From Anaerolineae bacterium (GTDB lineage Bacteria > Chloroflexota > Anaerolineae > Anaerolineales > E44-bin32), in contig DUEZ01000079.1 of assembly GCA_011174825.1 (NCBI GenBank), forward strand, positions 33,466-97,465: 64,000 nt of DNA, in the 5' to 3' direction. Under the pieces are notes generated by a model that saw nothing but the letters and a program-made list of their open reading frames with translations, was not told the DNA's origin and made no database searches. How positions within the stretch are numbered: the stretch's first letter is position 1; each line of letters begins with the position of its first letter. Shown in pieces: positions 1-64,000 of this stretch. Both the position numbers and the translations under genes were made by a program.

Positions 1-343
1 GCTCCACGGAAAAGCCGTTGCCGAAAGGTCCACGGATTCCGATCAAGTCGCCTGGGCCGAGCGCATGAAGCGCGTTGGTCAATCTTCCTGTACGGCGGAC
101 GCACAACTCGAAGCTCGTGTTGCTCCGACTCGGGGAAGAGGAGATGCTGATCGGCGCTTCACCCACACCGAGAACTGAGACTTCGACGAATTGACCCGGT
201 CGATGATGGAGCGAGACTCCCTCTGGCAGCTCGATGGTGAAGAGCTTTTCAAGCTGGGTCAAGGGACGTACATCCGAAATAAGCATGCTCCTCGGGAGGT
301 AGATGGAGGTAGTTTCTAGGGTTTCAACCAGCGAATGGTTCAT
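1..343 (-). CDS. FAD-binding oxidoreductase, hydrogenase subunit gamma (HydG/AsrB-like), partial
   Basis: Read directly from the minus strand. It starts at an ATG overlapping the stop of the preceding gene by 4 bases (ATGA) and runs off the left edge after about 114 codons. The visible part is the N-terminal FAD-binding barrel of the ferredoxin-NADP reductase type: RPGQFVEVS, then APISISSSPS, which resembles the RxYS-like flavin site, then GPFGNGF. The family (sulfhydrogenase gamma, anaerobic sulfite reductase subunit B) passes electrons between NAD(P)H and iron-sulfur partners in the cytoplasm. It follows a HydB-like iron-sulfur gene, the usual pairing. The NAD-binding half and the C-terminal iron-sulfur site are outside the window, so NAD versus NADP specificity cannot be judged. 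Confidence 0.8.
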   Translation of the reverse strand, partial: MNHSLVETLETTSIYLPRSMLISDVRPLTQLEKLFTIELPEGVSLHHRPGQFVEVSVLGVGEAPISISSSPSRSNTSFELCVRRTGRLTNALHALGPGDLIGIRGPFGNGFSVE

Positions 344-1407
344 ACCAACACCTCCTGTTCGATGCTAGTGTAGGGGATTTGCCTCCGATAAAGATCATTC
401 AGAACCTCTACGGGTGTAATGCTAACCAAGCACGCTTGGGCGCAACGACCGCAACCGACGCAGCCGATGAAACCATATGTTTCAGGTTGATACATAAACT
501 TGTGGAAAAACCGGTGACGCAGGCGTGCAGCTCGATTGCTCCGGAAATCATGGCCACCAGCCACGCTTGAGAAGCGGTCTAATTGACAAGAATCCCATAC
601 GCGGGTTCGTGAGCCAGAATGGAGAGTAAAATCGACCTGATCGACCACGTCGAAGCAATTACATGTTGGGCACACGATATTACATCCGCCGCAGCTAAGA
701 CATTTTTCCCCAAGAATGTCCCAGAGTTCACTCTCGTAACTTAGGTCAAGCAGACTTGGTAGCTCGGTCATGTCAAAATCCAATTGATAAGAGAAGCGCG
801 ACCACTTTCCACTCATCACCTTCTGGAGGCGCTGGTAATCTTTAGGGGTCGCTTCGCGGACTCCTGCCGCTGAATGAAGGACCCGTAGTCCTTTTTCAGA
901 GCCGACCTCGATCACGTAAACACTGCCCAGATCCGTTAAGTGCAGATCGAAATCATCAGGTGTGCTTAGGGTTCCCATGTCCTTACAAAACGAAAACTCC
1001 GAACAAGGTCTCAGACACTCAATACTCACCAGTGTCGTAGCCTTACGACGGGCTTGATAATGTTGATCTGGATATCCTTGACCGAAAACACGATCCATTA
1101 GGGATATAGCATGCAGGTCACAAGTATGAATTCCAAAGACAATCGTCGGGGATTGGTCGAAGACAGGTTCAACCTTGTGACTGCTGCCCGATGTGTCGAA
1201 TTTAAGCAAGGTTTCCCACTGAGGCAGCAAGATCTTCTTGGGAGGGAGAATCGAGGGCGCGTGATCTAGCAGGAGATCACTGGGGTATTGAAGTTCTTCG
1301 AACACGATCTGATCCCCGGCCTCAGTTGAACCGATCAAACGGTAATCACGCTGAATTCGTAATAGCCAATCTGGCAAGTTGATCTTAGGGAATATTCTTA
1401 TGCTCAT
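340..1407 (-). CDS. 4Fe-4S dicluster protein, hydrogenase subunit beta (HydB/AsrA-like)
   Basis: A 355-residue soluble iron-sulfur protein. The C-terminal third carries the family signature: a cysteine-dense stretch at about residues 236-251 (CLSCGGCNIVCPTCNC) and a second set at about 315-326 (GCVGCGRCAQAC), enough for two [4Fe-4S] clusters. The family partners a HydG/AsrB flavoprotein and forms the diaphorase side of sulfhydrogenases and anaerobic sulfite reductase. The ATG at 1407 has an AAGGAA ribosome site 8 bases upstream, and the frame overlaps the end of the maturation-protease gene. Its place at the end of a group 4 hydrogenase operon, rather than with a group 3b hydrogenase, is unusual. 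Confidence 0.85.
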   Translation of the reverse strand: MSIRIFPKINLPDWLLRIQRDYRLIGSTEAGDQIVFEELQYPSDLLLDHAPSILPPKKILLPQWETLLKFDTSGSSHKVEPVFDQSPTIVFGIHTCDLHAISLMDRVFGQGYPDQHYQARRKATTLVSIECLRPCSEFSFCKDMGTLSTPDDFDLHLTDLGSVYVIEVGSEKGLRVLHSAAGVREATPKDYQRLQKVMSGKWSRFSYQLDFDMTELPSLLDLSYESELWDILGEKCLSCGGCNIVCPTCNCFDVVDQVDFTLHSGSRTRVWDSCQLDRFSSVAGGHDFRSNRAARLRHRFFHKFMYQPETYGFIGCVGCGRCAQACLVSITPVEVLNDLYRRQIPYTSIEQEVLV

Positions 1408-2035
1408 AAGTTACTTTTCCTTCCGATAGATTGTGATCAAAGGAATTCTGTAAGTGATCATGAGGGGTATCTACCAAGTGAGCACATCGATCTCCAGAAC
1501 CGGTGGACCATAAATTGATAAAGATTGCCCTCAACTCTTGAGCCATTTCCCATACACGCTTACGCACGATTGGAGTCAAGGGGCCGAAAGAAATGTGGGA
1601 TGGTTGAATTCCGAGTAGGGCGACCTGGCAGCCCATTTCTATGTTCAGATACGAGGCGAGTAGGTAAATGGGTAAAGTGTGAGTCGAAGCGCTAAGGCCG
1701 TTGGTCATACGCCAGGGGATCCAGCGGATAGTACCGGGTCTTTCATTCAATTGAGCGGCATCTACAAAAAGTACACAATCGGGGTTGAAACGCCGGACAA
1801 GCCCAGTGTAGTTCTCAGGTGCCGTTCCGGCGCAGACCACGAATAATCTATCATTTGTATTGGCAAGCGGACGCAATAAACGTGCAAGCAGTATCCCAGC
1901 TGCATCGTCACCGCGCATAGGATTGCCAACGCCGAGCAACGCAATGCGAGGGTTAGTCTCGGTCGATTTCAGCTTTAGAATCGTCTGATAGAGATTGCTC
2001 TGCCAAGACAAGCTGGACATCATTTTCATTCCCAT
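1385..2035 (-). CDS. [NiFe]-hydrogenase maturation protease (HycI/HyaD family)
   Basis: An endopeptidase of the family that trims the C-terminus of the hydrogenase large subunit once nickel is inserted. The N-terminal signature GVGNPMRGDDAAG carries the conserved acidic nickel-sensing residue, and a second acidic site follows in FVDAAQ. The likely substrate is in the same operon: the large subunit ends with a cleavable tail after DPCFSCNDR. The first ATG overlaps the ferredoxin gene by about 80 bases and has no clear ribosome site. Several ATGs lie within the first six codons, so the exact start is uncertain. The C-terminal 50 residues after the protease fold are not recognisable. Confidence 0.85.
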   Translation of the reverse strand: MGMKMMSSLSWQSNLYQTILKLKSTETNPRIALLGVGNPMRGDDAAGILLARLLRPLANTNDRLFVVCAGTAPENYTGLVRRFNPDCVLFVDAAQLNERPGTIRWIPWRMTNGLSASTHTLPIYLLASYLNIEMGCQVALLGIQPSHISFGPLTPIVRKRVWEMAQELRAIFINLWSTGSGDRCAHLVDTPHDHLQNSFDHNLSEGKVTYEHKNIP

Positions 2036-2384
2036 AATGGATCGTGAAAGGACTGCGGTTGAGTGCGGCCAATTCCCATTCCTGGTTGGATAATTCGAGG
2101 CAGCCGTGGCGGCAGCTTATGACGCATTGTGCGCAAAAGGTGCAGCGATCGGGGTGATAGGTCAGCACGAAACGTTTCTCTTCTCGATCTACTACAAAAA
2201 CCTCGATCGCGTGTGCAGGGCAGTCTTTTTCGCATAACCCGCAGCCGATACATGCCTCCGGATTCCAAATTAATTTCCCGCGTAATCGATCCGGCGGTTC
2301 CCGTCGCTCAAAAGGGTATTTTTCTGTAACAGGGCGACGTAAAAGGGATGTTGACACGTCGCGGAACATCATGCCTAGCTTCAT
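1953..2384 (-). CDS. Ferredoxin-like 4Fe-4S subunit of hydrogenase (NuoI/HycF-like)
   Basis: A 143-residue polyferredoxin with two [4Fe-4S] motifs: CIGCGLCEKDCP at about residues 45-56, then CTFCAQCVISC after a spacer. It should pass electrons between the soluble donor module and the small (NuoB-like) subunit of the membrane hydrogenase. I chose the ATG at 2384 because it overlaps the NuoH-like stop as ATGA. A longer frame opening at 2456 lies inside the neighbour and has no support. The spacing after the second motif (SCRHGC in place of CP) differs from canonical NuoI. Confidence 0.85.
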   Translation of the reverse strand: MKLGMMFRDVSTSLLRRPVTEKYPFERREPPDRLRGKLIWNPEACIGCGLCEKDCPAHAIEVFVVDREEKRFVLTYHPDRCTFCAQCVISCRHGCLELSNQEWELAALNRSPFTIHYGNENDVQLVLAEQSLSDDSKAEIDRD

Positions 2385-3322
2385 ACTGTTACTCCTCGCC
2401 AGATGATCATCCCCAGCCATTGGATCAGAACCAGGATCGTCCCGTAGCGCCACCACAAGCCAACGGATTGGTCAATTCGTAAGCGAGCGAAAAGTGCTTG
2501 GAGCACAACAAGGATCAGAAGAAGAGCAAGCGTTTTAATGAAGAAGAGATACGGGTTGGCGACGCCTGCTAAATAGAAGGAGGCGATGAGCGTCAACCCA
2601 ATGATCAACGTGACCCCTTTGCTCAATCTGAATAGCGCCAAACCTCTCCCGCTATATTCCGTAAGAGCTCCAGCCACGATCTCGGTCTCAGCCTCGGGTG
2701 CGTCGAGGGGAGGTAATTCTAGTTTTCCCATAAGCCCGATAATAGCGACCAGAAAGCCAATAGGTTGAGTGAAGAGAAGCCATCGTCCTTCTGCGAAAGA
2801 TGCGATTTCTCGGATCTCCCAACTCCCTGCCGCGAAAGCAGGACCTAACAAAGCGAGCAGGAAGGGCGCTTCGTACGAAAAGAGCTGCGTCAGCGTCCGT
2901 GTTGCTCCAACGAGTGAGAAACGATCCAGTGTATTCGCCCCGGCTAGCCCCAGACAAAGTGTGAGCATGCTTAGCAAGTAAATCGTGACGATCAAATCAC
3001 CGGGGAAGCTGGTTATCGGTGAAAGACCAGCGAAAGGAACATATAAAGCCGCAGTCAGCCCACCTGCTAAGGCAAAGATTGGCAAACCGATAAAGAGGCG
3101 CGCATCAACGCCCTCGGGCACGACTTCTTCTTTAGCCAGCAGCTTGATCACATCCGCAACTGGCTGGAACCAACGCGGCCCGATTCGGTTTTGTAACTGC
3201 GCGAGAAATTTTCGATCGACCCACTCATAGAAAAGACCCGTAAGCAGGACGAAAAGACCGCCTGGAAATAGGAGCAGCGATAAGCAGCTAGCGAGGATGT
3301 CCTTGATAGTATTCGATTCCAT
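2381..3322 (-). CDS. Membrane-anchoring hydrogenase subunit, NuoH/HycD family
   Basis: A 313-residue membrane protein with about eight hydrophobic helices. It has the NuoH/EchB/HycD landmarks: the quinone-site-like loop region KEEVVPEGVDARLF near residue 65, and DAPEAETEIVAGALTEYSG near 205-220 with its conserved glutamates. It anchors the hydrogenase peripheral arm to the ion-translocating membrane arm. The start at 3322 overlaps the large-subunit gene by 35 bases and has a GGGAGG ribosome site about 10 bases upstream. Fully co-linear with nuoD-like upstream and the ferredoxin downstream. Confidence 0.9.
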   Translation of the reverse strand: MESNTIKDILASCLSLLLFPGGLFVLLTGLFYEWVDRKFLAQLQNRIGPRWFQPVADVIKLLAKEEVVPEGVDARLFIGLPIFALAGGLTAALYVPFAGLSPITSFPGDLIVTIYLLSMLTLCLGLAGANTLDRFSLVGATRTLTQLFSYEAPFLLALLGPAFAAGSWEIREIASFAEGRWLLFTQPIGFLVAIIGLMGKLELPPLDAPEAETEIVAGALTEYSGRGLALFRLSKGVTLIIGLTLIASFYLAGVANPYLFFIKTLALLLILVVLQALFARLRIDQSVGLWWRYGTILVLIQWLGMIIWRGVTV

Positions 3323-4484
3323 AGCGTCTTAGTGCCTCCCAGGTCCAACCTGACTGTTTGTTGCGACCATGATCGATGAGCACCATGCGGTCATTGCACG
3401 AGAAACAGGGGTCAATGCCAACCACGATCATTGGCACGTCCGCCAGTTGGTGTCCGATTGCTAGCTTGACGACGGACATCATGTTGCAAATCGTTGGGGT
3501 ACGAACCTTGATCCGCTCGGGTATGTCTGTACCGTTACTCTTAATAAAGTAGAACAATTCGCCTCGCGGTGCTTCGACGCGACTAACGGTCTCCCCAGCC
3601 TTAATTCGACGGGGGATGCGCGTGGTGAGATCACCGGGTGGTAACGTTTTGACGATCTCGCGAATAATGCGGAAGCTCTCGAACAACTCCTTTATTCGAA
3701 CGACAAAGCGCGCTTCCAAGTCCCCTCGTTCGTCGAGGGTGATCCACACTGGGTAGTTAGCATATGCTCCATATGGAGCCTCGACGCGGATATCACGCGC
3801 AACATTCGACGCACGTGCTGTGGGTCCTACCGTACCAAGCACCTCGGCTTGAGATCGATTCATGACGCCTATCCCTCGTGTGCGTTGGAGGAACATCGCG
3901 TCGGAGGTGACCACATCCAAGTAGTGATGAGTACGCTCCTCAAGGTAATGAATGCCATCGAGTATCAGTTGAGCCAGGTCGTCATCGATATCGATCTTGA
4001 CGCCCCCTAGCACATTGACTGAATAATTCACGCGGTTACCGCTCAACGATTCCAAAAGGTCCATAATGGTTTCGCGGTCACGCCAGCTATACATGAACAG
4101 CGTGTCGAATCCGGCTTCGTGAGCAGCGACACCGAGCCAGAGCAGGTGACTGTGGATACGTTCCATTTCAGCTACCAACACTCGAATTGCTTGAGCGCGT
4201 GGGGGAACTTCGACGGCAGCGAGTTGTTCCACGCCGAGGCAGTAAGCAGTGGCGTGGATATGAGAACAAATGCCACAGATCCGCTCGAGCAGATAGAGGT
4301 TCTGTACCCAGTTACGACTTTCTGTGGCTTTCTCGACGCCCCTATGGGCATAACCAAGACGCACAACAGCTTTGGTCACAATTTCGCCGTCGACGGTAAT
4401 CAGGAAATGCTCGGGTTCTTTCAACGCCGGGTGTTGAGGCCCGATCGGAACCGTGAAGCTCTCAAGCGTTTTATCCGAATGCAT
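3288..4484 (-). CDS. Group 4 [NiFe]-hydrogenase large (catalytic) subunit
   Basis: A 398-residue protein of the NuoD/HycE/EchE superfamily. Both nickel-binding CxxC pairs are present: ERICGIC (Cys70 and Cys73) and DPCFSC (Cys360 and Cys363). True complex I NuoD lacks these, so this is a catalytic hydrogenase. Some 32 residues follow DPCFSCNDR, and the protease gene in the same operon is expected to remove them after Arg366. I used the ATG at 4484, which touches the NuoC-like stop (TGATG) and has a GGGAG site. The open frame extends to 4565 without support. It should reduce protons or oxidise H2 at the membrane, coupled to ion translocation. Confidence 0.93.
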   Translation of the reverse strand: MHSDKTLESFTVPIGPQHPALKEPEHFLITVDGEIVTKAVVRLGYAHRGVEKATESRNWVQNLYLLERICGICSHIHATAYCLGVEQLAAVEVPPRAQAIRVLVAEMERIHSHLLWLGVAAHEAGFDTLFMYSWRDRETIMDLLESLSGNRVNYSVNVLGGVKIDIDDDLAQLILDGIHYLEERTHHYLDVVTSDAMFLQRTRGIGVMNRSQAEVLGTVGPTARASNVARDIRVEAPYGAYANYPVWITLDERGDLEARFVVRIKELFESFRIIREIVKTLPPGDLTTRIPRRIKAGETVSRVEAPRGELFYFIKSNGTDIPERIKVRTPTICNMMSVVKLAIGHQLADVPMIVVGIDPCFSCNDRMVLIDHGRNKQSGWTWEALRRYGIEYYQGHPR

Positions 4485-4972
4485 CAAAATTCTCCCAGAG
4501 TCTCTTGCAGTGATAAGGTTTCTTCGTCCATGTCTTTGCGCAGCGGGTAAACGTTCTCGGGCCAATCGTCAGGGAGATAAAGGCGGAGAGGGTTAGGCAA
4601 ACCTGTGACCTCCACCCCGAACATCTCGCTTAGTTCACGCTCGAAGGCCTCTGCACTTGGGATGACGCTACACAGACTAGGGACTGAAGCCTGCTCGCGT
4701 GACACTCGCACACGAAGTGTAATAACCGCAGCTGCTGTGCAGAAGTGATACATGACTTCCAATTCACCAGATTCGGAACCAAGGTCAAGCCCAGTGATCG
4801 CGGCAAGGTATCCCAGACGTTTCACGCGTAAGGCTACGACCATTGGGACCAAGTCATCTATCGATGTCAGCGTCACATCCAAACGGTTGGGCTCCGGAGC
4901 GTCGGTTTCCGTCTTCCAAACCCACTCTTCTGCAATCTGCCTCCCAATTTCCAATGCTTCCTTGGTGTTCAT
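4484..4972 (-). CDS. NuoC-like hydrogenase subunit (30 kDa complex I subunit family)
   Basis: A 162-residue protein. Its C-terminal half has the NuoC/HycE-N signature ERELSEMFGVEVTGLPNPLRLYLPDDWPENVYPLRKD, shown here as the two pieces ERELSEMFGVEV and LYLPDDWPENVYPLRKD. The family lies between the catalytic large subunit and the rest of the arm and is structural, with no cofactor. The ATG at 4972 overlaps the small-subunit stop as ATGA, so the two are translationally coupled. A single NuoC-type gene separate from the large subunit is typical of Ech/Mbh-type hydrogenases, whereas HycE is a fusion. Confidence 0.88.
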   Translation of the reverse strand: MNTKEALEIGRQIAEEWVWKTETDAPEPNRLDVTLTSIDDLVPMVVALRVKRLGYLAAITGLDLGSESGELEVMYHFCTAAAVITLRVRVSREQASVPSLCSVIPSAEAFERELSEMFGVEVTGLPNPLRLYLPDDWPENVYPLRKDMDEETLSLQETLGEF

Positions 4973-5490
4973 GTCAGATCATCCACTTCTATTGAATTTC
5001 CGCCTATTTGAAGTTGTTTATCGTTATTGCTAACAGGCATTTTCAAGCTTGAAAGCAGTTTGACGACTCCATCGATGATGGCTTCTGGCCGAGGTGGGCA
5101 GCCTGGAATGTATGCATCCACCGGAATCACTTTGTCGATACCACCCTTGACGTTGTAACAACCTTGAAAGACTCCTCCTGAAATGGCGCATGCGCCGATG
5201 GCAACGACAAACTTCGGCTCATGCATCTGCGCGTAAATACGTAATAGCCGGTTGCGAGCCTGTCTGGAGACCGCTCCTGTGCAGAGCAGGACATCTGCGT
5301 GTCTTGGACTTCCCTGCAGCTTGATGCCGAAACGCTCGAGATCATAGCGGGGTGTCAATGTAGCCAATATCTCGATATCGCAGCCATTGCACGATCCGCT
5401 GTTGAAATGCAGAACCCAGGGTGAGTTCATTCGCGCCCATGTCTTGACCTTGGTAAGAAGCTTGAAACGTTGATCTTCGCTTTGGTTCAT
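4969..5490 (-). CDS. [NiFe]-hydrogenase small subunit, NuoB/EchC family
   Basis: A 173-residue cytoplasmic iron-sulfur subunit. The N-terminal motif SGSCNGCDIE is the group 4 hydrogenase form (complex I NuoB has a double-Cys motif instead). The remaining ligands of the proximal [4Fe-4S] cluster are in LLCTG, GACAISGG and PGCPPRPE. It relays electrons from the ferredoxin subunit to the NiFe site of the large subunit. It starts 19 bases after the small membrane subunit and overlaps the NuoC-like gene. Together with the large subunit it makes group 4 assignment firm. The subgroup needs a phylogeny. Confidence 0.92.
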   Translation of the reverse strand: MNQSEDQRFKLLTKVKTWARMNSPWVLHFNSGSCNGCDIEILATLTPRYDLERFGIKLQGSPRHADVLLCTGAVSRQARNRLLRIYAQMHEPKFVVAIGACAISGGVFQGCYNVKGGIDKVIPVDAYIPGCPPRPEAIIDGVVKLLSSLKMPVSNNDKQLQIGGNSIEVDDLT

Positions 5491-5509
5491 CTTTCCGGCT
5501 CCCTTATCC

Positions 5510-5824
5510 TCACCCCAGGATCAAAGCCGACAAGGCGAGTAGAAGTCCTGCCAGGTAGATCACTGTAACCGGTGTAAAACCTCCGGTACCCAATACGAGA
5601 ACCCCCAAGTGTAAGATGGCGAAAAACAGCGCAATGACAAAGAATGGTCGATAACCTGGAGCTGCTGCATGAGCCGGAGGTGCTTCACCGCTTGAGTATG
5701 TGCTCTTTTTGAGCGCGGTCGCATGGGAAGGTCCAGCCAAATACCTTCCCAGAGCATATAGGATTCCCACCAATGCGAGATAGATAAGAAAGGCCATTGG
5801 GGGAAATAAGAGGGCGTTTTCCAT
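5510..5824 (-). CDS. Small membrane subunit, NuoA-like
   Basis: A 104-residue protein with three predicted membrane helices (about residues 8-28, 60-80 and 84-103). Its position between the antiporter-like gene and the NuoB-like gene matches NuoA. The loop YSSGEAPP resembles the NuoA YECG loop but lacks its cysteine, and the acidic residues of the second NuoA helix are replaced by ILHLG. It may therefore be a structural NuoA relative without the quinone-linked acids. It may equally be a small Ech/Mbh-type membrane subunit. Family assignment rests mainly on synteny and topology. Confidence 0.6.
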   Translation of the reverse strand: MENALLFPPMAFLIYLALVGILYALGRYLAGPSHATALKKSTYSSGEAPPAHAAAPGYRPFFVIALFFAILHLGVLVLGTGGFTPVTVIYLAGLLLALSALILG

Positions 5825-5871
5825 TAAGATCTCCTACTTTCTTTTTTCATGGTTGCATATCTTTTCGACTA

Positions 5872-7368
5872 TTACCTACCAAAGCTATCTAGTAGTGCTC
5901 TACCGGCGGGATCGGTCAACCAACTTAGCAACCTGGGCCAAATACCGATGGCGACGACAGCAAGTGCCATGATAAATAGGGGAACGTTCATCAATCTAGG
6001 TGAAGGGCTGCCGGAACGAACAGCTTCCGATGGCTCCAGCCGGTAAACAGCGTTGACAAGCGGAGCATAATACGCCAACGAGAGCACACTGTTTAAAGCC
6101 GCGAATGCAATCAGCGTACCGATCCAGGGGTTATGAGTCTCGAAACCGGCGACAAATATCTGCCATTTCGACATGAATCCGGCTAACGGGGGCAAGCCCC
6201 CAAGACCCAAGACTGCCAGGCTTAGGGTCAGTGCGGCGATGGGATAATGCTTCGCTGCTCCCGCCAGATCTTCGATCAGGAGGGGTTTGTGGTCACCGAG
6301 GGAAAGGTGTAGCGTGTAGAGTAGCGTACCAGCAGCCAGAAAGGCTAATCCCTTCATCAAGCCATGATTCAGCATGTGGAACAACCCACCTTGAGCCCCG
6401 CCGGATTCATCTGCATAGAAAGTGATTCCCAACCCTACAAGCATGTAACCAATGTGGACGAGGCTGGAATAAGCTAACAAACGCTTGACCTGTTTTTGAC
6501 CCAGAGCCAAAAGGTTACCCGCAAGCATGTTTAATGCCCCAAAACCCATGAGTAACGGCCCCCAGAGGGCCGTGACACTCACCAACGCAGCCAGAGATCT
6601 CATCATGGCGACCAATCCAGCCTCAATCACGACCCCTGAAAGCATGGCGCTGATCCCGCTTGGTGCTTGCGCGTGGGCATCTGGCAACCAGGCGTGTAAG
6701 GGGACAAGGGCGGTCTTAACCCCGAAACCGATTACGAAGAGGGCTCCCGCCGCTATTGTTATGGGCGAAATGGTGGCTAAATTGTTGATCTCCTCAAGAT
6801 CTAAGGTACCTGAATGAGAAAGCACCATTCCAATCCCTAACAAGACCAAGATAGAGCCTGCTGCGCTCTGGACAAGGTATTTAATGCCTGCTTCGAGCGA
6901 TGCGGGTTGATCACGGTAGAAAGCGACGAGCAGGTACGAAGTGACAGCCATCGCCTCGAACCAAATCCACAGGTTGAACAAATCGGCTGCGCATCCAAGA
7001 CCAATCATTACACCGATCATGGCCACCAGCATGGCGTAAAACTTTTCTTCACCTTCCTCGCGCGCCATGTAGGGACCGGAAAAAAAGACCACCAGAGTGC
7101 CAAGCCCTAAGGCGAGACCAGCCAACAACAACCCTAAGCCATCCATTTGGACCGCGACCGATCCTAAAGTGAAGCTCAAAGAACCATAAATCTGTAGTTC
7201 CTGAAAAGATAAGTAAAAGGGTATCCAAGTTGCGAGCAGGGCAACGAATCCTGCTCCTTGGGCGATCACGCGTTGCCTGTGCCGCTTCCCTAGGTGACCA
7301 GCTAGATAAATCAGGGGCGATGTGACCAGTGGAAGAGCGATCAGCCACAGGAACGATGGATAGGTCAT
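5872..7368 (-). CDS. Proton/sodium-translocating antiporter-like subunit (NuoN/MrpD family)
   Basis: A 498-residue, roughly 14-helix membrane protein. It has the conserved antiporter core GVKTALVPLHAWLPDAHAQAPSGISAMLSG at about residues 215-245, broken here as GVKTALVPLHAWLPDAH and QAPSGISAMLSG. The lysine and histidines of that segment line the ion channel in complex I, Mrp and Mbh. I chose the ATG at 7368 because a run of G residues (GGGGGG) lies 7 bases upstream and the NuoL-like gene ends right before it. The open frame extends 21 codons further without support. It should pump H+ or Na+ when the hydrogenase turns over. Confidence 0.88.
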   Translation of the reverse strand: MTYPSFLWLIALPLVTSPLIYLAGHLGKRHRQRVIAQGAGFVALLATWIPFYLSFQELQIYGSLSFTLGSVAVQMDGLGLLLAGLALGLGTLVVFFSGPYMAREEGEEKFYAMLVAMIGVMIGLGCAADLFNLWIWFEAMAVTSYLLVAFYRDQPASLEAGIKYLVQSAAGSILVLLGIGMVLSHSGTLDLEEINNLATISPITIAAGALFVIGFGVKTALVPLHAWLPDAHAQAPSGISAMLSGVVIEAGLVAMMRSLAALVSVTALWGPLLMGFGALNMLAGNLLALGQKQVKRLLAYSSLVHIGYMLVGLGITFYADESGGAQGGLFHMLNHGLMKGLAFLAAGTLLYTLHLSLGDHKPLLIEDLAGAAKHYPIAALTLSLAVLGLGGLPPLAGFMSKWQIFVAGFETHNPWIGTLIAFAALNSVLSLAYYAPLVNAVYRLEPSEAVRSGSPSPRLMNVPLFIMALAVVAIGIWPRLLSWLTDPAGRALLDSFGR

Positions 7369-7369
7369 T

Positions 7370-9118
7370 TCACACCCCCCATGCCAAGATCGTGAGCACA
7401 ATGCATAATCCGCCAACAATGCCCACGACATTCCAGTTTAACTGTCCAGTCTGGGTGATACGAACAACCGATGACAAGTGCTTTGTGAGCTGGACAACAC
7501 CTCGGTTGATCTCTTCGAAACCGAAACCAGCTTCCGCAAATGAGACGAGCGGCTGAAACGCTCCTAGTAACGACTTGAGACGCAGACGCAGCGTCCAAAG
7601 ATAAAATCCCATAAGGATGATGAAAAGTGCCAACCATGTGGATGGGGCAGCGACGAGGCCGAGAACGAGTTCAACGATCTTCAGTGTTTGTATCTGGTGG
7701 AATGGAAGGCTGGTTGAAAGGAGGTTTCCAAAAGCACCAGCCGTCAACCAAGTCGTAAACACAGCTAGTGAGAGCGTACCTAGGGAGACTCGCATAGCCT
7801 GGGGCGCATCGTTGGTTGCTTCCGTGTATTTTCGCTCGCCATAGAAGATCATCGAGATCATACGTACCGTGTACAGAGCTGTGATCCCGGCTCCGAACAA
7901 CATGCATAGATATGCCCAGCGTGGACTATGTAAAAACCCATGTTCTAAGATTAATTCCTTGCTGAAAAACCCATTGGCGATCGGAAGCCCCGCCAAGGCC
8001 ATGGAACCAATGATGAAGACGGTACGCACGAAAGGCATGTCTTTTCCCAAACTGCCCATCGCTCGCATGTCACGCGTACCGACAGATTGGATCACGGCGC
8101 CCGCGCATAGGAAAAGCAGCGCTTTAAAGACCGAATGGCTTAGCAGATGGAACTGACTTGCAAAAACTGCACCCGTTCCAATGGCATAGATCATGTAGCC
8201 AAGCTGGCTGATGGTCGAGTACGCTAAAGCGCGCTTGAGATCGTTGGCGGCTAACGCCATCAGCGCTGCTAATAAAGCGGAAAGGAGCCCAACGACGATC
8301 ACACTAATTTTCCAACCTGGGACATTGCTGAAAGCCGGATAGAAGCGAGCGAGCAAGTAAACCCCCGCATTTACCATGGTGGCAGCGTGGATGAGTGCTG
8401 TGACCGGCGTGGGCGCCTCCATGGCATCGGGGAGCCAGGTATGAAGTGGAACCTGGGCCGACTTGGCAATCGCTGCAGCTAGGAAGCCAAACGCGATCAA
8501 GCTTAGGATGTGGGGCGGGAAGGTCCCTGCTTGCATCAGGAAGTCATGGATCTGGTAACTTCCGATTTGGGATCGGATGACCAAAGCACCGATCAATAAA
8601 CCAATGCCTCCCAGTTGGGTGACGATCAAGGCTTTGATCCCACCAGCTACAGCCTTTGGATCATCGTTGTGAAACGAGATCAACGCGTAAGAACAAAACG
8701 CCGTGATCTCCCAAAAGAGGAACATAAAAAGTACGCTGCCCGAGAGACCCAATCCCGCCATCGCCCCAATAAAGAGTAATACGAGCGAGTAATATCGGCG
8801 TAATTGCGCTTCCTTGCGCATATAATCCATCGAATAGATCACGGTCAGACTACCTACTACGGTAGCGATCGTGGAAAGGAAAACACCGAGGCCATCTGGA
8901 ATGAGGGTGAAATCCCCGAAGTAACTTCCCATTGATATACGAAATGTGACCTTATTTGAGCCGTATCCTAGTAAAAATAATGACGCTATCCCGGCTGCAA
9001 CGGAGAATACCGTAGCGAGTATATGTTGCGTTTTTCGTTGTTTTTCGCCCAACAACCAAATGATGATTGCACCGAGCCAGGGTAAACCGATGGAGAGGAC
9101 CATCAGAAGGGTGGACAT
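7370..9118 (-). CDS. Antiporter-like subunit, NuoL/MrpA family
   Basis: A 582-residue multi-pass protein and the second ion-pumping subunit of the operon. The core signature is KSAQVPLHTWLPDAMEAPTP followed by VTALIHAATMVNAGVYLLAR, with the family's conserved Lys, His and the loop Glu. It is slightly shorter than E. coli NuoL. The C-terminus still has one or two extra helices after a charged linker (LRLRLKSLLG), so a lateral helix may be present in short form. It lies 3 bases after the NuoK-like stop. With two antiporter-type subunits the complex resembles the Mbh/Hyf type more than the one-antiporter Ech type. Confidence 0.9.
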   Translation of the reverse strand: MSTLLMVLSIGLPWLGAIIIWLLGEKQRKTQHILATVFSVAAGIASLFLLGYGSNKVTFRISMGSYFGDFTLIPDGLGVFLSTIATVVGSLTVIYSMDYMRKEAQLRRYYSLVLLFIGAMAGLGLSGSVLFMFLFWEITAFCSYALISFHNDDPKAVAGGIKALIVTQLGGIGLLIGALVIRSQIGSYQIHDFLMQAGTFPPHILSLIAFGFLAAAIAKSAQVPLHTWLPDAMEAPTPVTALIHAATMVNAGVYLLARFYPAFSNVPGWKISVIVVGLLSALLAALMALAANDLKRALAYSTISQLGYMIYAIGTGAVFASQFHLLSHSVFKALLFLCAGAVIQSVGTRDMRAMGSLGKDMPFVRTVFIIGSMALAGLPIANGFFSKELILEHGFLHSPRWAYLCMLFGAGITALYTVRMISMIFYGERKYTEATNDAPQAMRVSLGTLSLAVFTTWLTAGAFGNLLSTSLPFHQIQTLKIVELVLGLVAAPSTWLALFIILMGFYLWTLRLRLKSLLGAFQPLVSFAEAGFGFEEINRGVVQLTKHLSSVVRITQTGQLNWNVVGIVGGLCIVLTILAWGV

Positions 9119-9121
9119 GGT

Positions 9122-9433
9122 TTATCCTCGCAGGCTTGAAAGTGTTTTGACATCGAGCGTTCCCAGTTGTCGTTGGACTTGTACTGCGAGCGCCATGCCG
9201 ACAACAGCAACAATGGTGTCGGCGACGATCACTGTAATGGCTAAACTTTGGCTGAGGTTTATGTGCGCGCTTAAATTGCCGGCGATGATTAACCCCAGTA
9301 CTGCTGCCTTTACTAAAATCTGCAGGACGATCACAATTTTGATTAAATTACGGACGGCCAGAAGACCATAAAGGCCGACGCCCAACAATCCAAAAACGCC
9401 GATCAAACACAGGTTCAACAAAGAAGAGGTCAT
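9122..9433 (-). CDS. NuoK/MrpC-like membrane subunit
   Basis: A 103-residue protein with three membrane helices. It matches the NuoK/MnhC pattern: GLYGLLAVRNLIKIVIVLQI in helix 1-2, and SLAITVIVADTIVAVVGMALAV in helix 3, given here as LAITVIVADTIVAVVGMAL. The conserved glutamate of helix 2 in NuoK is not obvious here. The buried acid in this copy may be the aspartate of VADTIVAVVG. It sits between NuoJ-like and NuoL-like genes in the order seen in Mrp and Mbh operons. It is expected to form part of the ion path next to the antiporter subunits. Confidence 0.85.
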   Translation of the reverse strand: MTSSLLNLCLIGVFGLLGVGLYGLLAVRNLIKIVIVLQILVKAAVLGLIIAGNLSAHINLSQSLAITVIVADTIVAVVGMALAVQVQRQLGTLDVKTLSSLRG

Positions 9434-9460
9434 CGTGGTTCCTTTTCCTGAAACAGACCG

Positions 9461-10054
9461 TCAGGTTGTTTGAGCAGGAATCTCATCGTAACTCTCCACG
9501 GCTTCTGCACTTTGGCGTTCGAGGGCACGTAGATCGCGTTCGCGTTCTGCGGCAACCTCTTCCACCATAGGCTGGCTGAGCGGTGCTTTTACCTCAGCCA
9601 ATATGCCTAGTAGGCCAAGAACTCCGGAAAATATCAGCACGACTTGAACGATCACATCGAGACCGCGTTGATTCCAAAAAACTGATACAACGTCAGGGTC
9701 TGAAGCAATCGGATCTATGGCTTCCACGGGCAGCACATACCAAATAAGAAGCGCCGTTGAGAGCAAAACAAGAGCCCAAGGGAGGGCTCTAGGTAAAAGT
9801 GGTTTCTCGTCGAACACTTCCGCACCGGCGATGCTGATGGCAAATACGAAGAGGACCGTAACCAATCCTGCTCCTACGCTTAGCTCAATCACCGCGACTT
9901 GGTGTGCACCTAATTTGTAGAAGAGGATGGATAACGCAGCGCTGACCACCGCTAACCAAAGAGCGGATCGTATTAGGCTTCTTGTTCGGATCGCTTGAAT
10001 AGCCGCGAGAAGGGCCGCGATGATAGGAAATGCGTAGATCAGTGATTCAGGCAT
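9461..10054 (-). CDS. MbhD/MbhE- or NuoJ-like membrane subunit
   Basis: A 197-residue membrane protein and probably the first gene of the hydrogenase operon. The first half has the MbhD (DUF4040) pattern, including ALWLAVVSAALSILFYKLGA and VAVIELSVGAGLVTVLFVFA with its buried Glu. The second half (WNQRGLDVIVQVVLIFSGVL) resembles MbhE/MrpB pieces. The protein thus looks like a D-E fusion or a NuoJ equivalent. A charged 40-residue tail follows the last helix. I chose the ATG at 10054 because GGAG lies 8 bases upstream. The frame is open 10 codons further up. Confidence 0.75.
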   Translation of the reverse strand: MPESLIYAFPIIAALLAAIQAIRTRSLIRSALWLAVVSAALSILFYKLGAHQVAVIELSVGAGLVTVLFVFAISIAGAEVFDEKPLLPRALPWALVLLSTALLIWYVLPVEAIDPIASDPDVVSVFWNQRGLDVIVQVVLIFSGVLGLLGILAEVKAPLSQPMVEEVAAERERDLRALERQSAEAVESYDEIPAQTT

Positions 10055-10100
10055 AACATGCTCCGTAGGGATCAATGTCCTCACAGAAGACCAAAGAGGA

Positions 10101-10135
10101 CGCAGCAGCCTGAATGATTTCTACTGGCTGCTGCG
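10101..10135 (-). terminator. Strong hairpin between pentapeptide gene and hydrogenase operon
   Basis: The arms CGCAGCAGCC and GGCTGCTGCG pair perfectly over 10 bases with a 15-base loop. On the minus strand the hairpin follows the pentapeptide-repeat gene and precedes the first hydrogenase gene by about 47 bases. It is followed by only a mildly T-rich stretch. It could terminate upstream transcription or lie in the hydrogenase leader RNA. Confidence 0.5.
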
Positions 10136-10203
10136 TATCGGTCTTCTTCATGATCCCACCTGCAATGCGAGAGGATTGACTGAGCATAGTTAAGGATCTA
10201 ATC

Positions 10204-11391
10204 TTAAGCATCCATGTCGAAATCGACGATACTTTGCAAATCGACCGAAACCATGCTCGGGAAAACCTCGCTCCATACAAGCGGCAAATGCTCCCGCACC
10301 CAAGCTTGGCCAAGCTCATACTGATCCACCGAGATCGCATAGAAATCAGCCATTGCTTGGGGATCGCTGGTGTTTACGTGTAGGAAGCCAGCATCCGCCA
10401 GATCGCCAGCTAGGTTGAGACGGCCATCGTAACGGGTGCCATCAGGCATTGTTGCGCAGCGTAATCTGTTTGCCTGAGCGAGTTGCTCATCGGTTAGGTC
10501 AAGCACACCCTGCAAATTTACTTTCGCCATGTTGGCTTCATGCAAGTTTGCATTAGCAAGTTGTGCCCCTCGTAAGTTCACCTTATGTAAGCGTGCCCCT
10601 TGGAGGTTCGCATTGCTCAGATCCGCACCTTGCATATGAGCCATGTTCATGTCGGCTCTCTGCAGGTCAGCACCGCTTAGATCAGCCCCTTCTAGCTTTA
10701 CGTAGCGTAGATAGACCCACTTGAGTGAACCATCAGTGAGACAGCCACGATCTCTCAGTTCATCAACTGCTTGCCTCACAATGAAGGGTTTTGAACTACG
10801 AAGTTTCCGAATGAGCTGTACGTTTGTGAATGTGTTCATCTTGGTACTCCTTTCCTCGGTTCGGATTCCCTGAAGGCTCTCCGAGCCAAGGTAGAAATTT
10901 GCCATCGCTTCTTCATCTTCGATATCGATCTGACCCGTACGGGCAAACTCGAGGTCTCCGAACAGGTTAAACCTGCCATCGTATAGCGAACCATCTGGCA
11001 TAATGGCGCCCCAGAGACTCTTTGTAGAAGCGAGTTGTTCCTTGGTCACATTACGTGCGGATTGCAGATTTACTCTAAAGAGATTCGCATCCTTCAGGCT
11101 GGTGCCACTCAGATCTGCTCCATAGAGATTTGCGCTGCTAAGAAGCGAAGCTTCTAAGTTTGCTTTGCTGAGGTTGGCTAATTGAAGATGAGCCATTCGT
11201 AAATCTGCTTTCGATAGGTTGGCTTCGTAGAGATCTGCTCCTTGAAGATGGGTATGTTTAAGGTCAATACCTTGCAGGGTTCCATTTTCGAGCCAACCGT
11301 GCGCTCGCAGCTCCTCGATAGCATGGACGACGGTCTTGTTATCTGGGCTGCGAAGCTTTCTGATCAGCTGTAACTCTCTATTTGCCGACAT
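10204..11391 (-). CDS. Pentapeptide-repeat protein with two fused repeat units
   Basis: A 395-residue protein built of two homologous halves (about residues 1-175 and 185-350). Each half starts with the same helical segment (QLIRKLRS, then EELRAHGW or DELRDRGC). Each continues with A(D/N)LxxA(D/N)L-type pentapeptide repeats that should fold as a right-handed beta-helix, and ends with a related motif (MPDGSLYDGRFNLFGDL versus MPDGTRYDGRLNLAGDL). The second half opens at Met185 (base 10839), which still has an AGGAAAGGAG ribosome site in front of it. The gene thus looks like two neighbouring genes joined in frame. There is no membrane or secretion signal. The function of such cytoplasmic repeat proteins is not predictable from sequence. 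An unrelated 45-residue tail closes the protein. Confidence 0.85.
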   Translation of the reverse strand: MSANRELQLIRKLRSPDNKTVVHAIEELRAHGWLENGTLQGIDLKHTHLQGADLYEANLSKADLRMAHLQLANLSKANLEASLLSSANLYGADLSGTSLKDANLFRVNLQSARNVTKEQLASTKSLWGAIMPDGSLYDGRFNLFGDLEFARTGQIDIEDEEAMANFYLGSESLQGIRTEERSTKMNTFTNVQLIRKLRSSKPFIVRQAVDELRDRGCLTDGSLKWVYLRYVKLEGADLSGADLQRADMNMAHMQGADLSNANLQGARLHKVNLRGAQLANANLHEANMAKVNLQGVLDLTDEQLAQANRLRCATMPDGTRYDGRLNLAGDLADAGFLHVNTSDPQAMADFYAISVDQYELGQAWVREHLPLVWSEVFPSMVSVDLQSIVDFDMDA

Positions 11392-11535
11392 CGTTGCCTC
11401 CTTCTTTCGATTGCATTCTATGAAGCGAGGGTAACAAACCTCGTCGCGTCAAGGTAACAAGGCGGTAACAGTTTTGGTGAATTTCAGAACAAAACGGGGG
11501 AAAAGATTGAATAGGTGATTGGAGGACTTATGGTC

Positions 11536-12228
11536 TTATGAGGAATCGGAATCCTGTGTCGAGAGGGAGTAACCGACACCAGTGATGGTGATCAAATAAG
11601 CTGGCTCGGAAGGGCAAGCCTCAATTTTTTGGCGGAGGCGATAGACAAGTTGTTTGAGCATCGCCCGGTCACCACCCGAAGGTCCCCATACCGTGTCGAT
11701 GAGATTGTCAGCCGTAAGTACTTGTCCCCGATTTAACATGAGAACTTCCAATAGCCGGCATTCAAGACCTGTGAGATGGGCAATCTGCTGACCTTTACAG
11801 CAGACTTCCTTACGGGTAATGTCCAGTGTCAGATCACCGACCTCTAGAGGTGCGGGGGTCACAGGATGGGCTTTGGCACGCCGTAACAAGGCTTCCGATC
11901 GAGCGACCAATTGCCGGGGGCTGAACGGTTTCACAATATAGTCATCCGCACCGAGTTCGAGCCCTTTCACGACATCATCCTCTTCTCCTCGAACGCTTAG
12001 AATGATGATGGGCGTATCAGCTTGATCCCGAATCCTCTGGCATACTTTCAATCCATCGATTTTAGGTAGGTTTAAATCAAGGATGATAAGATCAGGTGAT
12101 TCCTCTTTCCATCGATCAAGCGCCGCCTGGCCATCGTGGGCCAAGAACACTTCGAAACCTGCACGACGCATGGTAAAAGATACAACATCAGCCAAGGCAA
12201 GATCATCGTCCACGATTAGAGCTTTCAT
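11536..12228 (-). CDS. Response regulator, OmpR/PhoB family
   Basis: A 230-residue regulator. The receiver domain (about 1-118) has the acidic pair DDD near residue 8, the phospho-acceptor Asp in LIILDLNLP near residue 52, and the conserved Lys in [10 protein letters not shown] winged-helix DNA-binding domain follows (about 130-225; [38 protein letters not shown]). Its start overlaps the histidine-kinase stop by 4 bases, so the pair is co-translated. Targets are unknown. The closest loci are the hydrogenase and Hdr operons, but nothing in the sequence links them. Confidence 0.93.
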
Positions 12229-14321
12229 CCGCTCCCTCCATCTAGAGGTATTGTGAACCAGAAGATGGAACCGCCCCCTAGGCGTTCCTTCACACCCACC
12301 TCACCACCATGTTCTTCGACGATGGCTTTCACAACAGATAGACCCAGACCAATCCCGTACTGCGTATCATCCTGAGTATCCAGCCGCACAAAACGACTGA
12401 ATAGGTTCTCGCGTTCTCCTGCCGGGATGCCTGGTCCGTGATCAGCTACAGTTACGTGCAATTGGTGATCATCAACCATTTCTAGGGTAACATCGATGGT
12501 TTTACCAAGAGGGCTGTATTTACTGGCGTTGGATAATAGGTTAACGAGAACTTGTGTGAGACGTGTTGGGTCGGCGTTGATTCTTGGAAGCCGTTTGGGC
12601 TGGTTCAGGGAAAGATCTTGTTGGCGACGGTCTAACAGTGGTTTCATTACACGGACAGCTTCGAGGAGGATCTCATTCACATCGGTTAAGCGCCGTCGGA
12701 TGCGGAAGCGTCCTGCCTCGATACTCAGGCTTTCGAGCAAATTATCGATTAACGTCTGCAGTCCGGAGACACTCATGTGGACCGAATTAAGCAACTTGCC
12801 AATCTCTGCTTGAGAGAGATCCTCAAGCTCATCAAGGAGAAGTTCGACCGAGGCATTCAAAGCGGAGAGGGGAGTGCGGAATTCATGGGATATGTGAGCC
12901 AGGAAATAGGAGCGAAGGTTCTGGATCGCTTCTTCCTCAGTAACATCATGTAATACCAGCGCCAATTCCTCCTCACCTCCTGGAGTCGAGATCCTGGTAA
13001 CTGTGATTGATAGGGTGATTGGATGTTGATGCCGCGTGAGCACGTTGACCTGTTGTTTACTTCCAGGCTCGGGTAGGTGGTCTGTGAAACCCCCTTCGTT
13101 TTCGGCGAGTGGAAAAACCTGATTAATGGTCGTATCTAGGACTTCATCTCGTCGCCATCCTGTAATACGTTCTGCCCCTTGACTGAAAGAAGTGATGTGT
13201 CCTTGTGTGTTGATTGTGACGATACCTTCGAGAATGGATTCAATAAGCGTCTCGGACCAGGCTTTCTCCTGTGATAAATCATGAAGGATGCGTTGCGTAT
13301 TGGTACGGCTCTCCTCGAGCGCTCGAGCCAATGTGGCGATCTCGATCGGATCCTCGGGGGAGGGGATCGGTGTAGAGAAATCCCCTTGGCTGATCTTGTG
13401 TGCCGCTTCCGTCAGCTGATTAAGAGGTGCGGTCAATCGCCGGGCAAATAGCAGACCGAGAATAGAAACGACAGCCACAATGAGTAAAGTGCTGATGTTT
13501 AGCGTTAGCAGAGCACGGTGTTGAGCGGCGACAACACTGTCCACTGACAAGGCGACTTCTCCAAGGGCGATGACTTCACCCAGCATATCTTCTACAGGCA
13601 GTAATGCGGTAAAGAACCGACTCCCTTGGAGCGTTAACTGTGTTTCCTCGATGGTTGCGTTGGCTATCGCTCGTCGAACGGCTTCTTGATCAAGGTTTTG
13701 AGGTGAACCGGAGATACTGCTGACGACCCGCTTTCCGCCAAGGATCAGGCTTTGGCTGAATCCGGTTTGGGCTGCCAGTTGACCCGTGAAAGATATATCA
13801 AAATAGTTGCCAACGGTAACATAGCCTAACACTTCAGCGGAACTTTCTTCTTGCACAGCCATCCCCGCGATGAGACCCAATGTATCTTCTGGATAAGGTA
13901 AAACGTGGAAGGTAAAACGAGGAGATATGGGTGGATCCGCCCACGGGCAGGAGGTGTAGTCACCAATGATATGCTGCCCCGTGTTGTCGCAGAGGATGAG
14001 AATGTCAAGATCGACACTGGCTTGATAGGCCTGGACATAGTCCGTCAGTGCGGATGTGTCTTCCTCACGTAGTAATTTCTTCAGGGTGGGGCGTTGGGAG
14101 GTTAGAGCTGCCAAATTAATCAGACGGGTTTTCTCAGCATCGAGCAAAGTTTGGGTGATGCGAGCGCCATCTTCCAACCGTGCCCATGCTTCTCGTTCCA
14201 GCTCACCGCTGATGACCCAATAAGCAGGAACACCAGCTGCGATCGTTGTAACGATGATCGCAGCCACGAATCCGAGGATCAAGCGGGATGAGAGGCTGCG
14301 GGTTAGGGTTTGATAGGCCAT
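12225..14321 (-). CDS. Sensor histidine kinase (extracytoplasmic sensor, HAMP, PAS, HisKA, HATPase)
   Basis: A 698-residue membrane kinase. Order of domains: transmembrane helix about 14-36; a 240-residue extracytoplasmic sensor domain, probably of Cache type; a second helix about 285-308; HAMP ([20 protein letters not shown]); a coiled link; PAS about 360-480; HisKA with the phosphorylated His in [16 protein letters not shown]; and HATPase with [18 protein letters not shown] and [18 protein letters not shown]. It overlaps the response regulator by 4 bases. I chose the ATG at 14321, just before a typical membrane N-terminus. The open frame extends 40 codons further with a poor match. The ligand is unknown. 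Confidence 0.92.
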
Positions 14322-14477
14322 AGGTATGTTTATTAAAGGTAAAGGTTGGAGCGAAGTGCAATGAACGACTTCATTAAGATAGACTTTTCTATAAGCGATT
14401 CTACCTCGCATATACCGTAAAAAGCGAATGCATGAGGACATCCTCGATCATCAAAGATGTTCATTCGAACAGAGAAG

Positions 14478-14505
14478 ATGCCACCCATTGAGTAGAGTGG
14501 CATCG
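14478..14505 (-). terminator. Hairpin downstream of the Hdr/DsrE operon
   Basis: The arms GATGCCAC and GTGGCATC pair perfectly around a 12-base loop. The hairpin is 40 bases past the DsrE-like stop, and on the minus strand a pyrimidine-rich run (TTCTCTGTTC) follows. It is a plausible terminator separating the operon from the histidine kinase. Confidence 0.5.
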
Positions 14506-14544
14506 TAGAGGACGTCTGAAGGATGTTGCGTTCGATATCTTGTG

Positions 14545-14913
14545 TTAGAAAGTAAGGGTGATACCCGCCCCTTGTGCATCGAGCAAGAAGGAAGGCGCGT
14601 TCAAGATTTCAATCCTTTCGTCTCTCAGGTCCTCTTTTTTGATATCTTTAGCCTCGAGTGCTAATTCGCAAAGGATGATTCTTCCGCCCTCATCCAAGAT
14701 CGTATTGAAAAGCTCTATCGGATCGGGTAAACCTTTCTTCCCCTGGAACTTCTCCAACTCGCCTTTCAGAAGGACACTAGCTCCTCCCGGGCAGAAGAAG
14801 AGGATGACATCTTCCCCGATTCCCACACCAGACGCGCCCATAATAAATGTGGGCATTACGCCCGCAGTGTCACTATTGCAGACAACCACCATCGGACCAT
14901 TGTTTTCGCTCAT
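14545..14913 (-). CDS. DsrE/DsrF-like (DrsE_2) protein
   Basis: A 122-residue protein of the DsrE-like fold: VVVCNSDTAGVMPTFIMGASG at the N-terminus (beta strand and helix), DVILFFCPGGASVLLKG, and GGRIILCELALEAKDIKKEDL. DsrE-type proteins carry or receive persulfide sulfur on a cysteine. Candidates here are the cysteines in FFCPGG and LCELAL. It starts behind an AAAGGAGA ribosome site and is the last gene of the Hdr-like operon that begins with TusA. That supports a role in sulfur relay or as an accessory of the complex. The precise partner is unknown. Confidence 0.78.
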   Translation of the reverse strand: MSENNGPMVVVCNSDTAGVMPTFIMGASGVGIGEDVILFFCPGGASVLLKGELEKFQGKKGLPDPIELFNTILDEGGRIILCELALEAKDIKKEDLRDERIEILNAPSFLLDAQGAGITLTF

Positions 14914-14949
14914 GATTTATCTCCTTTTCTTATAGTGTGTATATTCGTT

Positions 14950-16089
14950 CTAATCAGCTCCAGCAGGAACCATACTGGGAGTTTGCTGTTGTAACGCTGC
15001 TCTTTCCCGAATCCTCTGGAAGTAAATCGCAAAGGGGCGGTAGGCAAGATGGGCCCACTTTCCGAATGGCACCTCTAGTACCAGCATGGGTGTCAGGATA
15101 GCTAAATGGATTACATACGTGTAATAGGTAGCTAACGGCCAACCTGCATAGCGAAATGCGTGGACCAGAATGCCGGTCACCGTTGTCAGGAGCAGCAAAA
15201 TTGGGAAAATCCAATCGCTTAGATGGGAGAAACGGTGCATTTGTTGGACCTTCTTAATCCGACCCCATAAGGCTTGACCTGCGCCATATAAAAGAACGAT
15301 TGTTGCATAGTATCCCAACCATCGTTGTGGATGATACAGTGGGTAAAGGTTATCCGTCTGGAACCAAGGTAAGAAAAGCACAATAATGGTGAACATCAAG
15401 AAGTAGCCGCTCACAAGAAGAATGTGATTGATCCAAGGGCGTCGATCGTCACACTGTGAAAATCTGGCTTGTGTTGCTGCATGGTAAACCAGGTTCCAAG
15501 CTTCCCTGATGTAGATCGACAACGGAATATGGATAATTGGGACCTTACCGATAATCAGGATGTACATTCGTAGGACATTGGAAAGCAGGAAGAAGGAAAG
15601 AAACCCCGCCATGATCCAATCCCCGGTGTGGACGAGATGGATCGGAGCGAAGGTGTTGAGTTCCACCTGTTGAGTTACAACTGGACCATGGAAGAACATG
15701 AACATCAGGACGATAAATGCGCTCACAACAAGGATCGACCCAAGTTCCCAGACCTTCGATGTATAGAAGCGTCGCGCAAGGCCCGTCCAATCGTATTGGC
15801 CCGTTAGCCAACGTCGCAGCGCCATTTGGGCTTCCGCAGGTTCAGCTTCTCGCGGGCAGGTTGCAGAACAATCACCACAGTAGTAACACAACCAAGGATC
15901 TGTGTTCTGAAGTATTCGTTCTTTTAAACCTAATTGCATCAGCCTGATATTGTTGCGCGGAAAAGGTGTCTCATCTGTAGATAGCGGGCAAATAGCAGTG
16001 CAGTTTCCACAATTGAAGCATGCTTCAATGTTTACGTCGCCGTATTCTTGAAGTTCAGATAAGAAGGCGGGGTTTGCGCGCAGATTCAT
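14950..16089 (-). CDS. HdrC-membrane cytochrome fusion (QmoC/HdrE-like)
   Basis: A 379-residue protein in two parts. Residues 1-115 are HdrC-like with two [4Fe-4S] motifs: CFNCGNCTAICP at about 24-35 and CYYCGDCSATCP at about 68-79. Residues 120-360 form a membrane domain of five or so helices resembling NarI/HdrE, with candidate haem-ligand histidines in HLVHTGDW, HAFRY and YVIHL. QmoC has this same fusion and links the soluble Hdr-like flavoproteins to the quinone pool. The start overlaps the winged-helix gene by 4 bases. Quinone reduction or oxidation at the membrane is inferred from the family. Confidence 0.85.
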   Translation of the reverse strand: MNLRANPAFLSELQEYGDVNIEACFNCGNCTAICPLSTDETPFPRNNIRLMQLGLKERILQNTDPWLCYYCGDCSATCPREAEPAEAQMALRRWLTGQYDWTGLARRFYTSKVWELGSILVVSAFIVLMFMFFHGPVVTQQVELNTFAPIHLVHTGDWIMAGFLSFFLLSNVLRMYILIIGKVPIIHIPLSIYIREAWNLVYHAATQARFSQCDDRRPWINHILLVSGYFLMFTIIVLFLPWFQTDNLYPLYHPQRWLGYYATIVLLYGAGQALWGRIKKVQQMHRFSHLSDWIFPILLLLTTVTGILVHAFRYAGWPLATYYTYVIHLAILTPMLVLEVPFGKWAHLAYRPFAIYFQRIRERAALQQQTPSMVPAGAD

Positions 16090-16388
16090 TTCTTCCTTGC
16101 CTCCACTAATTGGTATTGGTAGTATTCTCCACTCATCCCCACTTCCTCGATGAGATCATATTTCTTCATGGCCGTGATATGCCATAGAACTTGATCAGAG
16201 GACAGGTTGGTTGCCTGAGCTAATTCGGGCACAGTCTTTGGTTCAGCGTCTAAGGCTTGACGGATTTGCTTGCGGATCGCTTGTTGCGTCTTTAACTTCT
16301 CCTGAGTTTGAGCTACGGTATCTGCATATTCCTCCCGCAGTTGTTTCAGCAATTGGATCCTCTTCTTTGCAGCGTCTTTGTCATTCAT
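16086..16388 (-). CDS. Winged-helix-like protein inside the Hdr operon
   Basis: A 100-residue protein. An N-terminal coiled-coil stretch (about 5-45, rich in Lys, Gln and Glu) leads into a winged helix: KTVPELAQATNLSSDQVLWHITAMKKYDLIEEVG, quoted here as the two pieces KTVPELAQATNLSSDQVLW and HITAMKKYDLIEEVG. The second piece would be the recognition-helix region. It overlaps both neighbours by 4 bases, between the large HdrA-like gene and the HdrC/E fusion. It is thus made in step with the enzyme complex. It may be an operon-specific regulator or a structural part that reuses the fold; the sequence cannot separate these. Confidence 0.7.
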   Translation of the reverse strand: MNDKDAAKKRIQLLKQLREEYADTVAQTQEKLKTQQAIRKQIRQALDAEPKTVPELAQATNLSSDQVLWHITAMKKYDLIEEVGMSGEYYQYQLVEARKK

Positions 16389-18445
16389 GCTTCAACCTCC
16401 ACGGGGGGTATATCGGCAACAATGGCTTGGATCATGGCCTCATACTGCTTCAACGTCCAACCTTGAAGGTCAATCGCTCGATTGGGGCAGGCACTAACGC
16501 ATGAGCCGCAACCGACGCAGTTTGCCGGCGTCACCACGGCGCGTTGAACCTCTTCACCACCGACCGTAAACGTCTCCAATGTAATCGCGTCTTCATACGC
16601 GCAAACCTCGACACATCTCCCGCTGCCAGTGCAAAGCTCATGATCAACCTTGGCCACGAATGGCTCCAATTCGACCGTGCCTTTTCTTAGCAGAGCTGCG
16701 ACCTTGGCCGTTGCGGCCGATGCTGCCGCACAACTTTCCTGGATGTTCATGGGGCCCTGAGCGGTTCCGGCCAACACAATTCCAGGTACGGCGGTCTCTA
16801 CCGGTCGCAATTTGGGATGGACCTCGAGCAGGAACCGATCTGTGCCTTGGGAGATCTTGAGGAGTTTTATTAAGTCACTGATGGGATTGGGCATCATGCC
16901 CACAGCTAGAACCACCATGTCCGCCGGGACCTCGATTACGTCGCCCCATGTCAGATAGTCCTTTGTTTGGACAAGTAGTGGGCTGTTGTCGTTTTCTGGC
17001 GCTGGCAGGACTTGGGGTGGTTCCTCACCATGGAATCGCAAGAACAGGGCTCGATTCTTGGAGGCTTGGGTGTAATACTCCTCATGACCCCGGCCATAGG
17101 TGCGGATATCTTCATAGATATCGAAGATGTTCATCTCAGGAAAGCGTTCTCTTAGTTCATTTACGATGTGAAGCGTGGCGGTGCAGCAGACGCGGGAACA
17201 GTAATTATTCACAGTTCCATCTGGTTGGGGTTCATGGAGACCATCAATTTGCCTGCTTCCAACGCAGTGGATCAAGGCGATATTACGAACGGGATGCCCG
17301 TTCCAGCTTAACCTTTCGCCTTCGGGGTATAGAGCTAGCATACGAATAAACTGAGGTAGTGTCACCACTTCCGGATACTCACCATATCCGTACTCGCCAT
17401 GACGCGGCTCATATGGTGTGAACCCAGTCGCAACGACGATGGCGCCAACAGTTATCTCTATCTTCTCGGGTTTATTCTCCAGTTTGATCGTCTTTCCATC
17501 GACTTCAATTTCCAAACAATCATCCTGACAATGGTTCCAATCAACTGCGGGTGTTGAAGGGAAGCAGCCTGGATAAGGACGGAAAATCGCTTTCCGTTTG
17601 GTCAGCCCATAGTTGTATTCATCGGGTACTTCAATTGTGCACGCTTCCATAGCGGCATCGGCGATTTCCTCACTCACCCCGCGAGATTGTTGGGTAATTT
17701 GTATTTGATAATCACCAACGTACCCTCGCACGCCAGTGACTTCTGCGTAGGTGTAAACGCTGATGTTGGGATCATTGAGCACTTTCTCGATCAAGGGATG
17801 AAGGATGTCACGGGCATTTTCCCCGGTGGGAAAGACTGACTCAAGTTGGGCTGCGCGACCACCCAGGAATGGGGATCGTTCAACCAGAGTCACCTTCAGA
17901 CCTATACGAGAGATGTCGCATGCTGTGCGTAAGCCAGCTACCCCACCACCGATCACCAGTACATGTCCCTCGGCTTTCAACCGAATGGGTTCTAGCGGCA
18001 TAAGAAGCCGGGCTTTGGCGAGGCCGGCTGACATGAGACGAATCGCCTTCTCGGTCGCATCGTCGTGATCGTGGTGAACCCAGCTATCCTGTTCACGTAA
18101 ACCGACATGATGATAGAAGTATGGATTTAGCCCCGCGCGAGCTACGGTGTGACGGAAGGTCTGCTCGTGAAGCGAAGGCGCACACGCTCCGATGATCACG
18201 CGATTGACGCCATGTTCACGGATGTCCTCTTCGATCATCGCCTGGCCAGCATCAGAGCACATCGACATATCCGTTCGCGAAACGACCACATTCGGCAATT
18301 TATTGAGTACTTTGGCGACATGCTCACAATCGACGACATCACTGATGTTACCGCCGCAATAGCAGGTGTAGGCGCCGATTCGAACCTCATCGGATTGAGG
18401 TGAATCGCCGTTTTTTTCTTCTTTGGGGTTCTGTGTGTCAGGCAT
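16385..18445 (-). CDS. HdrA-like FAD/iron-sulfur protein (QmoB/HdrA family)
   Basis: A 686-residue flavoprotein. The N-terminal HdrA domain starts with a cysteine site (IGAYTCYCGGNISD) and continues to GACAPSLHEQTFR. The FAD-binding fold follows (VLVIGGGVAGLRTACDISR at about 165-183, then VERSPFLGG). Later come CVGSRQID and CSRVCCTATLHIVNELRERF, and the C-terminal domain has two ferredoxin motifs (CTGSGRCVEVC and CVGCGSCVSACP). HdrA is the electron-bifurcating flavin subunit of heterodisulfide reductases. In Qmo-type complexes its relatives pass electrons to the quinone pool. The start overlaps the shorter HdrA-like gene by 8 bases. QmoB proper ends in an MvhD-like domain; here that domain is a separate gene upstream. 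Confidence 0.88.
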   Translation of the reverse strand: MPDTQNPKEEKNGDSPQSDEVRIGAYTCYCGGNISDVVDCEHVAKVLNKLPNVVVSRTDMSMCSDAGQAMIEEDIREHGVNRVIIGACAPSLHEQTFRHTVARAGLNPYFYHHVGLREQDSWVHHDHDDATEKAIRLMSAGLAKARLLMPLEPIRLKAEGHVLVIGGGVAGLRTACDISRIGLKVTLVERSPFLGGRAAQLESVFPTGENARDILHPLIEKVLNDPNISVYTYAEVTGVRGYVGDYQIQITQQSRGVSEEIADAAMEACTIEVPDEYNYGLTKRKAIFRPYPGCFPSTPAVDWNHCQDDCLEIEVDGKTIKLENKPEKIEITVGAIVVATGFTPYEPRHGEYGYGEYPEVVTLPQFIRMLALYPEGERLSWNGHPVRNIALIHCVGSRQIDGLHEPQPDGTVNNYCSRVCCTATLHIVNELRERFPEMNIFDIYEDIRTYGRGHEEYYTQASKNRALFLRFHGEEPPQVLPAPENDNSPLLVQTKDYLTWGDVIEVPADMVVLAVGMMPNPISDLIKLLKISQGTDRFLLEVHPKLRPVETAVPGIVLAGTAQGPMNIQESCAAASAATAKVAALLRKGTVELEPFVAKVDHELCTGSGRCVEVCAYEDAITLETFTVGGEEVQRAVVTPANCVGCGSCVSACPNRAIDLQGWTLKQYEAMIQAIVADIPPVEVEA

Positions 18446-19766
18446 GAGCGAATTCCCTCTGTTTGCCAGCTTTTATCGAATTGTTTTTATCTTCCAAGTA
18501 TCCTGCCGCTTCAGTTGCAGCAGATCCCGCCATAACGATGCTGTCGACGATGTCCATCGGACCGCCTGCCGTTCCTGAGACAAAGATCCCTGGATGGTCT
18601 GTGAGACATGGTGAGATGTTCGTTGATGGTGTGTGGACAAAGCCATCCTGAGCGACTGGTACTTTGTAGATTTCTTGTGGGTTGTACTGAGGCAACATGC
18701 CAACGGAGAGCACAACCAGATCATGTGTGCGTTCGACCACCTTCGATCCTTCGTCGATCAATTCCACCCGCACGATCGGATTTTGATTTTCATCCTCGGT
18801 GATCTTGGCTACCTTGCCCTTGACGAATTCAACGCCCATGGCTTTCGCATTCTGATAAAACTGATCGTAGCCTTTGCCAAAAGTTCGAATGTCCATGTAG
18901 TAGATGGTGATATCTGCCAGGGGAAGCGCTCCGGAGAGGAGCATGGCCTGCTTGATGGCATACATGCAGCAGACGCGCGAGCAATACTCCACCCCTAGTG
19001 TTTTGTCGCGTGATCCGGCGCATTGCACATAAGCGATCGAATCGGGTTCTTTCCCATCCGATGGACGTAACACATGTCCATAAGGGCCCGTCGGTGCTAA
19101 GAGTCGCTCCACGACCAGTGCATCGACGACATTTCGTATGTGATCAGCTCCATACTCTTGCTTGGCATCAGGTGGTGTGATTTTAAAGCCGGTTGCCAAG
19201 ATGATCGCACCGGTTTCAATTTCGAGGTTCATAGGTGTCTGCGTGAAATCGACCGCTGATACCGGGCAGACCTTCTCGCATTTACCACACAAGAGACAAT
19301 TCTCAATGTCTAGTACCGCTATTTGTGGTACCGCAGTGGAAAAGGGAACGTATATCGCTCGGTGTGCGCCTAGATGTCTGTCAAAGGGGTGGGTCAAATC
19401 AATAGGGCAGGCATACTCGCACTGTCGGCAGCCGGTACATAGATCCTCGTCGACATAACGTGGTTTCTTGATGACGTCAGCTACGAATCCGGTACCGTTC
19501 TCGTGGATAGCTTGCACTTCGCAATATGTGAACAGGTGGATATTTTCGTGATGTGCAACCGCCGACATTTTCGGGGTTGTGATACAACTGCAGCAATCGA
19601 GGGTGGGGAAGACCTTGCTTAGCTCGATCATCTTACCACCGATGCTCGGTTCCTTTTCCACCAATGCCACCTGGTAACCTTGATCTGCTAAGTCCAATGC
19701 TGATTGCATGCCAGCGATCCCGCCACCAACGACAAGTGCATCGACCTTTATTTTTTGTGGTTCCAT
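18438..19766 (-). CDS. HdrA-like FAD/iron-sulfur protein (QmoA family)
   Basis: A 442-residue flavoprotein. FAD site DALVVGGGIAGMQSALDLAD at about residues 9-28, then EKEPSIGGKM. A cysteine set LDCCSCITTPKM lies near residue 57. An inserted ferredoxin domain has CTGCRQCEYACP and CLLCGKCEKVCP, and EYCSRVCCMYAIKQAML lies near 270. This order matches QmoA. It is the second HdrA-like subunit of the operon and should exchange electrons with the 686-residue partner and the HdrC/membrane subunit. The ATG at 19766 has a GGGAGG site 11 bases upstream. AprAB or DsrAB, the usual Qmo clients, are not in the window. Confidence 0.88.
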   Translation of the reverse strand: MEPQKIKVDALVVGGGIAGMQSALDLADQGYQVALVEKEPSIGGKMIELSKVFPTLDCCSCITTPKMSAVAHHENIHLFTYCEVQAIHENGTGFVADVIKKPRYVDEDLCTGCRQCEYACPIDLTHPFDRHLGAHRAIYVPFSTAVPQIAVLDIENCLLCGKCEKVCPVSAVDFTQTPMNLEIETGAIILATGFKITPPDAKQEYGADHIRNVVDALVVERLLAPTGPYGHVLRPSDGKEPDSIAYVQCAGSRDKTLGVEYCSRVCCMYAIKQAMLLSGALPLADITIYYMDIRTFGKGYDQFYQNAKAMGVEFVKGKVAKITEDENQNPIVRVELIDEGSKVVERTHDLVVLSVGMLPQYNPQEIYKVPVAQDGFVHTPSTNISPCLTDHPGIFVSGTAGGPMDIVDSIVMAGSAATEAAGYLEDKNNSIKAGKQREFAHA

Positions 19767-19792
19767 AACAAGCTAGCCTCCCTTGATCCCAA

Positions 19793-20245
19793 CTACATTG
19801 TCTGGGGTTGTGTTGATGTTTCGGCCTTCATCTCTTCTGCAACAGTACCGATCTCCTGCAACAGTTCATTCATTTGGCTCACTTCATTCATGAATGGCTT
19901 TGAGCAGACGGTGCAGATGGCGACGAGACGAAGTCGACGGGCATCGATGCCTCGCTCACTCATCATCGGGTACACATTGTTGATGATTTGTGCCGTGCGT
20001 TCAGCACCGCCTTTATAGGGGCAGTCCGTACCGCTGAACATGACGAGGATGGCATCGATCCCCTGCTCAAAGGTTCGCAGGTAGAAATCCTCGGGAAACA
20101 GAGCTGGGCACACAACTGGGAGGATAAACGTATTAGCTGCATATTCAGCATGGAGTTGGCCGACAGTATCAGCGCCGGCATAACCTCCGGACAGTGTCGC
20201 AAGGATGAGTATCTTGGAGGTCTTTGTAGCTGTTTCTGTTGTCAT
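19793..20245 (-). CDS. MvhD-like hydrogenase iron-sulfur subunit
   Basis: A 150-residue protein of the MvhD/FlpD family. It has the conserved cysteine positions in VVCPALFPED, GTDCPYKGG and AICTVCSKPF, which hold a [2Fe-2S] cluster in the family. MvhD bridges an electron donor (hydrogenase or formate dehydrogenase) to HdrA. No Mvh-type hydrogenase is next to it, so the donor here is open. The membrane hydrogenase 10 kb away is not a known MvhD partner. A GAGG ribosome site precedes the ATG. The N-terminal 20 residues are Thr-rich and variable. Confidence 0.85.
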   Translation of the reverse strand: MTTETATKTSKILILATLSGGYAGADTVGQLHAEYAANTFILPVVCPALFPEDFYLRTFEQGIDAILVMFSGTDCPYKGGAERTAQIINNVYPMMSERGIDARRLRLVAICTVCSKPFMNEVSQMNELLQEIGTVAEEMKAETSTQPQTM

Positions 20246-20256
20246 GGGAGAGGCCT

Positions 20257-20514
20257 CTATTTTGCGCGTTTAACAAAGATACGGTCATAGCCTCCTTCAG
20301 CGGTGAGAGAACCGAGAAATTCATGACCGACTTTCTGGGACCATTTAGGGATGTCCTCTTTGGTTCGCGCGTCGCCGGACCAGATCTCCAGCACTTCACC
20401 TACTTTGATTGCCCCGATGCCCTTCTTTGCTTCGAGAAGAGGTCCTGGACAGGCGCTCCCGCGTGCATCGACGACTTTTGCAGCTTCAAGCGTAGATAGA
20501 TCTTCGTTTGCCAT
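20257..20514 (-). CDS. tusA: TusA/SirA-family sulfur carrier
   Basis: An 85-residue protein with the family's signature VDARGSACPGPLLEAKKGI. The cysteine in the CPxP motif (here ACPGP) carries persulfide sulfur. The rest (GEVLEIWSGDARTKEDIPKWSQKVGHE) is the usual two-layer fold, quoted as GEVLEIWSGDA and KEDIPKWSQKVGHE. A perfect AAAGGAG site precedes the ATG. TusA at the head of an Hdr-like operon that also ends with a DsrE-like protein suggests sulfur handling by the complex. This is inferred from context and the known TusA-DsrE relay in sulfur oxidisers. Confidence 0.88.
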   Translation of the reverse strand: MANEDLSTLEAAKVVDARGSACPGPLLEAKKGIGAIKVGEVLEIWSGDARTKEDIPKWSQKVGHEFLGSLTAEGGYDRIFVKRAK

Positions 20515-20578
20515 TTCTATGCTCCTTTGTGATTTGTCTTTTATTCGCTTTCTCTAGATTCTCAATGCTGAAGAGTTG

Positions 20579-20863
20579 TTAATTCAAGGGTGCCTTACAC
20601 AGCAGACAAGTGACGAGCTTGGGTTCAGTAATTCGATAATGAATACTGCGGCCAACGCGGCGCGAACTGAGAATACCTTTGTCCTTCATTAAACGCAGGT
20701 GGTGGGATGTGTTTTGTAAAGAAGCATCGACAGCGTCAGCGATATCACCAACGGACCGTTCTCCATCGGCGAGCGTCCACAGAATCTGAATTCGCTTAAA
20801 ATTTGAGAAGACGTTGCAGATATTGGCCTGGTATTCTGCCTGCTGTTCGGTAACCTTTTCCAT
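20579..20863 (-). CDS. ArsR/SmtB-family transcriptional regulator
   Basis: A 94-residue winged-helix repressor-type protein. SVGDIADAVDASLQNTSHHLRLMKDKGILSSRRVGRSIHYRI is the helix-turn-helix and wing, quoted as DASLQNTSHHLRLMKDKG and SSRRVGRSIHYRI. Cysteines in ICNVF and in the C-terminal CLLCKAP could sense metals, sulfane sulfur or redox state. It is the first gene of the minus-strand run, 65 bases upstream of tusA, and the likely regulator of the Hdr/TusA operon. This resembles ArsR-type sulfane-sulfur sensors found with sulfur genes, but that role is inferred. Confidence 0.85.
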   Translation of the reverse strand: MEKVTEQQAEYQANICNVFSNFKRIQILWTLADGERSVGDIADAVDASLQNTSHHLRLMKDKGILSSRRVGRSIHYRITEPKLVTCLLCKAPLN

Positions 20864-21165
20864 GATTTATTGTCAGAGATTCACACAATTATCAGAATTC
20901 TTGATTGTTTGCCATGGCAACTATAAGAGTCGTTGAGTATTGGCGATAGTGAAGAGTATCACAACCGCTATTGAGTTCATCAATAGAAGAAGATAGGAAA
21001 TGTTTATACATCTTTCCGTTCTTAGGGTGGCGGAGGAAAGTTATAGATGACACCTGAGATTGTGAAATTTTTCGCTTGCCTATTTTATAAAGTCGTTGCA
21101 CACTAGAATGATGTTGGTCTCATTGTCGAACAGAGATCGTTAGCAAACTTCAAGAGGAGATAATC
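20864..21165. promoter_or_regulatory. Divergent intergenic region between regulator and fhs
   Basis: This 302-base AT-rich gap separates the ArsR-type gene (minus) from formate-tetrahydrofolate ligase (plus), so promoters for both directions should lie here. The only firm element is the AAGAGGAG ribosome site just before the fhs ATG. I could not identify a convincing -35/-10 pair or operator. Confidence 0.45.
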
Positions 21166-22950
21166 ATGCCACTCAAACCACGTAGACCCGTTCCATCGGA
21201 CATTGACATTGCCCAGGAGGCTGATCTCCGTCCGATCCTAGAGATTGCCGACAAGCTCGGCCTTGAGATGGATGACCTTGATTTGTTTGGGAAATACAAA
21301 GCCAAGGTCCACCTCGATGTTCTTGAGAAATTCGCCGATCGACCACAGGGTAAATATGTCGACGTGACTGCGATCACGCCAACCCCGCTGGGCGAGGGCA
21401 AGAGCACGACCATGGTTGGGTTAACCCAGGCTATGGGAACCGTGCTTGGGAAGAATGTTATGTGCTGCATCCGCCAGCCAAGCATGGGTCCGACCTTCAA
21501 CATCAAAGGTGGGGCCGCAGGAGGTGGATACAGTCAAGTCATTCCCATGGAGGACTTCAACCTCCATCTTACGGGTGACATTCATGCCATCACCGTCTCA
21601 CACAATTTAGTCGCTGCTGCGCTCGACACCCGCATGTACCATGAAAGTCGGCAATCCGACGAGGCGCTCAAACGACGTGGCGTTACTCGGATTGATATCG
21701 ACCCCGACACAATTACTTGGAACCGCATCGTCGATGTTTGCGATCGAACCTTGAGAGAAATCCAGGTTGGGTTCAATGACGATAAGCTTCAGGATGGCTC
21801 TCCGAGCCCCATCTTCCCGCGTAAGACTGGTTATGATATCACTGTCGCCAGTGAATTCATGGCCATCTTGGCCCTTACAACTGGCCTGCGTGACTTGCGT
21901 GAACGTATGGCACGCGTCGTCGTAGGGATGGACAAGAAGGGTAATCCGGTCAATCTGGAGAAGTTAGGCATTGCAGGCGCTGTGACGGTCCTGATGAAGG
22001 ACGCGATCATGCCCAACCTGATGCAGACCTTGGAGGGTCAACCTGCTTTCGTACATGCTGGACCTTTTGCCAACATCGCTCATGGCAATTCATCGATCAT
22101 CGCTGACCAGATCGCATTGAAGTTGGCCGACTATGTCATTACCGAAAGTGGTTTTGGAGCCGACATTGGGATGGAGAAATTCTTTAACATCAAATGCCGT
22201 TACTCCGGCTTGATCCCCAATGCGGTGGTCCTGGTGGCCACGGTGCGCGCGCTGAAGATGCATGGTGGTGGCCCTAAGGTATCGCCTGGTGCCCCGCTCG
22301 ATAAAGCCTACACGGAGGAGAACCTAGAACTGCTCAAGGCCGGTCTGCCCAACCTTGGTGTGCATATCAAGAACGCCTTGCGTTTTGGGATCCCAGTCGT
22401 GGTTGCAGTCAACGGGTTCAAGGATGATACGCCCGCGGAGATGGAGATGGTCCGAGAGTATGCTCTCTCTCAGGGTGCGGAGGACTCCGTCGTCTCGACC
22501 CATTGGGCCGACGGCGGTCAGGGCGCAGCCGCTTTGGCCGAAGCGGTTGTTGCAGCCTGCGAAAAGCCGAGTAAGTTCGAGTTCCTCTATCCTCTGGATT
22601 GGTCGATCAAGAAGAAAATCGAGACCATATCCACCAAGATCTATGGGGCTGATGGTGTGTCCTATGAGCCTCTAGCTGAGGAGCAAATCGCCACCTATGA
22701 GAAAGCGGGTTTCGGTGGTCTCCCAATCTGTATGGCAAAGACGCACCTGAGCTTGAGCCACGATCCGGTTCTAAAGGGTGTGCCGACTGGCTTTACCGTT
22801 CCGGTGCGTGAGGTGCGTGCGAGTGTCGGTGCGGGGTTCATCTATCCCTTGATTGGTAAGATGAGCACCATGCCCGGTCTTGCAACCCATGCGGCCTTCA
22901 TGGATATCGATATCGACCTCGAGACGGGTAAGATCACCGGGTTGTTCTAA
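21166..22950 (+). CDS. fhs: Formate-tetrahydrofolate ligase
   Basis: A 594-residue cytoplasmic enzyme making 10-formyl-tetrahydrofolate from formate, ATP and tetrahydrofolate. This is the second step of the methyl branch of the Wood-Ljungdahl pathway and also feeds purine synthesis. The ATP-binding loop is [10 protein letters not shown] at about residues 66-75. The family blocks [20 protein letters not shown] and [17 protein letters not shown] follow, with [18 protein letters not shown] near the C-terminus. It is about 35 residues longer than the clostridial enzyme, mostly at the N-terminus and an internal loop. The ATG has AAGAGGAG upstream. It stands alone in its direction, followed by a strong hairpin. 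Confidence 0.97.
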
Positions 22951-22971
22951 GCCAATCGAACTCCGGATCTA

Positions 22972-23004
22972 ACGAGGGGCTGCTCTTAACAGGCAGCCCC
23001 TCGT
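22972..23004 (+). terminator. Hairpin after fhs
   Basis: A 12-base perfect stem (ACGAGGGGCTGC with GCAGCCCCTCGT) with a 9-base loop lies 22 bases after the fhs stop. No U tract follows, only TCGATAATA. It may end transcription or stabilise the mRNA end. Confidence 0.6.
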
Positions 23005-23030
23005 CGATAATACGCAGTACCTTACAGCGT

Positions 23031-23275
23031 TTCACCCTCACCCCATCCCTCTCCCTGAAAGGGAGAGGGTGAAAATCCCCTCTCCCCTGTGGGGAGAGGG
23101 TCTGGGTGAGGGGAGGTTGACTGGCCAAATCAATCCTCACCTCATCCCTCTCCCTATAAAGGAGAGGGTGAAAATCCCCTCTCCCCTGTGGGGAGAGGGT
23201 TAGGGTGAGGGGAGGTTGTCTGAGTGAGAACAACCCTCACCCCGGCCCTCTCCCTATAAAGGAGAGGGTGAAAGC
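23031..23275. repeat. Tandem repeat of about 100 bases, 2.5 copies, palindrome-rich
   Basis: The block CCCTCTCCCT recurs at 23047, 23146 and 23246, a period of 99 to 100 bases. Each unit contains two hairpins (CCCTCTCCCT..AGGGAGAGGG type and CCCTCTCCCC..GGGGAGAGGG type) and ends in GGGTGAGGGGAGGTTG. The third copy is partial. A relative lies at 58415-58495. It lies between convergent genes (fhs and the methyltransferase) and encodes nothing I can support. Confidence 0.85.
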
Positions 23276-23325
23276 TCCCAATTTGTAAGCTCTCAAATGT
23301 GGATAGTTCAGTAAATCAGATGAAG

Positions 23326-24102
23326 CTATTCTGTATAAGAGGGGACTCGACCAATCGCATAAAAAGTGGGGATGAAGAGGATGCGATTTCCCGTTCGCCA
23401 CGCCTCAGCGTCGGCTCTTCGGTATTCTTCAATGGCTTCATCTGAGAGTTTGTGGCGAAGATCCGCAGCGATAGTGCGCCATTCAGAATCGAGCTCTTCA
23501 AGTGTCGGTTGCCCTGTCCACTCTCCACTGAGCACCCCAACCTGGATGTCGATCAGACCAGCCTGTGAAAAGATATCCTTAAGTTTACGTCCAATCATCG
23601 GATCGGCTCCCTGATCGATCAAGGCGCAGGTTTGAAGCTTTCCAATCTCTTCGAATTTAGGGGGATAATCTATCCTGCCACCATAGTCCGGTTCGGCAAG
23701 CGCCAAGATCCATCCGTCAACCTTCGTGATGCGTCTCATTTCGCTTATTACGAGTTCAGGGTTGGGTACCCACATCAGAAGGAAATGACAAAGCGTGGCA
23801 TCAAACGATGCGCGGGGGAAGGGGAGATTTCGTCCATCACCGGTGATGTACCTGGTCACTGAATCCAGTTGGTGTGAGAAGGCATTTGCTTGGTGATCGA
23901 TGTCTAGACCATAGGTCTTTCCTTGGAATTGGACCGCGATCTCAGAGATGATCACACCGGTGCCGGATCCTATCTCCATAATACGGTTTGCGTTTCTCAG
24001 ATTCGATAATTCATAAAGTCGTTCACGAAGCGATTGCGTCCAAGCCGCTTGAATGCGATATCTATCGTGCCACTCGGAGGGTGGATAGCTGAATTGCTCC
24101 AT
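23326..24102 (-). CDS. Class I SAM-dependent methyltransferase
   Basis: A 258-residue methyltransferase of the Methyltransf_11 type. The SAM-binding glycine loop MEIGSGTGVI is at about 42-51, the acidic residue ending strand 2 is in YGLDIDHQA, and then come GDGRNLPFPRASFDATLCHF (motif II and III) and the post-motif RRITKVDGWILALAEPDYGG. Such proteins methylate small molecules, quinones or lipids; the substrate cannot be read from sequence. It has no clear ribosome site. It stands between two repeat blocks, convergent with fhs, and is not obviously part of the radical SAM operon upstream. Confidence 0.85.
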   Translation of the reverse strand: MEQFSYPPSEWHDRYRIQAAWTQSLRERLYELSNLRNANRIMEIGSGTGVIISEIAVQFQGKTYGLDIDHQANAFSHQLDSVTRYITGDGRNLPFPRASFDATLCHFLLMWVPNPELVISEMRRITKVDGWILALAEPDYGGRIDYPPKFEEIGKLQTCALIDQGADPMIGRKLKDIFSQAGLIDIQVGVLSGEWTGQPTLEELDSEWRTIAADLRHKLSDEAIEEYRRADAEAWRTGNRILFIPTFYAIGRVPSYTE

Positions 24103-24178
24103 GTCAAGTTATGTTGGTATGAAGTCCATGAACTTTCATGTGTTCCCCTTAAGGATGCGACTGCGATATCTGAAACCA

Positions 24179-24379
24179 ACACTGTAGCCGCAGGCTTCAG
24201 CCTGCGTTTCTACGCGCACCCTAGAGGGTGTTTTGGAATCCAAAAGCTCTGCTTTTGGGCGCAAGCAGAGCTTGCGCACTCCAAAACTAACCTTTAGGGT
24301 GCAAATACATTGTAATTTCCAGAACCGTAGGCCTAAGCTCGGGATTCTCAGCGCACCCTAAAGGGTGCGGCTACAGTGT
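24179..24379. repeat. MITE-like element with 13-base terminal inverted repeats and nested palindromes
   Basis: The ends ACACTGTAGCCGC (24179-24191) and GCGGCTACAGTGT (24367-24379) are exact reverse complements. Between them are several short palindromes: CGCAGGCTTCAGCCTGCG, CACCCTAGAGGGTG, CCAAAAGCTCTGCTTTTGG, GCGCAAGCAGAGCTTGCGC and GCACCCTAAAGGGTGC. A further related motif follows at about 24414-24433. There is no open frame of note and no visible target-site duplication. Confidence 0.75.
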
Positions 24380-24453
24380 ATTCATCTGAAGCTGTAAGCC
24401 TCAATCTGAGATACACCCCCTAATGGGTGCGGTCACATGGTTGGATTACTCTC

Positions 24454-25611
24454 TCAACCTTGTGCCCTGGACCAAATCTCAGACCAAGGATCTCGAAGGA
24501 GATTACCCAAGACTTGATCCAGACCCTGGGTGGGAAGGACATCTCCATCCGGTTCGACATACAACCAAGCGCGCCCGGCACCCACGGGAGGAGCATCAAG
24601 TTCAAGCGCAATTGGGTTGGTGGCTGAGTAGGGTACCGGTATGTCCCAGATCAGATCAAGGTGGAGATCTGAAGCATGATCACGCGCTGCGGATAACTCA
24701 ACGAATAACTCATTTGTCGTTTCACTTGAGGAGAGTGAGACTGCTGGTACACCTATTTTGACCAAATCTTCGAGGACCTCACGTGATTTACCGAGAGGTC
24801 CCGGGGTAAGCGTTAGATGCACTGCAGTATAGATGTCTGAAGCGATCGCGTTCATGAGACCCTCCCTGCTTGAAGGATCTCCCTCTACAAGCGTGATAAG
24901 AATATGATCGAGCCCCGCCTGTGAGAGTTTCTCTAAGTAGTCCGCATCTGAAAGACGTCTACCGTCTGTAAGCAATCCGGTGACTTGACCCTGTGCCTCA
25001 GCATGTGCGATGAGATCACACAATTCCTCTCGTAGAGTTGGTTCACCACCGGTAAAGGTGACATGAGGGATTCCAGCTTCCCAAGAGGTCGTGAGGATTT
25101 TCTTCCACTCATCCCCTGAGAGCTCCCGGTCAACCCTTTTTCGAGCCAGTGGATCGAGTTCGCCTTCGGCATCGCAGCGGTAGGTTAACGCAAGATCAAG
25201 CCGGTAAGGTGCAGATGGGTGTTTTCCAAACGGCTCCGCTCGATCCATGCCCAGGAAGACCACCGGGTCGACATCGGGGATGGTTGCCAGGGTGAGGATC
25301 TGTTCCCGAAGCTCTCTCTGATCCTGCAAGGCGCGACTTCGACTAACACGGTATCGTCTCGCCACCTCTTGGGCTGCTTCTTCCTCCGAAGCACCTTCGA
25401 TGATCTGAAGTGCGTGCGCGGTCGCTGTCGGATTGAGGTGAACAACCGTGGTAGCGTTGACAATCAATACACTGGTTTCATCATTCTCGACCCTTAAATG
25501 AAGTCGATACGGGATGGGCACATCGTCTGGTGCCATCCAGTGGTACATGCCAGCTTTCAACGGTTTAGGAATTTCAAAAGGCGGTAGAAGACGGGATAGG
25601 AAAGATGACAT
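24454..25611 (-). CDS. Degenerate radical SAM paralogue (pseudo-radical SAM, PqqD-like N-terminus)
   Basis: A 385-residue paralogue of the radical SAM protein encoded just upstream. It keeps the N-terminal PqqD-like domain (VHLNPTATAHALQIIEG) and much of the barrel, including FTGGEPTLREEL, which matches FTGGESTLRKDL in the partner. The cluster motif is destroyed: where the partner reads CNANCSHC, this reads CDAEGELD, so only Cys146 remains (Gly150 and Asp153 replace the others). The SPASM cysteines are gone too, and the protein stops soon after VLGNLLRDPW, about 40 residues early. The frame is otherwise intact with a good AAGGAAGAG site, so it is likely expressed as a non-catalytic partner. 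Confidence 0.85.
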   Translation of the reverse strand: MSSFLSRLLPPFEIPKPLKAGMYHWMAPDDVPIPYRLHLRVENDETSVLIVNATTVVHLNPTATAHALQIIEGASEEEAAQEVARRYRVSRSRALQDQRELREQILTLATIPDVDPVVFLGMDRAEPFGKHPSAPYRLDLALTYRCDAEGELDPLARKRVDRELSGDEWKKILTTSWEAGIPHVTFTGGEPTLREELCDLIAHAEAQGQVTGLLTDGRRLSDADYLEKLSQAGLDHILITLVEGDPSSREGLMNAIASDIYTAVHLTLTPGPLGKSREVLEDLVKIGVPAVSLSSSETTNELFVELSAARDHASDLHLDLIWDIPVPYSATNPIALELDAPPVGAGRAWLYVEPDGDVLPTQGLDQVLGNLLRDPWSEIWSRAQG

Positions 25612-25632
25612 CGAGCTCTTCCTTTGATTAAG

Positions 25633-27006
25633 CTATATGGTCGATCCGGGTAATTGAATCTGATTAATTGGTACTTGTTGAAGTTGATGTTGGAGCGTGA
25701 GAGGGCAACCGCCTCCACATTCATTGAGCATCGCACATTGGTGGCATTCTTCAGGCACATATTGACGCTCTCGAAGCCAAATGGATAAGTCATGATTCCA
25801 GATCTCATCCCACGGATCCTGGAGGAGATTGCCGAGTGGCTCATAGAACGATTGGCATGGGATCACATCGCCGTTTGGTTCGACGCACATGTTGTATCGA
25901 GCGGCAGAGCAACCTTTGACTCCAAGCTGCATCTGAACAGGATCGAAATGGCAGTATTGTGTTGGTGTGTACCAGATTAACCGTTGTCCGTTCGAAGTTG
26001 TACGCTGACGGACAGTTTCAAGCACGGGTCCAAGATCATTTTCTTGGATACCGGTGCCAACTGTTCGACCCTTGCCGGAGTAGATTAACGCATTGCATCC
26101 GACGGTGGGGACGCCTAATTCAGCGAGAAAGTCGATGGTTTCTCCGATAGAGTGTATATTGCTAGACAGCAGGGTAGAGTTTGTCATGACGAACAATTCG
26201 CTCTCAAGACAATTTCGGATACCCTGAACGGTCTTTTCCCACGCGCCGGCTGCGCCCACCATCTGATCATGAACTTCTGGGATGTGGGATTCGATGGTGA
26301 TTTGCACATGATCAAGACCAGCACCTACCAAACGCATTAGGTAGTTGCGATCGGAAAGGCGAATTCCGTTTGTGAGAAGACCACTGATATGTCCGGTTGA
26401 TTTCGCATGAGTGATAAGATCCGGGAGGTCTTTTCGTAAAGTAGACTCGCCGCCCGTGAAACAAATGTGAGGCACGCCAATCTGCCAAAGCTTTTCGATT
26501 GCCATCCGCCATTGATCTGTGGTTATCTCAGGGTAGTTACGCGATCTTGAATTGTAACAATGGGAACAATTGGCGTTACATCGGTAGGTGAGGGCGAGAT
26601 CCATTCGGTATGGGGCGCTGGGGATTTCCGAGAATGGAGGTAACAAATCCAAATCCAGGTCGTGGATCGGGCATGCGCCATCTGGGTGAATGAGTTGTTC
26701 GATCTGAGTTCGCACGCTACGATAGTCATTCTTGGCTGTCCTGCTATTGACGTTGTATTGCTTTCGTAGCGTGTTGATGGCAGTCTTTTGTGGAACTCTT
26801 TCAAGGAATAACCAAGCCATCAGGGTCGCGGTTGGGTTGAGGTGTATGGCCCGGTTAGCATTGATCAGCAATAATCCGTGACCATCGGCTTCAACACGTA
26901 GGTGGATCTGAGACCGATCACCTTTGATTTCCTGCGTGTAGCCATATAGGCCGGGTTGTACGAGGGCTCCTTCGGTGTCCTTATTCACCTTGAAAGGATT
27001 TTTCAC
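25633..27006 (-). CDS. Radical SAM/SPASM protein with PqqD-like N-terminal domain
   Basis: A 457-residue radical SAM enzyme. A PqqD-like domain at about 10-110 could bind a substrate peptide. The radical SAM motif CNANCSHC gives Cys143, Cys147 and Cys150, followed by FTGGESTLRKDL. The C-terminal SPASM domain has CVEPNGDVIPCQSF and ECHQCAMLNECGGGCPL. I chose the GTG at 27006: GTGA overlaps the stop of the tail protein and GGAGG lies 6 bases upstream. The extra upstream codons (Trp/Arg/Cys-rich) are only the other reading frame of the neighbour's Cys-Ala tail. Enzymes of this architecture modify ribosomal peptides; the adjacent Cys-Ala tail is the obvious candidate substrate. Confidence 0.9.
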   Translation of the reverse strand: MKNPFKVNKDTEGALVQPGLYGYTQEIKGDRSQIHLRVEADGHGLLLINANRAIHLNPTATLMAWLFLERVPQKTAINTLRKQYNVNSRTAKNDYRSVRTQIEQLIHPDGACPIHDLDLDLLPPFSEIPSAPYRMDLALTYRCNANCSHCYNSRSRNYPEITTDQWRMAIEKLWQIGVPHICFTGGESTLRKDLPDLITHAKSTGHISGLLTNGIRLSDRNYLMRLVGAGLDHVQITIESHIPEVHDQMVGAAGAWEKTVQGIRNCLESELFVMTNSTLLSSNIHSIGETIDFLAELGVPTVGCNALIYSGKGRTVGTGIQENDLGPVLETVRQRTTSNGQRLIWYTPTQYCHFDPVQMQLGVKGCSAARYNMCVEPNGDVIPCQSFYEPLGNLLQDPWDEIWNHDLSIWLRERQYVPEECHQCAMLNECGGGCPLTLQHQLQQVPINQIQLPGSTI

Positions 27007-28703
27007 CGACCGCCTCCGGCGCAAGCACAGGCGCAACCAGCACATGCACAGGCACATGCGCAAACGCAACTGGAGCCACCACCACCACCGGATGACCAAC
27101 CACTTCTAGAGCGGGAGGGTGGAGGTGGAGGATTCGTAGTTTTCGTTACTCCGTTGGTGAAACCGATGACATTGGATACCATGTTCGAGGCTGCATTTTG
27201 CACCCCATTTACCATGGAGGCTGCAAATTCGGCTCCAGGCAGTGTCGGCAGGGAAACTCGAGGGCTAGGTGCACTTGGACCTCTACTCGGCGCTGTCGTT
27301 GTACGTGCAACTGGAGCGGATGATGGACTATAGCGCCCCCACCATATAGGAACGAAGACCGGTCCTGTTCGAAAGACCCTTCGAGTTCGATCATCGAAGT
27401 CACGATCGAGCATGGTCCATTCAAGACCTTCATCATAGAGTTTCGATCGTACCTCGGGTGTTTTGGCTTCTTCGACCTGTTGCCAAGCTTTCTTCATGAT
27501 CGCTTGGTAGTAATTCTTCGACTCTTTAAGGCTGAAGCCCTTCATCTTCTTTTGGACAGATTTCACCAAACTGACCATGACCTCCTGCAAAGCCCCTCTG
27601 CGTTTGCGGGGTTCTTCATCGATCATCGCCTTGAGGAAATCTTCCTCATAAGACCTCAGGCCTTCTGGCTGAGGGGTGATTCGTTCAATCTTCAATGGAT
27701 CTTCAGAGACGACCTGCGCGGCGTTCTTCTTGATCACCGAAAAGAGGATCATCGTCAGTACACGATCGAGGGGCGTTTCCAACAAGATCGCGGCTTCAAT
27801 TGCCGTTAATCCTCGCTTGATCCCATGGCCTTCAATCGCGAGCTTGGGAGGTAAGTACGCGAGCTTCCGGCTTCGATCGCTGTGAATTGCCAGGGCGATG
27901 AATCCAACGAAAGCGAGCAAGATCCCTCCGACGCAAAGGAAGCCAAAAAATGCCCCACTGAAGTCGCTCGGGCGACTGGGTTCAAAGAATTCCCCTTCAG
28001 GTACGGGTTCGCGGATCGAATCTGTGGTGACATATTTTCGAGGAAAGGATACTCCGAAGATATACTGCGTATAGGCGTTCGCTGAAGGGTTTCTCCAGGA
28101 ATAAATAATTCGCCCCTCTGAGTCGAAACCCGTTTCCGGTTCGTCTGGAAATCCTGCAGGTGCAGTGTGCCATCTTGGTTCCTCAGGTTGAACGCCTGGA
28201 GGAAGATGGAATACCACTGTTAAATCCGTTGTACCGAACACATTCTGCTTGTCGTACCAATGGGGTGAGAAGAGACCGCTGGCATAGTTCGAATCATCAT
28301 AATCATCAAATACGACACCTTCGACCCTGCCGATGGATGCTTTGAACTCACCAGTAGCGCCAGGTGGAATGGCATTGGACTCAAGTCCAAACTCGACACC
28401 AGGGCTGACAAACTCAGAGTGCGCTACGTGATCGATGGGTTGATCGTCGATCCAACCGTAGATGCTCGATAGATCGTACTCGTAATTGGGCATTCCGATG
28501 TCAATGAAATCCATTGGTGAAGCAGATCGGTCATTGGTAAATACCCTGATGTACTCTATCCGAATGCTGCCGTCTGACTCCCAAAAGACTTGGACATATT
28601 CCTCGTCCACGCTGAAGTAGTAGGTTTGAGCTCGGACAGGAAGAGCGGCTACGACAAGCAGAATGCCGAGGATGAGTAGAACCAGATATTTAAGGCGTTT
28701 CAT
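27003..28703 (-). CDS. DUF2207-like membrane protein with C-terminal Cys-Ala repeat tail
   Basis: A 566-residue protein. Signal peptide about 1-25 (LVLLILGILLVVAALPVRAQ); an extracytoplasmic beta-rich domain to about 240, DUF2207-like; one helix (FFGFLCVGGILLAFVGFIAL); then a long cytoplasmic region with a possible winged-helix segment (GLTAIEAAILLETPLDRVL) and a Lys-rich helix. The end is low complexity: Pro and Ser/Arg, then GWSSGGGGGSS, then C-V-(CA)4-G-(CA)3-GGG-R, with eight cysteines. With one membrane pass after a cleaved signal, the tail would face the cytoplasm. I chose the ATG at 28703 (GGAG six bases upstream) over one four codons earlier. Its stop overlaps the radical SAM start. 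Confidence 0.85.
   Translation of the reverse strand: MKRLKYLVLLILGILLVVAALPVRAQTYYFSVDEEYVQVFWESDGSIRIEYIRVFTNDRSASPMDFIDIGMPNYEYDLSSIYGWIDDQPIDHVAHSEFVSPGVEFGLESNAIPPGATGEFKASIGRVEGVVFDDYDDSNYASGLFSPHWYDKQNVFGTTDLTVVFHLPPGVQPEEPRWHTAPAGFPDEPETGFDSEGRIIYSWRNPSANAYTQYIFGVSFPRKYVTTDSIREPVPEGEFFEPSRPSDFSGAFFGFLCVGGILLAFVGFIALAIHSDRSRKLAYLPPKLAIEGHGIKRGLTAIEAAILLETPLDRVLTMILFSVIKKNAAQVVSEDPLKIERITPQPEGLRSYEEDFLKAMIDEEPRKRRGALQEVMVSLVKSVQKKMKGFSLKESKNYYQAIMKKAWQQVEEAKTPEVRSKLYDEGLEWTMLDRDFDDRTRRVFRTGPVFVPIWWGRYSPSSAPVARTTTAPSRGPSAPSPRVSLPTLPGAEFAASMVNGVQNAASNMVSNVIGFTNGVTKTTNPPPPPSRSRSGWSSGGGGGSSCVCACACACAGCACACAGGGR
27006..27068 (-). other. Coding stretch for the Cys-Ala repeat tail
   Basis: These 21 codons encode C-V-(CA)4-G-(CA)3-GGG-R directly before the stop. 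The dinucleotide-like GCATGC/GCACAG pattern makes the DNA itself repetitive, and the radical SAM gene's ribosome site (GGAGG) is built into the final Gly codons. Confidence 0.9.
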
Positions 28704-28751
28704 ACCATACTCCATGTTTGCGTGTGATGGAGAGAGATTGAACTCATAGCT

Positions 28752-29111
28752 TTACCATTTTGGCTCTTCAGTTAATTGATACGATGTATTGCAATACGGA
28801 CAGGAGACGACGGGGGCTCCAGCGACCATCTTGACATTGTCCGGTGAGAGGGAGCCACCGCAATTTCGGCAGGACAAGGTTTCGAGATCAATATCGCCGG
28901 ATAGCTCGATTCTTTGCACGAGTTCGGCAGCTTCTCGTTTGGCTTGCCGTCCTGCGAGCCAGATCAATCCAAAACCGATGCCTACGCTGATGACCCCGAT
29001 GATCAACCAGGAGGTTTGACCTGTGGGAGAAAAAGTTGCGTAGATGAACAACACACCAAAGAAGATCAGAATTGCTGCAGCAATATACGAGATTATACGT
29101 ACAGCGGACAT
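28752..29111 (-). CDS. Small two-helix membrane protein with zinc-ribbon tail
   Basis: A 119-residue protein. Two membrane helices (about 5-27 and 34-53) are followed by a charged helix and a zinc-ribbon with CRNCGG at about 83-88 and CPYCNT near 105-110. No catalytic motif is visible. It is first in the minus-strand run, 49 bases upstream of the tail protein, and may belong to the same operon as a membrane or recruitment partner. That link is by position only. Confidence 0.75.
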   Translation of the reverse strand: MSAVRIISYIAAAILIFFGVLFIYATFSPTGQTSWLIIGVISVGIGFGLIWLAGRQAKREAAELVQRIELSGDIDLETLSCRNCGGSLSPDNVKMVAGAPVVSCPYCNTSYQLTEEPKW

Positions 29112-29683
29112 AACACCTCCAGGGTTTTCGGTATCACTTCACAGTCTAGCAAATCCTTGTCATATGGGCAATATTTCAAAGCTGTCCCGCCTCCGTTCAT
29201 TCAAGTCCATCTATGAATTGCTAAACATCAAATAGTACATGATATCAACGTTACCATAAGACCAGTGGCGACAAACAACATGACAATCAGGTGACAATAA
29301 GCCTCCGATATGATTTATCCCATATTACGCTACATCAATATTCTTATGGTAGGGGCAATTCATGAATTGGACCTACCTCACAAACAGGATATAGGGGCGG
29401 GGTTACCCCGCCCCTACTGGAATTAGAGCACATCCTAATACGTCGTAGGGACGGTTCGCGAACCGCCCCTACATGATTGGCGGGTTTTATTCTGATTTAG
29501 GTGTGGATTAGAAACGCTAAGGGAGTAGGGGCAACTGGCCAGTCGCTTTTACGTCGAGCTTAATGACTCAGAACAGCCAGTTCTCCACCTCCAATGGAAT
29601 CCTCTGTACTTTTTCTAATCCTTGACGCTGTGTGTGGGTGGGCTAGAATTGGAGATTGAGCACGATCATATGAGTTCACCAGT
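29112..29683. repeat. Intergenic region with four GTAGGGGC-type palindromes
   Basis: This 572-base gap separates divergent genes and has no supportable frame. It holds four short elements of one family: 29349-29377 (GTAGGGGCAATTCATGAATT, with a decayed right arm), 29392-29417 (arms TAGGGGCGGGGT and ACCCCGCCCCTA), 29445-29472 (arms GTAGGGACGGTTCG and CGAACCGCCCCTAC) and 29524-29545 (GTAGGGGCAACTGGCCAGT, partial). The outer arms GTAGGGGC/GCCCCTAC are shared while the centres differ. Another copy lies at 50208-50234. Promoters for the flanking genes should also be here but none is clear. Confidence 0.8.
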
Positions 29684-30385
29684 ATGAATGAGGATAAAAT
29701 CCTGGCCTTGATACCGGCCTGGAACGAAGAGGCATTTATTCGACCGGTAATCGAGGCGGCGCGTGCGCACCTGCCCGTTCTCGTTGTCGACGATGGTTCG
29801 CAAGATCGAACCCCTGAGCTTGCTGCCTCAGTTGGAGCGGAGGTCGTTCGGCATGAGGAGAACAAGGGGAAGGGCCAAGCGCTAATCACGGGCTTCAAGT
29901 GGACTTTGGCCCAAGGATTCGACGCTGTCGTTACTTTAGATGCGGACGGTCAGCATGATCCAGCAGAAATTCCCATATTTATATCTGCTTATCAGAATAA
30001 CGCCGGTGAGCTTATCATCGGGAGAAGAGACTTTCGACAGATGCCATTTCCTAACCGTTATGCAAATCCAATCGGCTCGTGGTTACTCTCTTTAGCACTC
30101 AAACAACGTATTTACGACAACCAATGTGGGTATCGTTGTCACACTCGCAAATTGTTAGAATCCCTCGATCTTAAAACAACTGGATTTGAACTAGAAGTCG
30201 AGGTGGTCATGCAAACGGTGTGCCTTGAGATGACGATCGGATGGGTGCCTATTCGAACCATTTATGGTACCGGGAAGATAAGCTACTTCCATCCTCTCCA
30301 CGACACGCTTGGTTTCTTGAAAATGGTTTGGTACGCTTATCAATATCGGCGCAGGTTTCTCAGACGGTATCAAGGTTCATCCTGA
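29684..30385 (+). CDS. Glycosyltransferase family 2 (dolichol-phosphate-mannose-synthase-like)
   Basis: A 233-residue GT-A fold enzyme. ALIPAWNEE at the N-terminus and VVDDGSQDRTPELA bind the nucleotide sugar, the metal-binding acidic motif is in LDADGQHDP, and GYRCHTRKLLE follows. There are no clear membrane helices, so it is cytoplasmic or peripheral. Relatives transfer sugars to polyprenyl phosphate or to lipids. The next gene, a lipid acyltransferase 57 bases on, suggests a shared role in cell-envelope lipids, but acceptor and donor cannot be deduced. The start lacks a clear ribosome site. Confidence 0.88.
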   Translation: MNEDKILALIPAWNEEAFIRPVIEAARAHLPVLVVDDGSQDRTPELAASVGAEVVRHEENKGKGQALITGFKWTLAQGFDAVVTLDADGQHDPAEIPIFISAYQNNAGELIIGRRDFRQMPFPNRYANPIGSWLLSLALKQRIYDNQCGYRCHTRKLLESLDLKTTGFELEVEVVMQTVCLEMTIGWVPIRTIYGTGKISYFHPLHDTLGFLKMVWYAYQYRRRFLRRYQGSS

Positions 30386-30442
30386 TTGAGATTTTAAGAA
30401 CTCAAGGTAAAAAGGATGTGTCCGAGCTATTAAAGGAGTGAT

Positions 30443-31354
30443 ATGGATCTCATATCTTTCATCAACAGTAGCCTGGGACCGAGGCTTGGTCTTTTCATCG
30501 CGCGATATATCAGCCGGAAGCAAGCTTATCGGCTCGCAGACTGGATGACGGGACTTGTTGTAAAGCGAGAAGATTCATGGTTGATCAAGGGAGTTCGTGC
30601 TAATCAATCTGTCGTGCATGGGATACCATTCGAATCCCCAGAGCTTGATCAGGCGGTATATGAGGTGATCCGCAACACTGCGCGTGGTTATGCTGATTGG
30701 TACCGTGCGGTTGCCGGTGGACCAGAGGTTTTAGAGAGGAGCCTCGGTATTGCTGATGAACTCAAAGAGCGAGTGTTCCAATCGGTTCGCGAAAAGCATG
30801 GTGTCTTATTCGTTGGGCCACATATGAGCAGTTTTAATGTCATGTTGCTTGCGATCGGTGTGATGGGACATCCAGTGCAAGCCCTCTCGTATCCAGATGT
30901 AAGGGGTTCTTACATTGTCGACAATGAAGTGCGGAAGAAATTCGGGGTCAATATTACACCCATATCATTCCAGGCTCTGCGTGAAGCGATCCACCGGTTG
31001 CGAGATTACGGTTTTGTGATGACCGGCGTTGATAGGCCTGACGTCGGCGGGGAACCACTGACCTTCTTCAACCGCAAGGTAGTCCTCCCTATCGGTCATG
31101 CACGATTGGCGATTCGGACGGGGGCTAATGTTCTCGTTGGCAGAGTTGAAGATGAGGGGAATGGCTACTATCGGGGGCATTGCGAAGAATTCATCGAGCC
31201 GGAATTGACAGGGGATGAAGACGAAGATGTGCTGTCACTCGCACAACGAATCATCAAGGTGTGCGAAAATCTGATCCGAGCGAGTCCATCAGAATGGTTG
31301 ATGTTCCACACAGTTTGGCCCGATGCCTTGCCGTCTCAAAGTGAACCACAATAA
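30443..31354 (+). CDS. LpxL/PatA-like lipid acyltransferase
   Basis: A 303-residue protein of the lysophospholipid acyltransferase (HtrB/LpxL) family. The catalytic block is VLFVGPHMSSFNVMLLAIG at about 124-142, where the histidine is retained but the usual acidic partner of HX4D/E is Asn (HMSSFN). Further motifs: DRPDVGGEPLTFFNRKVVLP and PSEWLMFHTVWP near the end. It has an AAAGGAG site before the ATG. Members acylate lipid A, phosphatidylinositol mannosides or similar glycolipids. In a Chloroflexota-type cell without lipid A, a glycolipid acyltransferase working with the neighbouring glycosyltransferase is more likely. Confidence 0.8.
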   Translation: MDLISFINSSLGPRLGLFIARYISRKQAYRLADWMTGLVVKREDSWLIKGVRANQSVVHGIPFESPELDQAVYEVIRNTARGYADWYRAVAGGPEVLERSLGIADELKERVFQSVREKHGVLFVGPHMSSFNVMLLAIGVMGHPVQALSYPDVRGSYIVDNEVRKKFGVNITPISFQALREAIHRLRDYGFVMTGVDRPDVGGEPLTFFNRKVVLPIGHARLAIRTGANVLVGRVEDEGNGYYRGHCEEFIEPELTGDEDEDVLSLAQRIIKVCENLIRASPSEWLMFHTVWPDALPSQSEPQ

Positions 31355-33406
<2,052 letters not shown>

Positions 33407-33601
33407 AACTAAGGACAAATCTGAACGCACAAAGCATGAGTCGACATCATGGTTGAAAGTTGTCACCACAGGAGGAACATGCTTTTGTGCTTGTTTCGTT
33501 TTCTCTGATCATTAGGCGAAGGTGGAGATTTTTTCCCTCATCACTTCACACAAGGTTGGGGGGATGACTTAGGCAGCACAGGGACCAACATTGGAGAACC
33601 G

Positions 33602-34792
33602 ATGCGTCAGATTAGACTGAAGTCGGGAAGGGAACGATCGGTTCTCAGGCGCCATCCTTGGATCTTCTCTGGGGCCATTGAGGAGATTGAAGGGGAACCG
33701 GGGATCGGCGAAACGGTGGAGGTCTTTTCTCATGATCATCAATGGCTAGCACGAGGGGCATACTCACCAAACTCGCAAATCCGAGCTCGAATCTGGACCT
33801 GGGATCCGGATGAACCCATTGATGCTGACTTCTTCCGACGTCGCTTAGATCGCTCCATAGATGCCCGCCGTCAACTTGCTCGTACATTGGAGGTGACCGC
33901 TTATCGAGAGGTACACGCAGAATCTGACGGTCTTCCTGGGGTGATCCTCGATCGCTACAACGATAACTTCATTCTGCAACTACTAAGCGCTGGCGCAGAG
34001 CATTGGCGGGAGGTGATCGTTGCGTACCTCAAGCGAAGGAAAGATTGTGCAGGGATCTACGAGCGATCCGATGTAGACGTTCGTCAACTGGAAGGATTGC
34101 CCTCTCGACGGGGCTATTTATCAGGGGAAGGATCGAACGAGGCCTTGATCATCTCTGAGTATAAGCTGCGATACAAGGTTGATATCCATCAGGGTCAGAA
34201 GACAGGCTTCTACCTCGATCAACGGGAGAATCGGCGGCTGCTTCGGGAATGGATTCAAGGAGGAGAAGTCCTAGACTGTTTTGCGTACACGGGTGGGTTT
34301 ACCGTATCTGCATTAGCAGCAGGGGCGGACGCAGTTCTCTCCATCGACACATCTTCCTCTGCATTGGCGTTGGCATCTGAGAACGTTATTCTGAATGATC
34401 TTCCTCATGACCGCTGTGAATGGATTGAGTCTGATGTTTTCGCGGAATTACGGGCGCTCCGAGACCAGGGGCGGACTTTTGATGCGGTGATATTAGATCC
34501 GCCACGTTTTGCTCGAAGAGCATCCCATGTCCAGCGTGCCTCACGGGGCTACAAAGACATCAACCTTCTTGCGTTCAAGTTGCTTCGCCCAGGAGGCCTG
34601 TTGTTCACGTATTCCTGTTCAGGCGCCGTGGATATGGGTTTGTTTCAGAAGATCGTCGCCGGTGCGGCGTTGGATGCGAGGGTGGAGGCTGCGATCGTTG
34701 CTTGGCTCGGTCAGCCCTCCGATCACCCAGTTGCGTTGAGCTTTCCAGAGGGCAGGTACCTAAAGGGATTGGTATGTCAGGTTGCGTCCTAG
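33602..34792 (+). CDS. rlmI: RlmI-like 23S rRNA m5C methyltransferase
   Basis: A 396-residue SAM-dependent rRNA methyltransferase. An N-terminal PUA domain (about 1-75) is followed by a linker and a Rossmann methyltransferase. Motifs: KTGFYLDQRENRR, then the SAM loop VLDCFAYTGGFTVSALAAGA at about 222-241, and the catalytic DAVILDPPRFARR (motif IV). The nearby SYSCSGAV supplies the cysteine of m5C enzymes. RlmI methylates C1962 of 23S rRNA in E. coli; target identity here is by family. GGAG lies 6 bases upstream of the ATG. Its 3' end has a decayed copy 1.5 kb downstream. Confidence 0.9.
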   Translation: MRQIRLKSGRERSVLRRHPWIFSGAIEEIEGEPGIGETVEVFSHDHQWLARGAYSPNSQIRARIWTWDPDEPIDADFFRRRLDRSIDARRQLARTLEVTAYREVHAESDGLPGVILDRYNDNFILQLLSAGAEHWREVIVAYLKRRKDCAGIYERSDVDVRQLEGLPSRRGYLSGEGSNEALIISEYKLRYKVDIHQGQKTGFYLDQRENRRLLREWIQGGEVLDCFAYTGGFTVSALAAGADAVLSIDTSSSALALASENVILNDLPHDRCEWIESDVFAELRALRDQGRTFDAVILDPPRFARRASHVQRASRGYKDINLLAFKLLRPGGLLFTYSCSGAVDMGLFQKIVAGAALDARVEAAIVAWLGQPSDHPVALSFPEGRYLKGLVCQVAS

Positions 34793-34890
34793 GTGTTAAC
34801 GCGTGATTAGGTGAGATCGTCAACGAGATTAGGTGGGTAGATTCGGGGCTTAAGAACCAATACTCACACGGATTCGCATAGCCATATTTA
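34751..34890 (+). repeat. Duplicated segment, copy 1 (rlmI 3' end and downstream)
   Basis: Starts with GGCAGGTACCTAAA inside the last codons of the methyltransferase gene and ends at GCATAGCCATATTT. Copy 2 at 36305-36446 follows the same course with substitutions and small indels. The pair brackets the acyltransferase-3 gene. Confidence 0.7.
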
Positions 34891-35064
34891 TTATCGATGT
34901 TTATCAAGCATGAGCCTGGTTTATATCCATAAATACCGCGATGAGGATGTGTAAATTTGAGAATAATCAACACAATATTCGGATAAGCTACGAAAGATGA
35001 AATCATTCTTATCATCGAAGTTTGAACAGATGGAATCTCCAACCACTTTAAATCAGAGTAAGAG

Positions 35065-36207
35065 ATGCAGACTCAAACAAATGCGAAATCAGGATCAAGA
35101 CTCTTCTACCTGGATAATATTAGAATCTACCTAACCATCCTGGTGATCCTACAGCACGCTGCGATCTCATACGGTGGCACTGGAGATTGGGCGGTAAAAG
35201 ACCCTGCAGTGGATGAACTCAGTCCAATTTTCCTGACCTTTTTCAATGCTGTGAACCAATCCTATTTCATGTCTGCGTTCTTCCTCTTGGCCGGCTACTT
35301 CACACCTCGCTCGTTTGAAGGAAAAGGGGCAGGGTCCTTCTTAAAGGATCGTTTAATCCGTTTGGGGATTCCTATCATCATCTACAGCACATTGATTTTC
35401 AACCTTAATCAAGTACTGATTGAGGTGTGGATGCGAAAACAACCTTTTCAATGGATTCTTGCCTATCAAGCTGGTCATCTATGGTTCTTACTGGCGTTAT
35501 TGCTCTTCGCAGTGATTTATGTGATTTATCGGGCTGTGGTGGACCGAAACAAAACCAAACAGTACTTCCAATACTATTCAGACCGGTTCCCTCCCAATCG
35601 CGCGTTGATCCTCAGCATCGTATTCCTGATTGTGCTGACGTTCATTGTGCGGATCAGATTCTCCGTAGGCGAGTGGACCTATCCCGGGTTCCAGCTTGCC
35701 CATTCCGTCCACTACGCCTTCAGTTTTTTTGTGGGTATCCTGGCTTATCGTGGCGATTGGTTGAACCGATTGGATCGCGATCAAGCTCGACGCTGGGGTA
35801 TCGTCGCCTTGATTATGATGCCCCTCTTTTTTGTCGTGGCGATCCTCGGTGGAGCTCTGGAGGGAGGTGCTGCGTTTGAGAGATTCCTTGGCGGGTTACA
35901 CTGGCAGTCTCTTGGTTATACAACCTGGGAATCGATTTTACTAATCGCCATCCTAACCTTTTTACTCTACTTCTTTCGCGAACATGTTAACAGGACCAGC
36001 CCGTTGTTGCGTTCTATGGCGGCTAGCGTCTATACGGTTTACATCATTCATCAAACGGTGCTCTTCGTATTTAATATCCTGTTCTTAAGAGTAGACGTCC
36101 CGACCATCGTTAAATTCCCCATCGTTTCGCTGATCGCTGTGCCGTTGTGCTTTGGGCTAGCGGTATTGATTCGTAGGATTCCCTATGCCAAAAGCGTTCT
36201 TGGCTGA
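35065..36207 (+). CDS. Acyltransferase family 3 membrane protein
   Basis: A 380-residue protein with about ten membrane helices. It starts with the family hallmark RLFYLDNIRIYLTILVILQHA, quoted as LFYLDNIRIYLTILVILQH; the terminal His is the conserved active residue. Next come FFLLAGYFTPRSFEGKG, GHLWFLLALLLF and, near the C-terminus, the helix IIHQTVLFVF. Members (OpgC, OafA types) move acyl groups onto sugars at the membrane. The substrate is unknown. The gene sits alone between two copies of a duplicated segment that includes the rlmI 3' end, which hints at a past insertion or local duplication. Confidence 0.88.
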   Translation: MQTQTNAKSGSRLFYLDNIRIYLTILVILQHAAISYGGTGDWAVKDPAVDELSPIFLTFFNAVNQSYFMSAFFLLAGYFTPRSFEGKGAGSFLKDRLIRLGIPIIIYSTLIFNLNQVLIEVWMRKQPFQWILAYQAGHLWFLLALLLFAVIYVIYRAVVDRNKTKQYFQYYSDRFPPNRALILSIVFLIVLTFIVRIRFSVGEWTYPGFQLAHSVHYAFSFFVGILAYRGDWLNRLDRDQARRWGIVALIMMPLFFVVAILGGALEGGAAFERFLGGLHWQSLGYTTWESILLIAILTFLLYFFREHVNRTSPLLRSMAASVYTVYIIHQTVLFVFNILFLRVDVPTIVKFPIVSLIAVPLCFGLAVLIRRIPYAKSVLG

Positions 36208-36499
36208 CAGAGGAGGTGATGAAGCTCGTCGTTATCATTCGAATGAACTCGTTGCCTGGATTGGTCTGCTCTGCGATAACCCAATATCGTTTAATTCTTC
36301 ATAAGGCAGGTACCTAAAAGGACGGGTTTATCAGGTTGCAGTATAGGAATAAATGGGTGATGGGATGAGGTCTATAATGGGATGAACCGATTGGATTTGG
36401 GGGTGTAAAACGCAATATCCATCTTGGTGCGCATAGCCATATTTTAACTCATAAAATAGGAATTGAAGGAACCATCGATACCATTTAGGAGGATCGAAT
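36208..36499. other. Intergenic region holding a decayed copy of the rlmI 3' end
   Basis: 292 bases without a gene. From 36305 it is similar to the end of the RlmI-like gene and its downstream DNA (described in the repeat entries). The last bases hold the TAGGAGGAT ribosome site of the lipoprotein gene at 36500. Confidence 0.6.
36305..36446 (+). repeat. Duplicated segment, copy 2 (relic of rlmI 3' end)
   Basis: Reads GGCAGGTACCTAAAAGGACG, then TCAGGTTGCAGTATAGG, matching GGCAGGTACCTAAAGGGATT and TCAGGTTGCGTCCTAGG at the end of the methyltransferase gene. The matching runs on to GCATAGCCATATTT. It no longer codes. Confidence 0.7.
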
Positions 36500-36802
36500 A
36501 TGAAGAAGGTCATCATTCTGCTCGTGTGTGGACTCACTATTCTTCTCGTTGCCGGTTGTGCTGCCGGACCCAATGATATGGCAAATTCTCCCGATGAAGA
36601 AGGGAAGGTAGCCGGTTTCTGGCAAGGTCTTTGGCAAGGGATCATATCGCCAATAACTTTCATCATTTCACTCTTTTCCGATACGATACATATATATGAG
36701 GTTCACAACAACGGTGGGTGGTATAACTTTGGATTTCTTTTCGGTGCTTCCATCATCTTTGGAGGTGGAGGCGGCGGTGTGGCAAGACGACGTTGTAAAT
36801 AA
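36500..36802 (+). CDS. Small lipoprotein with Gly-rich C-terminus
   Basis: A 100-residue protein. The signal peptide ends in the lipobox LLVAGC (Cys at about residue 20), so the mature N-terminus is lipidated and outside the cytoplasmic membrane. A hydrophobic stretch (ISPITFIISLFS) is followed by NNGGWYNFGFLFGASIIFGG, a Gly run and the terminal RRRCK. Gly-rich followed by basic residues resembles small bacterial membrane proteins with a C-terminal hydrophobic/basic sorting-like end. No functional family is recognised. GGAGG lies 9 bases upstream of the ATG. Confidence 0.8.
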   Translation: MKKVIILLVCGLTILLVAGCAAGPNDMANSPDEEGKVAGFWQGLWQGIISPITFIISLFSDTIHIYEVHNNGGWYNFGFLFGASIIFGGGGGGVARRRCK

Positions 36803-36987
36803 TCTTTAATCCAATCTGACCACCAACTACCGCGCCTTGGGACAGGATTCTGGGAAAGACGTTCCCTGGACCCTGTTCGGTCAAGTGTGGCGAACGGTTA
36901 AACTAGGCCAAACGAGATCTTCTGATTGGTTTCGGCCCCATCGATGCTCTTTCTTGGATTATGTACGATGCTAAAAGGAGGAAAGCG

Positions 36988-37713
36988 ATGCTACCATTGA
37001 AGGATCTCAATCCTACCCGTCGAACACCAGTGATCACTTATGCCCTGATCGTGATCAATGTGCTGGTGTTCATTTGGGAGCAAACGATCCCCCTGAATGA
37101 ACTCGAAGGTATCTTCATGCGTCTTTCCGTTGTACCCACATTTGTTATCCAAGACCCACTCTCTCTCGATACCTTCTTGGATTTCATACGGAGCATGTTT
37201 TTTCATGGAGGCTGGGCGCATTTATTAGGCAACATGCTCTACTTGTGGCTTTTTGGGGATAATCTCGAAGATCGCATGGGTGTCGTACTATACCTGTTCC
37301 TCTATTTCCTGGGAGGGGTCGTCGCAATTTTCGCTCAGATCATCGTCGACCCCAACTCTCTTGTCCCGATGATCGGGGCTAGCGGTGCGATTGCGGGCGT
37401 TCTTGGCGGCTACTTGATCCTCTTTCCCGGTGTACGGGTGAGAGGGATCATCCCGTTAGGGCTGTTTGCTAGGACCGCAGAATGGCCGGCGTGGGCGGTG
37501 CTGGGCTTGTGGTTCGTCCTGCAGCTGTTCAATGGCGTAGTAGCACTCGGTGTGCAGACAGGCACGACGGGTGGTGTTGCGTTCTTTGCCCATATTGGAG
37601 GGTTTATCACCGGTTTAGCACTGACCTGGATTTTCATGAAACTCGTCCCTCAACCGCCGGTTGAAGATAGACGCGAAATACTCTATGATCGAGCCCAACG
37701 CTATCGATTTTAA
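36988..37713 (+). CDS. Rhomboid-family intramembrane serine protease
   Basis: A 241-residue polytopic protein with six or seven helices. The catalytic serine is in GASGAIAGVLGGYL (about residue 130) and the catalytic histidine in FAHIGGFITGL near 205. FFHGGWAHLLGNMLYLWLFG supplies the conserved His-Asn region. It cleaves membrane proteins within the bilayer; substrates are unknown. I chose the ATG at 36988 because a full AAAGGAGG site lies before it. The open frame begins nine codons earlier. It is followed closely by the lipoprotein-like sulfatase-modifying-factor protein. Confidence 0.93.
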   Translation: MLPLKDLNPTRRTPVITYALIVINVLVFIWEQTIPLNELEGIFMRLSVVPTFVIQDPLSLDTFLDFIRSMFFHGGWAHLLGNMLYLWLFGDNLEDRMGVVLYLFLYFLGGVVAIFAQIIVDPNSLVPMIGASGAIAGVLGGYLILFPGVRVRGIIPLGLFARTAEWPAWAVLGLWFVLQLFNGVVALGVQTGTTGGVAFFAHIGGFITGLALTWIFMKLVPQPPVEDRREILYDRAQRYRF

Positions 37714-37760
37714 CCGTCGCGCTATTCGATAAGATCGGGATAAGTAGTGCGATCTTGGAT

Positions 37761-38690
37761 ATGAATAAGCAGCGAAGAGTTATCCCAGTCCAGTTACTCG
37801 CAATGATAATCGCGCTGTTGCTCGCCGGGTGTTCAGGGAGCAATGTCGGGGAAGGAGATTTGCTGGAGTCAGAGTCAGAAATTGGGCCATCATTGAACGA
37901 CACTTGGATTCGCCCGAGCGATGGAATGGTGATGGTTTTTGTACCAGAAGGCCGTTTTTTATTTGGGAGCGATGATAATCAAATTATTACCGCGAAGACC
38001 TTGTGTGAGGAGTACCCAGACGCTTATGGAAAGTGTTCGAGCGAGACTTTCGAGCTAGAGATCCCCCAACATTCTGTGGAAGTGGGTGCGTTCTGGATCG
38101 ATCGGTCAGAGGTAACCAACGCACAATACAGCCTCTGCGTAGAGGAAGGAGTGTGTGATCCACCCCGGCTCGCCGAAGATCCCGCTTACAATGGTGAGCA
38201 TTATCCCGTGGCTGGGATACCATGGCAGGATGCCGTGGATTACTGTATCTGGGCAGGCGGGAGATTGCCTAAGGAAGCAGAGTGGGAGTATGCAGCGAAA
38301 GGGGCTATAGGGACAATCTACCCATGGGGGGATGAATTCGAATGCGAAGGTGGTAATTTCTGGGAACCATGTAGCCTGTGTGATGATGGTTATTCAGGCC
38401 CTGCTCCTGTTGAAAGTTTCCCTTTAGGGGCGAGTTGGTGCGGAGCGATGGATATGGCCGGAAATGTATGGGAGTGGGTAGGTGATGCCTATAACGAACA
38501 CTCAATCTATTACCAGGCCAATTCCACGTCACAACATTCCGAAGAGTTGAGGGTTTTGCGCGGTGGCAGTTGGGGCTACTGCCCCGCTTTCCTTCGTACG
38601 ACGTATCGCTACGCTGTAACCCCTGATGCCAATTATCTCGCCGTAGGGTTTCGATGCGTCGTACCACTAGAAGATTGGGGCGGTGGATAG
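37761..38690 (+). CDS. Formylglycine-generating-enzyme-like (SUMF1 domain) lipoprotein
   Basis: A 309-residue protein. A lipoprotein signal (LLLAGC, Cys at about residue 24) is followed by an FGE-sulfatase domain: GMVMVFVPEGRFLFGS, HSVEVGAFWIDRSEVTNAQY, PVAGIPWQDAVDYCIWAGGR, LPKEAEWEYAAKG, DMAGNVWEWVGDAY and RVLRGGSWGYCPAFLRTTYR. True formylglycine-generating enzymes have two active-site cysteines near the C-terminus. Here the region has GYCPAFLRTTYRYA, and the second Cys is not where expected, so catalysis is doubtful. Many such secreted domains act as binding or C-type-lectin-like modules. I used the ATG at 37761; the frame is open two codons further. Confidence 0.88.
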   Translation: MNKQRRVIPVQLLAMIIALLLAGCSGSNVGEGDLLESESEIGPSLNDTWIRPSDGMVMVFVPEGRFLFGSDDNQIITAKTLCEEYPDAYGKCSSETFELEIPQHSVEVGAFWIDRSEVTNAQYSLCVEEGVCDPPRLAEDPAYNGEHYPVAGIPWQDAVDYCIWAGGRLPKEAEWEYAAKGAIGTIYPWGDEFECEGGNFWEPCSLCDDGYSGPAPVESFPLGASWCGAMDMAGNVWEWVGDAYNEHSIYYQANSTSQHSEELRVLRGGSWGYCPAFLRTTYRYAVTPDANYLAVGFRCVVPLEDWGGG

Positions 38691-38759
38691 CTTGATCAAG
38701 GCGTTTGCTGACGGCTGATCGCTGATTGCTCAGTTGTTCTGAAGCAAGGGAGGTGGATT

Positions 38760-39443
38760 GTGGCAAATCAGTATTACATGAATCTGGAGAAATTCAGCCT
38801 TAATAAGTTCAAACAAATCCTCAAGGATGAGGAAGTGATGCCAGCGCGTCAAATCCTGAAAGAGGAAATCGAGGAGCGCTTTGAGGTTCTGACATCCATG
38901 GGTATTCATCACTTAAAGGATCTAATCGATGCGCTAAATACAAAAAGCAAGATAGAGGATTTTGCCAGACGCTCAGGTTTGTCTAAGGAATATTTGGTCA
39001 TATTGGGAAGGGAGGCGAGGAGTTTTAAGCCTAAAGTCGTGCCCTTACGAGAGATGCTGGGGGTTGATGAAGAGGTTGTTGTCAAGTTAGAGTCAATAGG
39101 GATAACCCATAGTAGGCATCTATTTAATCGCGGACGTACCAGGGAAGAAAGGGAGAGGTTGTCAGCAACCACAGGAGCGCCGATGGAGGAACTCTTGGAG
39201 CTGGTTAAGTTATCTGATTTGGCCCGTATAAGAGGTCTTGGAGGGGCATTTGTCAGGCTGTTCTATGAGGCGGGGGCAGATACCATTGAGACACTTTCGA
39301 ACTGGGAACCCGAGAAGCTATCAAAGGCAGTGGTTATGTTGAATAAAGAGAGGGAGGTCACGAAATGGGTTCCATCTTTAAAGGATGTCAAGCAGTATAT
39401 AGAGATGGCAAATGCGCTGGCAAAGGTCATTGAGTATGGATAA
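38760..39443 (+). CDS. DUF4332-like helix-hairpin-helix protein
   Basis: A 227-residue soluble protein starting with GTG, preceded by GGGAGG. It has repeats of helix-hairpin-helix character: LTSMGIHHLKDLIDALN, LESIGITHSRHLFNRG and ARIRGLGGAFVRLFYEAGADTIETL. DUF4332 proteins have this make-up and are thought to be nucleic-acid or protein binders, but no activity is known. It is rich in Lys and Glu and lacks cysteines or membrane helices. It is followed 22 bases later by the thioesterase gene. Confidence 0.78.
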   Translation: MANQYYMNLEKFSLNKFKQILKDEEVMPARQILKEEIEERFEVLTSMGIHHLKDLIDALNTKSKIEDFARRSGLSKEYLVILGREARSFKPKVVPLREMLGVDEEVVVKLESIGITHSRHLFNRGRTREERERLSATTGAPMEELLELVKLSDLARIRGLGGAFVRLFYEAGADTIETLSNWEPEKLSKAVVMLNKEREVTKWVPSLKDVKQYIEMANALAKVIEYG

Positions 39444-39465
39444 CCTTCGGGTGGGGATTGGGTAA

Positions 39466-39918
39466 ATGTCTGGCGACGAAATCATTGAAATCATCTCACA
39501 AAAATTGGGGGAGAAGAAAGACAACTACATGATTCCACCTCCAGTTTTTATAACCATGAATGGTGAATTTATCACATTCGATCTGGAAAATGGTGTCCTC
39601 AAAACGAAATTTCCTGTTCAAGAGCAATTCCTCAATCCGTTTCGTTCATTGCAAGGTGGAATCGTTGCGGCCGCGGTCGATAACACATTTGGACCGTTGA
39701 GTATGCTGGTCGCGCCGCCGAGTGTGACGCGTCGAATAGAGATGAAGTATAGCCGCCCCGTGACATCGGATCTTGGATACATCACAGTTGAAGCCAAATT
39801 TGTTAAACGTGATCAGCGAATGCTCACATTCCGTGCAGATGTCCGCGACCCGAAAGGGAATCTCATGGCGAAAGCCAAGGCCCTTCATTGGATCTTAGAC
39901 GAAAGTGAAGACGAATAG
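39466..39918 (+). CDS. PaaI-family hotdog thioesterase
   Basis: A 150-residue single hotdog domain: FPVQEQFLNPFRSLQGGIVAAAVDNTFGPLS holds the conserved core, with GGIVAAAVDNTFG matching the HGG..D motif of the PaaI family (the usual His is replaced by Gln in LQGG). Then RRIEMKYSRPVTSDLGYI and AKAKALHWI. Members hydrolyse acyl-CoA thioesters in the cytoplasm. Replacement of the active-site His is seen in some members and leaves catalysis uncertain. It comes just after the DUF4332 gene. Confidence 0.82.
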   Translation: MSGDEIIEIISQKLGEKKDNYMIPPPVFITMNGEFITFDLENGVLKTKFPVQEQFLNPFRSLQGGIVAAAVDNTFGPLSMLVAPPSVTRRIEMKYSRPVTSDLGYITVEAKFVKRDQRMLTFRADVRDPKGNLMAKAKALHWILDESEDE

Positions 39919-40067
39919 CTCTTCTTTAAGACTCCTCACCACGTTGTATTTTTGAGATAGAAAGACGATATCGCAGATCGCCTGAGCACATCTACGCATT
40001 CGATTTGTATATCTGCCTCACAACCCAGAACTGCTCGGACTTGATGAGAAACTAACCGAGGTGATAA

Positions 40068-41054
40068 ATGCCTAAATTTGAAAAATTCGGTGAAGTTGAA
40101 CAAGTATCGATAACGGTCATCGTTGACAATAAAGCTGACCTTATCGTGGATTCCAATGAAATGGTGAGTTACTTTGAGGACGAACCATTACTCGCGGAAC
40201 ATGGGTTTTCTGCCTTGATCCGTCTTGGAGATCCTGCCATATCAGTCCTCTGGGATGGCGGTGTTTCTTGCACGGCTCTTGTAGAAAACTTACGACGCAT
40301 GAAGATCGATCCCACATCGATCAACAAGGTTGTGCTTAGCCATGGCCACAGAGATCACTATGCAGCATTAACCGATGTCCTTCTGGCCATGGCCTTACAA
40401 CCAGAAGAGAGGGAATGGGAGGAACAAGTTACTTCAAGTGAGATCAATCGTTGGATCGAGGACCATCAAATTCATTTGATCGCGCATCCAGCTGTATTAC
40501 GTGAGCGATGGTGGGTGAAAGATGATGGCGTGAAATTAGGACCTTATTTTCCTCCCCCTATACAGGCATGGGAATCAGCAGGGGCAAAAATGATACTCTC
40601 AAAGGATCCCTATCAACTCGGACCAGGGTGTTGGACTACCGGTTATATTCCTAGGCGTAGTTTTGAGGAAACCGGAAGACCCACAAAGCTGCATTATCGC
40701 GAGGGAGATACCTTCGTGAGGGATGACATGGAAGATGACCAGGCCTTGGTGATCAATGTCAAGGATAAAGGATTGGTGGTCTTATCTGGTTGCGCTCATG
40801 CTGGGATCGTGAATACCGTTGAATATGCCATCGAGATCAGTGGAAATACTAAAGTGCTGGCGATTATTGGAGGATTTCATCTCGCACCAGCAAATGATGA
40901 TGAGATTCAACAAACGATCGATCATATTAAATCGCTGAGTCCTAAGCTGGTCGTGCCGTCTCACTGTACAGGCTTTCGAGCACAATGCTTCTTTGCATCG
41001 CAAATGCCGGATGAATTTATCGAAGGAGTCGTGGGGGCGACGTACAGCTTCTAA
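40068..41054 (+). CDS. MBL-fold metallo-hydrolase
   Basis: A 328-residue metallo-beta-lactamase-fold protein. The zinc motif is VVLSHGHRDHYAALTDVL near residues 87-104. Further ligands are in VVLSGCAHAGIVNTVEY and, near the C-terminus, LVVPSHCTGFRAQ. This pattern (DNKAD at the N-terminus, GCAHAGIVN) matches the family that includes the methanopterin-synthesis-like enzyme and other broad hydrolases. The substrate is unknown. A GAGGTGA site precedes the ATG. No neighbouring gene clarifies its role. Confidence 0.88.
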   Translation: MPKFEKFGEVEQVSITVIVDNKADLIVDSNEMVSYFEDEPLLAEHGFSALIRLGDPAISVLWDGGVSCTALVENLRRMKIDPTSINKVVLSHGHRDHYAALTDVLLAMALQPEEREWEEQVTSSEINRWIEDHQIHLIAHPAVLRERWWVKDDGVKLGPYFPPPIQAWESAGAKMILSKDPYQLGPGCWTTGYIPRRSFEETGRPTKLHYREGDTFVRDDMEDDQALVINVKDKGLVVLSGCAHAGIVNTVEYAIEISGNTKVLAIIGGFHLAPANDDEIQQTIDHIKSLSPKLVVPSHCTGFRAQCFFASQMPDEFIEGVVGATYSF

Positions 41055-41294
41055 TGTTCACCGCTGTCTATTTCGGTATTGGTCATCAGCTATCAGCGAT
41101 CAACCTTTTTGCAATAAAACAAATGGTCGTTTCGATTATTCTGGACTGAAGGAAGAAACTGATAATTCATGGTTTTAGGAAGCTAATTAACCTCTGATGA
41201 TTGAAAACTGAAAGTCGATTACGAAGAGCTGACAGCTTTTACTTGGCTCGCGAAATCGATCTATACATCTACGAAGATAAGGACTTATTGGATT

Positions 41295-41915
41295 ATGAAA
41301 TTCCTGATCTTGAAGACCAGTCCTCTCTTACTCGCGATATTCATCCTCGGCATTACAATTGTTGCCTGTAACCCTACCACCCTTTCTCCATCTCCTAATA
41401 CCACACCGACATTGACACTTATAAAAACAGCACAACTTACGATCGTTTCCTCGGTAACGCCATCATCTGTTCGTACAAACTACCGTGGAGATCGATTTGG
41501 TATCACATTTGATTATCCAAGCGGTTGGCATCTTACGGAAAATCCAGAAGAGCCGGTTGACGTGCTTCTAACTTCATATGATCCTGCATTTCCACCGCAT
41601 AAGCTGGAGTGGGACGATACGACCGTCAGGATCGCGATCCGTGTAATTTCGCCAGAAGATGCTTCTGACTCGCTCGAGATGTGGGCTGAAAAAACTATTC
41701 AGGAAGCAGAAGAAGCTCATTTATCGGTCTTCTCAGATGAGCGACTTGCACTTCAGACCGGCTTCCCTGCAGCCCACATAACGCTTGTATCTGGATCGGG
41801 TGGGATTTTAGGGTATGTACTGGTCGATGTTGAAGGTCGACAATACGAGATCGTCGTCCAGGGCAATTTCGACCTTGCCAAAGCAGTGCTGGATACATTG
41901 CGGTCAAGTAAATAG
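41295..41915 (+). CDS. Secreted lipoprotein of unknown function
   Basis: A 206-residue protein with a signal peptide ending in the lipobox-like TIVAC (about residue 25). A Thr/Ser/Pro-rich stalk follows (PTTLSPSPNTTPTLTL), then a compact domain with FGITFDYPSGWHLTE, a pattern of PsbP-like/DUF1795 proteins, and FPAAHITLVSGSGG. Such domains bind unknown ligands on the cell surface. The Thr/Pro stalk is like those in the other envelope proteins of this window. 240 bases lie between it and the MBL-fold gene, with no clear promoter. Confidence 0.78.
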   Translation: MKFLILKTSPLLLAIFILGITIVACNPTTLSPSPNTTPTLTLIKTAQLTIVSSVTPSSVRTNYRGDRFGITFDYPSGWHLTENPEEPVDVLLTSYDPAFPPHKLEWDDTTVRIAIRVISPEDASDSLEMWAEKTIQEAEEAHLSVFSDERLALQTGFPAAHITLVSGSGGILGYVLVDVEGRQYEIVVQGNFDLAKAVLDTLRSSK

Positions 41916-42374
41916 TATTAGAACTATTCAGTATTGAATTTTTGTCGGTTGATAATAGATATAGACATCGTAATTCGTATGCTGTTCCTAAGATCATTTG
42001 AAATCATTTTGAGTATGAGAAATTATGAAAGATCTCAAACCACTTCTTTTGCGATTGTCAAGCAAGGTACTTGCTTTCGGCCTCGATTTGAAGGATCCGA
42101 GAAGAAATGCTGTTATAAGGATATTTAAAAAACACTGTCGCGGGATGGACAGACCTCGCGTTTTAGAGTCGAGAACAAAGCGATCGGTTCCTGATCGTTC
42201 AACCTGGCACGATGAATGGATACATCATGCTGGAGAGTATCATGGGTGTGACATTGAGAGTGGTGTAGATGTACGAGATCTTAGGTTTTCGACACACTCG
42301 CGTCCTCCCTGGCTTAACATCTGATTGCCGCCAAATGCAGTTAGGTTATAAAATCCGCACGGGAGATCATTCCA
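41916..42374. other. Gap of about 460 bases with only a doubtful frame
   Basis: One 99-codon frame on the plus strand (42025-42324) has a weak GAGAAAT upstream of its ATG and a basic composition with no recognisable domain. I see no RNA gene or repeat. It may be a decayed gene or non-coding. Confidence 0.35.
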
Positions 42375-42773
42375 ATGATGACGGAAAACAAGCATAAGAA
42401 CGACCGCAGCGTGATGATTCTTCGGCGGCTTGCTCGTGGTATTGGGACGCTGATGGCATCCTTATGGCTTTTTATTGTGGTAATGTCGATATTCACTGAG
42501 TCCACCGCAATGGATCCCGAATCAGCCATCATGGCGATATTAATTTTCAGCTCCATATTTGGGGTTATCGTCGCTTGGTTTAGAGAACTCGAAGGAGGGA
42601 TCATTCTCCTTATCGTTGCCATCGCACACAGTACATTTGCATTCATCGTGGCTGGGCATAATACAGGCCTTGCGATGTTGATCTCGGGTGGCCCTTTCTT
42701 CCTGATTGGATCGCTCTTTATCGCAACATGGCGGCGATCAAAGAAACTACATGTTTCAGCGAATGACATCTAA
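42375..42773 (+). CDS. Small four-helix membrane protein
   Basis: A 132-residue protein with four predicted helices (about 22-42, 51-67, 73-92, 97-115) and charged ends. The pattern resembles the uncharacterised DUF7670-type membrane proteins, but no residue suggests an activity. GGGAGATC lies about 10 bases before the ATG. Neighbours are an uncharacterised lipoprotein and a HEAT-repeat protein, which give no hint. Confidence 0.65.
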   Translation: MMTENKHKNDRSVMILRRLARGIGTLMASLWLFIVVMSIFTESTAMDPESAIMAILIFSSIFGVIVAWFRELEGGIILLIVAIAHSTFAFIVAGHNTGLAMLISGGPFFLIGSLFIATWRRSKKLHVSANDI

Positions 42774-42921
42774 GCAGAACAACTCCCAAGAAGAGCAGTG
42801 CAGTGAGTTAGTTGGAAGATTTTGAGTGGAGTTTTAGTATCAAGGAAAGGCTGTATTTAGCACGAACTGATCATATTTATTGGATCTAGTTTCCACATAT
42901 CTACGGAGGATTTCTTCGTCC

Positions 42922-43500
42922 ATGGGGCAGATTTTGGAATGGCTATCCGGGGGTGATCTCCGATCGGATGGCATGTCAAACGAGGCAGCGGATTTCGTGC
43001 TCAAGAGCCCTGAAATGTTCGATGAGTTATTCGAAGGATTGAGTGCATCTGATGATGTGGTCCGAGGACGAACTGCCGACGCCCTAGAAAAAATTTCGAG
43101 GACCAAGCCTGAGCTGTTGGTCGAACGTTTACCCAAGCTCCTCCAGGTTGCAGAGGAGGATCATGTGCCGATGGTCAAGATGCACTTGGCGATGATTTTC
43201 GGGCACTTAGCCATTTACGAGGAACGGCATCGTGATCTCATCTCAACGTTACTCTACTTGTTAGATAATGGGAGCGTATTTGCAAGAAGTTGGGCAATTG
43301 TAAGCTTGTGTATTTTGGCTAAGAAGTACCCTGAGGAACGCAAACAGATCCTCGAAAGAATTGAGCCGATCCAGAGAGATCGAAGTATAGCTATGAGAAC
43401 CAAAGCACGAAAGGCGGTAGATCTCTTAGCCAACAAAAATGTCCCCTTTCCAAAAGGATGGATCAAGAGTGAGCATCTCCAAGGGCTGGGTGGAGAGTAG
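42922..43500 (+). CDS. HEAT-repeat-like protein
   Basis: A 192-residue all-helical protein. It has repeated ADALEKISRTKPELLVERLPKLL and HLAMIFGHLAIYEERHRDLI units, about four to five HEAT/armadillo-type helix pairs. Such folds bind other proteins. I used the ATG at 42922, 12 bases after GGAGG. A TTG 14 codons upstream in the same frame is possible. No enzymatic motif is visible. Confidence 0.72.
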   Translation: MGQILEWLSGGDLRSDGMSNEAADFVLKSPEMFDELFEGLSASDDVVRGRTADALEKISRTKPELLVERLPKLLQVAEEDHVPMVKMHLAMIFGHLAIYEERHRDLISTLLYLLDNGSVFARSWAIVSLCILAKKYPEERKQILERIEPIQRDRSIAMRTKARKAVDLLANKNVPFPKGWIKSEHLQGLGGE

Positions 43501-43549
43501 GTAAGCCCTTATCGAAGGGACCGCACATCGAGTAAAGGAGAGCAGGAAG

Positions 43550-44290
43550 ATGAATAATAGAAGATCTTGGAAACAAATGATTGTTTTCACGCTTATCACG
43601 GTCATGATGGTTGGTTGTGACGGAGCTGTGATCGAACCAACAGCCACACCTACCGTACCCCCATCGCCAACACCTCTTTCGTCGGTGACGATATTGGAAA
43701 GCGCCCTTGCCACCATGGAGGAAGTGGAATCGTATCACTTTGAAATGGTTCTTCAGATGGTGATCAGTTCAGAGGGCACAACCATGGAAGTGCCTTTAAC
43801 TTTTATCGGTTATTTCAAGGCGCCAGACCGTCTACGGGGAGAACTGACGATGGAGTTGCTTGGACAAATGATGGAGACCGAGCTCATCAGTATTGGTGAA
43901 ATCTCTTATATAAAGGATCCAACCTCTGGTGAGTGGCAGATGAGCACGGAATCAGCGACTCCATTTACCCCTGAGGATTTCGTAGGATTGGAACCAGATG
44001 ACGTAGCAAACATGGTGGACCTTATACTGATTGGAGAGGAGAATCTGGATGGGGTGCCTGTATATCACTTGGAAGGCAAGGTGCCCACCGAGAGCATGGG
44101 GAACGTTTTGGGAGAGGTTGATGGCGAAATAAAGGTTGAGTATTGGATCGGTGTGGAGGATGATCTGATAAGACGAGTTGATGTTGAAATGGAACTATTT
44201 GAAGTAGGTGGTGATCAACAAGAACTTAATGCAACTTTAAGTTTCCTATTTTCTGAGTTTAACAAGGAAATAACCATCGAAGCTCCTTGA
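43550..44290 (+). CDS. LppX/LprAFG-like lipoprotein
   Basis: A 246-residue secreted lipoprotein: signal peptide with lipobox MMVGC (about residue 23), then the stalk EPTATPTVPPSPTPL, then a domain starting LESALATMEEVESYHFEMVL. This opening, together with GYFKAPDRLRGELTME, GEISYIKDPTSGEW and VEYWIGVEDDLIRRVDVEM, matches the LppX_LprAFG fold, which carries lipids across the envelope. A lipid-carrier role is inferred from the fold family. The ATG has GGAGAGCAGGAAG upstream. Confidence 0.8.
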   Translation: MNNRRSWKQMIVFTLITVMMVGCDGAVIEPTATPTVPPSPTPLSSVTILESALATMEEVESYHFEMVLQMVISSEGTTMEVPLTFIGYFKAPDRLRGELTMELLGQMMETELISIGEISYIKDPTSGEWQMSTESATPFTPEDFVGLEPDDVANMVDLILIGEENLDGVPVYHLEGKVPTESMGNVLGEVDGEIKVEYWIGVEDDLIRRVDVEMELFEVGGDQQELNATLSFLFSEFNKEITIEAP

Positions 44291-44347
44291 AAAATCGTTC
44301 GATCATGTGACACAATTTATCGCCTACAAAAGCAAAGGTGATGAACC

Positions 44348-45118
44348 TTGCTCGTTGCCCTAACTAGAGAAGTTAGCCCCAATATCGGTCAATGTGAACT
44401 CACTTATAAACAACGTGAGACGATTGATGTCGATATAGCTCGTGATCAACATAATCAGTATATGGAATGCTTGGCCGACCTGGGCTGCAGGGTTCATTGT
44501 CTTCCAGCTGAACCTCTATTGCCAGATTCAGTTTTTGTTGAAGATACGTGTATCGTACTTGATGAGTTGGCCATCATCACGCGACCAGGAGCTGAATCTC
44601 GCAGGGCTGAGACATCAAGCGTCGCGGAAGCTCTCGAAGCCTATCGGGACCTGGCCTTCATTGAGGCGCCAGGTACGATCGATGGTGGAGATGTTTTAAG
44701 GATTGGTAAAACGCTGTACGTCGGCTTATCGAGCAGGAGCAATCGAGCAGGCGTTGAGCAGTTGCGGAACCTTCTCGCCACTTATGATTATGAAGTCAAG
44801 GGCGTACCAATACGTGATTGCCTCCATCTGAAATCTGCGGTGACGCAAGTAGCGTCTAGCAGCTTGTTGATCAATCAGACCAGGGTTGATCCAGACGATC
44901 TAAAGCCGATGAAGCTCATCGAGGTCGATCCATCGGAACCCTCAGGTGCCAACGCATTGTTGGTTGGCGATACCGTGGTATACCCTCTAGGATTTAATAG
45001 AACACGAAAACGAATTGAGGATGCTGGAATCGAAGTAAGAGTGGTTGATATATCTGAGCTCCGAAAGGCAGAAGCGGGCATAACCTGTTGTAGCGTGCTC
45101 TTTGAGTTTTTAGGATAG
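44348..45118 (+). CDS. Dimethylarginine dimethylaminohydrolase-like (arginine deiminase superfamily)
   Basis: A 256-residue enzyme of the DDAH type. Catalytic pattern: VFVEDTCIVLDELAIITRPGAESRR (the Glu-Asp pair), RDCLHLKSAVTQV (catalytic His) and GITCCSVLFEF (nucleophilic Cys near the C-terminus). DDAH hydrolyses methylated arginine to citrulline and an amine; other members act on arginine-like substrates, so the substrate is only presumed. The start is a TTG at 44348 with AGGTGA seven bases upstream. A neighbouring ATG is out of frame. Confidence 0.88.
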   Translation: MLVALTREVSPNIGQCELTYKQRETIDVDIARDQHNQYMECLADLGCRVHCLPAEPLLPDSVFVEDTCIVLDELAIITRPGAESRRAETSSVAEALEAYRDLAFIEAPGTIDGGDVLRIGKTLYVGLSSRSNRAGVEQLRNLLATYDYEVKGVPIRDCLHLKSAVTQVASSSLLINQTRVDPDDLKPMKLIEVDPSEPSGANALLVGDTVVYPLGFNRTRKRIEDAGIEVRVVDISELRKAEAGITCCSVLFEFLG

Positions 45119-45236
45119 CATGAATCAAAAATATCATTCAGGAGAATGGCTTCTGAGAAATCAACAATCATTAGCTTCTAAAGGGATATGCTTATCCTTA
45201 AACATCTCCCTAACGTAACATATCCGAGAGACGTCA

Positions 45237-45854
45237 ATGTTGAAAACAATCCGATCGATGAAAGACCATAGAGCGTGGCAGCAGAAGTATGAAAAGAACG
45301 CCCCCAAGGTGGGCGATCTCGCCCCCGATTTCGAGCTACACGACACGCGTAATGAGGGATCGGTTCGCCTCTCTGACTTCAGGGGTAAAAGGCCAGTTGC
45401 GCTTATTTTCGGAAGCTATACCTGACCGCCTTTTGTTAACGAGACCGTGAGTCTCCACGATCTGTATCGAACCTATCAGAACCGTATCCAATTCTTGGCG
45501 ATCTACATTCGTGAAGCACATCCTAAGGATGGCTGGTGGCTAGGAGGTGGAGTCACAGGATTGGCATTGAAGCTCTCTGGGACAAAGGCGGCATTCGACG
45601 TTTATAATCCCAAAACGATGAACGAGAGAAGGCAAGTAGCGCAAAGGTGTAAGATGGCGTTGGATTTTGACATGCCGATACTTGTGGATGATATCGAAGA
45701 TCCTGTGAATAAAACCTATGCAGCTTTACCCACAAGAATGTACTTGGTTGATGAAGATGGGCGTATCGTTTATGCTGGGGATTTGGGCCCATTCGGCTTC
45801 AAACCTCAGGAGTTGAAAATCGCAATTGAGCAGTTGTTGGCAGTGGATGAGTGA
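45237..45854 (+). CDS. Selenocysteine-containing iodothyronine-deiodinase-like protein
   Basis: A 205-residue thioredoxin-fold protein read through an in-frame TGA at codon 63 (bases 45423-45425). Upstream: KVGDLAPDFELHD and VALIFGSYT. Downstream: PPFVNE, IQFLAIYIREAHPKDGWW and LPTRMYLVDEDGRIVYAGDL. GSYT-U-PPF matches the deiodinase active-site motif GSCT-U-PPF, and IYIREAHPKDGW matches the second hallmark IYIEEAHxxDGW. All homology continues in the same frame, so the TGA is best read as selenocysteine. Bacterial members are not expected to act on thyroid hormone; a redox or reductive dehalogenation-like role is inferred. Without Sec it would be called a broken gene in two pieces (45237-45425 and 45447-45854). 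Confidence 0.85.
45441..45455 (+). promoter_or_regulatory. Candidate bacterial SECIS hairpin
   Basis: GAGAC-CGTGA-GTCTC forms a five-pair stem with a five-base loop containing G and U. The loop begins 20 bases after the in-frame TGA, inside the 16-37 base distance typical of bacterial SECIS elements read by SelB. The stem is short and no extension pairs well. Confidence 0.55.
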
Positions 45855-45940
45855 TACGAACTCTTCTGCGACGGATCAACGTCGTTCCGTAAATGTGGTC
45901 TTTAGATGCTGGGTTAATGGTCATCATTTAGGAGGCCTTG

Positions 45941-46726
45941 ATGAGGTCGGTTCGACTGATTCATTGGAACGCTGCTGAAGCCGAAGCGTGTGTTCAACTC
46001 CTTGCGGACCTTGGTTATGAGGTCGTTTTTGAAGTATTTAACGCGAATGAGTTACGCAATTTGCGGGAGACGCCCCCGAACGCTTTTATCATAGATCTTA
46101 GCCGTCTCCCTTCCCAAGGGAGAGACCTGGGCATTAGCCTGCGGAAGTATAAAACCACTCGTCATGTTCCTTTGCTTTTTGTTGGTGGCGAGACAAAAAA
46201 AGTAGGGCGCATCAAGGAGATCTTACCCGACGCAATCTATACCTCGTGGGATGGGATAGGTGGGGCACTAAAACAAGCGATTTCTAAACCACTCGAAGAT
46301 CCAGTTGTGCCGGGATCGTTATTCGAAGCTTATTCTGGTGTACAGCTACCAAAGAAACTTGGAATCATGCCAGATACTGTCGTTGCCTTGGTAAGTGCAC
46401 CCGAGAATTTTGAAAACACCCTTGGTGAACTGCCTGCAGGTGTTACGCTGCGTAAGCAAAACCGTGGTCAGCGTGATTTGACCCTTTGGTTTCCAAAATC
46501 ACGGGCTGAGTTGGACCACCATCTTGAGCGAATGTCAACCTATGCAGAAGGTGGTGGTCTGTGGATCATTTGGCCTAAGAAATCATCAGGGGTAGTATCT
46601 GACCTTTCTCAAACAGTCGTACGAAAATCGGGTCTCGATGCAGGCTTGGTGGATTTCAAGATCTGTTCTATCGACAAGACATGGTCAGGATTACGATTCA
46701 CACAACGTAAAAGTCAAAGTGATTAA
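45941..46726 (+). CDS. Receiver-like domain fused to DUF3052
   Basis: A 261-residue protein. The N-terminal part (about 1-120) looks like a response-regulator receiver: RLIHWNAAEAEACVQLLADL, then AFIIDLSRLPSQGRDLG with an aspartate at the usual phospho-site, and PLLFVGG. The canonical acidic pair at the N-terminus is missing. The C-terminal part (about 130-255) is DUF3052: SGVQLPKKLGIMPDTVVALV, then GLWIIWPKKSSGVVSDLSQT, and VDFKICSIDKTWSGLRF. DUF3052 proteins have no known function. I chose the ATG at 45941 with AGGAGG eight bases before it. Confidence 0.82.
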   Translation: MRSVRLIHWNAAEAEACVQLLADLGYEVVFEVFNANELRNLRETPPNAFIIDLSRLPSQGRDLGISLRKYKTTRHVPLLFVGGETKKVGRIKEILPDAIYTSWDGIGGALKQAISKPLEDPVVPGSLFEAYSGVQLPKKLGIMPDTVVALVSAPENFENTLGELPAGVTLRKQNRGQRDLTLWFPKSRAELDHHLERMSTYAEGGGLWIIWPKKSSGVVSDLSQTVVRKSGLDAGLVDFKICSIDKTWSGLRFTQRKSQSD

Positions 46727-47041
46727 TGTGACGCAGCGCGATACAGCGAACGGTTTTCTAAAAATAGGGCGGTAAAGTTCCGTCTCATCTAGTGCTCCAT
46801 AAAGCAAGATTTGATACGAAATATTGGTTCCATTGATTTCATCGTGATCGAGTACTAGGAACATGGGAATATTCTATCCCATCGATCTCCTATCGACTCA
46901 GAGCAGCGTATACGGGTTGTTATTTTTTCATGAACCCCTCAGGATCTACATTAAGCGAGAAGCTCTTCGGCCCTGCGATAAACGTGTTTCACAATCGATC
47001 TTCTTTTTTCGGTGCGCAAAGGCACGCAGAGAGAAAGGTAT
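46727..47041. other. Intergenic region without recognised features
   Basis: 315 AT-rich bases between the DUF3052 protein and the HAD phosphatase. I found no RNA gene, palindromic repeat or supportable frame. It ends with AGAGAAAGG, the ribosome site of the next gene. Confidence 0.4.
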
Positions 47042-47707
47042 ATGATCCGAGCTCTTGTGTTCGATTTTGATGGTGTCATCTTAGATACAGAGACGCCGTT
47101 CTTCAAGTCCTGGCAAGAGATCTATCAAGAGTATGGCTATGACCTCTCCATATCGGATTGGGGATCCATGCTTGGGAGTTTCTCGGACCCTCAGGATCCA
47201 TATGAACGACTTGAGGATTACCTCGGTTCGTCCCTCGATCGAGAAGCTATTCGGACGAAGCGGTCAAATCGCGAAATGGATCTTTTAAAAACCGAAGCGG
47301 TTCTTCCTGGGGTTGAATCGATCCTGATCAAAGGTCGAAGGTTAGGTTTGAAGTTGGGAGTGGCTTCGAGCTCCGAGCGAAAATGGGTGACAAACCATCT
47401 AGATCGGCTTGGTCTTCTATCTCATTTTGAATGTATCATGTGCGCGGAGGACGTGCAGTTCACGAAACCGTATCCAGACCTCTACCAAGCTGTTTGTAGC
47501 GCCTTGGATCTTCGACCTGCGCAGGCTATCGCTTTTGAGGACACGCTGAACGGAGTCCTGGCAGCCAAACGAGCTGGGCTCTACTGTATCGCCATTCCAA
47601 CCCTGATCACCCGACATCTGACCATGTCGGAGGCAGACATGATTGTAGCGTCACTTGAAGAAGTCAAACTTGAAGAACTCATTGAAAGAATGAAGGACAG
47701 AAACTAG
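47042..47707 (+). CDS. HAD-family phosphatase, beta-phosphoglucomutase-like
   Basis: A 221-residue HAD hydrolase. Motif I is FDFDGVILDTET, where the first Asp is the nucleophile and the second the general acid/base. Next come the cap domain (LGSFSDPQDPYERLEDYLGS), motif II in LGVASSSERKWV, motif III Lys in QFTKPYPDLYQAVCSALDL and motif IV AFEDTLNGVLAAKRAG. This set is that of the beta-phosphoglucomutase/PGMB subfamily. Substrates could be sugar phosphates, but the cap alone cannot say. I used the ATG at 47042, which has AGAAAGG upstream; the frame is open 10 codons further. Confidence 0.88.
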   Translation: MIRALVFDFDGVILDTETPFFKSWQEIYQEYGYDLSISDWGSMLGSFSDPQDPYERLEDYLGSSLDREAIRTKRSNREMDLLKTEAVLPGVESILIKGRRLGLKLGVASSSERKWVTNHLDRLGLLSHFECIMCAEDVQFTKPYPDLYQAVCSALDLRPAQAIAFEDTLNGVLAAKRAGLYCIAIPTLITRHLTMSEADMIVASLEEVKLEELIERMKDRN

Positions 47708-47764
47708 AAATTCATCCACCAGTTATCAATTGACTTGACAACAGCACCCAAGAGGAGATCAATA

Positions 47765-48121
47765 ATGACGACCTCAATGGAAAAAAAGCCAACGGTCATC
47801 CTGTTATCAAATGATGGCATGGGAAATGCTGAACCAGAGCTTCAGCATAGATTAATTACGGCGTATTTAACTTTACTTAATGAGTACGATATCCTCCCAT
47901 CCGTTATCTGCTTCTTTACCCAAGGTGTTAAATTAGTTGTTGAGGGATCGCCAGTTCTTGATCTATTATCATCACTGGAGGAAAAAGGCGTTTGGTTGAT
48001 CGTGTGTCATACATGTTTAAATTATTTCGGACTTCAAGATAAGCTGAAAGTTGGATTTGTTGGTGGTATGGGCGACATCCTCGAAGCCCAATGGCGCGCC
48101 GAAAAGGTGATAACGTTGTAG
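47765..48121 (+). CDS. YedF-type DsrE domain protein (selenium metabolism-linked)
   Basis: A 118-residue DsrE-fold protein: TVILLSNDGMGNAEPELQHR at the N-terminus, then ICFFTQGVKLVVEGSPVLD, LEEKGVWLIVCHTCLNYFGL and KLKVGFVGGMGDILEAQWRA. This layout (CHTCLNYFGL, GVKL) is that of the C-terminal domain of YedF, the sulfurtransferase-like protein whose gene is linked to selD in clostridia. The usual N-terminal TusA domain is absent. The ATG has GAGGAG upstream. A selenium link is inferred, but the selenoprotein candidate at 45237 is only 2 kb away. Confidence 0.72.
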   Translation: MTTSMEKKPTVILLSNDGMGNAEPELQHRLITAYLTLLNEYDILPSVICFFTQGVKLVVEGSPVLDLLSSLEEKGVWLIVCHTCLNYFGLQDKLKVGFVGGMGDILEAQWRAEKVITL

Positions 48122-48259
48122 AGGCGATGTCGTGAGGGTCGCGATTTTTGGGAGGTACAAATTCGGTTATGATGAAGTTTAAATGAGAACATAGAAGAAG
48201 GGCTATCTTTCCTGACTGGTCTAGCAACGAATAACATTCTGTGACTATCGTGATAGATA

Positions 48260-49645
48260 ATGGAGCAGATTAGAAAACCGCAAGGTTTGTTTTCAAATCC
48301 ATTGAATCCGAAAACGATCGTCGTCATGACAATCAGTTTCGTTGTTATTCTGGTGGCCTTAAACCTATTTGTGCGTTACTTATGCCTGAATGTGATCGCC
48401 TTCGATTGCCCACAAAATTGGCCGCTCAGTATGTTTATGTTTCGGATTCCTCCTCGATTCTATTATCCAAACGTTAAACATCTCACTATCGCCGCTGCAA
48501 CGATCTCGTTCTTCGCAATCACCCTGGTAGTACTTTCAAGAGTGAAATACAAGCTAGCCTACCTCATCTTCTCTGGCACCGTACTCATTCTTGGTTCTAA
48601 CCTCACCCAAGGTTGGCAGTGGGCGTTTATAACACCCACTGCAGGTGTAGGGGTTTACCAGAATGAGTATTACAACGATGCGATGGCTATAAGTAACGTT
48701 TCCGATTTCATATCCGACTATGTAAATCTCCAACCAGAGTTACTGACCCATTCGAGAACTCATCCACCTGGGGCGGTGTTGGTTTACTATTTCTTAGCGA
48801 AAATATTTAAAGATCCGGCCCTCATTTCCATCTTCCTGGCAGTGATGTCTATTCTCATCTTTGTATACGCATTTTGGAGAATAATGATTTATGAGATGAA
48901 AGATGAGGGCCTTGCAGGCTACATTACCCTGCTCATCCTTCTTGTGCCCGCGGTACAAATCTACTTTGCCTCAAGTCTTGATTCGATCGTCGCGGGTTGT
49001 ATGCTTGGTGTGTTATCGTTTTTTGTCTACCCATCTCGAAGGTATGGGATTATTTGGCCTCTTATATTCCTGTTGGTCTCATCCTTCTTGAGTTTTGGAG
49101 CGCTTTTTCTTATCCCTGTATTGTTGGGCTATGAATATCTCGTGGAGAAGCGGATTACGAGGGGAATCTATATTCTCCTTGGCTCCATTGTGACCTACCT
49201 GTTGCTATTTTTTGTTACCGGTTTTCGGTACAGTGAATCCTTCATCGTGGCGACGAAACTTGAGAATCCTCTTGGCCCCCGCTTCTTGGTTGAACCCGTT
49301 TCTTACTTCGCTACAAGAATAGAGGGCTCAATTGAACTCTTTGTGTTTCTTGGGCCCGTGCTGTGTCTGATCGCGTTAAAAGGTTTGATGGAAAAATCCC
49401 CCCAGAAACACCTCAAGTTATTAACATGGTTAGCTTTAATAACTCTAGGGGTTATGCTGCTAATGGGGGTTTATCGTACTGGTGAAACAGCCCGAGCAGC
49501 ACTTTTTATATACCCGTATCTTTTCATCCCGATCGCCCTTTATCTGAAGTCTCATCCGATTTCCGGGCATGAAAGAAATCTTCTTGCCTCGTTGGTGTTC
49601 GGACAAACGATGATCATGCAATTAATTGGGAACTTTTTTTGGTGA
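48260..49645 (+). CDS. Multi-pass membrane protein, GT-C glycosyltransferase-like
   Basis: A 461-residue protein with about eleven or twelve helices. An extracytoplasmic loop NEYYNDAMAISNVSDF precedes LTHSRTHPPGAVLVYYFLAK, which resembles the loop and helix following the active-site acid of GT-C (PMT/ArnT-like) transferases. No clear acidic pair at the first loop was found. It may transfer a lipid-linked sugar, or be a related enzyme. It stands between the YedF-like gene and dodecin without operon signals. Confidence 0.65.
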   Translation: MEQIRKPQGLFSNPLNPKTIVVMTISFVVILVALNLFVRYLCLNVIAFDCPQNWPLSMFMFRIPPRFYYPNVKHLTIAAATISFFAITLVVLSRVKYKLAYLIFSGTVLILGSNLTQGWQWAFITPTAGVGVYQNEYYNDAMAISNVSDFISDYVNLQPELLTHSRTHPPGAVLVYYFLAKIFKDPALISIFLAVMSILIFVYAFWRIMIYEMKDEGLAGYITLLILLVPAVQIYFASSLDSIVAGCMLGVLSFFVYPSRRYGIIWPLIFLLVSSFLSFGALFLIPVLLGYEYLVEKRITRGIYILLGSIVTYLLLFFVTGFRYSESFIVATKLENPLGPRFLVEPVSYFATRIEGSIELFVFLGPVLCLIALKGLMEKSPQKHLKLLTWLALITLGVMLLMGVYRTGETARAALFIYPYLFIPIALYLKSHPISGHERNLLASLVFGQTMIMQLIGNFFW

Positions 49646-49856
49646 TAATTTTTCTTATTGCAGAAATTGCACCCAAAATACGAGTGCTGCAAGGTCGAGA
49701 TCCGGTTCAACTATCTTAAGCCCCATTTCCGAGAGTCGGTCGAAGTTGGTATTTATGATCAGCTATGATATGTTTATCTATGTCGCTCCAGAGGACTGAC
49801 AACAAAGTGTTCTGCTAAACAATCTCTATATGATTCCACCTTGAAAGGAGATAGAA

Positions 49857-50066
49857 ATGAGTGAGAGCGTTTATAAGATCATCGAGCTGGTCGGAACCAG
49901 CCCTGACTCATGGGAGGAAGCAGCTGCATCGGCAGTTGAACGCGCCGCGAAATCATTAAGGGATCTTAGGATCGCTGAAATCGTGGAACTGGATATGCAA
50001 ATTACGGATGGTAAGGTTCAAGCATACCGAGCCAGAGTCAAGGTTTCTTTTAAGTATCAAGACTAA
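49857..50066 (+). CDS. Dodecin family flavin-binding protein
   Basis: A 69-residue protein matching dodecin over its whole length: SVYKIIELVGTSPDSWEEAA, SAVERAAKSLRDLRIAEIVE and KVQAYRARVKVSFKYQD. Dodecins form hollow dodecamers that store riboflavin or FMN and protect cells from free-flavin reactions. The tryptophan of DSWEEA stacks on the flavin. An AAAGGAG site precedes the ATG. No neighbour in the window makes flavins, but the many flavoproteins earlier in it give a reason for a flavin buffer. Confidence 0.93.
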   Translation: MSESVYKIIELVGTSPDSWEEAAASAVERAAKSLRDLRIAEIVELDMQITDGKVQAYRARVKVSFKYQD

Positions 50067-50400
50067 GATAGGGTTGGGTGCCAAACACCAATCCATTAGT
50101 AAGGGCATTTCAAGGAATGTGTGCAAAGCGCAGGGAATCTTGCCTGCTATTGATCCTTGGTTGCTGTCCATGATAGCTAGCGAGGGCAGAAGATCGATGG
50201 TCAGAACGTAGGGGCGGGGTCACCCCGCCCCTATGTCTTGAGGGTATGTGAGAAAAGGGATAAATTCAATCCCTAATCACTTCGTGAAATTTTTACGTGC
50301 GGCTGGTAGCTTCTCTTGTTTGATTTTATGTTTTTGGCAATGTCATGATATATAATGAGATTGCCACGGGTAACGAAGACATTCGAGGATCGTTGTTTCC
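50067..50400. other. Intergenic region with one GTAGGGGC palindrome
   Basis: 334 bases between dodecin and the first kinase. The only clear element is the palindrome at 50208-50234 (GTAGGGGCGGGGTC..CCCCGCCCCTAT type), the same family as at 29392-29417. A promoter for the kinase pair should be here. Confidence 0.55.
50208..50234. repeat. GTAGGGGC-type palindrome
   Basis: Arms TAGGGGCGGGGT and ACCCCGCCCCTA flank a 2-base centre, almost identical to the element at 29392-29417. It belongs to a dispersed family of intergenic hairpins. Confidence 0.8.
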
Positions 50401-52446
50401 ATGCCGCTTGAAATCAACTCGCTTCTTCACAATCGTTATCGGATCATAGAAGAACTTGGCCGGGGCGGTATGGGTGCAGTTTATCGTGGACATGATGAAA
50501 GTCTCGGCGTTGAAGTAGCGATAAAAGAAAACCTCTTCGTTTCCCCCGAAGCCGAACGCCAATTTAGACGTGAAGCCACACTCCTTGCCGCCCTGCGCCA
50601 TCCAAGTCTCCCGCGCGTGACGGATCACTTTGTGGTTCCAGAAGAGGGCCAATATCTGGTGATGGACTATGTAGCGGGGGATGATGCACGTCAAATCCTT
50701 GATCATCAAGGTGGACCACTGCCCGAGAATTTGGTGCTTCGTTGGGCCAGGGAAATCTTGGGCGCGTTAAAATACCTCCACACACGCCCTCAACCTATCA
50801 TTCACCGTGATGTTAAACCTGGGAACATAAAGATCACGCCGGAAGGGCGAGCCGTGTTGGTGGATTTTGGCCTGGCGAAAACGTATGATGCGATGAAAAG
50901 TACGACCGTGGGAGCTAAGGCGTTCACGCCGGGTTTTGCGCCGCCTGAGCAATACGGCCAGGGGCGCACGAACGAACGTACAGATATCTACTCCCTCGGT
51001 GCGACGATCTATAACTTACTCACCTACCTGATCCCTGCCGATGGATTAGCGCGCGCGATGGGCCAACAGCGTTTGATACCGGTTCTCGAAGCGAACCCAT
51101 CGATTTCCCCCTTTGTTGCTGAAGCTATCGAGCACGCAGTCGCGACAAAACCGGAGGAGCGTTTCGCTTCAGCAGAGAAATTCTTGGAGGCGTTATCTCC
51201 AACGCTCGAACCATCACCGATCCCAACGCCTAAAGATGAGGCCACTCTCCTGGTGGATTATGTCCCACCATCCGAAGTCAGCCCGCCAGCGGCCCCCCCG
51301 CAGGCTCCAACGCCGGAAGCCATTCCTGGAGCTCCTATACCCGCTGCCAAACCGAGGCGTGGCCTTCGTCGTTTACCTTTAGTTTTTCTCATCATAATCG
51401 CCGTTGGTTTTGGAGCATGGGGATTATTAACTGTTACCGGTGTGTTGGATGGTTCGGGGGAGACGCCCGTACCACCAGCGACTGCTACTGAAGCCGAAGA
51501 GGTTGTAGCTATTGTACCAACAGCAACAGCTACTGATATTCCCATCGTTGAACCGACGGACACACCCACACCTGTATACACAGCGACCCCTGAGGTGTCA
51601 CCTACACCTGCTGCCACATCGCGAGGAGGCGGATTAGGTCAGATCGCGTTCGTCAGCGAAAGGGATGGATTGCCACAGATCTATGTGATCAACGTCGATC
51701 GTACAAACCTGACCCGATTGACGAATATACCCGACGGCGCATGTCAACCTGCATGGTCGCCAGATGGCGAGAGATTGCTCTTCGTCTCCCCATGCAACAA
51801 AAAAGCGGATAAATATCCGAACGCTGCGATCTATGTCATGAACCCTGATGGGACGAATGTGCAACCGCTGATCACATTAATCGGCGGTGTTTATGACCCT
51901 GAGTGGTCAACTGCCGGCATTCTCTTTACCTATCTAGAAGATAACAAGCCCCATGTCTGGATCGCCAATGAACAAGGTCGTGATAGAGAGCGGATAAGCA
52001 TGGAAAACGCGTACGATAGCCAGCCTAGCTGGTCGCCAGGAGGCGATAAAATTACTTTAACCAATACTACGCGGGCTGGTATGCCGACGGTCTATTGGGT
52101 TAGATCTGACGGATCGTTTGACGGAGCTAACCCAGATCAAGTGACTCGCGACAGAGAGTCCAATTCGCCGGACTGGTCTCCTTCCGGCGACTTAATCGCC
52201 TATGTGTATGATGAAATGCACATCTATGTTGTTAAGTGGGATGCGGTAGGCTTTGGCACGAATCAGCTTACGACGAGGGGTCCAAATGCGGACCCCGATT
52301 GGTCACCCGATGGCCAATGGATGACCTTCGAGTCGTGGCGAGATGCTGCCAATCATGACATCTACATCATGACTGCCAATGGCGGACTGCAGACGCGTCT
52401 AACCGAAGATCCTGCCTGGGATTATCAACCCGCATGGCGACCATAA
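50401..52446 (+). CDS. Membrane Ser/Thr protein kinase with TolB-like propeller
   Basis: A 681-residue Hanks-type kinase. Kinase domain about 12-270: glycine loop LGRGGMGAVY, catalytic Lys in VAIKENLF, IIHRDVKPGNIKI and DFGLAKTY, and the APE-like FAPPEQYGQG. Then a Pro-rich linker, one helix (LPLVFLIIIAVGFGAWGLL), a Thr/Pro stalk (PTDTPTPVYTATPEVSPTP) and an extracellular propeller of PD40/TolB repeats with recurrent PxWSPDGxxL, for example QPAWSPDGERLLFVS. All active residues are present. It is followed by a second kinase with the same opening (MPLEI..LL). Confidence 0.92.
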   Translation: MPLEINSLLHNRYRIIEELGRGGMGAVYRGHDESLGVEVAIKENLFVSPEAERQFRREATLLAALRHPSLPRVTDHFVVPEEGQYLVMDYVAGDDARQILDHQGGPLPENLVLRWAREILGALKYLHTRPQPIIHRDVKPGNIKITPEGRAVLVDFGLAKTYDAMKSTTVGAKAFTPGFAPPEQYGQGRTNERTDIYSLGATIYNLLTYLIPADGLARAMGQQRLIPVLEANPSISPFVAEAIEHAVATKPEERFASAEKFLEALSPTLEPSPIPTPKDEATLLVDYVPPSEVSPPAAPPQAPTPEAIPGAPIPAAKPRRGLRRLPLVFLIIIAVGFGAWGLLTVTGVLDGSGETPVPPATATEAEEVVAIVPTATATDIPIVEPTDTPTPVYTATPEVSPTPAATSRGGGLGQIAFVSERDGLPQIYVINVDRTNLTRLTNIPDGACQPAWSPDGERLLFVSPCNKKADKYPNAAIYVMNPDGTNVQPLITLIGGVYDPEWSTAGILFTYLEDNKPHVWIANEQGRDRERISMENAYDSQPSWSPGGDKITLTNTTRAGMPTVYWVRSDGSFDGANPDQVTRDRESNSPDWSPSGDLIAYVYDEMHIYVVKWDAVGFGTNQLTTRGPNADPDWSPDGQWMTFESWRDAANHDIYIMTANGGLQTRLTEDPAWDYQPAWRP

Positions 52447-52473
52447 ATAAAATTGCACTATCTCTCCAAACGC

Positions 52474-55400
52474 ATGCCCCTCGAAATCGGCGCTTTACTG
52501 GATGATCGTTATCGTATCGAAGGTGTCCTTGGTCAAGGAGGATTTGGAGCCGTTTATCTTGCTACTGATGAACGTCTTGAGTTCCCCTGCGCAGTCAAAG
52601 AAAATCTGAATATCTCCCCAGAGTCAGAACGACAATTCAGACGTGAGGCGACGTTGTTGGCGACCTTGCGTCATCCGAACCTGCCGCGCGTTACGCACCA
52701 CTTTGTTCTCGCTGGGCATCAATACTTGGTTATGGATTTCGTCGAAGGCGAGGATCTCAATCAACGAATAGAACGAGAAGGCGCGTTATCTGAGGAGGAT
52801 GTGCTGCGTTGGACGGAACAAATTGGTGACGCGCTCAAGTACCTTCACGACAGAGATCCTCCGGTGATCCACAGAGACATAAAACCTGCGAATATCAGGA
52901 TCACGCCGAATGGAGATGCGATCCTGGTAGATTTTGGGATTGCGAAAGCGACAGCGGTTGGTCAAACGACCAGCAGGGGAGCCAGGGGTGTTACACCGGG
53001 TTTTGCACCACCAGAACAGTACGGCTTAGGACGCACCGATCCTCGCGCAGATGTATACGCCCTAGGGGCGACGATTTATTGTCTGCTCACCGGCGAATCT
53101 CCCCCGGATAGTGTTGAAAGGTTGGTGGGGAGAGAAATCCTCAAACCCCCAAAACAACTTCGGCCTGACCTCAAAACGAACGTTGCCGATGCGGTTGTCA
53201 AGGCAATGGAGTGCCGACGTGAGGATCGTTTTCGTGACGTAGAGGGATTCTTGGAGGCTTTGAAAGACAAAACCTTCACTGTTTTCCCCGAGGTGGAGGA
53301 GATGATCGCGCCGGCGCGTGAAGAGGTCATTGAGGATACGCCGGTTGAAGTTGTCAGACCGACAGGACGTTACAGGTTGTTCGCACTCTTAGGGATCCTA
53401 TTCTTCGTCTCCGCCCTGGCGTCTGTGTTCGTTCTTTCGCCTGATCTTGTTGAGATTGTTGGTTCAATACGGGACATGATCACAGGCACACCTCAGCGTG
53501 TGATCATAAGGATTACATCCTCGCCCGAAACGATAAAGCAGGTTGTTACCGTTATTGAGAGCACATCCATAGTCATGAGATTGACTCCAACGCCTAGCCA
53601 AACACCTACTCCGCATTACACACCGACCCGTACGCCCATACCTGAAATCATTACCGTGGACAATGCTCATGGCTGGCGTTTGTATTCATCATGGAGTGGA
53701 GGCTATCGTAATGTTCCACTGGCAATGAGTCCAGATGGCGAGACAGTCGCATTGTCGGTCGATCAGGGAGTGGATATCTTTGACCCGATAACCGGTGAGA
53801 CGATTAAGCCTCTACAAGGATTTGCAATAAGTCGGGACATCATAGGGATTGCATTATTCGACGATTCGATGCTGGTGAAGTTCGAAGACGAGCTTTTACG
53901 TTGGAGTGTTGAAACGAACAGTCGAATCGGGCGATACAGCATACCCGGTCGCGACATGATCATAAGTCGGGATGGAAGGTATATCGCTACACGCGATAAA
54001 TACATCAAAGTCTTCAGTGTTGAATCTGCGCAGCTATTGCTCACCGTAGGGAGGGAGGATTCGCAGCAGGCCTTCGCGCTTTCACCGGATGGGAAATACT
54101 TTGCCATCGCAGTGGAAAAGGATGTCGAACTCTGGGATTTGGCGAAAGTTAGAAAGGTATGGAGGATCACAGGTCACGGTGAACCGACCGATAATTTGGG
54201 ATTGGAATTCACTGCGGATGGCCAATTCTTAGTATCAGCGAGTGGGGACATCTGGACGGTCCCGGGCGGAAAGCTGGAGGGGTATTTCGATAGCTCTACT
54301 CGAACCATCGCGATCAGCCCGACAAACGATCTGATCATCGGAAACGACGGTTCGGTTTGGGACTTTCATTCGGGAGAGATGATCGGGTTGATGCCTGTAC
54401 GGGGTATAAGTGTGAATACGATGCAATTCACGCCGGATGGCCTGTACTTGGTGAGACATCTGACGACCGGAGAAGTGGAGACATGGACCTGCGATCCAAA
54501 CGCGCTGGCTTTTCACGAGCGAACAACCAGAACATCGACAGCGTTTTCCGAGTACGAGCCCGTTACGGCGATGAACGTGTCGCGCTTAGAACGCATGCCG
54601 CATTATCAGCTGGGCGGACACGGCTCAATTATCCTCAGCCCGGACGGCACAATGATTGCCGGATGGAGTGGCAGAGAAGCAGAGGTCGTAAACATTGCTG
54701 ACCAGGAGGTGATCGCACGCTTTTGGGTTGACAATACGATCCAAGATGTAGCGTTCCTGGGAAATGATTTCCTTATGATACTCGTGGGGAGGCGTAATTA
54801 TTACGATCAGAGTCGTGTGGGGCGATGGGAGATATCAACCGGATGGCTAAAGCAGACATATGACATCTACGGCCAAGCGATCGCTGCCAGTCCCGATGGG
54901 GAGTTGTTCGCAGTACAAGAGGAATACATCAGAGTGATCGATGTGAGATCGGGGGACATCCAACATCGCCTGGGCTCGAAATATGGGGGTGAGGATTTCC
55001 TCTTTACACCGGACGGTGAGTATCTGGCAATTACGACCGGATCATGTGTCCGTTTTTGGAGCACAGAAAATGGTTTGCCTGGACGTCAGTATGTCGGGCA
55101 TGGTCCCAAGGTGAAGAACATTGCCTTCACGCCAGATGGAAAGTTGCTGATCTCCTCAAGCGGAGATGTTTGGGACGTTGAGTCTCGCGAGCGGATCACA
55201 TCCTTTGATACAACAGCTGAATTCTTAGCAATCAGTCCCAGCGGCCGACTCATAGTGGGTAGTGATGGGTCACTATGGGACGGGACGAGTGGCCAATACA
55301 TCGGATATATTAACGACTCAGCTGCTTACCTCGTATTCACGAGTGGTGGTCGACAATTGTTGTGGCATGGGGGAACTGGCTCGGTTTACGCATATGGGAT

Positions 55401-58257
55401 CGATGAGATCGTTGCCCATATTCCCCCGGAAGTAGATGTTGTTGAAGCTCCATCCTTAAAAACGATGACCGCGGAGACTGCACCGGGGATGAGCTTACTT
55501 GGATGGTGGGGAACGGATACCCTTCTCGAGGCAAGATATCAAATTGATGAGCTGCAGCCCCAAGCTTCGATATACGGCACAAGAGATTACGCCATGTATA
55601 ACCTCGGATCGGGCGGCAATTCCATTGTCGCTCTCTATGACAGAGGAATAGAAATCATAGCTCCGGAGACCGGTCAAGTCATAGACCGTTATCATATCTT
55701 CCTCAATCAATCTCTGGTACGAGAAGTCGCGTATCTTGGAGAAGACCTCCTGATCTTGAAAGATGTGGCTGGTTTAGAGCGTTGGGATCTTGAGAACCAA
55801 ACGCTTATCCAAAGGTATAACCTAACCGGAAGAGAACTGTTGGTAAGTCCTGATGACAGATACATAGCATTACGAAGCGGCAATTTTGTAAATGTAGTGG
55901 ATGTTGAATCGGGTGAGGAACTGTATTCTTTTCGAGCAGCGGAGGTTTCGCAAGCATACCAATTCTCTCCCGACGGGAAGACCCTTGCCATTTCCACTGG
56001 CCCTGCGGTTGAGCTGAGAGATTTATCCAACGGTAGACGACTGCGAATCCTATATGGACATACCCCGGTCGTATCAGGCCTGGCGTATACACCGGATGGA
56101 AGCCGACTGATTGCCGCGACCGGTGATGTATGGGAAATTTCCAGTGGTGATCGCGTTGTCCAATTCGATGGGTCGGCCGACGTCATGGCGATCAGTCCCG
56201 ACGGCAGTTTCTTTGTAGGAAATGATGGTTCGGTTCGAGAAACAGAATCAGGTCAACGTATTCATACGTTAACCGATACTCGCGCATCGGCTACATGCAT
56301 GTATTTCACGTCGGATGGGGAACATTTACTCTGGGCAGCGGAAGAAGGTCCGATCTACAGCTGGGGTGTACGGGTTTCACCACTTGAGGTCGCATCAGTC
56401 TCCCTTGAAGAAGCCATAACAGCAGAGGAATCAACACAACTCGCGATCCTATCTCACATCGGTCGTGGCCGCTTGATCAACGCAATCTGGTCGCCAGATG
56501 ATGAGTATCTTGCTGTTAATACAAATCAAAATACTCAGATCTTGAGAAGTGCCACACTAGAGAGAGCACACGCATTCTTGAACGCACGTGCAGTTGCCTT
56601 CGATACTGAGGGAAATGTACTTATAGGGGGAGGTCAGCCTCTTCAATTGATTGACATTCAGACAGGCGAAGTGGTGATGTACTACGGGTACGAGGCTATC
56701 ACTGCGGCTGCTTATAGCCCAAATGGTAAATGGCTTGCCATCGGTGGACTCGTGGCTCCGGATGGCGAAGTAGATGGACTTGCGCTCATAGATCTTACCG
56801 ATAATCTGCCATATGTACTTGATAACGGTTCTGGGCACTATGTGGAAGTAGCGGACCTTGAGTTCACGTCGGACTCTAGGTATCTCGCTCAATCCTACCA
56901 AGGGGCCATTTACTTATGGGATATTGAAGCGGGGAGTCAAGTTCGGATTCCAATCACTGGAAACGTGTCGCCAGTAACAATATCTCCTGATGGGAGGTTC
57001 ATCGCATATTTAACAAGATATGTCTTGCGTGTTGAAAACCTCTTGGCTGGAGGAACATATCGACAAATCAATGCTGATGGTACACCAGAATTACCAACAG
57101 GAATTGATCATCCCAGTCTTCAGCCTTTCGACATTACCTTCACAAATAATGGTGGGCTCTTAGTGTTTTACCGCAGTCTCAACCGTCGGACTTTTGTTGA
57201 GCATGTATCGATGATCGAATGGGATATCGATACCGGTAAAGTGATCAGGAGACGTGATAACATTCTCAACCTTTCTCAATTGGATAGTCTCTATTCTGAT
57301 CTTTATGAAAATGAATGGCCAAGGCGCGTTCCGGCTTTTGGGTTTAGCCCTTCTGAGGAGATCATATACTCGCTCACAGGAGATGGTGTCGTGAGGGTGA
57401 TGGATGCGAAAGGCATCAGCAGAGCGAGTTCATCCTCTGATTTTATGGATGTGATGGCGATCAGTCCAAACAGTGAAGAGGTTGCGCTATCAAACACTAT
57501 TGGAGGTATTGATATTTTCAATCTCGAGTCGTATGAAATTGTGAAATCCTTTTCAGGATCGTGGTACCCAGTATGGATGGCGTATAACAGCCCTTCGATG
57601 CTCATGATTCTTCAAAGTGATAGGACATTATCTTTTTTGAATATAAACACAGGGCGGGTCGTTGAAACGATGAGCGATGATCGCTACGAAGAGGCCGAGT
57701 TTTCAGCGCTTAGCTCGGATGGCAAGATATTCGCGATTATGGCGTTAACGGGTGGGAGTAAAAAAATAAACGTTTTTACACTCTCCCCAGATCAATCCCT
57801 GTTTGACCTGGGTCGGTTTCCACTACCGTTTGACCCAGTCTTCTCACCTGACGATCAAATTTTGGCAGTGATACGGCGTAACATGGTCGAGCTGTGGAGT
57901 ATGCAAACCAAAGAGATCGTCGCCGAACTCGAAGGCATTGGCGGGGTAATTGGCCCCTTGGTGTTCACACCGGATGGATCCCATCTCGTTGCTGCAACGG
58001 GTGAGATCTGGAACCTAGCGGACGGATCACTGATCGCAGCGTTCACTCCATCGGATCCGGGGATGCAGATTCGAACGAATGGTCGGATCATCGTGGGGCA
58101 GGATGGCATGATCTGGGACGCGAGGAATGGGGAGTTTGTGGGGATTTTAGAGGGATTGCTAGGACCAGCGATCGACTTCGAATTTACGCTCGATGGTCAA
58201 CGTTTGATCTGGCAGCGCGTTGGAGGTGTGATTGAAGTGTGGGGGATTGGCCCCTAA
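52474..58257 (+). CDS. Very long Ser/Thr protein kinase with multiple WD40-type propellers
   Basis: A 1927-residue kinase. Kinase domain about 10-265 with LGQGGFGAVY, AVKENLNIS, VIHRDIKPANIRI and DFGIAKAT; a helix near 315 (LFALLGILFFVSALASVFVL); a Thr/Pro stalk; then about 1500 residues of WD40-like repeats. A module closing with ISPxxxxxxGNDGSxWD recurs at about bases 54313, 55229, 56188 and 58062. The spacing is 916, 959 and twice 937 bases, as expected for five propellers of about 300 residues. The ATG at 52474 matches the first kinase's start; seven more open codons precede it. It is probably an extracellular sensor coupled to an internal kinase. Confidence 0.92.
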   Translation: MPLEIGALLDDRYRIEGVLGQGGFGAVYLATDERLEFPCAVKENLNISPESERQFRREATLLATLRHPNLPRVTHHFVLAGHQYLVMDFVEGEDLNQRIEREGALSEEDVLRWTEQIGDALKYLHDRDPPVIHRDIKPANIRITPNGDAILVDFGIAKATAVGQTTSRGARGVTPGFAPPEQYGLGRTDPRADVYALGATIYCLLTGESPPDSVERLVGREILKPPKQLRPDLKTNVADAVVKAMECRREDRFRDVEGFLEALKDKTFTVFPEVEEMIAPAREEVIEDTPVEVVRPTGRYRLFALLGILFFVSALASVFVLSPDLVEIVGSIRDMITGTPQRVIIRITSSPETIKQVVTVIESTSIVMRLTPTPSQTPTPHYTPTRTPIPEIITVDNAHGWRLYSSWSGGYRNVPLAMSPDGETVALSVDQGVDIFDPITGETIKPLQGFAISRDIIGIALFDDSMLVKFEDELLRWSVETNSRIGRYSIPGRDMIISRDGRYIATRDKYIKVFSVESAQLLLTVGREDSQQAFALSPDGKYFAIAVEKDVELWDLAKVRKVWRITGHGEPTDNLGLEFTADGQFLVSASGDIWTVPGGKLEGYFDSSTRTIAISPTNDLIIGNDGSVWDFHSGEMIGLMPVRGISVNTMQFTPDGLYLVRHLTTGEVETWTCDPNALAFHERTTRTSTAFSEYEPVTAMNVSRLERMPHYQLGGHGSIILSPDGTMIAGWSGREAEVVNIADQEVIARFWVDNTIQDVAFLGNDFLMILVGRRNYYDQSRVGRWEISTGWLKQTYDIYGQAIAASPDGELFAVQEEYIRVIDVRSGDIQHRLGSKYGGEDFLFTPDGEYLAITTGSCVRFWSTENGLPGRQYVGHGPKVKNIAFTPDGKLLISSSGDVWDVESRERITSFDTTAEFLAISPSGRLIVGSDGSLWDGTSGQYIGYINDSAAYLVFTSGGRQLLWHGGTGSVYAYGIDEIVAHIPPEVDVVEAPSLKTMTAETAPGMSLLGWWGTDTLLEARYQIDELQPQASIYGTRDYAMYNLGSGGNSIVALYDRGIEIIAPETGQVIDRYHIFLNQSLVREVAYLGEDLLILKDVAGLERWDLENQTLIQRYNLTGRELLVSPDDRYIALRSGNFVNVVDVESGEELYSFRAAEVSQAYQFSPDGKTLAISTGPAVELRDLSNGRRLRILYGHTPVVSGLAYTPDGSRLIAATGDVWEISSGDRVVQFDGSADVMAISPDGSFFVGNDGSVRETESGQRIHTLTDTRASATCMYFTSDGEHLLWAAEEGPIYSWGVRVSPLEVASVSLEEAITAEESTQLAILSHIGRGRLINAIWSPDDEYLAVNTNQNTQILRSATLERAHAFLNARAVAFDTEGNVLIGGGQPLQLIDIQTGEVVMYYGYEAITAAAYSPNGKWLAIGGLVAPDGEVDGLALIDLTDNLPYVLDNGSGHYVEVADLEFTSDSRYLAQSYQGAIYLWDIEAGSQVRIPITGNVSPVTISPDGRFIAYLTRYVLRVENLLAGGTYRQINADGTPELPTGIDHPSLQPFDITFTNNGGLLVFYRSLNRRTFVEHVSMIEWDIDTGKVIRRRDNILNLSQLDSLYSDLYENEWPRRVPAFGFSPSEEIIYSLTGDGVVRVMDAKGISRASSSSDFMDVMAISPNSEEVALSNTIGGIDIFNLESYEIVKSFSGSWYPVWMAYNSPSMLMILQSDRTLSFLNINTGRVVETMSDDRYEEAEFSALSSDGKIFAIMALTGGSKKINVFTLSPDQSLFDLGRFPLPFDPVFSPDDQILAVIRRNMVELWSMQTKEIVAELEGIGGVIGPLVFTPDGSHLVAATGEIWNLADGSLIAAFTPSDPGMQIRTNGRIIVGQDGMIWDARNGEFVGILEGLLGPAIDFEFTLDGQRLIWQRVGGVIEVWGIGP

Positions 58258-58313
58258 AGGTCAAGGTCACCGTTTCGCCATTTATGTATAAGCCATGAGA
58301 TTTGGTCATTAGA

Positions 58314-58342
58314 CTTCCCGCGAGCTTCAAGCTTGCGGGAAG
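58314..58342. terminator. Long near-perfect palindrome after the kinase
   Basis: CTTCCCGCGAGCTT and AAGCTTGCGGGAAG pair over 14 positions with one mismatch, leaving a very small loop. It is 57 bases past the kinase stop and lies between convergent genes. No U tract. It may act as a bidirectional terminator or be a dispersed repeat. Confidence 0.5.
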
Positions 58343-58414
58343 CTGGAATCCTTATTATATGAATGAGATCGCTCTCTCTCATTGGAGGGGAGAGAGCGTG
58401 CAGATGATCAACAT

Positions 58415-58495
58415 CCCCTCACCTTAACCCTCCCCACAGGGGAAAGAGAACATTCACCCTCTCCCTTTTTGGGAGAGGGCAGGGGTGAGGGTGAA
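58415..58495. repeat. Repeat related to the 23 kb tandem repeat
   Basis: Contains CCCCTCACC, CCCTCCCCACAGGGG, ACCCTCTCCC, GGGAGAGGGC and GGGTGAGGGTGAA, the same building blocks and order as the units at 23031-23275. A single copy. Confidence 0.75.
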
Positions 58496-58561
58496 TCAAC
58501 TTATCGTGATTAGTAGCTGATATTACGATCGATCCTGTCACACCTGAGGAAGAACGAAATC

Positions 58562-59923
58562 TTATTGTTTCGAATTCTCAGCCTTCATCTTCTCGCGCAT
58601 CGAAAGCCTAATCGCCTGACGATAGAGTTTACGAACTCTTTGAGCATCTTCCTCGGCTTCGTCATCTTCAAAGCGTTCTGCTGCAGCGATCAAGGATCCA
58701 AGTAATTGTTCGTCGATTTTTTGTGCGGACTCATCAAGTAAAGCGATAGCTTGGTCCTCATCCTGGATTTCTAGGATCTCCTGAGCGAGCAGGAGACCGG
58801 GTGGAATTGAGTCTTTGATCCATTGCTCAATATTCTCATGGATCGTCTTGAGTTTGGTTAGCGTTGCTTGATCGTCAGCTTCCTTTGCCGCTTGAATATT
58901 GGCCTCGAGGATCGACAGGAAGAGATTATCGATCAAAGGAAGAGCTGTTTGAAGGGCTTGATCGAGATTTTCGGTTACTAAGAGGGACCTTAGCAAGGAG
59001 GTGGCTTGAGCAGCCCTTGCTTCTTGGACCTGGTCTATTTGTTGGGTTATCTCGAGGATACGCGATCTTAGCGCGATTAATCTTTCTGCCTCATCGCCTT
59101 CAGCTGAATCGATGCGTTCAGTTAATTCCTGAAAAAATGAATAATCAAGTGCAGGGCGGGTGAGGTTGACCAAGGCCAGAATCCTTCTATCATTTGGGGC
59201 TTCGACGAGTAGTTCGAGGATAGCCTTGCGATCGAGCTCCTCTCCTGCCTCTTTTAGGCTTTCCGCTGCAGCGCGAAGTTCGGCTTCTTGGGCCGCTAAC
59301 TCCTTACCATAGGTGGTGAGTTCGAGGGCTGTTCCTAGCCGCTGATTTAGAGCCTCGTGAGCCCTTCGATCGTTGGTAGCTTGAAGAGTCAGGCTGGCTA
59401 GTTGAAAAAACGCTGCGTCCATCTCGCCGTCATGGTCGTTGATAAAGGCAGGGAGATTTTCTTCCGGGATTCGAACCAGGTCTTCAAAAAGGCGCATCTT
59501 GGCACGTTGAGCTTCGATCTCCTCACGCGAAATACCATCGGCTTCTAGAATCCGCTCCATTAAACTCTGCATCGTGAGTACGGGTTGGGGTTGAAATAGG
59601 TAACCCTTGCGCGATTCAGCTGGAAGATCTTGAACGGCCTGATTAATCAGTTGGCCGATAACCCGTTCCTGCTCCTCCTTTGGAATATTCAACTCCACGG
59701 GGATGTAGGTGAGGAGCAGTTCGTTGTTTGGATCATGGTATACAAGCGGGGTGGACATCTGCCCCTCAAAACCACATACAGGGCAGCTGATGCGGTTAAA
59801 GGTTCCGGAGAGCAAGCGAGACTTTGCGCTTGGGTCGTGCCCCACATCGACCAATTGCTCAATGGCTGCCTGGATTCCTGATTTGCAGTTAGGGCATTGA
59901 ATATGTGCTAGGGATTGCGACAT
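58562..59923 (-). CDS. CpXC domain protein
   Basis: A 453-residue cytoplasmic protein. The N-terminal CpXC domain has two cysteine pairs: IQCPNCKSG (residues 9-17) and ISCPVCGFEG near 45-54, probably binding zinc. The family core includes YIPVELNIPKEEQERVIGQL. The rest is a long acidic helical region (Glu/Leu/Ala-rich, likely coiled coil or helical repeats). No activity is known for CpXC proteins. It is followed 30 bases later by the start side of the next transcript; the two lie tail to head on the minus strand. Confidence 0.85.
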   Translation of the reverse strand: MSQSLAHIQCPNCKSGIQAAIEQLVDVGHDPSAKSRLLSGTFNRISCPVCGFEGQMSTPLVYHDPNNELLLTYIPVELNIPKEEQERVIGQLINQAVQDLPAESRKGYLFQPQPVLTMQSLMERILEADGISREEIEAQRAKMRLFEDLVRIPEENLPAFINDHDGEMDAAFFQLASLTLQATNDRRAHEALNQRLGTALELTTYGKELAAQEAELRAAAESLKEAGEELDRKAILELLVEAPNDRRILALVNLTRPALDYSFFQELTERIDSAEGDEAERLIALRSRILEITQQIDQVQEARAAQATSLLRSLLVTENLDQALQTALPLIDNLFLSILEANIQAAKEADDQATLTKLKTIHENIEQWIKDSIPPGLLLAQEILEIQDEDQAIALLDESAQKIDEQLLGSLIAAAERFEDDEAEEDAQRVRKLYRQAIRLSMREKMKAENSKQ

Positions 59924-59954
59924 GGGCTACTACCATCCTCAGATATTAGTATAC

Positions 59955-61508
59955 TTATATGCGGGGAAGTGAGAAACAAATCCGAGCGCCATGGGTTACA
60001 CGATCGTCAACCCAGATTCTGCCGTTGTGTGCTTCAACGACAGCTTTCGCGAGGAACAGTCCCAACCCCGCACCTTTTGTTTTTCGTGAAGCCTCATTTG
60101 AGCGGTAGAACAAGTCAAAGATCCGAGGCATATCTTCGAGAGCGATACCCGGTCCTTCATCGCTCACACAAACAATGACCTCTTCAAATCTTCCTTGCCC
60201 CTCCACAGTCACTTTACCACCTTGAGGGGAAAACTTTATCGCATTGGAGAGTAGATTCGAAAGGACTTGGGCCAAACGTCTCTCATCGCCCATGATTAAT
60301 GGGAAATCCGTGGGAAAATCAACCTCGAAGGTGTGAATATCAGTTTGGGTTTGGAAATGCTTGGCAAGTTGGTTGGCCGAATGCTCGAGATTAACCTCCG
60401 ATAATTCCAAAGGAAGTACACCAGCCTGAAGACGAGAGGCGTCTAATAAATCATCTATTAGACTTGCAAGCCGATCGGATTCTTCCTCAATGACCGCTAG
60501 GCTGTCTTCTACAACGTTGGGATCCCATTGAGCATCATCTCGGCGCAGAGTTCCAACGTAGCCTTTAATGAGTGCGACCGGAGTACGAAGCTCATGGCTT
60601 ATGATCGAGATGAAGGTGTTTTTTAATTCTTCCGCTTCACGAAACTTCGTAATGTCCCTGATATTAGCCACTATGCTGAGAAGGCGTCCGTCTTCAGAAA
60701 GTGTTGGCGCATAACGGATGCCAACGCTGATCGTCCCTCCTCCCTTTGTGAGAAGGTCACCCTCGGTGTAGATCATGGCTTGCGGGGTAAGTGGCCATCC
60801 GCCGGCTTCCGCCTCCTCAAGGGTAAGCCCTGGCTCTCGTTGTAACCAACGGATCACATCCTCGTGTTTCTGCCCCAGCACCTCCGCAGCGGTATAACCC
60901 GTGAGATGAGCGCAAGCTCGGTTGAATCTCTGGATACGAAATCCAGGGTCAAGGATGAAGATCCCATCGGCGGACGATTCAAGCACTGCGTCTAAATGAC
61001 TTTTCTGCCTCGTGATCTCTGTGTACAGGCGAGCGTTATGGACCGCGATCGCGGCTTGAGATGCGAATGCTTGGAGCAGGTTCCGATCCTCGGTTGAGAA
61101 GCGACCTCGATAGGATCGGAAGACGAAGATCACTCCCAAGACTTCACCCTGTGCGATCATGGGCAAGCCTACACCGGTAAGAATTCCCATCGAAGCGGCT
61201 TTTGTGATGCGTTGTAATCGACGATTGATCTCTGGGAGCGCAAACCGTGCAGGGTCGCCATGGTCAGGGATATCGGCAAGCAGTGGGTTCAGATTCTTGA
61301 GGAACTCAGGGTTGATGCCATAGGAAGAGGCAATACGCCAGCCACCTTGTTCATCTCGTAAAGTTATTAGGCCCGCATGCCCAGCGAGTAACTCGGCCGA
61401 TACCCTCACGATCCTAGTCAAGACCCGATTTAACTCAAGCTCTTCGGTGATCGCACGAGAGATCTCAAGTAAATAATCTCGCTGGCGGATGCGGAAATCT
61501 GGAAGCAC
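59955..61508 (-). CDS. GAF-PAS histidine kinase
   Basis: A 517-residue soluble sensor kinase. GAF domain about 15-175, then PAS about 185-310 (LESSADGIFILDPGFRIQRF), HisKA with the phosphorylated His in FISIISHELRTPVALIKGY and HATPase with NLLSNAIKFSPQGG, DEGPGIALEDM and GAGLGLFLAKAVVEAHNG. There is no membrane segment, so it senses a cytoplasmic signal. No response regulator is adjacent. Its start is uncertain: I chose the GTG at 61508, just after the aminotransferase stop. An ATG at 61574 would give 22 more residues overlapping that gene by 62 bases. Confidence 0.88.
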   Translation of the reverse strand: MLPDFRIRQRDYLLEISRAITEELELNRVLTRIVRVSAELLAGHAGLITLRDEQGGWRIASSYGINPEFLKNLNPLLADIPDHGDPARFALPEINRRLQRITKAASMGILTGVGLPMIAQGEVLGVIFVFRSYRGRFSTEDRNLLQAFASQAAIAVHNARLYTEITRQKSHLDAVLESSADGIFILDPGFRIQRFNRACAHLTGYTAAEVLGQKHEDVIRWLQREPGLTLEEAEAGGWPLTPQAMIYTEGDLLTKGGGTISVGIRYAPTLSEDGRLLSIVANIRDITKFREAEELKNTFISIISHELRTPVALIKGYVGTLRRDDAQWDPNVVEDSLAVIEEESDRLASLIDDLLDASRLQAGVLPLELSEVNLEHSANQLAKHFQTQTDIHTFEVDFPTDFPLIMGDERRLAQVLSNLLSNAIKFSPQGGKVTVEGQGRFEEVIVCVSDEGPGIALEDMPRIFDLFYRSNEASRKTKGAGLGLFLAKAVVEAHNGRIWVDDRVTHGARICFSLPRI

Positions 61509-61512
61509 CGTG

Positions 61513-62835
61513 TTAATCAAATCCTTCTGCTTCAGCCTCGCTGATCGCGGTTTCGAGAATCTCAAGCCCCTCATCCATCAAGGACTTTGTGATATTCAGC
61601 GGGGGTGAGAGACGAATTGCGCTATCCCCACAGCCTAAAGTAAGTACCCCATATTCGAAGGCCAGTTCCGCGATTCGATCACGGAGATCAGAAGCGGGTT
61701 TGCGGGTGTCGTGATCCTTAACGAAATCGATCCCTATCATCAGTCCTTTCCCTCGCACTTGTCCGATACTGGGGTGGCGGACTTGGATCTCGGCCAATGC
61801 ATCAAGAGTATATTCGCCCATCTCTTTAGCATTCTGCATCATCTCGCTTTCGATCAATTCCAAAGTTGCGAGACCAGCGGTGCACGCAATCGGATTTCCT
61901 CCGAAGGTGTTCGCGTGTGCGCCTTCAGGCCAATCCATCACACTTGCCCGTGAGACGATGCCTCCTAAGGGTAATCCGGAAGCGATTCCTTTTGCGGTAC
62001 ATACGATATCCGGTTCTGTATTCCAATGTTCGATCGCCCACCATTTTCCTGTACGACCGACACCCGATTGAATCTCGTCGGCGATAAGAAGAATTCCATA
62101 TTTATCGCAAAGCCGTCGTAAGGCAGGGAAAAAACCATCCGGTGGAACGATGTAGCCACCTTCACCTTGTATGGGTTCAACAAGGATCGCGGCGCAATTG
62201 TCTGGGGGAATGAGGTTTTTAAGGATGACACTCTCTATGAACTCTACAATCGTCTCTCCGTAATCCTCGTGGGTTAAGTTTAAGACTGGCCGGTATGGAT
62301 CAGGGAATGGAACATGAGCGACACCGCTCATCATCGGGAAAAAGCCGTCACGATACACAGGTTTCCGAGCTGTAAAGGAGAGAGAACCCAGCGTTCTACC
62401 GTGGAAACCGCCATAAAATCCGATAAACTGATTGCGACCTGTATGGTGTCGTGCGAGTTTAATCGCGGCTTCAACAGCCTCTGTACCGGAGTTAGCCAAG
62501 AAGACCTTAGCAGGTTCATCGAAGGGAGCAATAGAAGCGAGACGTTCGGAAAACTCGATCCAGATTGGGTGAAAGAAATCAGAAGATATGTGAATGAAAC
62601 GGTCCAGCTGATGCTTGATCGCTTCAACAACTTTGGGGTGATTATGACCCGTTTGACAAACACCGATACCCGCACATAAATCCAAGAATCGATTACCATC
62701 GACGTCCCATACTTCTGAGCCTAATCCGTGGTCCATTACAAAATCGTAAGGGCGAGGATAGGATTGGGAAATGACAGCTCGATCGCGCTCGATAAGCTTG
62801 CGACCTTTTTTCCCGGGAACAGTGAGCTTCTTCAT
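61513..62835 (-). CDS. Class III aminotransferase (GABA/acetylornithine type)
   Basis: A 440-residue pyridoxal-phosphate enzyme. DGNRFLDLCAGIGVCQTGHNHP at the N-terminus, quoted as DGNRFLDLCAGIGVCQTG; ANSGTEAVEAAIKLARHHTG; phosphate-binding HGRTLGSLSFT; DEIQSGVGRTG; and the Schiff-base lysine in CTAKGIASGLPLGG (about residue 290). The family transfers amino groups from omega-amino acids (GABA, acetylornithine and similar) to 2-oxoglutarate. Substrate selection cannot be fixed from sequence alone; the full-length match with archaeal/bacterial GABA-type enzymes slightly favours an omega-amino acid. It probably shares a transcript with the histidine kinase downstream. Confidence 0.9.
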   Translation of the reverse strand: MKKLTVPGKKGRKLIERDRAVISQSYPRPYDFVMDHGLGSEVWDVDGNRFLDLCAGIGVCQTGHNHPKVVEAIKHQLDRFIHISSDFFHPIWIEFSERLASIAPFDEPAKVFLANSGTEAVEAAIKLARHHTGRNQFIGFYGGFHGRTLGSLSFTARKPVYRDGFFPMMSGVAHVPFPDPYRPVLNLTHEDYGETIVEFIESVILKNLIPPDNCAAILVEPIQGEGGYIVPPDGFFPALRRLCDKYGILLIADEIQSGVGRTGKWWAIEHWNTEPDIVCTAKGIASGLPLGGIVSRASVMDWPEGAHANTFGGNPIACTAGLATLELIESEMMQNAKEMGEYTLDALAEIQVRHPSIGQVRGKGLMIGIDFVKDHDTRKPASDLRDRIAELAFEYGVLTLGCGDSAIRLSPPLNITKSLMDEGLEILETAISEAEAEGFD

Positions 62836-63177
62836 TTGTTTGCGGCCTCCAAGTAGAGTGTTGAACTCTCATATTTTGTATCTGTAAATGAGTAATAGAT
62901 ATGTGTTAATAGAGACAGGTCACAATTATTGTTCTACGGGATAGATACCGCTGAATTATATCACTCCGCTTTGCCCCACATCATTTCCGTTGTATAAAAT
63001 AGATGCATCCTGTGAGTAGTTCCACCACCTTGCAACTCAAAAGGGGGGCTGTGTAGTAGTAACAAGACCCTCTTTTTCCCTATTGCTTTTGAGGTCGAGC
63101 TACACGAATGAGGATGCGACCTTCTAACAGCATCGTGTACTGTACGATAAACCAATATCGTAAGGAGAGAATGAGAT
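62836..63177. promoter_or_regulatory. Divergent intergenic region, aminotransferase and acyl-CoA ligase
   Basis: 342 AT-rich bases between a minus-strand aminotransferase and a plus-strand ligase, so promoters for both should be present. I could not identify firm -35/-10 boxes, operators or repeats. AAGGAGAG precedes the ligase start. Confidence 0.4.
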
Positions 63178-64000
63178 ATGGCGGAGCGTCCTTGGCTAAA
63201 GTTTTATGACCCTGGGGTACCTCAATCCATTGATTACCCCCAAAAGCCGTTGTATCACTTCCTAGAAGAGTCAGCGCGTAATTATCCTCATCAGCCATGT
63301 ACGATCTTCAAAGGTGCGGAGATCACATACGCTGAAATGGATGCTTTAACGGATCAGCTCGCTGCCGGTCTTGCGGAATTGGGTGTTAAGAAGGGAACAC
63401 CTGTCGGTCTTTTTATGGCCAACATACCTCAATTTGTGATCTCATTTTTCGGCATCTTGAAAGCCGGGGGTGTTGTCGTTGCGTTCAACCCTCTCTACAA
63501 GAGTAGGGAAATTGAGCACCAGCTTAACGACTCGGGCCTTGAAATCATAATCACCATGAGCTTGTTCTACAATACCCTCAAAGAAGTCCAACCCAAGACC
63601 TCTCTTAAAACGATCGCAGTGACCAACATCAAAGAAGCGTTACCAGGATTGTTGAGGTTTCTGTTCACACTTACCCAGGAGAAGAAGGGTGGGCATAGGG
63701 TAGAGCTAGCCGAAGGGGATGTATGGTTTCAAGACCTGATATCCAACTATAAACCGGAGAATAGACCGGTCGTTGATATTGGACCTGATGACAAAGCGAT
63801 CTTCCAATACAGCGGAGGGACAACTGGTATATCGAAAGCAGCGGTAGCTCTCCATCGAAATTTGGTAGCTAATACACTGCAGATTCGCTCATTTATGCCT
63901 GATATTGAAATGGGAAAAGAGATCATCCTGATGGCAATTCCCTTGTTCCATGTCTATGGATTGGTCGCTGGTATGAGTTTCGGTGTCTCGTCAGGAGCCT
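63178..64000 (+). CDS. Long-chain fatty acid-CoA ligase (AMP-binding), partial
   Basis: The N-terminal 274 codons of an acyl-CoA synthetase, cut by the window edge. It starts with MAERPWLKFYDPGVPQSI. The adenylate-forming signature is YSGGTTGISKAAV at about residues 218-230, followed by LVANTLQIRSF and PLFHVYGLVAGM. The enzyme would activate fatty acids with ATP and CoA in the cytoplasm or at the membrane face. The opening and the ITYAEMD block favour a FadD-like long-chain enzyme. The ATG at 63178 has AAGGAGAG 11 bases upstream. The C-terminal domain lies beyond the window. Confidence 0.92.
   Translation, partial: MAERPWLKFYDPGVPQSIDYPQKPLYHFLEESARNYPHQPCTIFKGAEITYAEMDALTDQLAAGLAELGVKKGTPVGLFMANIPQFVISFFGILKAGGVVVAFNPLYKSREIEHQLNDSGLEIIITMSLFYNTLKEVQPKTSLKTIAVTNIKEALPGLLRFLFTLTQEKKGGHRVELAEGDVWFQDLISNYKPENRPVVDIGPDDKAIFQYSGGTTGISKAAVALHRNLVANTLQIRSFMPDIEMGKEIILMAIPLFHVYGLVAGMSFGVSSGA

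What the first reader, a model, noticed from the sequence alone, without database searches (positions are those of the whole stretch)
24454..29111. Candidate new peptide-tail modification system: Cys-Ala tail protein, radical SAM enzyme and a dead radical SAM paralogue
Seen: a DUF2207-like membrane protein ends in C-V-(CA)4-G-(CA)3-GGG-R. Its stop overlaps the GTG start of a radical SAM/SPASM enzyme with a PqqD-like N-terminal domain, and a paralogue of that enzyme without cluster cysteines follows. Known: PqqD-like domains bind peptide substrates, and SPASM enzymes install thioether or related links on Cys-containing peptides. Inference: the enzyme crosslinks or otherwise modifies the Cys-Ala tail in the cytoplasm, the dead paralogue acting as substrate holder or regulator. 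Alternating Cys-Ala would place thiols on one face, suitable for multiple crosslinks or for metal binding. The small zinc-ribbon membrane protein upstream may be a fourth part.
Basis: partly seen in the sequence, partly recalled or inferred. Interest (0 to 1): 0.93.

Follow-up and report, generated by a model that had tools for sequence, protein, structure and literature searches.

The report
Radical-SAM-modified cysteine-alanine membrane protein tail
A membrane protein of anaerobic bacteria and Asgard archaea ends in a nearly unchanging cysteine-alanine tail and travels with a radical-SAM enzyme that likely modifies that tail inside the cell, which would be a kind of protein modification shared by two domains of life for which no published description was found.

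Summary
Of the 120 best whole-protein hits of A, 118 carry the tail and two are partial records. B lies directly downstream in 102 of 114 testable loci, and 16 of the 17 other genomes hold a strong B. Both/one/neither: 10/0/141 in Chloroflexota, 58/4/39 in the window's order, 48/9/91 in Asgard archaea. A second family has a different cysteine tail (CHSA repeats) and its own B subfamily. B best matches peptide-modifying SPASM enzymes (SkfB, SuiB, PqqE). Best reading: B modifies the cysteine tail of an uncleaved membrane protein, predicted to face the cytoplasm. Thioether crosslinks, and roles of C and E on the tail, are inference. Ten literature searches found no paper on it.

The parts
28752..29111 (-). 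D: 119-aa membrane protein, two hydrophobic stretches and a C-terminal CXXC...CXXC zinc-ribbon-like end (YQLTEEPKW)
   Evidence: a homologue on the same strand as A in 80 of 85 testable loci
27003..28715 (-). A: 570-aa tail protein; signal-peptide-like start, beta domain (30-227), one membrane helix (about 252-287), helical part, disordered Gly/Ser linker, Cys-Ala tail
   Evidence: homologues
27006..27068 (-). Tail of A, residues 550-570, CVCACACACAGCACACAGGGR
   Evidence: Sequence; tail in 118 of the 120 best homologues, the other two partial; predicted disordered
25633..27006 (-). B: radical SAM/SPASM enzyme, 457 aa, GTG start overlapping the stop of A
   Evidence: profile match to SkfB, PqqE, SuiB chains; model pLDDT 87
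26689..26952 (-). PqqD-like peptide-binding (RRE) domain of B, residues 19-106, strands then three helices
   Evidence: Model; match to the TfuB1 chain at profile positions 49-111, E 5.8e-5; Pfam PqqD weak in B, above cut-off in family-2 B
26557..26580 (-). CX3CX2C radical SAM cluster motif of B (C143, C147, C150)
   Evidence: Invariant in alignment A2; 112 of 112 B homologues
25705..25746 (-). SPASM cysteines CX2CX5CX3C of B (C421-C434)
   Evidence: Invariant in A2; PF13186 41.4 bits
24454..25611 (-). C: paralogue of B without cluster cysteines; keeps the PqqD-like domain and TGGEPT
   Evidence: 0 of 64 C homologues have CX3CX2C or the SPASM quartet
23326..24102 (-).
   Evidence: PF08241 63 bits; homologue in 52 of 66 testable loci, including four Asgard loci

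Best explanation
A is a membrane protein whose Cys-Ala tail, predicted to lie in the cytoplasm, is likely the substrate of the neighbouring radical SAM/SPASM enzyme B, which is inferred to join tail cysteines to nearby alanines by thioether links while the tail stays on the protein. Shown: the five genes, the conservation of the tail, the pairing of A with B across phyla and in Asgard archaea, the intact cluster motifs of B, and their loss in C. Predicted: a signal peptide and one membrane helix put the beta domain outside and the tail inside; B binds its substrate with a PqqD-like domain, as SuiB- and PqqE-type systems do. Inferred: B acts on the tail (about 0.85); the product is a set of Cys-to-Ala alpha-carbon thioethers as in SkfB-type sactipeptides (about 0.4): in a hairpin about the central glycine every alanine would face a cysteine; C is a substrate holder or partner of B in Chloroflexota (about 0.5); E methylates the modified tail, its free thiols or its terminal carboxylate (about 0.45); the finished protein senses or buffers metal or redox state at the membrane (about 0.4).
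For: Tail kept while the body diverges. B downstream on the same strand within 1 kb in 102 of 114 testable loci. Behind the 17 other loci (12 without adjacent B, 3 with too little downstream DNA, 2 without a tail ORF of 50 aa), 16 genomes hold a B of 534 bits or more: in some just beyond the stretch held, in others nearby as B-prime, and in the two Asgard genomes of L072 and L111 on a different contig. Co-occurrence, both/A only/B only/neither: 10/0/0/141 in 151 Chloroflexota, 58/2/2/39 in 101 genomes of the window's order, 48/3/6/91 in 148 genomes of the Asgard phylum of L065; the first two sets share some genomes. A and B trees mirror each other (60 pairs, r 0.83, largest of 1000 permutations 0.16). 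Tail type goes with enzyme subfamily: CA tails with complete B of about 520-710 profile bits, CHSA tails with B of 344-376 bits; G277 holds one of each. B resembles peptide-modifying enzymes by profile and by fold (SkfB 1.5e-17, SuiB with its peptide 6.2e-16, the sactipeptide thioether enzyme 5why 2.7e-14, PqqE 9.2e-14). In the window's genome only A matched a query of its last 49 residues well (next hit E 0.28).
Against: No chemistry has been observed. Shared descent inflates every co-occurrence figure and the mirror-tree value. The pattern fixed the last 15 residues, so their invariance there, and in alignment A1, is by construction. Six of 148 Asgard genomes have B without a detected A, and in two of them (L251, L252) the stretch around B holds E but no A. 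One genome, G108, showed A and C but no B. E was not seen in 14 of 66 loci nor in the 19 family-2 loci scanned with its profile, so it is not essential; one search asked only for E in the same locus, at any place and strand. Some B-prime enzymes bear a cysteine patch of their own, which the model does not explain. Some Asgard tails, and the short tail of G013, lack the central glycine, which weakens the hairpin idea. EpeE, an epimerase, is also among the structural matches, so the fold does not decide the reaction. Lokiarchaeal A proteins have more hydrophobic stretches, and the side of their tail is less sure.
Confidence: 0.6

Rival explanations
1. B modifies the tail but not by crosslinking: it epimerises alternate alanines (a D/L pattern) or oxidises or otherwise alters the cysteines, and E methylates the product.
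For: Strict alternation suits alternate-residue epimerisation; the epimerase EpeE is among the structural matches (8ai1_A, E 9.1e-10); a methyltransferase accompanies B in 52 of 66 loci.
Against: The best sequence and fold matches are SkfB, SuiB, PqqE and the 5why/5wgg enzyme, which make crosslinks (5why and the SuiB peptide complex by their titles, the rest recalled). Regular cysteine spacing, more than alanine, is what the CA and CHSA tails have in common.
Confidence: 0.22
2. The tail is an unmodified metal- or redox-binding ligand (thiolate cluster), and B and E act on something else, such as D or a small molecule, in the same pathway.
For: Six to eight close cysteines suit Cu(I), Zn or Fe-S binding; CHSA tails add histidines; D is a zinc-ribbon-like protein.
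Against: B has a PqqD-like domain; A and B stay together when on different contigs; the tail type changes with the B subfamily, whereas a plain metal ligand would not need a matching enzyme or a conserved C-terminal GGGR.
Confidence: 0.13
3. The tail is a hydrophobic C-terminal membrane anchor or sorting signal.
For: By hydropathy the 19-residue CA segment scores 1.87, near a membrane helix.
Against: The equivalent CHSA tail is rich in His and Ser; alternation and cysteine are not needed for an anchor; A already has a membrane helix.
Confidence: 0.03

Closest known systems
MNIO enzymes with TIGR04222 membrane proteins (PMC12452194; passages read by 'find')
   Same: A large membrane protein with a C-terminal Gly/Ser-rich, cysteine-bearing end, often encoded beside a peptide-modifying enzyme and proposed as its substrate.
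   Different: The enzyme there is a DUF692/MNIO oxidase, not radical SAM; the paper describes diverse cysteine-bearing ends and predicts them periplasmic; A has no TIGR04222 match. MNIO genes were not searched for in the A loci.
SkfB and other sactipeptide maturases, including the 5why/5wgg enzyme (CteB; this name is recalled)
   Same: Radical SAM core, SPASM clusters and a peptide-binding N-terminal domain; SkfB is the best profile and fold match; cysteine-rich peptide substrates.
   Different: Their substrates are short precursors with leader peptides (recalled); here the substrate would be the last ~20 residues of a 570-aa membrane protein. B scores 90.9 bits against a cut-off of 300 for SkfB.
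PqqE with PqqD, and SuiB
   Same: SPASM enzyme with a PqqD-type module that binds the peptide; PqqE is the best NCBIfam name for B (132 bits).
   Different: Far below the PqqE cut-off (381 bits). PQQ genes were not looked for.
QhpD and anSME (radical SAM enzymes acting on whole proteins; recalled, apart from anSME structures listed)
   Same: Modification of a full-size protein, not of a small natural product.
   Different: Different substrates; no repetitive C-terminal tail.
DUF2207 membrane proteins
   Same: Layout of signal peptide, beta domain, membrane helix and helical domain; one family-2 A shows PF09972 at 21.6 bits (cut-off 24.4), and two of 20 hits of another family-2 A carry PF09972.
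   Different: The window's A does not reach the family; I know of no CA tail among DUF2207 proteins (recalled; none of the 7 papers listed was read).

Membership tests
Radical SAM / SPASM peptide-modifying enzymes (B) | CX3CX2C motif for the SAM-binding cluster | tested here: met
   PF04055 85.5 bits; 112 of 112 B homologues chosen by profile score and length
Radical SAM / SPASM peptide-modifying enzymes (B) | SPASM auxiliary-cluster cysteines | tested here: met
   PF13186 41.4 bits, cut-off 21.5; CX2CX5CX3C by pattern in 108 of 112
Radical SAM / SPASM peptide-modifying enzymes (B) | PqqD-like (RRE) peptide-binding domain | tested here: inconclusive
   B 15.6 and C 20.9 bits against 23.4; family-2 B 30.9 and 27.6 bits, above cut-off; TfuB1 chain E 5.8e-5; expected strand-helix order in the model
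Sactipeptide maturases (SkfB, AlbA) or PqqE as named NCBIfam families | Score above the curated cut-off | tested here: not met
   SkfB 90.9 of 300, AlbA 63.5 of 850, PqqE 132.3 of 381
Sactipeptides | Cysteine S to alpha-carbon thioether in the product | not testable with these tools
   Needs mass spectrometry or NMR
Classical RiPP | Short precursor with a leader peptide that is cleaved off | tested here: not met
   The tail is the extreme C-terminus of a protein of about 500-780 aa in the complete homologues read that were not picked by the pattern; cleavage itself was not tested
TIGR04222 tail proteins | Match to TIGR04222 | tested here: not met
   No NCBIfam match for A at E<=1
DUF2207 (A) | Match to PF09972 or PF20990 above cut-off | tested here: inconclusive
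   None for the window's A; one weak PF20990 match among 26; family-2 A 21.6 of 24.4 bits
Ost1/ribophorin I (A ectodomain) | Same fold and sequence family | tested here: inconclusive
   [not shown]

The most novel reading that the evidence does not exclude
A protein-modification system shared by bacteria and Asgard archaea in which a dedicated radical SAM enzyme modifies a repetitive cysteine tail that stays on a membrane receptor-like protein. It has at least two tail codes (CA and CHSA), each with its own enzyme subfamily, a methyltransferase in the CA branch and a dead enzyme copy as partner in Chloroflexota. The tail would be a built-in crosslinked cofactor, not a released peptide.
Probability: 0.65. 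Interest if true: 0.93.

Novelty: new variant of a known kind. Interest (0 to 1): 0.86.

Why it matters
Radical SAM peptide enzymes are known mainly from small natural products (general knowledge). Here the likely substrate is the end of a large membrane protein, kept almost letter for letter from Anaerolineae to Asgard archaea, so the modification would serve the cell itself. It gives a defined substrate, enzyme and candidate partners, also in named isolates (L063, L116, L121, L158), and two parallel tail codes on which enzyme specificity can be tested.

Tried and rejected
Chance or a composition artefact: rejected. Tail as membrane anchor: unlikely, because the CHSA tail is not hydrophobic. 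Direct membership in TIGR04222, PqqE, SkfB or AlbA: not met. Tail on other proteins: 115 of the 117 tail ORFs match A by BLAST; the other two (L094, L156) are short pieces at the ends of their stretches, and in the window's genome no second protein matched the tail well. 'C has internal stops' was dropped for the case checked (G081), where the alignment ran past C's own stop. Family names for D gave only weak matches. Literature: ten searches listed no paper that I could recognise as describing Cys-Ala tails with a radical SAM gene; I read passages of PMC12452194, PMC11237479 and PMC11417166, and the rest only as search listings. The library lacks most subscription journals. Solved folds for parts of A beyond the beta domain were barely tested.

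Full report
Observation. A fifth gene, a Methyltransf_11 protein here called E (23326-24102), follows C after 351 bp that hold imperfect inverted repeats.

The tail is real. A whole-protein search with A found 4628 relatives among the 7999 candidates scored; the best 120 are listed and were read. 118 carry the tail: 63 with five CA before the glycine, 54 with four, and one that begins with CV like the window's; all 118 then have (CA)3-GGGR at the very end. Two stop before the tail and are named 'partial' by their source. The linker before the tail varies freely. In 20 regions that I chose for their B, 17 A proteins with their C-terminus in hand end in the tail; of the other three regions, one holds an A cut by the contig end and two hold only a short A-like protein. 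I later read 20 more A proteins found by the A profile, among them the A of those two genomes: all 20 end in a CA tail with GGGR. Two of the 20 differ from the usual form: G013 has CACACAGGGR only, with A split over two frames, and G082 has the glycine shifted, CACACAGCACACACAGGGR, as have L233 and L235.

Spread. By their titles 88 are Chloroflexota, mostly named Anaerolineae, Anaerolineales or Chloroflexi, and 31 are others: 6 Asgard (Heimdall-, Hodar-, Sigyn-, Lokiarchaeota), 10 Fermentibacterota and kin, 3 Aminicenantes, 3 Coatesbacteria, 2 Acidobacteriota, 2 Edwardsbacteria and one each of Zixibacteria, Cloacimonadota, UBP2, 'Chrysiogenales' and Geohydrothermomicrobium. Most are metagenome-assembled, so single placements may be wrong; the Asgard occurrence is backed by a search of many genomes of that phylum (below). 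117 of the 119 contain a tail ORF of 50 aa or more; 115 match A by BLAST and two are short pieces at the ends of their stretches.

Pairing of A with B. B is downstream on the same strand within 1 kb in 102 of 114 testable loci; three had too little DNA and two no tail ORF. I then searched the 17 genomes behind the loci without an adjacent B, with three Asgard controls: 19 of 20 hold a B of 534 bits or more; the exception (G108) has only a C-like match of 192 bits, and its A ends near a contig end. In some of the 17, B lies just beyond the stretch held or nearby as the B-prime form; in the genomes of L072 (Sigynarchaeota) and L111 (Lokiarchaeota) it lies on another contig. Across whole genomes, in the order both / A only / B only / neither: 151 Chloroflexota 10/0/0/141 with A at E<=1e-15 and B at E<=1e-100; 101 genomes of the window's order 58/2/2/39 with A at E<=1e-6 and B at 316 bits or more; 148 genomes of the Asgard phylum of L065 48/3/6/91 with A at E<=1e-15 and B at E<=1e-60. 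The first two sets share genomes. Both tail families are counted together here. Fisher tests are extreme (8e-16, 4e-23, 2e-28) but treat related genomes as independent. Trees of A without its tail and of B from 60 pairs correlate at 0.83 (largest of 1000 permutations 0.16) and at 0.79 within 28 Chloroflexota; ordinary vertical descent contributes to this.

Other parts. D is on the same strand in 80 of 85 testable loci, C downstream in 43 of 63. E is found in the same locus in 52 of 66 testable loci, including four Asgard loci in which it directly follows B (L064, L065, L096, L131). In Fermentibacterota and Acidobacteriota its scores are low (51-92 bits), so those are weaker assignments. C homologues lack the cluster cysteines: 0 of 64 have CX3CX2C and 0 of 64 the SPASM quartet, while 63 keep an HLR-type motif of the N-terminal domain and 51 the GGE motif; all 112 B homologues have CX3CX2C.

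A second tail code. The Asgard search also found proteins that resemble A only in its inner part (about 60-118 bits; most complete ones 700-815 aa). Their tails read like CVSHDACHSACVSHDACHSACHSACHSACVCHSACHSACHSACVSGG(F/Y)R, and two Chloroflexota relatives (572 and 581 aa) end ...CHSACHSACHSACVSSV and ...CHSACHDACHSACVSDF. They travel with a B subfamily of 344-376 bits, two members of which pass Pfam's PqqD cut-off, and E was not found in the 19 such loci scanned. One Chloroflexota genome, G277, holds both systems on different contigs, a CA tail with a 684-bit B and a CHSA tail with a 355-bit B. No locus that I read pairs a CHSA tail with a CA-type B; three family-2 stretches showed no B at all (L260, L261, L262). 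Both tails consist of repeat blocks, usually with a break, and a short cap at the very C-terminus.

Mechanism. A conserved terminal tail, an enzyme with a peptide-binding domain that is almost always present with it, and a change of enzyme subfamily with tail type are best explained if B modifies the tail. B's best matches make crosslinks, and cysteine is the regular letter of both tails, so I commit to Cys-to-Ala thioethers as the most likely product, at about 0.4. In (CA)3-G-(CA)3 a hairpin about the glycine would set each alanine opposite a cysteine; some tails lack the glycine, so this is only a suggestion. C would hold the substrate or pair with B; E would add methyl groups. Function at the membrane is open; metal or redox sensing is my guess.

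What is known. The nearest published idea that I found is the proposal that subsets of TIGR04222 membrane proteins with cysteine-bearing C-termini are modified by MNIO enzymes (PMC12452194, passages). Enzyme class, tail and predicted side of the membrane differ. The ten searches listed under Tried and rejected showed no description of this system. I rate it a new variant of a known kind: radical SAM/SPASM modification of a ribosomal sequence, on an unusual, apparently uncleaved and unusually conserved substrate.

Noticed in passing
L037:9762-11264, L042:8066-9748, L050:9239-10858, L053:8918-10651, L235:634-2232: A B-like enzyme of some families of the order carries its own C-terminal cysteine patch (such as GGGGCSGCSGSCG); in L037, L042, L050 and L053 it sits near a short A-like protein (290-342 aa, ending in TFYG, TYYG or TYFG) that lacks both the beta domain and the tail.
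   Followed up: partly
L201, L202, L238-L240, L253-L271: Second tail family with CHSA repeats in Asgard archaea and two Chloroflexota; in L238-L240 its B has an Ala_racemase_N/D-ser_dehydrat-like neighbour (Pfam checked for L240), and genes for 108-110-aa and 131-144-aa proteins precede A in L239 and L240.
   Followed up: partly
[not shown]
   Followed up: partly
window 24179-24379: Imperfect inverted repeats (28-nt and 25-nt arms) and a 43-nt direct repeat between C and E.
   Followed up: no
window 29684-34792: Upstream neighbours (glycosyltransferase-like, acyltransferase-like, NAD-dependent DNA ligase, methyltransferase-like; names by eye) recur in 9-23 of the 160 partly overlapping, mostly 8-kb stretches clustered, as local synteny.
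   Followed up: no
L169:4266-8000: Two A-like genes in tandem, the second cut by the end of the locus.
   Followed up: no
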